DNA from: a virus
Virus record (IMG/VR): IMGVR_UViG_3300032116_001006
Location: 1-28,982 of that record
DNA: 28,982 nt
Strand: one strand, 5' to 3'
Every line of letters begins with the position of its first letter. Positions within the stretch are counted from its first letter, which is position 1. The position numbers and the translations under genes are program-made. Positions 1 through 28,982 of this stretch are shown piece by piece. Under the pieces are notes generated by a model. That model was not told the DNA's origin. It did no database searches and saw nothing but the letters and a program-made list of their open reading frames with translations.

Positions 1-314
1 GTTGTGTCTGTCTCCATCTCCGGACGGAAATCGGTCCTGCCATACGGCTCCAGCCACGCCCTGACCCGCCCCTCGCGCATCTCGACCACCACCATCCACC
101 GCCCGACCAGCCCCGCCGCCGTTCCAGCGTCCAGCGCCTCGGCCACGGCCCGCCACGCCCCCACATCGCCGGGCCGCTCGAGCGAGTCCGCGTCAACCTC
201 CACCCACAGCCCGCCGCCATGCAGCAGGACCACGGTGTGCCGCGGCACGTCCGCCAGCCACCGCCAGCCACTCCCCAGCGCCACCGACAACGGATGCTCC
301 ATCGGCTCGCTCAT
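1..314 (-). CDS. Hypothetical protein, cut by the left window edge
   Basis: An open minus-strand frame begins at ATG 314 and runs off the left edge, so only the first 104 codons are visible. The product starts MSEPMEHPLSVALGSGWRWL and continues with hydrophobic beta-like stretches (TVVLLHGGGLWVEVDADSLE, then WMVVVEMREGRVRAWLEPYG). Codons end almost always in G or C, as in proven genes nearby. The start overlaps the TGA of the upstream gene (311-313) as ATGA, the usual coupling in this operon. A second ATG lies at 302. I do not recognise the family. It is the last visible gene of the leftward operon. Confidence 0.7.
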   Translation of the reverse strand, partial: MSEPMEHPLSVALGSGWRWLADVPRHTVVLLHGGGLWVEVDADSLERPGDVGAWRAVAEALDAGTAAGLVGRWMVVVEMREGRVRAWLEPYGRTDFRPEMETDT

Positions 315-563
315 CCCGCCCTCCTCGGCCGCGTCATCGCGTCCGGCGACAGCACCCTCCCCCCTGCGGCCTCCACCGGCGCCATGCCGACCAGCGCCCG
401 CCTCCACACCTCGCGCATGACCTCGCCCGGCGAGTCCGGCGCAACGCCCACCAGCACCACCAGGGACCGCGCTCCGCTTCGTCCGCTGATCCGGCACCAC
501 CACGAGCACCTGCCCGCAGGTCTGCGCCGCCTTGACCACCCGCCCCACCCATGCCTCGCTCAT
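311..563 (-). CDS. Small hypothetical protein with an apparent +1 frame change
   Basis: A strong Shine-Dalgarno (GGGAGGGG) precedes ATG 563. The first ~32 codons (MSEAWVGRVVKAAQTCGQVL, then VVVPDQRTKRSA) have good GC3. That frame then becomes Gly/Arg-rich and has no stop before the next gene. In the +1 frame a good coding segment takes over (LVVLVGVAPDSPGEVMREVW ...) and ends at TGA 311-313, which overlaps the next ATG as ATGA. The gene therefore reads naturally only if one base is skipped between about 470 and 446. A separate gene starting at GTG 460 in the second frame is the alternative. The cause may be a real indel, a sequencing error or recoding. Function unknown. Confidence 0.5.
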
Positions 564-647
564 GCCCCCTCCCGCTCGCGTGAGCCTTCCCACGCCTTCC
601 GCCGCCCCATGATGGCCCCACGCTCGCCGCGCCCCGTATACGCGCTG

Positions 648-1736
648 CTAGACCCCTTCGCGCGCATCTGCCCTCCGACCATCCTCGGGGGGTGGCCTGC
701 GCCAGTCGAACCCCTGCCGCGTCATCTCCGCCGGCAGCCCCTCGATCGCGTGCTCCCGCCCGCCGACCATCTCCGCCAGCCGCGACACCGTGCGGTGGTC
801 GTAGTGGCGATCGAGCTCGGCCATCGGTGCGTTCGACGTGACCAGCATCGGCAACCGGCGGTCGTAGCGGTACGCCACCACGCGCCGCACCATCTGCGCC
901 GCCAGGTCCCCGCGCTTGCCGCCAAGCCCGGCCACCGTGCCGAGGTCGTCCAGCACGAGGCAAGGGTGCTCGGCGATCTTCCCGAGCGGGTCCTTGTCCT
1001 TGCTCCACCCGTCCATGACCCGCTGAACCATCGTGTCCTCGTCGATGTAGCAGACGGGCCGAGACGCCCCACCCGGGTCGATCCACACGTCCCGTCGCAG
1101 CGACGTCGCCCCCTCGAGCCCATCCATGCCGTAGCGCTCGATGACCTCCTCGGTCTCCATGATGACCTCGCGTCGGCCCGTCGTCGTCGACAGCAGCGCC
1201 GTGCACGTCGCCGCCACCATCAGGCTCTTGCCGCTCCCCACGGGGCCGTGGAGGTACATGCTGCCCATCGCCGGCGTCCAGTCGCGCAGCGCCCTCGCTG
1301 TGCCCACGGACTTCCGCGTGATGCCGATGGCGGGCGGGTCGGATGCCTTGACGCGGCGCATGAAGCCGCCCCACGTCTCCTCGCTGCCCATGGTGACGTA
1401 GCGATCCCACCTGTACTCGCGGTAGCGCACGGGGATCCCCGCGTCGTGCTGCCTCCTGGCGAGCACCTTCGCCGCCTCCTCGGCCTCCCTGACCGGTGCG
1501 CAGACCACGCACGGCGACACCTTCGGAGCGGTCCACCGCGGGCGCACCCGGTGACGCTCGCTCCCACGCCACCACGTCCACGCGCTCACCCGTCCGCAGT
1601 CGCACTCCAGCGGCTTCGGCGGAGCGCTGGGGTCAAACCACGTCCGCACCCCCTCGGGGTCGTCGGGCCGCTCGCGGTCCTCCCAGCGCTCGGAAGCCTC
1701 GTGGTGGTCGTCGCGCTCGTCGTCATAGTCGGTCAT
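648..1736 (-). CDS. DnaC-like AAA+ replicative helicase loader
   Basis: A 362-residue protein that probably loads the host replicative helicase at the phage origin. A possible zinc site lies near the N-terminus (CDC at 45-47, CVVC at 76-79). The AAA+ core has Walker A GPVGSGKS (164-171), Walker B LVLDD (260-264), a sensor-1-like LVTSN (298-302) and a likely arginine finger near 314-319. The order is that of DnaC/IstB-type ATPases, and the adjacent initiator gene supports the loader role over a transposition helper. ATG 1736 was chosen because it overlaps the stop of the initiator gene (ATGA). The frame stays open to 1811, but that extension lies inside the initiator gene. The extra N-terminus with cysteines is longer than in E. 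coli DnaC. Ends with TAG at 648. Confidence 0.85.
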   Translation of the reverse strand: MTDYDDERDDHHEASERWEDRERPDDPEGVRTWFDPSAPPKPLECDCGRVSAWTWWRGSERHRVRPRWTAPKVSPCVVCAPVREAEEAAKVLARRQHDAGIPVRYREYRWDRYVTMGSEETWGGFMRRVKASDPPAIGITRKSVGTARALRDWTPAMGSMYLHGPVGSGKSLMVAATCTALLSTTTGRREVIMETEEVIERYGMDGLEGATSLRRDVWIDPGGASRPVCYIDEDTMVQRVMDGWSKDKDPLGKIAEHPCLVLDDLGTVAGLGGKRGDLAAQMVRRVVAYRYDRRLPMLVTSNAPMAELDRHYDHRTVSRLAEMVGGREHAIEGLPAEMTRQGFDWRRPPPEDGRRADAREGV

Positions 1737-2659
1737 CGCCACTCCGCCAGCAATCGGTCCGCCTCTCGATCCGCCGCCGCCCGTTGCTCCGGCGTCCTGC
1801 TGTCGACCCACTCGCCCCGGGCCAGCGGCGACGCCCTCGCCGTCACCGCGGGGTTGCGCGCCTTGTCCAGCAGCGCGGCGAAGTGGCGCCGCACCGACTC
1901 GATCGCCACCTGCTTCTCGCGGTAGAACGTCGCCCCTCCCGGGCGGTCGTCCGTGGCCGTCGCGATGTAGCGGAGCACCTCCACCACATCGCCAGCGCCG
2001 TGCTCGCGGGTCATCCGGGCGAGCTCGAGGCCGATGCCCTTGGAGCGGATGAGCTTCGACGTGGCGCGCAGGCCGAGGGCAGGGCGGTACACGTCCGCGT
2101 AGACGCGGGCCACCTCGTCCCAGCCATCGGCCTTCGGCTCGACCGGGAGGAGGGCCAGGCCGGGAACCACATGCTGTTGTTCCTCCTGTGGTTGTGGTTG
2201 TGCTTGTGCTTGTGGATCTACGCGCGTGTGGAGGTCGGCTGGCGACCGGCTGGCGACCGGCTGGCGGTCCGCTGGCGAAACCTCCTCAACAACCAAGGTT
2301 GGACCGTGCTGCGGTTGGATGTCCGCTGGAGACGCGCTGGCGGTCCGCTGGCGGTCCGCTGGCGACGCCTTCCATCGGCCCGAGTCCCACCAGGCCACCA
2401 CGTCGCGCAGCAGCGACCGCACCCGGTGGTCCGTCCAGTGCCACCGACGGACCAGCGCAGGGCGGCCCGGGATACCCTCCACCAGTTGCTCCGGCGTCGG
2501 ATGCTCGATGCCACGGCCGAACAGCAGCGCCGCGCGACGGTCGACCAGCCACCGCAGGTCCGTCACGGCCGCGCTCATGGGCCACGCCTTGCCCCTGTCG
2601 GTGAGCGCCTCGGCCACCTCGTCCCAGCCATCGGCCGGTGTTGGCACCCACCCGCTCAT
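1733..2659 (-). CDS. Phage replication initiator (lambda O-like role) with internal iterons
   Basis: A 308-residue protein. ATG 2659 has a textbook AGGAGG site and overlaps the stop of the upstream gene (ATGA). The N-terminal ~90 residues look like a winged helix (LVDRRAALLFGRG..., then RPALVRRWHWTDHRVRSLLR), common in phage initiators and replisome organisers. Residues ~98-141 are a low-complexity linker with repeated SPADRQ/SPADIQ/SPADLH motifs. These are the translation of the 11-bp iterons. A Gln/Pro-rich stretch follows, then a helical C-terminal domain (~175-308) likely to contact the helicase loader. DGWDEVA occurs near both domain starts (residues ~11 and ~178) and is encoded by a perfect 25-bp repeat. 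Placement just upstream of the DnaC-like gene matches the lambda O-P order. The role is inferred from domain style and context. Confidence 0.75.
   Translation of the reverse strand: MSGWVPTPADGWDEVAEALTDRGKAWPMSAAVTDLRWLVDRRAALLFGRGIEHPTPEQLVEGIPGRPALVRRWHWTDHRVRSLLRDVVAWWDSGRWKASPADRQRTASASPADIQPQHGPTLVVEEVSPADRQPVASRSPADLHTRVDPQAQAQPQPQEEQQHVVPGLALLPVEPKADGWDEVARVYADVYRPALGLRATSKLIRSKGIGLELARMTREHGAGDVVEVLRYIATATDDRPGGATFYREKQVAIESVRRHFAALLDKARNPAVTARASPLARGEWVDSRTPEQRAAADREADRLLAEWR
2108..2132. repeat. 25-bp perfect direct repeat, copy 1 (encodes DGWDEVA)
   Basis: This segment is identical to 2612-2636, 504 bp away in the same gene. Both copies are read in the same frame and give ADGWDEVA. 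One copy lies on each side of the iteron array. Confidence 0.8.
2165..2364. other. Candidate phage replication origin: two clusters of 11-bp iterons beside an AT-richer stretch
   Basis: GCTGGCG recurs at exact 11-bp spacing at 2238, 2249, 2260 and 2271. The pattern repeats at 2325 (GCTGGAG variant), 2336, 2347 and 2358. The clusters are 54 bp apart, almost five repeat units, so they are nearly in phase. The spacer holds an AACC/GGTT inverted repeat (about 2291-2300). On one side (about 2165-2220) lies a TGTGGT/TGTGCT tract clearly poorer in G+C than the rest of the window. Direct iterons, an adjacent AT-rich element and location inside the initiator gene are the arrangement of lambda ori inside gene O. 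Function is inferred. Confidence 0.65.
2612..2636. repeat. 25-bp perfect direct repeat, copy 2 (encodes DGWDEVA)
   Basis: Identical to 2108-2132. It lies close to the initiator start codon and encodes residues ~9-16 of the protein. It could be a remnant of an internal duplication or a second class of initiator site. Confidence 0.8.
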
Positions 2660-2844
2660 CGCGCCTCCTGCCACCGCAGCCGTTGCACCCGCCCCGTCAC
2701 CACCAACCGCGCCGCCTCCTCCTGCTCGACGCGGGCCACCTCCGCGGCAGGCCACGGCTGGGCGAGGTGCTGGAGGCGCATCCCCACGCGCTCGTGCCGC
2801 TCGGCGACGGCCTCGGCGGGCCACCCGGCGGTGAGGCGGCTCAT
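2656..2844 (-). CDS. Small helical hypothetical protein
   Basis: A 62-residue protein from ATG 2844, which overlaps the queC stop (2841-2843). Its own stop overlaps the initiator ATG (2657-2659). Both junctions are ATGA, so it is translationally coupled on both sides. It is rich in Ala, Arg and Glu (EVARVEQEEAARLV), probably mostly helical, with no Cys and no membrane segment. No family recognised. The position suggests an accessory replication or regulatory factor, but nothing in the sequence proves that. Confidence 0.6.
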   Translation of the reverse strand: MSRLTAGWPAEAVAERHERVGMRLQHLAQPWPAAEVARVEQEEAARLVVTGRVQRLRWQEAR

Positions 2845-3422
2845 GCGGCACCCATCGCCGCGCGACGCGCCTTGCACGAGTTGCAGCGCCCGCACTGGTG
2901 CGCCCGATCCGGCTCGTAGCACGACCACGTCCGATCGAGGTCGACACCCAGTCGACGGGCCAGCGCCACCACCTCCGCCTTACGCAGCAGCATCAGCGGG
3001 GCACGCACCCCGACACCGCACGATGCGCGGGACAGCCGATCGAGCGCGTCCACGAACGCGGGGCGACAGTCGTGGTACTCGGCGAAGTCGTCCCCGATCG
3101 CGCCGAACCAGACCTCCGAAGCGCGACGCGCGGCGGCCACGTTCAACGCCACGCCGAGCAGCGCGAGGTTGCGGCCGGGCAGGACGCGCGGCCCATCGAC
3201 ACCGACCCCGGTCTGCATCGACCCGTCCAGCATCAACCTGCGTTCGACGAGCTCGGCATCATTACGGACGGCCCATCCGCGAACGGTCCGCACCTCATCG
3301 AGATAGGCTGGCTGCCCGAAGTTGATGAACACCACGCACGCAAGGCGGTCTTGACCTCGAGCCATCTCCGCCAGCGTCGTAGAGTCCACCCCGCCCGACA
3401 TCAGCACAACGACATCACGCAT
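2841..3422 (-). CDS. queC: QueC, 7-cyano-7-deazaguanine (preQ0) synthase
   Basis: A 193-residue ATP-dependent ligase of the PP-loop family. QueC converts 7-carboxy-7-deazaguanine to preQ0 with ATP and ammonia. The ATP-binding PP-loop is SGGVDS (9-14). The zinc site near the C-terminus is the canonical C-x8-C-x2-C-x2-C (Cys168, 177, 180, 183). It is somewhat shorter than typical bacterial QueC (about 220-230). ATG 3422 was chosen because it begins directly at the PP-loop strand (MRDVVVLMSGG). The gene overlaps the end of the DpdA-like gene by 8 nt, so the two are coupled. QueD, QueE and FolE are not visible in the window. A phage QueC beside a transglycosylase points to DNA modification rather than tRNA queuosine. 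Confidence 0.88.
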   Translation of the reverse strand: MRDVVVLMSGGVDSTTLAEMARGQDRLACVVFINFGQPAYLDEVRTVRGWAVRNDAELVERRLMLDGSMQTGVGVDGPRVLPGRNLALLGVALNVAAARRASEVWFGAIGDDFAEYHDCRPAFVDALDRLSRASCGVGVRAPLMLLRKAEVVALARRLGVDLDRTWSCYEPDRAHQCGRCNSCKARRAAMGAA

Positions 3423-4032
3423 AAGTCGCTCCAAGGTGAAGCTGGCGCACGGCGGCATCCAGCCGGGGGAGGTTGCAGGCGAAGCGAGACACGCTCGACC
3501 CGTCGAAGCTTGAGGCGCCTGCGTCTTGGCACAGGCGGATCCGCCGAACTGTGTTGACGCGCAGCACGTGGCACCACGCGCCATGCTCTCGAGCCAGGGC
3601 GCCCCAGGCGCGCGCGGTTGCCTCCTTCCACTCGGTCGAGCCGCCGACCGCAACGCCGACGCGCCCGCCTATGTGGGGCGACACGTCGCCTGGGGTCATG
3701 CCATCCTGCACCGCGAGCAACACGCGGGGGGCCTGGTCGAGCAGTCGCGGAAGCCACGCGAGCGACATACGCAGCGACTCGTGACCACCCGCCACGATGT
3801 CCGGGGCCACGACGAAATCGGCCCCAGCCCCGAGCGCGTCCACGGCGCGCACGAACGCGGCCACATCGAACGGCGATCCTTGCTGATGTGCCGTCCACGC
3901 GCCATTGTCGAGCGCGTACCGGAAGCCCTCGGTCCGCTGCACTCCAGTCGCCGAGACCAGCAGGCGCCACCCCGCTTCGCGCAAGGCGTCCAGGTTGCGC
4001 CGGGTGCCGGTCCGGCTGGCGTAGGCGATCAT
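3415..4032 (-). CDS. dpdA: Short DpdA-like 7-deazaguanine DNA transglycosylase (TGT superfamily)
   Basis: A 205-residue protein beginning MIAYASRTGTRRNLDALREA. It carries the blocks I associate with small phage tRNA-guanine-transglycosylase-like proteins: LDNGAW (41-46), APDIVAGG (76-83), AVQDGMTP (107-114), a glycine-rich substrate loop VGGSTEW (129-135), HVLRVN (155-160) and SSFDGSS (174-180, with a candidate catalytic Asp). DpdA enzymes exchange guanine in DNA for preQ0 or related bases. It is much shorter than tRNA TGTs (about 370) and lacks their C-terminal CxCxxC zinc site, as expected for the short phage branch. ATG 4032 overlaps the upstream stop (ATGA), and the 3' end overlaps queC by 8 nt. 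Assignment rests on motifs and the queC neighbour. A diverged TIM-barrel protein of other function is possible. Confidence 0.68.
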   Translation of the reverse strand: MIAYASRTGTRRNLDALREAGWRLLVSATGVQRTEGFRYALDNGAWTAHQQGSPFDVAAFVRAVDALGAGADFVVAPDIVAGGHESLRMSLAWLPRLLDQAPRVLLAVQDGMTPGDVSPHIGGRVGVAVGGSTEWKEATARAWGALAREHGAWCHVLRVNTVRRIRLCQDAGASSFDGSSVSRFACNLPRLDAAVRQLHLGATYA

Positions 4033-4382
4033 CGTCCCCACCCCAGCGGCCACAGCCGACGCGCCAGCGGCAGCAGGTCCGCCAGCCGCACCACCACCAC
4101 CCACTCGCCACGGTCCAACCGCGCGAGCACCCACGGAATCCGCCCCGAGGTGCCCGCGTCGTCGATGGCCTGCCGCAGCGCGGCCCACAGGCTGATCGCC
4201 TTGCCTCGCTTGACCTCGCAGTGCGTGCCGGGGAGGTCGTCGCAGTCGATGTCGGGCGCCTCGGAGCCGCCAAACCGCGTCTGACCGATGGTGCGGCGCC
4301 ACAGAAACCCCGTCACCTCGGAGACGGTGTCCGCTGCGTCTCTCTCCCCGTTCGCGCCTTTCCTGCGCTGCATCGCGCCCAT
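4029..4382 (-). CDS. PD-(D/E)XK nuclease, Holliday junction resolvase-like
   Basis: A 117-residue protein. RRKGANGERDAA (6-17) resembles the N-terminal Glu motif of archaeal/phage Hjc-type resolvases (Glu13). PD at 43-44 and EVK at 56-58 complete a PD-(D/E)XK active site. The size fits single-domain junction resolvases, which would process recombination or replication intermediates. ATG 4382 is preferred over ATG 4373 because GGGGGAGG lies 4 nt upstream and the ATG forms TGATG with the previous stop. It overlaps the DpdA-like gene by ATGA. The family level (Hjc, VRR-Nuc or other) is uncertain. Confidence 0.7.
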   Translation of the reverse strand: MGAMQRRKGANGERDAADTVSEVTGFLWRRTIGQTRFGGSEAPDIDCDDLPGTHCEVKRGKAISLWAALRQAIDDAGTSGRIPWVLARLDRGEWVVVVRLADLLPLARRLWPLGWGR

Positions 4383-4585
4383 CACGCCTCCCCCGCCTGT
4401 GCTGTCTCGATGAGCTCGAGCTTGACGAGCGCCCGCACCACGGCGTCCACCATCGGGTCCTGCCCGTGCAGGTGGTACGTGCGAGGCGCCACGAGGTCGG
4501 CCCGCACGCCCCAGCCCCCGGCCACGTCCAGGGCGCGGCGTCGCCTCGTGGCGTCGAGGCCCTCGCGGAAGACGACGCGCTTCAT
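4382..4585 (-). CDS. Small hypothetical protein
   Basis: A 67-residue protein from ATG 4585 (MKRVVFREGLDATRRRRALD) ending in an acidic helix (VDAVVRALVKLELIETAQAG). The frame is open upstream to 4801, but that part is Arg-rich and is the shadow of the zinc-protein frame, so the internal ATG with its ATGA junction was chosen. It is coupled downstream to the resolvase by TGATG. No family recognised. Confidence 0.6.
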   Translation of the reverse strand: MKRVVFREGLDATRRRRALDVAGGWGVRADLVAPRTYHLHGQDPMVDAVVRALVKLELIETAQAGEA

Positions 4586-4801
4586 GGGGCCACCGGCGCG
4601 ACGCACGCGGCGTGAACCCACACGCGATGCCGCGGGCCGGAGCGGATCTGGTCGCCCTTGACGAGCGACTCCGCGCAGACGTGGCACCGGTGGGTCGACC
4701 ACCCGCCGCAGGTGCGGACCGTGTAGCAGGCGCGCGACCAGTCGATGTCGGCGCGCAGCGCGGCCAGGTCGAGGATCGCGAGCTTTCCGCTGGGCCCTCA
4801 T
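4582..4801 (-). CDS. Small treble-clef-like zinc protein lacking a normal in-frame start
   Basis: A well-coded frame runs from just after the TGA of the upstream gene (4798-4800) to TGA 4582-4584. It reads GKLAILDLAALRADIDW ... then a candidate zinc site: Cys-Gly-Gly-Trp, CHVCAES, and a distal WVHAAC, giving CxxC...HxxC spacing. GC3 is excellent. No ATG, GTG or TTG occurs in this frame before the motif. An ATG at 4801 forms the usual ATGA junction but is in the other frame. Reading MRAQRK and skipping one base (AAA-G) would join the two. A CTG start (4767) or readthrough of the upstream TGA are alternatives. Function unknown; nucleic-acid binding is plausible. Confidence 0.5.
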
Positions 4802-5154
4802 GCGTCCACCCCCCGCATCCAGCGCGCTTCGGGGGCTCCAATCTCGTCCATTCGGAGATGGGGCGCGCGGTACTTCTGCCCGGACAGCGGCTGGAAGCGA
4901 CCAAACAGGCCGCGCCAGGACTTCCAGTAGGGGTCAGGTGGCAGAGTCGGCCCCTCGCTGTGATGCCATCCGCGGCGACCCTCGGGCCCGAACTTGTTCG
5001 TCCACTTCGCGCGCTGGACCGCGCGGCGGCCAAACGGCTCCGGGTCGTGAGCGTCGCCGCCCGGGTAGTTCTTCGCCGGGCCGTCGGTGGGCATCCACAT
5101 CTCGATGCCAAACGCGACCGTGACGACGTAGACGACGCCGCGGCGCTCGATCAT
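4798..5154 (-). CDS. Hypothetical protein
   Basis: A 118-residue protein from ATG 5154 (MIERRGVVYVVTVAFGIEMW). It has a beta-rich start and a basic, aromatic middle (AVQRAKWTNKFGPEGRRGW, then PYWKSWRGLFGRFQPL). GGTGAGG lies 6 nt upstream of ATG 5154. A GTG at 5166 overlaps the previous stop as GTGA and would add four residues, so the start is ambiguous. No family recognised. The TGA at 4798 is followed in the same frame by the zinc-protein frame. Confidence 0.6.
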   Translation of the reverse strand: MIERRGVVYVVTVAFGIEMWMPTDGPAKNYPGGDAHDPEPFGRRAVQRAKWTNKFGPEGRRGWHHSEGPTLPPDPYWKSWRGLFGRFQPLSGQKYRAPHLRMDEIGAPEARWMRGVDA

Positions 5155-5162
5155 GGTCGACC

Positions 5163-5708
5163 TCACCGTCCACCCCCGGAGGGAGCGCCCGCCGTCCCTG
5201 CCACCGCGCTCGTACGGTGGGGGACGACGGGCGCCGGTGCCGTGGCCGTGGGGGCCTCGGACGGGAGGATGGCAAACCAGCGGGAGCCAGTGCCGCGCTG
5301 ACCGTTCCAGCGAGCGCGGCCCTCCTGACGCAGCCGCGCCAGGTCATGCCGTACCGCTCGGTCATCGGCAGCACAGGCCATGCAAATCGACGCGACCGAG
5401 GCGCCATCGGGCCACAGCCGCAGCGCGCCCCACAGTAGATCGCGGCGCTCGCGCTCCGGTGGCCTGCCCTCGGCGGTGGCCCTCGGCGGTGCATCCGCGA
5501 GACGCCACGAGCACGCGCGGCGGCCGTCGTTGGCGCGACCCGGCACCTTGGCGTCAGTGACGATGTGGCCGGCACGCCGGAGTGCCGTCAGGGCGGAGCG
5601 CACGCCCGCGTACGTGCGCCCCGTGTCGGCCATGAGGCCGTACATGGTGACGATGCCCGCGCGGATGCTGTCGAGGACGTCGGCCTGGGCTTCGGGCAGG
5701 GCGGACAT
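5163..5708 (-). CDS. Double winged-helix DNA-binding protein
   Basis: A 181-residue protein with two helix-turn-helix-like units. The N-terminal one (ADVLDSIRAGIVTMYGLMAD, then YAGVRSALTALRRAGHIV) resembles a MarR/Rep-type winged helix. The second (LLWGALRLWPDGASVASICM, then DDRAVRHDLARLRQEGRARW) has the same organisation. The tail is Pro/Ala-rich. ATG 5708 forms TGATG with the stop of the Cro-like gene. As second gene of the leftward operon it may be a regulator or a DNA-binding replication accessory. No precise family assigned. Confidence 0.6.
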   Translation of the reverse strand: MSALPEAQADVLDSIRAGIVTMYGLMADTGRTYAGVRSALTALRRAGHIVTDAKVPGRANDGRRACSWRLADAPPRATAEGRPPERERRDLLWGALRLWPDGASVASICMACAADDRAVRHDLARLRQEGRARWNGQRGTGSRWFAILPSEAPTATAPAPVVPHRTSAVAGTAGAPSGGGR

Positions 5709-5950
5709 CAGCGCACCCCTTCGCAGGCCGCGCGGGCCGCCTCGCCAGCGTCCAGCCCAAGCGCATCGGCAACCGCCAGGACGGTGGCCATCCGGCCGCG
5801 GAGGTGGCCGTGCACCATCCTGGACAGCGTGGAGCGATCCACCCCCGCATCCCGGGCGACGGAGGAGATCGTCACGCGCTCTCCTCGTGCCCGAGCCTCT
5901 TCCTCGCGCCTCGTGATTGCGGCCCGCAGGATCTCCGATAGCGTCACCAT
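5708..5950 (-). CDS. Cro-like helix-turn-helix regulator, first gene of the leftward operon
   Basis: An 80-residue protein. The HTH reads VTISSVARDAGVDRSTLSRM (about 26-45), followed by a typical wing and last helix (MATVLAVADALGL). ATG 5950 has a GGGGGGA Shine-Dalgarno. The gene is divergent from the repressor-like gene at 6030. The 79-bp gap holds two copies of GTGCG-N5-CGCAC, so it probably lies under the same switch. The size and position fit a Cro/CII-like early regulator. Confidence 0.7.
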   Translation of the reverse strand: MVTLSEILRAAITRREEEARARGERVTISSVARDAGVDRSTLSRMVHGHLRGRMATVLAVADALGLDAGEAARAACEGVR

Positions 5951-5958
5951 GTCCCCCC

Positions 5959-5994
5959 GTGTGCGGCTCTCGCACATGTGCGACTCCCGCACAC
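5959..5994. promoter_or_regulatory. Divergent operator: two GTGCG-N5-CGCAC sites forming a 36-bp symmetric element
   Basis: Sites at 5961-5975 and 5978-5992 each read GTGCG-N5-CGCAC. Between them TCGCACATGTGCGA (5970-5983) is a perfect palindrome, and the outer arms GTGTGCGG (5959-5966) and CCGCACAC (5987-5994) are inverted repeats with the same centre. It sits between the divergent Cro-like and repressor-like genes. A weak leftward promoter candidate (TTGCGC-N17-TAGTGT on the minus strand) would place its -10 box beside the element. Confidence 0.7.
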
Positions 5995-6029
5995 TAGCGC
6001 GCTCTCCATGGAGGCGCAATGGGGAACCC

Positions 6030-6407
6030 GTGCCCGCCCTCTCCGCCCAGCTCCGCGCCGCCCGAAAGGATGCCGGCCTGTCCCAGGTCGACCTTGCCGC
6101 GGCCCTCGGCTACGAGCGCCACAGCGACGTCAGCCGCATAGAGCGAGGCGAGCAGGCGCCGCGCTCGCTCGATGTGGTCGACCGCTGGGCCGAGCTCTGC
6201 GGACGCGAGGTGCACCTGTCCCGCGTGGGCGAGGTGCACGCCGTCGCTGCGGCCGTCGCGTCAGCGGACGACCGGCACCGCGCCCTCGTGGCCCGCCTGC
6301 TCGTCGCGCTCCCGACCCTCCCCGATGCGCTGGTAGAGGGCCTCGAGCACGACCTGGACCTGTGGGAGTCGCGCTACGGCTCTTCGAGTGCTCGCGCGCG
6401 CACGTAG
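6030..6407 (+). CDS. HTH (Xre/CI-like) repressor candidate
   Basis: A 125-residue protein. The N-terminal HTH is clear: LRAARKDAGLSQVDLAAALG then DVSRIERGEQAPRSLDVVDR, an Xre/CI-type fold in about the first 65 residues. The C-terminal half is helical. No LexA-like Ser/Lys protease domain is visible, so RecA-induced self-cleavage is unlikely. GTG 6030 was chosen because it begins the HTH domain and has GGGGAA a few bases upstream. The ATG codons at 6008 and 6019 are not in this frame. It is the only plus-strand gene in the immunity region and probably keeps both early operons off. Confidence 0.7.
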   Translation: MPALSAQLRAARKDAGLSQVDLAAALGYERHSDVSRIERGEQAPRSLDVVDRWAELCGREVHLSRVGEVHAVAAAVASADDRHRALVARLLVALPTLPDALVEGLEHDLDLWESRYGSSSARART

Positions 6408-6571
6408 GCGACCGCCCACGAGACCTCCGCCAGCGCCGCGCGATCCAGCCCCGTGAGATCGTGGCGCAGCGCCGCGGCAAGCTCCGCCCGTCGTAGGCCT
6501 CGGTAATCCGGGTGCGCCTCCGCGGCGTCGCGTTGGCGTTGTAGCGGCACGATCGACAGCTTCCGGTGCAC
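6374..6571 (-). CDS. Small hypothetical protein, convergent with the repressor gene
   Basis: A 65-residue protein from GTG 6571, which follows GAGGGGGA. Codon use is good throughout (LSIVPLQRQRDAAEAHPDYR, then LDRAALAEVSWAVAYVRARA). It is mostly helical with no known motif. Its 3' end overlaps the repressor 3' end by 34 bp, tail to tail. Its upstream region holds the second operator pair and tandem TTGACA boxes at 6590-6606 on the minus strand. Transcripts would be antisense to the repressor if they do not stop. An antirepressor or immunity accessory role is only a guess. Confidence 0.5.
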   Translation of the reverse strand: MHRKLSIVPLQRQRDAAEAHPDYRGLRRAELAAALRHDLTGLDRAALAEVSWAVAYVRARALEEP

Positions 6572-6622
6572 GTTGTCCCCCTCGGCGCTTGTCAAGAATG
6601 TGTCAACGCAACGTCTGCCGCA

Positions 6623-6667
6623 TTGTGCGTGCCTCGCACACCCCGATAGAGTGTGCACGTACCGCAC
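6623..6667 (+). promoter_or_regulatory. Rightward early promoter with two operators
   Basis: GTGCG-N5-CGCAC occurs at 6625-6639, and a one-mismatch copy (GTGCA-N5-CGCAC) at 6653-6667. A promoter candidate TTGTGC (6623-6628), 18-bp spacer, TAGAGT (6647-6652) lies across them. The first operator would cover the -35 box and the second the start point. It is upstream of the first rightward gene (6749). The motif match to the divergent operator is direct; promoter activity is inferred. Confidence 0.55.
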
Positions 6668-6748
6668 AGCGGCGTAGGCATGCTGCCCCGTCTCGGTGTG
6701 CAACGCAACTTCCGCCTCTTGCAGCCTCTTTCCTCACCTGGAGGTACG

Positions 6749-7078
6749 TTGAGCGCCGACACCACCCCCGACACCCTCCGCCGCCTCGCCGACTGGTGCG
6801 CGGCGTACGGCGTCGCGCCCTGCTCCATCCAACTCGACCGCGGCACGCTCACCGACCTCGGCGTGTCGCCCGAGGACATCGACCGCCTCCGACACGTGCC
6901 CGGCGCGACATTCCGCCGGCGGCCGTGGCCTGGTGGCGGCCTCCCCTGGGTCGCCCAGGACGTCGTCACCCTCGATGGCGTGCGCGCGCAGTGCCTCCGC
7001 ACCCGCGCCGAGGTGGACGCCGACCGCCCGCGGCACCACGACGACGGCTGCCGCGTGTTCGGCGCGGTGAACCTGTGA
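6749..7078 (+). CDS. Hypothetical protein, first gene of the rightward operon
   Basis: A 109-residue protein from TTG 6749 with GGAGG (6740-6744) a few bases upstream. The frame is open from 6653, but the earlier part overlaps the operator region. The product begins with a helical segment (TLRRLADWCAAYGVAPCSI), then short strands, and ends near Cys-Arg-Val-Phe. No family recognised. Its stop overlaps the GTG of the next gene (GTGA). Confidence 0.6.
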   Translation: MSADTTPDTLRRLADWCAAYGVAPCSIQLDRGTLTDLGVSPEDIDRLRHVPGATFRRRPWPGGGLPWVAQDVVTLDGVRAQCLRTRAEVDADRPRHHDDGCRVFGAVNL

Positions 7079-7287
7079 CCGGCCCGAAGACGATTGGCGC
7101 ATGGGTGCTGGCCCAGCGCACCGCACGCAAGTGGTCGGCGCAGGCGCTGGCCGATGAGGTGCAGGCGACCCGGCAGGCGGTGTCGCTGTGGGAGTTGGGC
7201 CACACGCAGCCTCGCTACGAGCACGTTCTCGCGCTGATCCGTGTGTTTGGGCAGGTTCCGCCCGAGTTGGCCGCGGTGCTCCCGTGA
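7075..7287 (+). CDS. Xre-family HTH protein
   Basis: A 70-residue protein that is essentially one HTH domain: IGAWVLAQRTARKWSAQALA, then VQATRQAVSLWELGHTQPRY. The Ala-x3-Gln-xx-Val-SLWE pattern is typical of Xre-type DNA-binding helices. GTG 7075 overlaps the preceding stop. With the two HTH proteins of the immunity region it makes a third candidate regulator near the switch. Confidence 0.75.
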   Translation: MTGPKTIGAWVLAQRTARKWSAQALADEVQATRQAVSLWELGHTQPRYEHVLALIRVFGQVPPELAAVLP

Positions 7288-7406
7288 CCGGCCCCACGCT
7301 GGACCTCCTCATCCTCTCGCCGCTCATCGTCGTGCCCTGCGCGGCGTCGGTGGCGCTCACCCTGACGCGCGGCCTCGGTTGGGCGCGTCGCACCTGGGGG
7401 CTCTGA
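7284..7406 (+). CDS. Tiny single-pass membrane protein
   Basis: A 40-residue protein from GTG 7284 (GTGA overlap). Residues ~6-28 form one hydrophobic segment (LDLLILSPLIVVPCAASVAL) with a basic C-terminus (RGLGWARRTWGL), suggesting an inner membrane protein with the positive end inside. The next gene starts inside its stop (TGATG). Function unknown. Confidence 0.5.
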   Translation: MTGPTLDLLILSPLIVVPCAASVALTLTRGLGWARRTWGL

Positions 7407-7642
7407 TGACCGCCCGACCCACCTGGCACGAAATCGAGATGGGCTGTTGGGACGACCGCGACGACGACGGGCCGCCGGAGGAGTGGCTCGCGGCGATGGA
7501 CGACCTCGCCGTCTCCACCTTCGACGGGCTCGCCCGTGTCGCCGACCTCTTCGACGGCTTCACCAACCCGTTCGACGACCTCGCCAACCTCGAGCGCGAG
7601 GCGCTCATCCGAGCCGCCCACGCCACCAACCAGAGCCGGTGA
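7406..7642 (+). CDS. Acidic hypothetical protein
   Basis: A 78-residue protein from ATG 7406. It is strongly acidic near the N-terminus (WDDRDDDGPPEEW), followed by amphipathic helices with repeated F-D-x-F and F-D-D-L motifs (LFDGFTNPFDDLANLE). Small acidic phage proteins are sometimes inhibitors of host DNA-binding proteins, but there is no direct evidence here. Confidence 0.55.
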   Translation: MTARPTWHEIEMGCWDDRDDDGPPEEWLAAMDDLAVSTFDGLARVADLFDGFTNPFDDLANLEREALIRAAHATNQSR

Positions 7643-7646
7643 CCCG

Positions 7647-8333
7647 ATGCCCCACTCCGAAGCCCTCGGCGACCTCGCCGCCGCTCTGGCCGCCGCCCAG
7701 GCGGAGATGCAGCCCGCCATCAAGGACGCGCAGAACCCGCACCTTCGCAACCGCTACGCAGACCTCGGCTCGTGCTGGGATGCGTGGCGCGCCGTCGGCC
7801 CTCGCCACGGCCTCGCCATCACCCAAGAGGTGGAGACGACGGAGACGGTCGTGCGCGTCACCACAACGCTCATGCACTCCTCCGGCCAGTGGGTAGCCTC
7901 GGACCTCGCGCTGCCCTGGGGCGAGTCCAAGGGCACGACCGCCGCGCAGGCCATCGGCAGCGTCATCACGTACGGACGGCGCTACGGGCTGTCGGCGCTG
8001 GTGGGCATCACAACCGACGACGACGACGGCGCCACCGCTGGACAGCGACGCCCGGAGCAGCGTGAGGCGCCGAAGCCTGCGCCGAAGCCCAAGGCCGAAA
8101 TCCAGGCGGAGGAACACCATGAGTCGTGGAAGGCCGATCAGGGTCGGTTCTTTGCGCGGCTCAACGAGCTCGGCATTGACTACGAGCGGTTGAAGGCGGT
8201 CCTTCATGCTCGAGGCCGCCCCAAGCCCTCGGCGATGACGCGAGACACGCGGGAGGCCGTTGTGACGTGGTTGGCGACCGAGGTTGGACGAAAGGCGTAC
8301 GAAAGCGGCGGCGCCGCGTCGGAGGCGAAGTGA
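7647..8333 (+). CDS. erf: ERF-family single-strand annealing protein
   Basis: A 228-residue recombinase that would anneal complementary strands in phage recombination. ERF hallmarks are present: AAAQAEMQPAIKDAQNPHLR then NRYADLGSCWDAWR (about residues 16-47), a strand-rich core, and GSVITYGRRYGLSALVGI followed by four Asp residues (about 108-129). The C-terminal part after an Ala/Pro/Lys linker is a helical tail (~160-228). ATG 7647 is the first start after the preceding stop. The exonuclease gene overlaps its end, so the two probably work together. Confidence 0.88.
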   Translation: MPHSEALGDLAAALAAAQAEMQPAIKDAQNPHLRNRYADLGSCWDAWRAVGPRHGLAITQEVETTETVVRVTTTLMHSSGQWVASDLALPWGESKGTTAAQAIGSVITYGRRYGLSALVGITTDDDDGATAGQRRPEQREAPKPAPKPKAEIQAEEHHESWKADQGRFFARLNELGIDYERLKAVLHARGRPKPSAMTRDTREAVVTWLATEVGRKAYESGGAASEAK

Positions 8334-9010
8334 GACACCGCACCCAAACCGTGTTCCTCGACCTCGAGACGCTGCCAGCCCTCGATTGGACCGACGGCGA
8401 CAAGGCCCGCGCCGCCCGCAAGGCGGTGCCCGGGAACTACACCAAGCCCGACAGCATCGAGAAGTGGATCGCGGAGAACGCGGACGACGTGTGGCGGCGC
8501 ACCGCCATCGACCCCACCCGAGGCCGTATCCTCGCGATCGGCCTCGCGGTGGACGATGGCCCGGTGGCCACCCACTACAACGAGGGCGGCACGCTCGAGG
8601 GAGAGCGCACCCTGCTCGAGGCGCTGCTCCCCCACATCGGCGACAACGTGTCGACGACGTGGGTCGGGCACAATGCGATGGCGTTTGACTTCAAGTGGGT
8701 CAAGCGGCGTTCTGCCAAGCACGGCCTCTACGACCTGTCGGGTGCGTTCCACGTAGCGAAGCCCTGGGAGTCCCACCTCGTCGACACGCTGGCCGTCTGG
8801 AACGCCCCGGACCGCACCGGCGCCGGCTCCATGGACGCGCTGTGCGAGTTCTTCAACATCTCCCGCGCCGACAACCCGATCACCGGCGCCGAGGTGTTCG
8901 ACCGCTGGGCCGCCGGCGACCACGAGGCCATCATCGCCCACCTCGTCGACGACGTGGCCCGCCTCCGCGACGTGTACCGCATCATGCAGCGGTGTGGGTG
9001 GTGCTCGTGA
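8330..9010 (+). CDS. DEDD-family 3'-5' exonuclease (PolB/DnaQ-like)
   Basis: A 226-residue protein. Exo I is FLDLET (Asp11, Glu13), Exo II is GHNAMAFDFKW (Asn115 to Asp120), and Exo III is HLVDDVARL (Asp208), where His204 occupies the place usually held by Tyr. These match RNase H-fold exonucleases of the predicted PolB-like group. It would degrade 3' ends and could feed single strands to ERF or proofread. GTG 8330 overlaps the ERF stop (GTGA), and the product starts just before the first catalytic strand. Confidence 0.8.
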   Translation: MRHRTQTVFLDLETLPALDWTDGDKARAARKAVPGNYTKPDSIEKWIAENADDVWRRTAIDPTRGRILAIGLAVDDGPVATHYNEGGTLEGERTLLEALLPHIGDNVSTTWVGHNAMAFDFKWVKRRSAKHGLYDLSGAFHVAKPWESHLVDTLAVWNAPDRTGAGSMDALCEFFNISRADNPITGAEVFDRWAAGDHEAIIAHLVDDVARLRDVYRIMQRCGWCS

Positions 9011-9441
9011 GTGACGCCCAGGCCATCGCCCTCGCGCGTGCATTCGCCCACGCCGCCGACATGGAACTCGCGACCGCACCCCGGACGCTCTCCGACCTCG
9101 CCCGCGAGCGGCTCGTGACGGCAGCGCGCACCCTGCGCCACTTCGCCGACCGCCTCGCCGCCGGCGCCCACCTCGAGCTCCCCGAGCCGGAGCCGGTGAC
9201 GCCCGCGCCGAAGCCGCCCATCGGCGACGGCTGGGTGACGGTGCCCGAGGCCGTCGGTGAGGCGCTGTGGCGCGCGGTGGACGAGCCGGTGCTGGTGGAG
9301 GTCATCGGCTCCGTTCGCCAGGCGACGTGGATCCCCCGGAAGACCGGCCAGCCGCTGCTGCGCTGGTGGTCTTCGCCGCGGACGCGGGGCGGTGTGCGGC
9401 AGTGGCTGGTGAACGTGCACATGAACGAGGAGACCCGCTGA
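9007..9441 (+). CDS. Hypothetical protein
   Basis: A 144-residue protein from GTG 9007 (GTGA overlap; GTG 9001 is an alternative). The N-terminal half is helical (AIALARAFAHAADMELATAP, then LSDLARERLVTAARTLRHFA). A Pro/Glu linker leads to a beta-rich C-terminal part with many Trp (QATWIPRKTGQPLLRWWSSP). No family recognised. Confidence 0.55.
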   Translation: MSDAQAIALARAFAHAADMELATAPRTLSDLARERLVTAARTLRHFADRLAAGAHLELPEPEPVTPAPKPPIGDGWVTVPEAVGEALWRAVDEPVLVEVIGSVRQATWIPRKTGQPLLRWWSSPRTRGGVRQWLVNVHMNEETR

Positions 9442-9650
9442 TGCGCCACATGGCCCTGCTGCTCGCCGTCGGCGCCTTCGCCGGGTCGGCGCCGATGCCC
9501 TACGACCCCACGCCCGAGTTTCGCCTGTGGCGCGACCCGAAGCCCACCGAACCCGACCCGGACGCCGTCGAGCGCATCGCCCGCGCCGAGGCCAAGCAGG
9601 CGCGAAAGCGCGCGAAGCGGCTGGCCAACGCCGCGAAGGAGACTCGCTGA
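9441..9650 (+). CDS. Small exported or membrane-anchored Lys-rich protein
   Basis: A 69-residue protein from ATG 9441 (TGATG). The start MRHMALLLAVGAFAGSAPMP looks like a signal peptide with a possible cleavage after GSA. The rest is a charged helix ending AEAKQARKRAKRLANAAKE. It could sit at the membrane early in infection. Function unknown. Confidence 0.5.
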   Translation: MRHMALLLAVGAFAGSAPMPYDPTPEFRLWRDPKPTEPDPDAVERIARAEAKQARKRAKRLANAAKETR

Positions 9651-10495
9651 TGCCGACCGACACCTCCCTCCCCATCAACATCGCGCGGCTCGCCCTGGCC
9701 CTCGGACGCGTCGACCGCATCACCCAGCACCCCGACGGCTACCCGGAGAGCGACACCGACCACACGGTCATGCTCGCCCTGGTCGCCGCCGAGATGGCGC
9801 CGGCCCGCCTGGACCGCGGCCGCGTGCTCGCGTACGCCCTCGTCCACGACCTCGTGGAGGCGTACGCCGGCGACACGCCCACGCTCGTCGCCCTGGACGA
9901 CGCCGGCCGGGCCGCGAAGGACGCGCGCGAGGCCGCCGCGCTGGCCCGGATCCGCGCCGAGCTGGGCGCCGAGTCCTGGGTCGTCCGCACGATCGAGGCC
10001 TTCGAGGCGCAGGGCGATCCCGAAGCGCGCTGGGTCAAGCACATGGACAAGTGCGTCCCGAAGCTCACGCACGCGCTGAACGGTGGGCGCGCGGTCCGCG
10101 CCCAGGGCCTCGGCCTCGAGGACGTGCAGCGCCGGGTGGAGGGGCAGCTCGCGCACGCGGCGCGGACGAGCCCCGACCTGCCGGAGGCGGTGGAGTTGGG
10201 GCGGGCGCTGCTCGGGGTGGTGGTCGAGACCTGGAGCGAGTCGAGCGGCGGGCTGGTGATGGACCTGATGTGCGTCGAGGACGTGATCGAGAACGAACTC
10301 GCCCAGGGCCTCGGACAGAAGCAGATCGCGATGACCTACGGCCTGGCGCTCCGGTCGTCGTGGCCGACGGACTGGCATCGGGTCAACGCCGCCATCGTGG
10401 CGAAGTGGCCCAAGGCGCTGGACCGCATCAAGCGCGCGGCCTGGGAGGGCAAGTGGAACGGCGTGCCGTTCGGCGGAGGTTCCGATGCCCGCTGA
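9650..10495 (+). CDS. HD-domain phosphohydrolase (YfbR/5'-nucleotidase-like)
   Basis: A 281-residue protein. The N-terminal half is an HD domain: metal ligands at His38 (ESDTDHTV), His66-Asp67 (VHDLVEAYAGDTPT, with Glu70) and Asp133 (HMDK). This order is typical of YfbR-like dNMP 5'-nucleotidases and related phage HD enzymes that shape nucleotide pools. The C-terminal ~100 residues form an unrecognised helical extension, so the protein is longer than YfbR (about 200). ATG 9650 overlaps the preceding stop. A pool-adjusting role for the DNA modification pathway is possible but not shown. Confidence 0.72.
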   Translation: MPTDTSLPINIARLALALGRVDRITQHPDGYPESDTDHTVMLALVAAEMAPARLDRGRVLAYALVHDLVEAYAGDTPTLVALDDAGRAAKDAREAAALARIRAELGAESWVVRTIEAFEAQGDPEARWVKHMDKCVPKLTHALNGGRAVRAQGLGLEDVQRRVEGQLAHAARTSPDLPEAVELGRALLGVVVETWSESSGGLVMDLMCVEDVIENELAQGLGQKQIAMTYGLALRSSWPTDWHRVNAAIVAKWPKALDRIKRAAWEGKWNGVPFGGGSDAR

Positions 10496-10703
10496 TCTGC
10501 CGATGCACACCCTCGTCCGCGTGTGGCCGGGCGCCCGGCCGGGCCGCTCCGGCGTGACCCATACGGTGACCGACGCTCGCGAGGTGGACGGCGACCCCTG
10601 CGTCTACGTGTCGAGCACCACCGACAGCGATGGCCGCCGCGTTCCGGGCGGCCTGTACGCACTGACCCACGTCGAGCGCGAGGAGGCTTCCGATGCCCGC
10701 TGA
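10485..10703 (+). CDS. Small hypothetical protein (MPADL family junction)
   Basis: A 72-residue, probably beta-rich protein (TLVRVWPGARPGRSGVTHTV). ATG 10485 lies 5 nt after GGAGG (10475-10479). It overlaps the end of the HD gene by 11 nt. The start ATGCCCGCTGA-TCT recurs at two later genes. No family recognised. Confidence 0.6.
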   Translation: MPADLPMHTLVRVWPGARPGRSGVTHTVTDAREVDGDPCVYVSSTTDSDGRRVPGGLYALTHVEREEASDAR

Positions 10704-11079
10704 CCTGACCCTTCCTGGCACGCTGCCGGGCCTGCTGCGCCGCGGGAGCCCCATCCTCGACCGCAACGAGCCCGGCGTTGTCGTGCGGCTCCCCATGGCG
10801 ACGCTGGGCGAAGACAACCCGCGCGTCGTGATGGCGTTCGGGCGCCAGGGCTCGCCGCCGCTGTCCGTGCTCGCCCTCGACCTCACCGACCCGACCGGCC
10901 GCGCCCACGCGGCGTGGTGGGCTCGGGAGAGGTTGCCCGACAGCCCTGACATGCCGGGCTCCGTCGTGGACTGGATGCTCACCCGGAACATGACCACCAC
11001 GGACGCGGACCGCTCCGACGCCGACATCGCCCGCCTCCGGGACCTGTGCCTGCGGCTCGCGGAGGTGACCCGTGGGTAG
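10693..11079 (+). CDS. Hypothetical protein (MPADL family junction)
   Basis: A 128-residue protein from ATG 10693, 6 nt after AGGAGG. It again overlaps the upstream gene by 11 nt. The first half is strand-rich (VVVRLPMATLGEDNPRVVMA) and the C-terminus is helical (DADIARLRDLCLRLAEVTRG). No Cys-rich or membrane feature. Function unknown. Confidence 0.6.
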   Translation: MPADLTLPGTLPGLLRRGSPILDRNEPGVVVRLPMATLGEDNPRVVMAFGRQGSPPLSVLALDLTDPTGRAHAAWWARERLPDSPDMPGSVVDWMLTRNMTTTDADRSDADIARLRDLCLRLAEVTRG

Positions 11080-11410
11080 CCGCGACAACCCCGGCACCAA
11101 GCGCCACCTGACCGTCGGCTGGTGTTGGCGGTGCGACCTCGACGGCGATCCGGCCGTGTGGGGCATCTACGGCCACGTCCCCGACGACGAGGCGCGCGCC
11201 ATCGTGGACGCCTACGAGCATGAGCCCCCGACGCCCGGCATAGACGATCGCTGGCTGGGTAGCTCCATCACCCGCGACTGGCGGCGGACGGTTCCGTGCC
11301 GTCGCCACGAGTGCGCGGGCGAGTGCTCCGGGTCGCACCTGGAACCCGCGAACGGCCCCGGGCGCGGCGCGTCCCCGTTCACCTGGGTGGAGGTGCCGTA
11401 TGCCCGCTGA
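11072..11410 (+). CDS. Hypothetical Cys-containing protein
   Basis: A 112-residue protein from GTG 11072 after GGAGGTGA. It has WCWRC near residue 17-21 and CRRHECAGEC near residue 76-85, which could bind zinc. It overlaps the upstream gene by 8 nt and the next by 11 nt. No family recognised. Confidence 0.55.
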   Translation: MGSRDNPGTKRHLTVGWCWRCDLDGDPAVWGIYGHVPDDEARAIVDAYEHEPPTPGIDDRWLGSSITRDWRRTVPCRRHECAGECSGSHLEPANGPGRGASPFTWVEVPYAR

Positions 11411-11652
11411 CCTCACCGCAACCGCCGCGCGCCTCCGGGCGCTGCTGACCGAGCCCGCCCCTGGCCCGGCCGGCGTGGCCCCGCTCGCACTGCCGCTCGG
11501 CGTGCCGGCGCAGAACGACCGCATCGGAGCGCGGATGTACGACGCGACCGGGCGCGCCCGAGGGGCGTTTCTTCGCTGTTCCTGCCAGCGCCAGCTTCGA
11601 CGCTGCCCTGACCGCGTGCGAACTCGCGGCAGGCATCGGGAGGACCCCATGA
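11400..11652 (+). CDS. Hypothetical protein with a +1 frame change
   Basis: ATG 11400 follows GGAGG by 6 nt. The first ~57 codons (MPADLTATAARLRALLTEPA ... ARMYDATGRARGAF) have good GC3. From about 11571 good coding moves to the +1 frame (FAVPASASFDAALTACELAA) and ends TP-stop at 11650-11652. That stop overlaps the next ATG in the same GACCCCATGA junction used by three neighbouring genes, which supports it as the true end. The zero frame instead turns Cys/Arg-rich and runs into the next gene. The slip point would be GCG-TTT-CTT, where TTT to TTC is a synonymous +1 move. The fused product would be about 83 residues. Indel or sequencing error are alternatives. Confidence 0.5.
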
Positions 11653-11864
11653 CCACCACCGTCTGGCTCGTCGCGTGGGCCCCAAGGCACGGCAGCCTCG
11701 TCCTCGACGCTCGCGGCCCCGAGGTGTCCGCCGACATCGACTACCACGTCAGCGGGGCAGGCCACACCGCCCGCGGCATCTACCGCATCACCTGGGCCAG
11801 CATCGACGACGAGGCGGCCACCGTCGAGCGCGTCGGGGACCTGCCGACGCTGGAGACCCCATGA
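11649..11864 (+). CDS. Small hypothetical protein
   Basis: A 71-residue protein from ATG 11649, beta-rich at the start (MTTTVWLVAWAPRHGSLVLD) and ending LETP. The longer frame from 11400 is not used because the intervening part looks non-coding in this frame. Its stop overlaps the next ATG in the CTGGAGACCCCATGA junction. Confidence 0.6.
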   Translation: MTTTVWLVAWAPRHGSLVLDARGPEVSADIDYHVSGAGHTARGIYRITWASIDDEAATVERVGDLPTLETP

Positions 11865-12139
11865 GTGCTCTCACCCTTCGCGACCGCGCCGACGCCATCC
11901 ACCACCTCGCGTGGCTGGACGATGAGGCGCCGTTCACGCCCGTCCTCGCGACGGTGGCCAACCTGACCGACACTCCAGCCCACACTGGCGACCTTTCCGA
12001 CGAGGCCCGCGCCGCCGGCTACCTCCGCGCCGCGCTGCACCTGGCGTGTTTGGCTGCCGCCGATTCGGGCGAGGCCAAGCCCGTGCACCGGGCCATCACC
12101 GCCCTCGAACGCGCCCTGGCCAAGCTGGAGACCCCATGA
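11861..12139 (+). CDS. Small helical hypothetical protein
   Basis: A 92-residue, almost entirely helical protein (LRDRADAIHHLAWLDDEAPF, then YLRAALHLACLAAADSGEAK) ending KLETP. Start and stop both lie in CTGGAGACCCCATGA junctions. No family recognised. Confidence 0.6.
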   Translation: MSALTLRDRADAIHHLAWLDDEAPFTPVLATVANLTDTPAHTGDLSDEARAAGYLRAALHLACLAAADSGEAKPVHRAITALERALAKLETP

Positions 12140-12411
12140 CCCCCACCCACCTCGGCGACCTCTGCGTGTACGCCGTCCGCTACGCGCTGGGCCGCACCTC
12201 CGGCGCACCCTCCGACGTGGCCTCCGCCGTGCGCGTGGCGTGGCCCGCCATCACCGACGACGCCCGCGCCACCCTCCTCCGCGACCTGCGCGAGGCCATC
12301 GAGGACGACGACACGGACCGCAGGATCGGACGCCGGACCGGGCGCCGCCTCGGCCACGACTGCGACCGCGAGACCTGGACCAGCCTCCTCCGCGACCTGG
12401 AGACCCCATGA
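12136..12411 (+). CDS. Small helical hypothetical protein
   Basis: A 91-residue protein (THLGDLCVYAVRYALGRTSG, then ITDDARATLLRDLREAIEDD) with a basic segment RRIGRRTGRRLG and the end LETP. The motif LLRDLRE near the middle and LLRDLETP at the end hint at an internal repeat. Flanked by the same junction sequence on both sides. Confidence 0.6.
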   Translation: MTPTHLGDLCVYAVRYALGRTSGAPSDVASAVRVAWPAITDDARATLLRDLREAIEDDDTDRRIGRRTGRRLGHDCDRETWTSLLRDLETP

Positions 12412-12668
12412 GATGCCATCCGAGCGGCAACCGCGACGGCCTCCTCGCGTTCGCCGCTCATGCTCGCCAACGCATGGCCGCCCACGACGACGAGGTAGAT
12501 CGGTGCAACGCCACGCTCGACAGCGCACGCAGCTCCGTCCAGGCCAACGCCGCGAAACGCCTCGGGGCGTCGGCGCTGTGGCGCGCGATGGCGTGGAAGC
12601 AAGCCGCTCGGGAGGCCGAGCGGATGGCGGAGGCGATGCCCGAGGATCCGGAGGTGGGTGATGGGTGA
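12408..12668 (+). CDS. Small coiled-coil-like hypothetical protein
   Basis: An 86-residue protein from ATG 12408. It is helical (LLAFAAHARQRMAAHDDEVD, then SALWRAMAWKQAAREAERMA) and probably forms a coiled coil. It overlaps the next gene by 8 nt. No family recognised. Confidence 0.55.
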   Translation: MRCHPSGNRDGLLAFAAHARQRMAAHDDEVDRCNATLDSARSSVQANAAKRLGASALWRAMAWKQAAREAERMAEAMPEDPEVGDG

Positions 12669-13167
12669 GCAAGTGCGCCTGACGGTGCGCCGCTGCGGCG
12701 TGACCATCGCCCGGATTGGCGTGCGCCGCCTCCACCGGCATCTGCCGAAGCCGCCCCCGTCCGCGTTGGTGGCCTTCGAGGCAGTGCGCGAGGATACCCG
12801 CTGGCCTTGTGGCTGGGTGCTCGTCGGGCGCCCGACCTCGCGCGTCCTGCAAGAGCGCGGCTTCGTCGAGGTGACCCGCTGCGCGACTGATGGCACCGGC
12901 AACGCCTGCTCGGCGCTGTACGGCGCGGCGTCCCGGTGGGCGAGGAAGAACGGGACCCCGGTGCTGACCTACACGCTCTTGAGCGAGCCGGGGACGAGCC
13001 TTCGCGCCGCGGGGTGGGTGGAGATTGGGGCCACCGAGGGCGGCCAGTGGGACGTCCCGAGCCGACGGCGCGCGCTGCGCTCGGGCGAGGTGGCGCTTCC
13101 GAAGCGTCGATGGGCGCCGGTGTGGTGCGCGGACACGATCCGCGATTCGATGCGGGAGGCAGCATGA
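12661..13167 (+). CDS. XF1762-family (GNAT-like) phage protein
   Basis: A 168-residue protein. I recognise the XF1762-type pattern: HRHLPKPPPSALVAF near residue 23, VLVGRPTSRVLQERGFVEVT, TDGTGNACSALYGAASRWA, LTYTLLSEPGTSLRAAGW and WDVPSRRR near the C-terminal third. The fold is related to GNAT N-acetyltransferases, but the substrate is unknown. ATG 12661 follows GGAGG by 6 nt; GTG 12658 is in frame but too close to that site. The family is frequent in proteobacterial phages. Confidence 0.75.
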   Translation: MGEQVRLTVRRCGVTIARIGVRRLHRHLPKPPPSALVAFEAVREDTRWPCGWVLVGRPTSRVLQERGFVEVTRCATDGTGNACSALYGAASRWARKNGTPVLTYTLLSEPGTSLRAAGWVEIGATEGGQWDVPSRRRALRSGEVALPKRRWAPVWCADTIRDSMREAA

Positions 13168-13421
13168 GCAGCGCCCGCGCCGCCCGCGCCGCCCTGGGTC
13201 CCGCGGCGGTGGTCTCCGTCGCGCAGGCGGTGGAGTGGCTGCCGTGGCGCGCCGCGGAGGCTCGCGCGTGGCTCGAGGCTGCTGGCGTCATCATCCGCCG
13301 CCCCGGCCTGCCTGCGCCCGTGGTGCGCTGGGGTGACGTGCTGGTGGCGCTGGCGGAGGAGCGGGAGGAGGAGGCGAGGCCGACGCCGGTTGCGTTACCA
13401 CGGAAGAAGCTGAAGGGGTGA
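13164..13421 (+). CDS. Small HTH protein, excisionase candidate
   Basis: An 85-residue protein. VVSVAQAVEWLPWRAAEARA then WLEAAGVIIRRPGLPAPVVR resembles a MerR/Xis-type winged helix: two helices, a turn and a wing that continues into VVRWGDVLVAL. It lies directly before the integrase and overlaps its GTG (GTGA), the place where excisionase genes often sit. The function is inferred from fold and position. Confidence 0.55.
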   Translation: MSSARAARAALGPAAVVSVAQAVEWLPWRAAEARAWLEAAGVIIRRPGLPAPVVRWGDVLVALAEEREEEARPTPVALPRKKLKG

Positions 13422-14539
13422 CCGTGGAACGACCGAAGCCCATCCACCTAGGCACGATGGCCGCCATCCGTGTGCACCGCGGACCTCGCGCTGACGGCCG
13501 CTGGTACTGGAAGGCCGACCGCCCCGACGGCCACAGCGGGCGCGTGCACGTCTGGAGCGGCTGGGGCACCCCGGACGAGGCGCAGGCCGCCGTGGTGGCC
13601 ACGCTCGGGGGCGTGACGCAGCGCCCTGACGGTGCGACGGTGCGGGACCTGCTGGAGACGTGGGGGGCAGCGATGGACGCGCGCGCCGACCTCGCGCAGA
13701 AGTCGAAGGAGAACGCGGAGATCGTCAGCAACCGCCTCCTCGCCATCCTCGGGGGCGTGCTCCTCGACCGCCTCGACCGGCGCACGCTGGAGCGCTACCG
13801 CGACCAGCGCCAGCGCACCGGGCGGGCGTCGACGGTGCGGCTGGACCTCCGGATCCTGCGCCAGGCGTGGCAGTGGGGGCGCGAGGTGGGCATCGCCCCG
13901 GAGCGCGATCTACCGCTGGTCCAAGTGCGCCCGCGCCCCGACGAGCCGACGAGCAAGCGCACGCCAGACACGGAGGACGTGCTCCGGGTGCTCGACGAGC
14001 TGCTACCCGCCGGCCGCCGCCGCGCCGAGTGGCCCGCCCGTGCGGCGTGGCTGCTGCTGGCCACCGGCTGTCGCATCGGGGAGGTGGCCACCCTGGCCCG
14101 GGGCGCGATGGACCTCGAGCGGGGCGAGCTCCACGTGAAGGGCAAGACCGGCTCGCGGGTGGTGCCGCTGCTCGCCGAGACGGTCGCCGAGCTGCGGACG
14201 TGGGACCTGCCCAGCGACCCCCAGGCGCCCGTGTGGGGCGTCTCCTACGCCACCATGAGGACGGGCCTGCCGATGCGTCTGCGGAGCGCGTGCAAGCGCG
14301 CGGGCGTGCCGGCGTGGACGCCCCACGCGCTGCGCCGTCACGCGGTCGACGCGCTCTACCGTCGCGGCATCGACCCGACCGTGGCGGCGGCGCTGCTCGG
14401 CCACTCGCCCGCGGTGGCGATGGCGTACTATCGGCAGGCCGCGAGTGGGGACCTCCGGGAGGCCATGGAGCGGGTGAAGCTGGGGGCGATGCCCCGGGAC
14501 AACGTGCGGAAGTTCGGCGGAGGTGAGGACCCGACTTGA
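13418..14539 (+). CDS. int: Tyrosine recombinase (phage integrase)
   Basis: A 373-residue integrase that would join attP and attB. The N-terminus is a beta-rich arm-binding-like part (~10-65), then a SAM-like core-binding domain (~70-170). The catalytic domain has Arg219 (ATGCRIGEVATL), Lys in HVKGKTGSR (241 or 243), HALRR (His303, Arg306), LLGHS (His329) and a Tyr nucleophile in AMAYYRQA (337 or 338). All catalytic positions are present, so the enzyme should be active. GTG 13418 overlaps the Xis-like stop. The stop codon lies within the -35 box of a promoter, and the last ~20 codons are duplicated 1231 bp downstream. Confidence 0.92.
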   Translation: MTVERPKPIHLGTMAAIRVHRGPRADGRWYWKADRPDGHSGRVHVWSGWGTPDEAQAAVVATLGGVTQRPDGATVRDLLETWGAAMDARADLAQKSKENAEIVSNRLLAILGGVLLDRLDRRTLERYRDQRQRTGRASTVRLDLRILRQAWQWGREVGIAPERDLPLVQVRPRPDEPTSKRTPDTEDVLRVLDELLPAGRRRAEWPARAAWLLLATGCRIGEVATLARGAMDLERGELHVKGKTGSRVVPLLAETVAELRTWDLPSDPQAPVWGVSYATMRTGLPMRLRSACKRAGVPAWTPHALRRHAVDALYRRGIDPTVAAALLGHSPAVAMAYYRQAASGDLREAMERVKLGAMPRDNVRKFGGGEDPT

Positions 14540-14595
14540 CGGTACTTCGGCGCGGTGGTAAAGTAAGTGCATCAACAGGGAGCCGCCGTGAACGC
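14478..14595 (+). repeat. 118-bp repeat copy 1 (integrase tail, promoter, start site)
   Basis: Matches 15709-15826 at a constant offset of 1231 bp with four mismatches and no gaps. It contains the last integrase codons, a promoter, a GGGAG ribosome site and the GTGAACGC start of the next gene. Confidence 0.9.
14536..14564 (+). promoter_or_regulatory. Sigma70-type promoter P1
   Basis: TTGACG (14536-14541), a 17-bp spacer, TAAAGT (14559-14564). The -35 box contains the integrase TGA. It would drive the genes from 14588. The best promoter match I found in the window. Confidence 0.65.
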
Positions 14596-14791
14596 TACCG
14601 AGACCGAGACCGACGCCCTCACCGAGATGCTACGCGTGTCCCGCGCCGCGCAGGGCCACGGCGCCGCCCTTGCCAACGTGCGCCGCGAGTGCGCCATCGC
14701 GATCGATGCGGCTTGCGCCCCGATGCGCGCCCGAGGCGTGGACGTGGACGCGTTGCTCGACGCGCTTGACGCGCAGCTGGACGCCGAGTGA
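14588..14791 (+). CDS. Small helical hypothetical protein
   Basis: A 67-residue protein from GTG 14588 after GGGAG. It is acidic at the start (ATETETDALTEMLRVSRAAQ) and helical throughout (VDVDALLDALDAQLDAE). An in-frame ATG/GTG at 14567 lies before the ribosome site and is not preferred. First gene downstream of P1. Confidence 0.6.
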   Translation: MNATETETDALTEMLRVSRAAQGHGAALANVRRECAIAIDAACAPMRARGVDVDALLDALDAQLDAE

Positions 14792-15273
14792 CCGCCGCCC
14801 GCAAAGACCGCCTGCGCGGGCTGCTCGCTGACGCGACGCCTGGACCGTGGGCGATGGAGCCCAGCCCGCCGCGCCTGTTCCGCGTCGTCTCCGGCCTGGA
14901 CCGGCTCGGCTCGGTGGTGTCGTCCGCAATGTGGAGCGGCGCGGACGCCGCTCTCATCGCCGAGAGCCGCAACGCCCTCCCGGGGCTGCTCGACGAGGCC
15001 GCCAACGCTGCCGGCCTTCGCGCCGAGCGCGACGCCCTTGCGGCTACAATGGCCCCGGACGAGGCGCTCCGCGTTCACCTCCGCCACTGCGCGGCGTGCG
15101 CGGGCCCGAACGACGGGTGCGACCTGGGTCAAGAACTGGAGGAGCGCTGCCACCGCGGTGGATGGGACGCGCCGGCCCGCCCGCCGGCCCGCCGGTGGTG
15201 CCCCGAGTGCCAGCGCGAGGTCATGCCCGAGGACATGGGCAAGCCGGCGTGCCCCGGCTGCGGTGTCGCATGA
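14788..15273 (+). CDS. Hypothetical protein with two Cys clusters
   Basis: A 161-residue protein from GTG 14788 (GTGA). The first half resembles small phage early proteins of the Ead/Ea22 type (LLADATPGPW, then ADAALIAESRNALPGLLDEA). The second half has HCAACAGPNDGC followed by CxxC pairs in WCPECQREV and ACPGCG, which suggests a zinc-ribbon C-terminus. The family assignment is tentative. Confidence 0.6.
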   Translation: MTAARKDRLRGLLADATPGPWAMEPSPPRLFRVVSGLDRLGSVVSSAMWSGADAALIAESRNALPGLLDEAANAAGLRAERDALAATMAPDEALRVHLRHCAACAGPNDGCDLGQELEERCHRGGWDAPARPPARRWCPECQREVMPEDMGKPACPGCGVA

Positions 15274-15599
15274 GCCTCGCTACCCTCGTCTACGTCCCGC
15301 GCTACGTTGGGGGCGAGCGACGCGACGCCTTCCGGCTCGTCGAGGTGGTCTCCGATCGCCTCGCGGTCCGAGTGTTCGAGGCGACTTGGGTGGACGACGC
15401 AGGGCCCGCCTCGGTGGGGACGGTCCGCCGCTTCGAGCGGGACGAGGTGCGCTCGACCTTTAAGGGCCGCAGCGTGGAGATCCGCAAGGCGCGTGCCGTG
15501 TACTGGCGCGCCGTCCCGGTCAGCGGGCCAGCGTTGACCTTCGACAACCGAGCCTCCGCGCTGCGCTACCTGCGCGAGCGCTGCAAGGTGTCCCCATGA
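15270..15599 (+). CDS. Hypothetical protein
   Basis: A 109-residue, beta-rich basic protein (LATLVYVPRYVGGERRDAFR, then DEVRSTFKGRSVEIRKARAV) with a final helix (ALRYLRERCKVS). ATG 15270 overlaps the upstream stop, and its stop overlaps the truncated ribbon-helix-helix gene. No family recognised. Confidence 0.6.
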   Translation: MSLATLVYVPRYVGGERRDAFRLVEVVSDRLAVRVFEATWVDDAGPASVGTVRRFERDEVRSTFKGRSVEIRKARAVYWRAVPVSGPALTFDNRASALRYLRERCKVSP

Positions 15600-15757
15600 C
15601 CCGCGGCCCCCGCAAGGGCGCCGGTGGCCGCCCACCCATCGCCGATCGCGCCACCGTTCGAACCACCCGCGTCGAGACGCTCGTCAACGCCGACGAACTC
15701 GCGGCGCTAGCTGGGTGCGATGCCCCGGGACAACGTGCGGAAGTTCGGCGGAGGTGA
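15596..15757 (+). pseudogene. Truncated ribbon-helix-helix gene
   Basis: The first 113 bp (15596-15708) match the start of the intact gene at 16551: MTRGPRKGAGGRPP versus MTRGPKPGTGGRPP, and both then have TTRVETLVNADELAA. At 15709 the sequence switches abruptly to the duplicated integrase-tail segment, read in another frame, and stops at TGA 15755-15757. The product (53 residues) lacks both RHH helices and is probably non-functional. Confidence 0.75.
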
Positions 15758-15826
15758 GGATCCGACTTGACGGTACTTCGGCGCGTGGGTAAAGTAAGTG
15801 CATCAACAGGGAGCCGCCGTGAACGC
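15709..15826 (+). repeat. 118-bp repeat copy 2 (integrase tail, promoter, start site)
   Basis: Copy of 14478-14595. It begins exactly where homology to the ribbon-helix-helix gene ends, which marks a recombination junction. Confidence 0.9.
15767..15795 (+). promoter_or_regulatory. Sigma70-type promoter P2 (duplicate of P1)
   Basis: TTGACG (15767-15772), 17-bp spacer, TAAAGT (15790-15795). Boxes and spacing are identical to P1, with two changed spacer bases. Would drive the genes from 15819. Confidence 0.65.
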
Positions 15827-16103
15827 GCACCGCAACCTCTTCCCGCGCCGCACGCTCACCGTCGGATCGCCGCGCCGGACGAGCGCCACGCACTACCGCA
15901 TCGAAGGCGTCTCGCACGATCCGGACGGGGCCGCTTGTGTTGACCGGATCTGGACGTACGTCTGGCAGGGCTACGGCAAGGGCAGCCTCTCGGTGGCGTG
16001 GCCCGATGGAACGGTGGCGCCGCTCGCTCCGCGGCACCGGGCGCAGATCATCCGCGCCGCGCGGAAGGCGATCGACGCGCTGATCGAGCAGGAGAACGGA
16101 TGA
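15819..16103 (+). CDS. Hypothetical protein
   Basis: A 94-residue protein from GTG 15819 with the same ribosome site and first codons (GTG AAC GC) as the gene at 14588, but otherwise unrelated. It is beta-rich (YRIEGVSHDPDGAACVDRIW, then GKGSLSVAWPDGTVAPLAPR) with a C-terminal helix (AQIIRAARKAIDALIEQE). First gene downstream of P2. No family recognised. Confidence 0.6.
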   Translation: MNAHRNLFPRRTLTVGSPRRTSATHYRIEGVSHDPDGAACVDRIWTYVWQGYGKGSLSVAWPDGTVAPLAPRHRAQIIRAARKAIDALIEQENG

Positions 16104-16384
16104 TCGCCTTCGTGCGAGTCCTCTACACCGAGCCGGACCCCAGCACCTACGGCGGGATCCACCTGCACATCGACGGCTGGGAGCGGCTGTTCGCGAGCGG
16201 GACGCCGACGGTGGACTACTTGGCGGCGTGCGTCGTCACAATGGACCGCCTCGGCGAGAACGCCCGGATGATGGGGTCGAGTTCGATCGACCATTTTGTG
16301 ATGGACGGCGGCGATCTCGAAACCGAGCACCCCACCCCGCAGCAGGTACAGGCCGCGATGCGCCTGGCCCGGGAGAACGGATGA
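16100..16384 (+). CDS. Hypothetical protein
   Basis: A 94-residue protein (MIAFVRVLYTEPDPSTYGGI, then FVMDGGDLETEHPTPQQVQA). ATG 16100 lies in a GGAGAACGGATGATC junction, which recurs exactly at the next gene. No family recognised. Confidence 0.55.
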   Translation: MIAFVRVLYTEPDPSTYGGIHLHIDGWERLFASGTPTVDYLAACVVTMDRLGENARMMGSSSIDHFVMDGGDLETEHPTPQQVQAAMRLARENG

Positions 16385-16554
16385 TCAGGCGGCTTTTGTG
16401 CTGGTTCGGCTTGCACAGGCACAGCTTGCCGAAGGATCTCGACGCGCGGAACATCGTTCGCACCTGCGGCGACCGCGGGTACACGCAGATCATCGACACG
16501 TTCCGCGGATCGGTGCTCGCGGAGGGTTACCCCGCGCCGAAGGCGCCGAAGTGA
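16381..16554 (+). CDS. Small hypothetical protein
   Basis: A 57-residue basic protein (MIRRLLCWFGLHRHSLPKDL, then CGDRGYTQIIDTFRGSVLAE). The CWFGLH start and later CGDRGY resemble small phage proteins with a C...H...C pattern, but the match is weak. Starts in the repeated GGAGAACGGATGATC junction and ends in a GTGA overlap. Confidence 0.55.
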   Translation: MIRRLLCWFGLHRHSLPKDLDARNIVRTCGDRGYTQIIDTFRGSVLAEGYPAPKAPK

Positions 16555-16663
16555 CCCGCGGCCCGAAGCCCGGGACCGGCGGCCGCCCGCCCGCCACCGA
16601 CCGCGCCACCGTCCGGACCACCCGCGTCGAGACGCTCGTCAACGCCGACGAGCTCGCCGCCAT
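16551..16663 (+). repeat. Segment homologous to 15596-15708
   Basis: 113 bp alignable without gaps to the truncated gene start. Most differences are in third codon positions, so this is an older duplication than the 118-bp repeat. Confidence 0.8.
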
Positions 16664-16775
16664 GGAGCGGCACCGGCGGCAGGGCGAGACGCGCGGTGCG
16701 CTCGTGCGGCGGCTGGCGTTGGCGGGAGTGGAGGCGCTGAACAACGTGCGCCGGATGCCCGGCGGGGAGGAGTGA
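16551..16775 (+). CDS. Ribbon-helix-helix DNA-binding protein
   Basis: A 74-residue protein from GTG 16551. After a basic Gly/Pro-rich arm (TRGPKPGTGGRPP), TTRVETLVNADELAAMERHR provides a strand and first helix, and GETRGALVRRLALAGVEALN the second helix, as in CopG/Arc-type regulators. It is the intact paralogue of the truncated gene at 15596. Confidence 0.7.
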   Translation: MTRGPKPGTGGRPPATDRATVRTTRVETLVNADELAAMERHRRQGETRGALVRRLALAGVEALNNVRRMPGGEE

Positions 16776-17005
16776 TGGATCCGTACGTGCAGCACCGCCA
16801 CCTCGTCGGCGCTCTGCGGCTGCGGACCGCGTGCGGCCGAGAGGTGCCGATGGAGGAGTGGCCACTATTCCTCGACGACCACAAGGCCGTGACGTGTTTC
16901 CCATGCCTGGACGCGATGCACAAGGCGGTGGCCAACCTGTCTGCCCGAGCCTTCGACCTCGGCGACCCTGCCCCAACCCTGCCCCAACCCTCCGTGACAT
17001 CGTAG
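16775..17005 (+). CDS. Small hypothetical Cys-containing protein, last rightward gene
   Basis: A 76-residue protein from ATG 16775 (GGGGAGG a few bases upstream; GTG 16772 is possible but too close to that site). It has TACGRE near residue 22 and TCFPC near residue 44-48, a spacing seen in small phage zinc proteins. The C-terminus (DPAPTLPQPS) is encoded by tandem ACCCTGCCCCA repeats. Confidence 0.55.
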   Translation: MDPYVQHRHLVGALRLRTACGREVPMEEWPLFLDDHKAVTCFPCLDAMHKAVANLSARAFDLGDPAPTLPQPSVTS

Positions 17006-17152
17006 GTCGCAGGCCGATAGCTCACCCTCTCGGTGATACTGTCGAGCCCTGAACAAGCGTTGTTAGCCCGCCGACTTTCGCGACCCTGGGGCAGGTTGGG
17101 ATAGCCCCGCGGCACCCGAAACGGCCCGAACCTGCCCCACCTGCCCCACGGG
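16965..17152. other. Convergent intergenic region with CTGCCCCA repeats; bidirectional terminator candidate
   Basis: Between the rightward operon (ends 17005) and the late operon (ends 17185) I see no gene. ACCCTGCCCCA is repeated in tandem at 16965-16986. CCTGCCCCA is repeated in tandem at 17131-17148. TGGGGCAGGTT (17087-17097) and AACCTGCCCCA (17129-17139) form a perfect 11-bp inverted repeat with a 31-nt loop. Neither side has a T tract, so it is not a classical intrinsic terminator. Position between convergent operons suggests transcription ending here. Confidence 0.35.
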
Positions 17153-17184
17153 TGGATGCCCGATTCTTCGACGGAGCCGCGTAC

Positions 17185-17433
17185 CTACCCCGGGACGAAG
17201 TAGGCGGGGATCATCTGCCCGTATGCAGCCGACGCAGCGGCCTCCCGGTCGTCCGGGCTGCCCTGCGCGTCGAAGGCCGCCAAGCACGCCTCGCGCTGCG
17301 CCTCGGTCAGCGGTCCCGAGGCGTCGCCGTCTGCGCGACGGCACAGCGGGAGCACCCTGACCAGAGCATCGCGCCAGGGCTCGCCGGGCAAGCGCTCCAC
17401 GATGGTGACGTGGGGTTCCAACTCGAGAGCCAT
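17185..17433 (-). CDS. Small hypothetical protein, last late gene
   Basis: An 82-residue protein (MALELEPHVTIVERLPGEPW, then LTEAQREACLAAFDAQGSPD) ending in TAG at 17185. ATG 17433 forms TGATG with the tail fibre stop. Position after the fibre suggests a tail-fibre chaperone or another accessory protein, but no family was recognised. Confidence 0.55.
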   Translation of the reverse strand: MALELEPHVTIVERLPGEPWRDALVRVLPLCRRADGDASGPLTEAQREACLAAFDAQGSPDDREAAASAAYGQMIPAYFVPG

Positions 17434-18947
17434 CAGATCACCCGCCACGACAGAAGGTCCGCGTACGCGCCTCGGGCGTTGCCGCCCGCGAGGTGCAGGC
17501 CGGGGCCGATCACGCGATCCGGTGTGATGAACGTGCCGACGGCCTCGCTGAAGACCTCGATCCAAACCTCGCGATCGTGCGAAACGTAGAAGTAGAGGTT
17601 GCTCCCGTCCCGCACGATCTTCGCGAACCAGTAGACGTTCGCCGACTGGATCAGCGTCGTAGACCGCGCCGTCGAAGAGAAGGTTCCGAGCGGGTTGTCC
17701 TTCTGGACGATCAACAACCCATCGCCGCGGACGTACATGAACATCGCGCGGGTCGAGCCAGTCGCGTAGAAGCCGCCGAGCACCAACACCTGCGTTGTTG
17801 CCGCGTTGCCGACGGACATCGCGCGGACGACGATCTCGATCTCGTAGGTGGCCGCGGGCTCGGCTCGATACCACTCCGATCGCGCCGTCGCGCCGGCCAC
17901 CGGCAGGTCGATCCGCAGGTGGCCATCCACCGCGGTCTGCGCGGCGGATGCGTGCGAGCTCGCGGCCTTGGTCCAGCCCGTGGTGGGAGGCGCCCAGAGC
18001 TTGCCGACGCCGGACAGGTAGTCCACCCACCCCGACCCGTCGTGCCGCCGGATGATGCCGGTCTCGTCGACCATGTGCATCGCGCCCAGCGCGCCCGCGG
18101 GGGCGCTGGCGTAGGTGCCCGCCGTGATGAGCGTGCCCCACGAGGGGTTGGCCGCCGCTCCACCCGTGGTCAGCACCTGGCCCGCGGTGCCCACCGCCAG
18201 GCCGTCCCACGTCGACGCGCCGCGGTAGAGGACCTGGCCCTGGGTGCTCGTGCGCCAGTCGAGCACCTGCGACGCGGTGACCTCCTCGGCGTCGCCGCTG
18301 CCGCCGCTGTTGCGCCCGAGCACCCGCTGCGTAGCGGAGATGTCCTGGAGCTTGGCGTACGTCACCGCCCCAGCGTCGATGGTCCAGACGGAGCCCGAGC
18401 TGGACACGGTGACGTCGCCCTTGTCGCCGTCGGAGACCCCGCCGCCCGGCGCCGCCTGCCACGACGGGTCAGCGCCCGCGCCGTTGCTGGTCCAGACGTG
18501 CGTGGATGTGCCAGGGGTGGCCACCGCCCAGCCCGACGCGCCGCGGTAGAGGATGGAGCCGCGGGTGCTGCCGAGGACGTCGAGTAGGGCGGACGCGCCG
18601 ATGTAGGCGGAGACGTTGGCGGGGCCGCTGCCGCTCGTCTGCCACGTGACGTTGAGCCCACCCGCCGCCGCGGCGGGCGTGGCGTTGTCGAGGTCCACGT
18701 CGGTGACCGCCGAGCCGTTGACGGTCACGGTGTCGCCGCCGCCTCCGCCCGCGGGCGTGTCCCAGGTGCCGTCATCCTTGAGATACAGCCCCGTCGGCGT
18801 GCCAGGCGCTGGCACGAGGCCCTGGGTGTCGGCCTGGAAGATCCGCAGGAGCGCCGTGGCCTGGGCAGGCGTCAGCTCCTGGAGCTCGCCGCCGTCGAAG
18901 CCCAGCCGCCCCCACAGGCGCGCACCGCGTGACCTGCTGCGTCTCAT
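17433..18947 (-). CDS. Tail fibre / receptor-binding protein
   Basis: A 504-residue protein. The N-terminus (LWGRLGFDGGELQELTPAQA) probably attaches to the tail tip. The shaft holds repeated Gly/Thr/Ser-rich units of the form ILYRGASGWAVATPGTSTHV ... and VLYRGASTWDGLAVGTAGQV, common in fibre trimers. The C-terminal ~150 residues (YEIEIVVRAMSVGNAATTQV ... YFYVSHDREVWIEVFSEAVG) look like a LamG/concanavalin-type beta sandwich that may bind a surface glycan. ATG 18947 was chosen for the ATGA overlap with the lysin gene; the frame is open to 19148 but that part is a shadow. The host receptor is unknown. Confidence 0.75.
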   Translation of the reverse strand: MRRSRSRGARLWGRLGFDGGELQELTPAQATALLRIFQADTQGLVPAPGTPTGLYLKDDGTWDTPAGGGGGDTVTVNGSAVTDVDLDNATPAAAAGGLNVTWQTSGSGPANVSAYIGASALLDVLGSTRGSILYRGASGWAVATPGTSTHVWTSNGAGADPSWQAAPGGGVSDGDKGDVTVSSSGSVWTIDAGAVTYAKLQDISATQRVLGRNSGGSGDAEEVTASQVLDWRTSTQGQVLYRGASTWDGLAVGTAGQVLTTGGAAANPSWGTLITAGTYASAPAGALGAMHMVDETGIIRRHDGSGWVDYLSGVGKLWAPPTTGWTKAASSHASAAQTAVDGHLRIDLPVAGATARSEWYRAEPAATYEIEIVVRAMSVGNAATTQVLVLGGFYATGSTRAMFMYVRGDGLLIVQKDNPLGTFSSTARSTTLIQSANVYWFAKIVRDGSNLYFYVSHDREVWIEVFSEAVGTFITPDRVIGPGLHLAGGNARGAYADLLSWRVI

Positions 18948-19477
18948 CGGCTCGTCCCCATCCACAGCGCCACCAGCCGCACGCCCGCCGCGTACGGCTT
19001 CGCGCGGTCCGTCCACCGCTGCGCGCCGACGTGGTAGAGGCGAGCCGCGAGCGGCCCACGGTCCACGTGCACACCCGCCAGCCTCGGCCCGCCGGTCACG
19101 CTTGAGTCGAGCGTGACGCCGATCGTGGGGTCCGCCCAGGTGCGCCACAGCCAGGTGTGCCCGAGGTCGCCAGGGCGCACGGTGCGGTCAGGGCCGGACA
19201 GCCTCCGCCACCCCTGGACTACGTGCCAGGTGTACGGTCGTGGCGTGGCGACCTCGTCGCCGATCTCGAGGTAGGCTTCGACGCTCGACCACGGCGCCAG
19301 CCCATCCCACACGTTGGCGCGCCTCCACCACGCATCGCCGGGCAGGTGCGGCAGCGCGTAGGCGTCGCACACCAGGCGGGCCACCCACTCGCAGCACGGC
19401 CACCCGTGGCCCGTCGCGGTGCGGTCGGGATGCAGCGCGAGCACGCGATCGGCAGCGTCGAGGATGGCGTCCGTCAC
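18944..19477 (-). CDS. Endolysin candidate (CHAP/NlpC-like cysteine hydrolase)
   Basis: A 177-residue protein. WPCCEWVARLVCDAY (Cys28/29) could hold the nucleophile and RPGDLGHTWLW (His107) the base; Cys followed ~80 residues later by GHxxLW is the pattern of CHAP/NlpC amidases or peptidases. GTG 19477 was chosen for its GTGA overlap with the small membrane gene; ATG 19501 is in frame upstream. No signal peptide is seen, so export would need a holin. The adjacent membrane proteins support a lysis role. Confidence 0.55.
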   Translation of the reverse strand: MTDAILDAADRVLALHPDRTATGHGWPCCEWVARLVCDAYALPHLPGDAWWRRANVWDGLAPWSSVEAYLEIGDEVATPRPYTWHVVQGWRRLSGPDRTVRPGDLGHTWLWRTWADPTIGVTLDSSVTGGPRLAGVHVDRGPLAARLYHVGAQRWTDRAKPYAAGVRLVALWMGTSR

Positions 19478-19569
19478 ATCGGCCCCCGCGTCGTCGCCCA
19501 CTCGGCCACGACCACCAGCGCCAGGACCGCGATCGTGACGCCCACGGCGATGCAGAGGTGCGCGCTCAT
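19474..19569 (-). CDS. 31-residue membrane protein of the lysis cassette
   Basis: Nearly the whole product is one membrane segment (CIAVGVTIAVLALVVVAEWA). ATG 19569 overlaps the holin stop (ATGA). It may be a second holin or antiholin. Confidence 0.5.
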   Translation of the reverse strand: MSAHLCIAVGVTIAVLALVVVAEWATTRGPM

Positions 19570-19895
19570 GGGGCCCCCGGCGCGACCGGGATCGCCTTGG
19601 TCAGGGCGGCTACGTCCGCGGCCGTCCACCCGAGCACCGCGAGCAGGACGACGACCAGGAGCGCGGCGAGAGCCACGGTCCCCTTGGACGGGTTGGCGAT
19701 GACCTCGCACGAGTGCCGCCAGACCCGCTCGATCCAGTGCGGTTGGGTGACCGCCTCGAGCACATCCTCAATCCGCTCCTCCAGCGAGTCGAGACGCTCC
19801 TGCACCGTCGCTCTCCACGCCGCCTCTCGAGCATCGCCCGGCGTCACGTCCGGCCAGGGCCTGGCCTCCGCTCGCTTTGCCGCTCTCGGTGCCAT
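19566..19895 (-). CDS. Holin candidate
   Basis: A 109-residue protein. The N-terminal 65 residues are charged and coiled-coil-like (VQERLDSLEERIEDVLEAVT). One membrane span follows (about 73-90, VALAALLVVVLLAVLGW) and then a short Pro-rich tail. The arrangement fits single-span phage holins or pinholins placed just before the lysin. ATG 19895 forms TGATG with the tail protein stop. Confidence 0.5.
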   Translation of the reverse strand: MAPRAAKRAEARPWPDVTPGDAREAAWRATVQERLDSLEERIEDVLEAVTQPHWIERVWRHSCEVIANPSKGTVALAALLVVVLLAVLGWTAADVAALTKAIPVAPGAP

Positions 19896-21439
19896 CAGCC
19901 CTCCTCATCATCGTTCGGTAGAAACGCCATTACCACGCGCGTCGTTGCACCGAACCAGTTCGGCTGCGCCGACAGGATCAGCCCCTTCCGGGTGCCGTCG
20001 AAGTCCGCGCCGAAGCGGTCGGTGAGCCCCAGCAGCCGCGCGTCGAGCGTGCAGGTGTCGCCGGGGGCAGCCTGGCCCGCCCACCACCCCGCCATGGTGA
20101 CCTCCACGCGCTCGGGGGTACGTTGGTCCCAGGGGGCAACGCGCGCGCCGATCTCCTGCCGCCAGTCGGTCGACTCGGCGATGCTGCCGAGCGCCGCGAA
20201 CTGGCACATGCGGGTCAGCGTCCCGCCGTCGGGGAGGTGCGCGACGTCCTCGGTAGACGCGACGTAGGCGTGGCTCGAGATCACGCGCTCGATCTCGACC
20301 GTGGAATACTCCATCGGGCACGTCGGATCATATGCGTCATAGCTCTCGATGCGCTGAAGCCCCGTCTCCGGGCTGATGTCGATGTGCCCCGGCGTCGTGT
20401 AGAGCCAGGGCGCGACCGCGCACCGGACCGTGATCTCGCCCTGACGCATCGCGACGAACATCCCAGCCGGCGCCATCCAGCCTTGAAGCCAGCCGATCCC
20501 GTTCGTCTGTGCGGTCGTGCTGTAGACGTGCCAATCGACGGAGCCGCCGGCGGGATCCATGATCGCCTTGAAGGCTTGCGCGTCCTCCTGGTCGACGATG
20601 GAGCGCGGCAGGGCGAAGCCCCACGAGGCCGGGAGGGTGTCGTAGTTCCCGTTCGTGCCAGCGCCCGTGCTGTGCAGGATCCGGAGCGCCACCACGATCG
20701 GGTGCCCGACCATGTAGGCCACCTCGTCGACGTCCGCGCCGTTGGCCGCGCTCGCGACGAGGACGTTGTCCGGATCCGAGCCAAGCTCGCCGTCAAGGAC
20801 GCCGGTGAAGCTGGTGGCCGTTGTCCCGGTGTACGTGTCGAGGAAGTCGCCGTTCTTGCCGGTCACCAACAACGCGCCGACTCCCCCGCCGTCGTCGCGA
20901 AACCCCGTCGTCGAGGTCACCGCGATCGAGGTGTGGCCGTCGCCGAGCCCCGCGGTCAGCGTCGTGTCCGCGAGGTCCCAGAACAGCGGCGCCTCGTTGG
21001 CCGTCGCGACGAACCTGGACCGGAGCGCGCCGGTGATCTCCTCGATCTGGAGCATCCACAGGCCGTCGGCGTTGCGCCGAAGCGACCGAACGACGCCGCG
21101 GAACACCGCCGCGAAGGTGGACGGATCGCTACTGAACCCGACCCGAAGCGTCACCACTTGCCCGCGGGCGGTGTACGGGCGGACGTCGCTCCCGATGATC
21201 GCGATCGTGAGCGTGCCGCGAGTCGCCGTCCACTCGCGGACGGCGAGCTCGCCATAGCTGATCGAGTGCCCGCGCTCGGCGATGACCGGGGTGTAGCCGG
21301 GCGTGGCGAAGCTCGAGAGCATGAGCGACCCGCCCCAGGAGGGCAGGCCCTCGGGCACGGACTCGCTCTCCAGCAGGTAGCGGGGGAACCGCGCCGGGCC
21401 GGGCAGGAGTTGGTCAATGAAGGCCTGATCCCAGGGCAT
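19895..21439 (-). CDS. Distal tail / minor tail protein (baseplate hub-like)
   Basis: A 514-residue protein from ATG 21439 (MPWDQAFIDQLLPGPARFPR). It is beta-rich throughout, with segments such as YTPVIAERGHSISYGELAVR and GTLTIAIIGSDVRPYTARGQ near the N-terminus and a long central beta region. Size and place after the tape measure suggest a tail-tip hub protein of siphophages. There is no clear enzymatic motif. The start overlaps the upstream TAA (TAATG). Confidence 0.6.
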   Translation of the reverse strand: MPWDQAFIDQLLPGPARFPRYLLESESVPEGLPSWGGSLMLSSFATPGYTPVIAERGHSISYGELAVREWTATRGTLTIAIIGSDVRPYTARGQVVTLRVGFSSDPSTFAAVFRGVVRSLRRNADGLWMLQIEEITGALRSRFVATANEAPLFWDLADTTLTAGLGDGHTSIAVTSTTGFRDDGGGVGALLVTGKNGDFLDTYTGTTATSFTGVLDGELGSDPDNVLVASAANGADVDEVAYMVGHPIVVALRILHSTGAGTNGNYDTLPASWGFALPRSIVDQEDAQAFKAIMDPAGGSVDWHVYSTTAQTNGIGWLQGWMAPAGMFVAMRQGEITVRCAVAPWLYTTPGHIDISPETGLQRIESYDAYDPTCPMEYSTVEIERVISSHAYVASTEDVAHLPDGGTLTRMCQFAALGSIAESTDWRQEIGARVAPWDQRTPERVEVTMAGWWAGQAAPGDTCTLDARLLGLTDRFGADFDGTRKGLILSAQPNWFGATTRVVMAFLPNDDEEG

Positions 21440-22215
21440 TAGTCCGACCTCGACTTGTCGATCTCGGGCCCGCGCGTGTCGAGCTCGAGGATGTCGTCGA
21501 TCGTCCACTCGCCGTCCGTCTCCTCGTCGCCGATGACGTGTGCGCTCCCCAGGTCAGCGAACGCGCCGTACGCCGTCGGGTGGACCTCGAACACGGCGGC
21601 GAACGTGTGGACGACCTGCCGGTCGGTCGTGAGAAGCTGGCGCCGGCGGCCGTCGATGGGCAGGCGAAGCGCCGGGAAAAAGCCCCGGTGCCGGACCAGC
21701 ACCCACGGCTCCTCGATCAGATCGTGGATGACGCCCGCGATCGTGAGCGTCGAGCCCGAGACGCCCGACAGGACCGCGATCTCGCTGCGCGCCTCGGGCT
21801 GGCTCGTCTCAAGAACGATCTCGTCCGAGGTCGCGAGCGCGGCTGTGGGTGCCAGCGTCGACCATGGCTGATCGCCCAGCACGAGCGAGGTGTCTCCGCG
21901 CGCCGGGGAGGTCACCAGGAAACCCGCAACGGCCTTGCCGACGTCGCTCGCGAGGGCAAAGGAGCCGCCTCGGAGCAGGTGCCCCTCAAGGGCCTTGAGG
22001 CTGCGGTAGAGGGCGTGATCGTCGAACCGCTCGATCGACACGCGGACCATCCGGTCGGTGAGCGGCTGGATCGAGAAGTGCGCGCCGGTCGCCGACCGCG
22101 CTCCGAGCACCGTCGGCACGGGCCAGTCGTCGAGGTCGGACAGCGGGCCGCCGATGTCGATCGCGGTGACCGTTCCGCCGATCTCCGGGTACCACCAGGC
22201 GTAGGCGTTGCCCAT
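21439..22215 (-). CDS. Distal tail protein candidate
   Basis: A 258-residue protein (MGNAYAWWYPEIGGTVTAID) with alternating strands and an acidic C-terminus (DILELDTRGPEIDKSRSD). The frame is open to 22596, but that part is the antisense-like shadow of the tape measure end; ATG 22215 lies 2 nt after the tape measure stop. Its position fits a Dit-like protein that joins the tail tube to the tip. Confidence 0.55.
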   Translation of the reverse strand: MGNAYAWWYPEIGGTVTAIDIGGPLSDLDDWPVPTVLGARSATGAHFSIQPLTDRMVRVSIERFDDHALYRSLKALEGHLLRGGSFALASDVGKAVAGFLVTSPARGDTSLVLGDQPWSTLAPTAALATSDEIVLETSQPEARSEIAVLSGVSGSTLTIAGVIHDLIEEPWVLVRHRGFFPALRLPIDGRRRQLLTTDRQVVHTFAAVFEVHPTAYGAFADLGSAHVIGDEETDGEWTIDDILELDTRGPEIDKSRSD

Positions 22216-22217
22216 GG

Positions 22218-24119
22218 TCAGCCTCCCACCGGGTCGAGAGAGGTCCCGATGCCGTACGATCCGAGCTGCCGGCGGAGACCGTCGGCGATCTGCCGCATCG
22301 CCTCCTCGTTGTTGCCGACCACGGTGCCGATCTGCACGTTGACCGTCTGCGCGTTGCCGCCCCGCTGGAGGACCTGCGACATCTGCGACGACTGCGACCG
22401 CGCGAGATCCCCGGTGTCCTGGGTCAGGCGCCTGGAGCTTCCGCCGCCGCCATCGCCCTTGAAGGCCCCGAACCACCCCTGATCGTCGGGGCTGATGTCG
22501 AGGCCGAAGAGGCGTCCGTCGAGGATGTTCGTCCCGGTCGTCTTGCTCTTGTCGCCGCGGAACAGGTTCGAGAAGAACTCCTTCACGGCCTCCCACATGT
22601 CACGGAGCATCTGCCCGAACCCGTCGATGAAGCCTCGCACCATGTCCGGGATCGCCTTGTAGAACTCGACCATGATCCGCAAGGGCAGCGTCGCGACGGC
22701 CAGGATCAATTCCGGAGCGGCGGCGACGATGGCAAGCACGATCTCGTCGATGGAGCCGACGATCTCGCTGACGAGGTCCGGCAGGTCGACCAGCAGATCC
22801 GGCAACGTCTCCGACAGCAGCGTCTCAAGGATGCCGGGAAGGTCGCGGACGAACCCGAACGCCTGCTCCACGGCGTCGTCGATGAGCGTGGACAGCTGCG
22901 GCAGCAGTTCGATCACCGTGGCCGCGATGGCGCCCGCGGGCCCGAGCGCCGTGAGGATCCCGCCGAGCCCGCCCTGGAGCGCCCCGGCGATGTTGCTGAC
23001 GGCGGACATCGCGCCGTCCATGTTCGCCTGCTTGATCTCGGCCGTGAGCGACGCCTCCACCCGGGCCATGCTCGCGTCGATCTCGGCCGAGGTAGGCACG
23101 TCGATCGCCTGAAGCGCGGCCATGACGCCATCCGTGGGCATGGCGGTTTCCAGGCCCTCGGTGAGCGCTTTCGCGTCCGCCGCGGCCTTGGCCTCGAAGG
23201 CCCCGCGCATCCGCATCCCCTCGTCCATGGCGGCGATAAGGTCGCGCATGTCTTTGGCGGCCTGGGCCGTGGCCGCGGCCTCTGCGCGACGAGCCTCCGC
23301 GGCCCGCTTGGACGCCTCCGCGGCCTGGTCCGTCACGCGCGCCGTGTCAAAGTCCCCTTTCGCGGCGAAGCCGAGCATTTCGGCCATCGTGTCCGTAGTG
23401 GCCTCGACCTCGTTGCGGTACTCCCGCCCTATGTCTCGCAGGTTCTCGAAGGTTTTCAGCAGCGCCGCGCCCTGCGGACCGATGGCCAGCGCAACGGCGG
23501 GTCCCAGCTCGAGCATGAGATCGAGCAGCCCGCCGGAGCCGCCGACCATCTCCGCGATCAGCCCGAGGTTACGCATGAACCCGGTAGTCGCCTCGATCGC
23601 CGAGGTGACGTCAGCCGCAAACGAGCCCGCGAGCGCGATCCCGGTGGTCTCCGAGGCGGTGCCGAGCGTCTCCAGGGCGACGCTAGCGTCCCGGATCGCC
23701 GCCACCTGCTCGGGCGTGACGAAGTCCGGGGCTACGCCCGCCTCCTCGAGCGCGTCGAGCCAGTCGTTCGCCTGGATCACGAGTTCGAAGATGGCGGTCG
23801 CGGTGAGCCCGACCGCCGCCGTAACCGCCGCCGCACCGACCGCCATACCGCCGAGCGCTACCACGGTTCCGGAGATGGGGTTGGCCAGCGCGGCCATCGT
23901 GTCGCCAGCCCCGCCCATGGCGCCGCCGAGGGCCTGGAAGCCGGGGATCGGCACCTTCTGGAGCATCTTCCCAAGCTCGTCGATCTCGCCGCCAAGCTTC
24001 GTGGTAGGCGTCTTGTCAGCCGCGATCCTTACCTTCTCGATGCTCTCCGCGAGCCGCTCCGCTTCTTTGTCGGCGTTGCCTTTGATCTCGAAGAACCACT
24101 GGATCACCCGAGAAGCCAT
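22218..24119 (-). CDS. Tape measure protein
   Basis: A 633-residue protein and the longest of the late operon. It is helical, Ala-rich and low in Cys, with hydrophobic membrane-like segments (about 76-115, ALANPISGTVVALGGMAVGA, and again around 440-480), long coiled-coil parts (TDQAAEASKRAAEARRAEAA) and a Gly-rich C-terminal region. This is the standard build of siphophage tape measures, which set tail length. By the usual rule of about 1.5 A per residue it suggests a tail near 95 nm (inference). ATG 24119 forms TGATG with the preceding chaperone frame; GTG 24122 is possible. Confidence 0.85.
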   Translation of the reverse strand: MASRVIQWFFEIKGNADKEAERLAESIEKVRIAADKTPTTKLGGEIDELGKMLQKVPIPGFQALGGAMGGAGDTMAALANPISGTVVALGGMAVGAAAVTAAVGLTATAIFELVIQANDWLDALEEAGVAPDFVTPEQVAAIRDASVALETLGTASETTGIALAGSFAADVTSAIEATTGFMRNLGLIAEMVGGSGGLLDLMLELGPAVALAIGPQGAALLKTFENLRDIGREYRNEVEATTDTMAEMLGFAAKGDFDTARVTDQAAEASKRAAEARRAEAAATAQAAKDMRDLIAAMDEGMRMRGAFEAKAAADAKALTEGLETAMPTDGVMAALQAIDVPTSAEIDASMARVEASLTAEIKQANMDGAMSAVSNIAGALQGGLGGILTALGPAGAIAATVIELLPQLSTLIDDAVEQAFGFVRDLPGILETLLSETLPDLLVDLPDLVSEIVGSIDEIVLAIVAAAPELILAVATLPLRIMVEFYKAIPDMVRGFIDGFGQMLRDMWEAVKEFFSNLFRGDKSKTTGTNILDGRLFGLDISPDDQGWFGAFKGDGGGGSSRRLTQDTGDLARSQSSQMSQVLQRGGNAQTVNVQIGTVVGNNEEAMRQIADGLRRQLGSYGIGTSLDPVGG

Positions 24120-24406
24120 CACACGCCCCCGAGGTTGATCGTCGGGAAGACCATCGCGTCGGGGCTGGCCCGCAGCGCATCGGAGAGCGCCTGATCGCCG
24201 GCGTCACGGCAGAGCTTGACGAACGCGAGATCCTCGTGCGGGAGGTCCCGGATCACCGTGGGGAGCACGCCGTATCGCCGAGCGAGCATGTCACACGCCA
24301 GCAGGAGCTCGGGTTGACGCGACCACGGGCCGAAGGCGCTCCCGGGCGGAGCTGTGACGCTGGGCCGCCGATGCGATGGCGGTGCGCTCGGAGGCCACCA
24401 GGGCGC
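24119..24406 (-). CDS. Downstream frame of the tail assembly chaperone (gpT-like), probably reached by +1 frameshift
   Basis: A well-coded frame before the tape measure reads PWSRQPELLLACDMLARRYG, then LPTVIRDLPHEDLAFVKLCR and ends at TGA 24119-24121. Q-P-x-LL...YG...P and HEDLAF resemble gpT-like chaperone extensions. The frame opens after a TGA at 24407-24409 and has no ATG, GTG or TTG before this conserved block, so independent initiation would lose it. It lies +1 relative to the upstream chaperone gene. CCC-G at 24326-24329 (codon 182 of the upstream gene) is a plausible slip site and would give a fusion of about 250 residues. Confidence 0.6.
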   Translation of the reverse strand, partial: APWWPPSAPPSHRRPSVTAPPGSAFGPWSRQPELLLACDMLARRYGVLPTVIRDLPHEDLAFVKLCRDAGDQALSDALRASPDAMVFPTINLGGV

Positions 24407-24872
24407 TCACGGGGAGCACCCGATCGGCCGGCTCGCCGATGGTGAAGCCACCCGCCTCGAGGGCCGCGCCGTCGAGCATCGCGGGCGCGGTGCCGTACAC
24501 GCCCGGCTCGACCTCGTCCGCGGCGACGCCGATCGCGACGACCGCCGCGCACACCCACGCGTCGTTGGCCGACTGAAGCTGGTCGGCGAGCTCGGGGTGT
24601 CGCGCGAAGTGCTTCATCGCGCGCTCCATCCGGCGCGCCTCCTTGGTCGCGCGGTGCTCGGCGACCTTCTCCGCGGGCTTCCCGGCGGCCACCTGGGCCT
24701 CGTCCTCGGCCTCCTGGGTCACCTGCGCGGCCTCGATGAGGCCCGGCAGCATCGCCAGCCCCGCCTCCCGAAGCTGGGCCTGGGTGGGCCGGCGTAGCTG
24801 GACGCAGACCCCCGAGGGCACCACGCACCAGGCGTGCTCGCTGCGTCCTCGCAGCATCTCGATGGCACTCAT
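24291..24872 (-). CDS. Tail assembly chaperone (gpG-like)
   Basis: A 193-residue protein from ATG 24872 after GGGGAGGGGAG. The N-terminus is MSAIEMLRGRSEHAWCVVPS, followed by a highly helical, charged middle (TQEAEDEAQVAAGKPAEKVA, then EHRATKEARRMERAMKHFAR). Its location between the tail tube and the tape measure is that of the chaperone that coats the tape measure. Its last ~15 codons are Arg/Pro-rich and look like a shadow of the gpT-like frame, so part of the product is probably extended by frameshifting. Confidence 0.65.
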   Translation of the reverse strand: MSAIEMLRGRSEHAWCVVPSGVCVQLRRPTQAQLREAGLAMLPGLIEAAQVTQEAEDEAQVAAGKPAEKVAEHRATKEARRMERAMKHFARHPELADQLQSANDAWVCAAVVAIGVAADEVEPGVYGTAPAMLDGAALEAGGFTIGEPADRVLPVSALVASERTAIASAAQRHSSARERLRPVVASTRAPAGV

Positions 24873-24932
24873 CTCCCCTCCCCTGGGACGGCCTTGCGCC
24901 GCCGATGTGTCGCTGGCTCGCCGCGCGTCGGA

Positions 24933-25910
24933 TCACGTCTTGTAGGTCGCGGAGGCGTTCGTGAGGCGGATCTTCAGCCCCTGGTCCGTGCCATCCGCGA
25001 GGCCGCTCCACTTGATGGTGGAGCGGATCAGCCCGGTGCCACCGACTGGGCGGCTGATGTCCTCGATGTAGGCATTGTGGACCGTGATCCCGAGGGCGTT
25101 GTCGCCGCTCCCGGTCGCGGAGATCGTCAGGTCCGCCGTGGTGCCCGCGTGCCAGTCGGTGTCGAGGTTGGTCGTGTCGCTGGACTCGCCATGGTCGACG
25201 GTCGCCGTGCATTCGATCTTGATGGGCGCCGTCTGCACGGGACGCAGGGTGTACAGAGACCCAAGGTGGGGGCGGCGCTCGTAGGCCCTGGTCCACTTGA
25301 TGGAGAGCGAGCGCAGGACCGCGGACCGGCTGTTCCAGGACAACGCGCCGAAGTGGTCGAAGTCGATCGCCTCGGCAGAGCTCGCGAAGCTCGGCGAGCC
25401 CTGCGCGATGAGGCCGCCGCTCGTCTGCGCGATGATGTTGGAGACCGCGAGGACCGCCTGTTGGCCGGCCTCCACCTTGAGCTCGCCCGCAGAGAGGATG
25501 CAGCCGGTGAAGCGTTCGGCGTCCTCCTCGCCGTTGCCCTGCCACATGGTGAGGCCGTTGAGGAAGGTCGACCCCATCGGCGTCGTGAGCGTGAAGTCGT
25601 GCGTGTACGGGCCCGCGCCGCCCTCGGTGACCGCCCCAAAGAGGGCCGCCAGGATCATGCCGATCCCGCCGTCCTCGTAGTACAGCGGGATCTCGAACTG
25701 CCCGCCGGCGTCGTCGCTCTCGTCGATGAACTCGCGCGGCGCGTAGGCGGCAGAGCCGTTGTAGCCGAGGTGGCTCCGGGGCTTCCGGTTGCGCGTGCGC
25801 TTGAGGTTCGACGAGTTGACGCGGACGAACTTCGCGACGGTCTCCGGCGTACCGAAGGCGCTTTGCTCCGCGAGTCCGAGGTAAGAGCCCATCCCAGATG
25901 CAGCGGTCAT
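24933..25910 (-). CDS. Major tail (tube) protein
   Basis: A 325-residue protein. The start MGSYLGLAEQSAFGTPETVA (from Met7) and the following IDESDDAGGQFEIPLYYEDG are typical of phage tail tube proteins, as is the repeated beta pattern up to the C-terminus (RSTIKWSGLADGTDQGLKIR). It precedes the chaperones and tape measure, the usual order. ATG 25910 has GAGGCG upstream; Met7 (25892) is an alternative. Confidence 0.75.
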   Translation of the reverse strand: MTAASGMGSYLGLAEQSAFGTPETVAKFVRVNSSNLKRTRNRKPRSHLGYNGSAAYAPREFIDESDDAGGQFEIPLYYEDGGIGMILAALFGAVTEGGAGPYTHDFTLTTPMGSTFLNGLTMWQGNGEEDAERFTGCILSAGELKVEAGQQAVLAVSNIIAQTSGGLIAQGSPSFASSAEAIDFDHFGALSWNSRSAVLRSLSIKWTRAYERRPHLGSLYTLRPVQTAPIKIECTATVDHGESSDTTNLDTDWHAGTTADLTISATGSGDNALGITVHNAYIEDISRPVGGTGLIRSTIKWSGLADGTDQGLKIRLTNASATYKT

Positions 25911-25911
25911 C

Positions 25912-26697
25912 TCACGCCTCGCTCACGCTCTCGACCGCGAGGAAGGCCCGCGGTTCGATGAGCCGGTATGCGGTGTTCGTCGGGACCACCGTGCGGAGAG
26001 CCGTCACGATGGTGTAGTCGTTGGCGGTCGTGCCAGCCTGGATGAAGGCTTTGACCCACATCTCTCGGCCGTAGCGTCCGCGTCGTTCCAGAAACCGTTG
26101 CTTCGACGTGTCGACCATGCCGCCCTGCGCCGAGCCGGCCAGGGTGACGGACACGACCGCCGAACGAAGCTCCTCGTGCTGGGTGCGGCCCTCGTAGGGC
26201 GCGGCCTTGCGCTCGAGCAGTTTGTCGATCCGGATCCAGAGGTAGAGCTGTTCGTTCGCGGTCTTCTGGACGCGCTTTCGGGGGCGCGTCGTGCCGGGCT
26301 GCTCGGGCTGCGCCTCGAGGATGAGCGTCGACGGGCGGCCGGTCTCGATGTACCCGGCGAGCGCGCCGGAGATGGTCACCGCAACCGCCGCCGAGGCCGC
26401 GGAGGCGTTGCCGGCGTACACCCATAGGAGGTCCATCCCGGCGACGTTGGACAGCGTCACGCCGTCGACTTGGAGGGTGACCGTGCGGTTGGCGTAGTTG
26501 AAGCCCGACAGCGCGTAGGAGGCCAAAGTTTGGCCGTCGGCGGTCGTGATCCGAATGTCGTCCCCGTCCGCCTGGATGACGTCCCACCCCCCCCAGTCGG
26601 CGGGGACGACGATCTCGACATCACCCGAGGCGGCGGGCGCGCTGTTCACGACGGTGATCGCCCACCGGTGAGACCAGGCCGAGTCGTACCAACCCAT
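25912..26697 (-). CDS. DUF2341-like tail-associated protein
   Basis: A 261-residue protein. The first ~110 residues (YDSAWSHRWAITVVNSAP, then DIRITTADGQTLASYALSGF and LLWVYAGNASAAS) match the DUF2341 pattern: W...W..R..I, D-I-R-x-T and a final Y-x-G-N-x-x-A. This is a lectin-like beta sandwich. The C-terminal part (RKRVQKTANEQLYLWIRIDK ...) is of a different type and may be the structural portion. It sits between the tail terminator and tail tube, where a surface-exposed decoration could be expected. Confidence 0.6.
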   Translation of the reverse strand: MGWYDSAWSHRWAITVVNSAPAASGDVEIVVPADWGGWDVIQADGDDIRITTADGQTLASYALSGFNYANRTVTLQVDGVTLSNVAGMDLLWVYAGNASAASAAVAVTISGALAGYIETGRPSTLILEAQPEQPGTTRPRKRVQKTANEQLYLWIRIDKLLERKAAPYEGRTQHEELRSAVVSVTLAGSAQGGMVDTSKQRFLERRGRYGREMWVKAFIQAGTTANDYTIVTALRTVVPTNTAYRLIEPRAFLAVESVSEA

Positions 26698-27185
26698 CAC
26701 AGCCCCCGATTCAGGTGGACGTCGAGCACGATCGTCCCGAAGATGGAGGCCCATCCGGCCGGCAGGTCGAACTCTTCGCCGTCGATCTCGGTGAGGTTCA
26801 TCGCCTGGATCCCGCGCACCGAGTTGATCGCCTTCAGCGACCCGCCCGTATCGTACCGAGCCGCCTTCACCGCCGAGCAGATGTCGGAAATGAGGTTGAG
26901 CGCCGCGGTGGACCTGGCCTCCGGCGTGTCGGCGGTGACCGGCACCCACCCGCGCAGGTCGAACGTGGCAACGTAGGCGTGATCGCGGAGGGTGCGCGCG
27001 TCCGGGATGCCCTGGATCGTCGGGGTCGCGATGGCGACGAAGGCGAGAGAGCCGGGCGGCTGGAGGAAGCGTCCGATCTTGACCTGGTCGGTGGCCGACA
27101 GGTCGTACGTTCCGCCGCCGCTGGTGTGGTTGGCCGCGATCGCGCTCTTGATGGCGTCGCGGATGCTGACGAACACCGCCGCCAT
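26697..27185 (-). CDS. Tail terminator (gpU-like) candidate
   Basis: A 162-residue protein (MAAVFVSIRDAIKSAIAANH, then VATFDLRGWVPVTADTPEAR and STAALNLISDICSAVKAARY). An N-terminal helix with R-D-A-I, a central strand and helix and a final beta strand (IFGTIVLDVHLNR) fit minor tail/terminator proteins that cap the tube. The position between the gp10-like gene and the tail tube fits too. ATG 27185 forms TGATG. Confidence 0.6.
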   Translation of the reverse strand: MAAVFVSIRDAIKSAIAANHTSGGGTYDLSATDQVKIGRFLQPPGSLAFVAIATPTIQGIPDARTLRDHAYVATFDLRGWVPVTADTPEARSTAALNLISDICSAVKAARYDTGGSLKAINSVRGIQAMNLTEIDGEEFDLPAGWASIFGTIVLDVHLNRGL

Positions 27186-27697
27186 CACGCCACCCCGTCG
27201 GACAGGCGATCGAGGACGTCGGCGGCGAAGTCGCGCTCGGCCTCGGCCATTGCGCGGGCCATGAAGTGCTGACCGCGGATCGTGACCTGCCGGACCAGCC
27301 GCCAGCGCAGGTCGATGGCTGCCCCCTGGCGCGAGGCCAGGAAGCGGCGCCCGTCGCGCAACGTGAGGACGAAGAGGTCCGCCACGTCGGACCGCGGGCC
27401 GGGGAGGATGGCCGCCGCGGGCGCGATGGGCACCGCGAGCCACTGCCCACGGCGGGGACGGATGGTCGCGCCGTCCTCCACCGCGGTGTACTTCGCCGGC
27501 ATCGTCACGGAGATCCGGCCGTCGGTCACCGTGCCGTCGATGGAGCGGGCGAGCTCGCCGTCATCGCGGGGGGCGTTGCGGCGGGCCGCCTCCACCCACC
27601 GGCGGGCGCGCTCGAGCAGAGCGCCGCGGAGGCGCCCGGGGGCGCTCCGCAGAGCCGCGGCGGTTGCGGGTGCCCAGGTGTCGAGGCGGTCAGCCAC
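27185..27697 (-). CDS. HK97 gp10-like neck / head-tail joining protein
   Basis: A 170-residue protein from GTG 27697. A long N-terminal helix (LRGALLERARRWVEAARRNA) then RNAPRDDGELARSI, the classic gp10 block (A-P-x-D-x-G-x-L-x-x-S-I), YTAVEDGATIRPRRGQWLAV, and a last helix (MARAMAEAERDFAADVLDRL). It overlaps the upstream gene by 8 nt. Confidence 0.75.
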   Translation of the reverse strand: MADRLDTWAPATAAALRSAPGRLRGALLERARRWVEAARRNAPRDDGELARSIDGTVTDGRISVTMPAKYTAVEDGATIRPRRGQWLAVPIAPAAAILPGPRSDVADLFVLTLRDGRRFLASRQGAAIDLRWRLVRQVTIRGQHFMARAMAEAERDFAADVLDRLSDGVA

Positions 27698-28313
27698 AAC
27701 CGACCTCGAGCAGGCGCAGGGGCGCCATCATCTCCCGGACGCGGTCCGGGATGGTCTCGGGGCGAGCGGTCACCGACTGGCCGCCGGCGGTCGTCGAGGC
27801 CTTGCCCTGGCCGTTGCGCTGGCTCCACCAGTGCGCGACCATGATCGAGATAGCCTCGGCGACGATCTTGTGCGCGCCCGTGTCGTAGCCCGCGACGAAC
27901 ACCACCTTGATCGCGCGCTTGCGAGCGGACCAGCCGCCGTGCGTGGCCGTGTCGATCAGGTGCACCCGACCCGTGCGCCCGTCCAGCACGTAGTCGCCGC
28001 TGCTGACGAGGTCGGCGGAGCCGTAGGTCCAATCGTTGTCGCGGTCGTCGTGGATCGTGGTGATCGAGGCGACCGGACGCACCGGCAGCAGGAGGGCCCG
28101 TGGGTCCAGCGCGGACGGGCCGTCGAGGTACTCGGTATAGGTGGTCGACTCCAGCGTGGGCGAGGCGCTCGCGCTCGCAGGCGGGAAGCCACACCACGCG
28201 GCGAGCATCGCGTCCGCGCGCGCAATCATGGTGGTGATCGCGGTGTCCTCACCGGTGCCCGTCAAGGTCGGGAGGTGGGTGCTACGCACGGCGCTGGCGA
28301 GCGGGAGCGTCAT
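27690..28313 (-). CDS. Head-tail connector (gp6-like) protein
   Basis: A 207-residue protein. DTAITTMIARADAMLAAWCG then YTEYLDGPSALDPRALLLPV, a strand-rich middle (VHLIDTATHGGWSARKRAIK) and a helix (HKIVAEAISIMVAHWWSQRN) follow the pattern of HK97 gp6/DUF-type connectors that form the ring below the portal. The adjacent gp10-like gene supports the call. ATG 28313 overlaps the upstream stop (ATGA). Confidence 0.65.
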   Translation of the reverse strand: MTLPLASAVRSTHLPTLTGTGEDTAITTMIARADAMLAAWCGFPPASASASPTLESTTYTEYLDGPSALDPRALLLPVRPVASITTIHDDRDNDWTYGSADLVSSGDYVLDGRTGRVHLIDTATHGGWSARKRAIKVVFVAGYDTGAHKIVAEAISIMVAHWWSQRNGQGKASTTAGGQSVTARPETIPDRVREMMAPLRLLEVGCG

Positions 28314-28561
28314 GCGCCACCCGCCCGCGCGCGGCGCGCTGCGATGGCCTCGAGCACCCGAGGCGCGCCCCGCTGGGTGCGCTCCGCGTGCCCGAGGTCC
28401 GTGAGGTAGGCGTCATGCTCGCCGCGCTCGATCTCGGCTGCGAGCTGCGAGGGCTCGGCGCGCTGGATCGGCCAGATGTCCACGGTGCCGCGCTGGAGCG
28501 AGTCCAGCACGACCGGGGACTCCGGCGTCGTCACCAGCAGCGATCGTGCCCGCTTGCTCAT
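28310..28561 (-). CDS. Small hypothetical protein of the head region
   Basis: An 83-residue basic protein (MSKRARSLLVTTPESPVVLD, then LAAEIERGEHDAYLTDLGHA). ATG 28561 forms TGATG with the upstream stop. The long frame above it is the shadow of the next gene. No family recognised. Confidence 0.55.
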   Translation of the reverse strand: MSKRARSLLVTTPESPVVLDSLQRGTVDIWPIQRAEPSQLAAEIERGEHDAYLTDLGHAERTQRGAPRVLEAIAARRARAGGA

Positions 28562-28956
28562 CAGACCGGAACCTTCTCGGCAAGGAAGGTCCAGGTGCCG
28601 TCGAGGATGTCGCCCGAGGCGGTGTCCGCCTTGGTGACCCGAAGCTGCTCGCCCTCGGAGAGCAGGCAGCCCGCGCCCTCGGTCAGGTCGAGGTCGATCG
28701 TGGTGCCGATCACGAGCGCCGTCGCGCCGGTGTTCGTGTTGAACGCCCCGATGTCCGTCCAGGTGGTCGGCGCGGCGATCGTGTTCTTCGCCAGCGTGAC
28801 GGTCGTGTAGTCCGTCGCGCCCGCGGCCACGGCGGTGGCCGGGGCGAACTTCGCCTTCTTGAGCAGCCACTTCCCGGGGTGCGGCCACGGGAGATACCAC
28901 GTGTCCGCCGTGCCGGCGGCCGTGGTCGGGATGTGCAGCGCGATTGCTTCGAGCAT
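28561..28956 (-). CDS. Structural protein, possibly capsid decoration
   Basis: A 131-residue, beta-rich protein (MLEAIALHIPTTAAGTADTW, then GAFNTNTGATALVIGTTIDL and LLSEGEQLRVTKADTASGDI). ATG 28956 follows AGGAGGG by 4 nt, the strongest start; the ORF itself opens at 28977. The build resembles small head or fibre-like decoration proteins, but I cannot assign a family. Major capsid, portal and terminase genes are expected to the right, outside the window. Confidence 0.55.
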   Translation of the reverse strand: MLEAIALHIPTTAAGTADTWYLPWPHPGKWLLKKAKFAPATAVAAGATDYTTVTLAKNTIAAPTTWTDIGAFNTNTGATALVIGTTIDLDLTEGAGCLLSEGEQLRVTKADTASGDILDGTWTFLAEKVPV

Positions 28957-28982
28957 GAGGCCCTCCTGACGCCTCAACCCCA

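Follow-up and report, generated by a model that had tools for sequence, protein, structure and literature searches.

Modification of phage DNA with deazaguanines by DpdA is already known, also for phages in which the pathway genes are partial or absent (PMC6884629, PMC8306585). The DpdA of phage CAjan was proven by deletion, and Rosebush, the type phage of the genus of Ares, carries dPreQ0 (PMC6884629). The DNA of HVTV-1 contains mainly dPreQ1, made via preQ0, and CP220 DNA is fully modified with dADG (PMC6884629, PMC8306585). Phages that have DpdA and no pathway genes can carry dADG, as seen in 7-11 and MED16, and a host precursor was proposed for them (PMC6884629, PMC8306585); a counter-example is Mycobacteriophage Orion, which encodes DpdA while its DNA is unmodified (PMC6884629). 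The preliminary description of the locus presented here stated that phage systems usually carry FolE, QueD and QueE as well. This is not a general rule, as 76 phages in the list of 182 viruses by Hutinet 2019 have only DpdA (PMC6884629). DpdA2 was reported to lack a conserved His at position 196 (PMC6884629). A QueC-like protein and a TGT-family protein are also paired in type IV CBASS (PMC11996544), where Cap9 conjugates 7-carboxy-7-deazaguanine (CDG) to a protein N-terminus and Cap10 binds the modified N-terminus.

The window, by which we mean the whole analysed stretch of DNA, is an IMG/VR record of 28,982 bases, a linear fragment of a temperate tailed-phage genome. It encodes an integrase, a tape measure protein, a head-tail adaptor, a DnaC-like loader and an Erf-like annealing protein. 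No DNA relative of the window was found in the phage collection by megablast. The features relevant to this study are collected in Table 1. The gene for a 205-aa protein overlaps queC by 8 nt, as the preliminary description had stated, and this overlap suggests that translation of the two genes may be coupled; overlaps of 4 or 8 nt were also seen repeatedly in relatives. On the upstream side the dpdA-like start is overlapped by 4 nt by a nuclease gene, which belongs to the same operon and for which we claim no role in the pathway. FolE, QueD and radical-SAM QueE were searched across the 28,982 bases and, in agreement with the preliminary description, were not found. Since the record is a linear fragment, these genes could sit in the missing part of the phage.

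Table 1. Positions of the two genes, their motifs and the upstream neighbour in the window.
Feature	Position	Strand	Details
QueC	2841..3422	-	ATG at 3422, TGA at 2841, 193 aa
Short DpdA-like (TGT-superfamily) transglycosylase, predicted	3415..4032	-	ATG at 4032, TGA at 3415, 205 aa
8-nt frame overlap, dpdA-like stop and queC start	3415..3422	-	4 or 8 nt in relatives
PDDEXK / RusA-like nuclease, upstream neighbour	4029..4382	-	PF24608 2e-8, phrog_244 3e-14
QueC P-loop SGGVDS	3381..3398	-	Motif table
Zinc site of QueC, C(x)8CxxCxxC with the CY pair	2874..2921	-	Motif table; motif definition from PMC13329287
D42 codon (LDNGAW)	3907..3909	-	In register with the invariant LDSGAFSA Asp of phage DpdA
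D177 codon (SFDG), predicted nucleophile	3502..3504	-	In register with SxDSS of DpdA and FDC of E. coli TGT (D264)

We propose, with a probability of roughly 70%, that the pair is a minimal cassette for 7-deazaguanine modification of DNA, in which CDG from the host would pass through QueC and then enter DNA by base exchange. The host queuosine pathway would supply CDG, and QueC would perform the last base-making step, from CDG to ADG and/or preQ0. By way of a covalent intermediate on an Asp (D177 by prediction), the 205-aa zinc-less enzyme would take guanine out of DNA and fill the site with the deazaguanine base. Phage DNA with deazaguanine would resist some restriction enzymes. We infer that DNA is the substrate, and the identity of the product, the supply by the host and the protection are proposed in the same sense.

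The preliminary description regarded QueC as secure, and our analysis agrees. The protein matched PF06508 with 121.6 bits (cut-off 22; E = 4.1e-35) and has both SGGVDS and the C(x)8CxxCxxC zinc site, which in the window reads CYEPDRAHQCGRCNSC. Its match to TIGR00364 (6e-29, 101 bits) is under the equivalog cut-off; therefore it is a member of the QueC family for which synthesis of preQ0 is not guaranteed. When the LPGRN, YHDC and zinc-site motifs were scored as defined in PMC13329287, P, R and N of the first and Y, D and C of the second were kept. The protein is short (193 aa compared with approximately 222 aa in canonical QueC), and its YxQxHxxE motif is altered to FGQPAYLDE (residues 35-43, window positions 3294-3320), without the His and with one additional residue. 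The QueCs located directly downstream of short DpdA at L006, L007, L013, L016, L017 and L027 have the same alteration, with the His lost, one residue added and often Q/H-P-A. Canonical YxQxHxxE is retained in the QueCs of L009, L014 and L015. The idea that loss of this His marks an amide (ADG) product was rejected, as it is contradicted by two phages: HVTV-1 QueC also lacks the His and CP220 keeps it. Because HVTV-1 and CP220 break such a rule, we leave the product of the window pair between preQ0 and ADG.

The most interesting alternative follows from type IV CBASS, where a QueC-like protein likewise stands beside one of the TGT family. It states that the short QueC acts like Cap9 and the TGT-like protein like Cap10, so that the pair would serve protein deazaguanylation as a phage-borne immune-like or counter-immune system. 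The length of the window QueC is close to the Cap9 median of approximately 185 aa, and, like most QueCs directly downstream of short DpdA, it shows the Y/FxQ(x)5E spacing known from Cap9 (PMC13329287). The PADLOC QueC model matches the window QueC at 2.9e-25, but it scores the QueC of an ordinary preQ0 phage equally (6.8e-25). Further, CD-NTase (PF18144) was detected in 0 of 15 QueC-bearing records, and the zinc site of the window QueC is canonical CY and not the CE of Cap9. The 205-aa protein had no sequence match in PADLOC or the PDB, which weighs neither for nor against kinship with Cap10; the catalytic Asps are conserved throughout its family. Its relatives are paired with QueD, QueE or FolE, which are base makers rather than conjugators. 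We consider protein deazaguanylation unlikely.

The preliminary description presented the 205-aa protein as a short phage DpdA with TGT-superfamily features, and suggested comparing it with DpdA families by profile and with TGT by structure prediction. The protein belongs to phrog_15826 (2e-46), a family without annotated function, and is recognised by none of the Pfam and NCBIfam models. The NCBIfam DpdA model NF041059 did not match it; the proven CAjan DpdA also misses the cut-off of this model (16.9/200 bits). Sub-threshold Pfam matches, among them DUF3151 and AAA_34, were rejected as chance, and so were all matches obtained when the PDB was searched with a sequence profile of the family. 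Ten of 28 relatives match phrog_887 (queuine tRNA-ribosyltransferase; best 1.3e-7), and in the reverse direction DpdAs of the Rosebush lineage match phrog_15826 weakly. We used hhalign to compare the phrog_15826-type family with eight phage DpdAs and obtained P = 95.7 and E = 8.8e-9. For two of the lineages among the eight (CAjan, and Ares of the Rosebush genus), modification of the DNA has been measured. The profile match of the family to E. coli TGT was weak (E = 0.02, P = 2.3).

A TGT-type fold is predicted by the AlphaFold2 model of the protein, which was obtained with a 25-sequence alignment and has a mean pLDDT of 94.2. Its best structural match in the PDB was a tRNA-guanine transglycosylase (Z = 15.2, 200/205 residues, 3.0 A), and TGTs made up 49 of 50 among the structural-alignment matches listed. 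Ribulose-5-phosphate 3-epimerase 1tqj came as a near-tie (Z = 14.8), and therefore the fold alone is not proof of kinship with TGT. Among the matches in a viral structure library were annotated phage queuine tRNA-ribosyltransferases and a protein of Vibrio phage nt-1. The structure search also suggests that the fold is perhaps present as a domain inside larger phage proteins (BFVD A0A0F7L9Z1, 499 aa; A0A6J5LU57, 877 aa, ART-PolyVal-like).

In the hhalign alignment, D42, D78, G130-131, H155 and D177 are in register with the D, D, GG, H and D that the eight phage DpdAs conserve. Each of the 140 distinct homologues has D78, Q109, G131, K136, H155 and D177, and D42 and G130 are each kept in 139. 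D42 is expected to correspond to the Asp of the TGT DSGG motif (E. coli D89). The invariant Q109 stands where the eight aligned DpdAs have an invariant His (PxHxGE block, H132 in CAjan). The tRNA-TGT zinc motif C-x-C-x2-C...H, reported as missing in the preliminary description, is absent from the window protein and from 140/140 homologues. It is also absent from the DpdAs of CAjan, Ares, Bipper and MED16, while E. coli TGT, the positive control, has it. Predicted fold, profile match and residue conservation together place the 205-aa protein among the enzymes of the TGT/DpdA superfamily. Because Gln replaces the His of PxHxGE, we filed it as a separate zinc-less subfamily outside the described DpdA group. 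The earlier assignment thus stands as to relatedness; the protein is a distant relative and does not fall within the DpdA groups of known product. We conclude that the short DpdA-like family is a new zinc-less DpdA subfamily, which would most likely insert preQ0 or ADG in DNA.

The same residues bear on a tRNA-directed activity, in which the mini-TGT would insert preQ0 or another precursor in host or phage tRNA and tune translation during infection. The nearest solved folds are those of tRNA TGTs, and Q109 is closer to the substrate-binding Gln of TGT than to the His of DpdA. However, like phage DpdAs, the protein has neither the zinc site nor the C-terminal region of tRNA TGTs, and no family member has lost H155, which corresponds to the HGFG His of DpdA. 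The much stronger match of profiles to phage DpdA (9e-9 compared with 0.02 for E. coli TGT) also speaks against modification of tRNA, which we regard as quite improbable.

QueC, QueD, QueE and FolE profiles were searched in all frames of 75 distinct viral loci, which were obtained from two viral scans and include the window. One or more of these pathway genes were located close to short DpdA in 39 of the 75 loci: QueC alone in 20, QueD alone in 13, QueC with QueD in 3, and QueC with QueE, QueC with QueD and QueE, and FolE alone in 1 each. The 45 Que matches all shared the strand of the DpdA-like gene and lay at most 613 bp from it, and no Que matches were present elsewhere in 871 kb of viral loci. 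There was no nearby Que gene in the other 36 loci, which counts against the proposed cassette. The DpdA-like/QueC neighbourhood was found in 25/75 loci; given 140 distinct homologues and this adjacency, the pair is more than chance. The Que-gene neighbours of the family fit base supply for nucleic-acid modification. The gene order at L009 is QueC, DpdA, QueD, QueE. At L119 (5513-6603), FolE is directly upstream of short DpdA, and at no other locus is FolE the single pathway partner. When the first 29 viral records and the isolates, many of which are fragments, were searched over their whole length, no FolE was found. At L026 (8001-8614) the DpdA-like gene is split over two frames and the downstream QueC is intact, which indicates a sequencing error or a decayed gene.

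On the tree of the 140 proteins, the QueC label needs at least 4 changes on well-supported branches (most parsimonious approximately 11-12) and the QueD label at least 4 (approximately 11 in total); these counts are rough because many inner branches are poorly supported. Repeated recruitment of differing single steps of the preQ0 pathway therefore fits a phage topping up the pathway of its host, and suggests that partial phage pathways are completed by the host.

The linkage also bears on an eraser, which would reverse the exchange and remove the 7-deazaguanine marks of a host Dpd system, with QueC being incidental. Transglycosylation is reversible in principle, and many family members have no nearby Que gene, but the repeated same-strand linkage to base-making genes favours insertion and makes an eraser very unlikely. 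It is equally hard to believe that the protein is a TIM-barrel enzyme of some unrelated kind, such as an epimerase of sugar phosphates or a phosphodiesterase, with QueC as a coincidental neighbour, an outcome the preliminary description would have counted against itself, since the nearly equal Z of epimerase 1tqj is opposed by DpdA residues in register, an E value of 8.8e-9, the reciprocal PHROG links and the Que neighbourhood.

Homologues were also detected outside viruses. The phrog_15826-type family is present on 166 PLSDB plasmids, 146 of them from Pseudomonas and many of 300-530 kb, and the plasmid copies are annotated as hypothetical proteins (for example L043, 7821-8684, p12939-PER; L036, 5839-6729, pND6-1; L044; L045). 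The plasmid copies that were read keep the conserved catalytic residues, and in most of them the N-terminus is extended by a conserved stretch of approximately 55-60 aa. Further, an alignment-based scan found the family at 61 bacterial-genome loci, mainly in Caballeronia, Paraburkholderia, sphingomonads and Pseudomonas, while a single-protein genome scan gave 0. Que genes were found in the fetched flanks of 0/66 distinct plasmid or genome loci. Full-length QueC is encoded in 23 of 25 carrier genomes, which is not a strong test of host supply because queC is common in bacteria, and PF01242 QueD in only 13, with the gap in sphingomonads. Cellular carriers are thus generally able to make or process the base, as a host-supply model needs. 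Full-length QueC without PF01242 QueD was seen in the sphingomonad genomes L059, L062, L067, L080, L081, L088, L098, L101, L106, L114 and L115, and this gap may mean that QueD was overlooked, that another enzyme takes its part or that these bacteria rely on salvage.

Other genes were noticed near these copies. A PAPS-reductase-family gene lies beside or near many Burkholderiaceae copies (L035, 3605-4744, minus strand; L038, 6744-8549; L048, 6731-8539) and near the DpdA-like copy of Erythrobacter phage R6L (L002, 9463-10506); most of the Pseudomonas copies that were read have no adjacent gene of this family. On a Streptomyces plasmid (L047) a DUF4007-family gene is located a few kb from short DpdA (1147-2163 and 5827-6414), and a BREX-related system with DUF4007 and TGT has been described (PMC12839542).

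It is possible that the family marks plasmid DNA with deazaguanine. Going further, we tentatively suggest, at somewhat below even odds, that a widespread mini-DpdA family in temperate phages and large plasmids marks mobile DNA with 7-deazaguanine from the queuosine pathway of the host, and that phages contribute the one step that is limiting (QueC, QueD, QueE or FolE). The large plasmids meant are Pseudomonas megaplasmids of IncP-2 size and those of Burkholderia/Caballeronia, and sphingomonad genomes are carriers as well. If our reading of the pair is right, phrog_15826 and 'hypothetical protein' annotations conceal DNA-guanine transglycosylases that form a recognisable subfamily and have about two thirds of the length of the phage enzymes characterised so far. 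Base-modified DNA would then be predicted in large plasmids, among them the resistance-carrying megaplasmids of Pseudomonas, as well as in many temperate phages, and phages with QueC only and QueD only should need different host genes. If plasmids encode deazaguanine marking that protects them in a new host, this would be a novel biological role. As the family is largely unannotated, hidden modification of DNA bases may exceed current estimates. We found no paper on the mini-DpdA subfamily, the swapping of single-gene partners or the presence on plasmids, in a search with most subscription journals outside it, and none that describes a search for modified bases in the resistance-carrying Pseudomonas megaplasmids.

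When compared with known systems, the window pair shares with type IV CBASS Cap9/Cap10 the combination of a QueC-like and a TGT-family protein and a short QueC with Q(x)5E spacing. It differs in having no CD-NTase and a canonical CY zinc site, and in a family linked to QueD, QueE and FolE. Bacterial and archaeal Tgt have the fold, the position of the nucleophilic Asp and the GG loop in common with the window protein, which is approximately 170 residues shorter, has no zinc subdomain and carries the DpdA-type His. A few distant family members are already annotated as DpdA-like in mycobacteriophages. Fishburnevirus mycobacteriophage GreaseLightnin gp55 and Arthrobacter phage Aoka gp40, both with this annotation, belong to the same family (28-35% identity, approximately 205 aa); QueC and QueD were not found in their records, and the pairing with QueC belongs to the window-type branch. 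Phages with DpdA only, namely Salmonella phage 7-11, Pantoea phage MED16 and Mycobacterium phage Orion, are similar in that the base would come from the host and in having a small singleton DpdA (261 aa in MED16), whereas the window phage adds QueC and its protein is of another family, phrog_15826.

The phage DpdAs of Rosebush, CAjan and 9g (phrog_887, phrog_7068) have in common with the window protein the TGT superfamily, the absence of the tRNA-TGT zinc motif and the aligned D/D/GG/H/D, and both are in operons with preQ0 genes. The window protein is shorter, with 205 aa compared with 306-357 aa in CAjan, Ares and Bipper and 261-357 aa in all fetched DpdAs, and lies below the usual recognition by BLAST, Pfam and NCBIfam. 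Its family has Gln in place of the His that is invariant in the eight aligned DpdAs, and is usually accompanied by one Que gene instead of all four.
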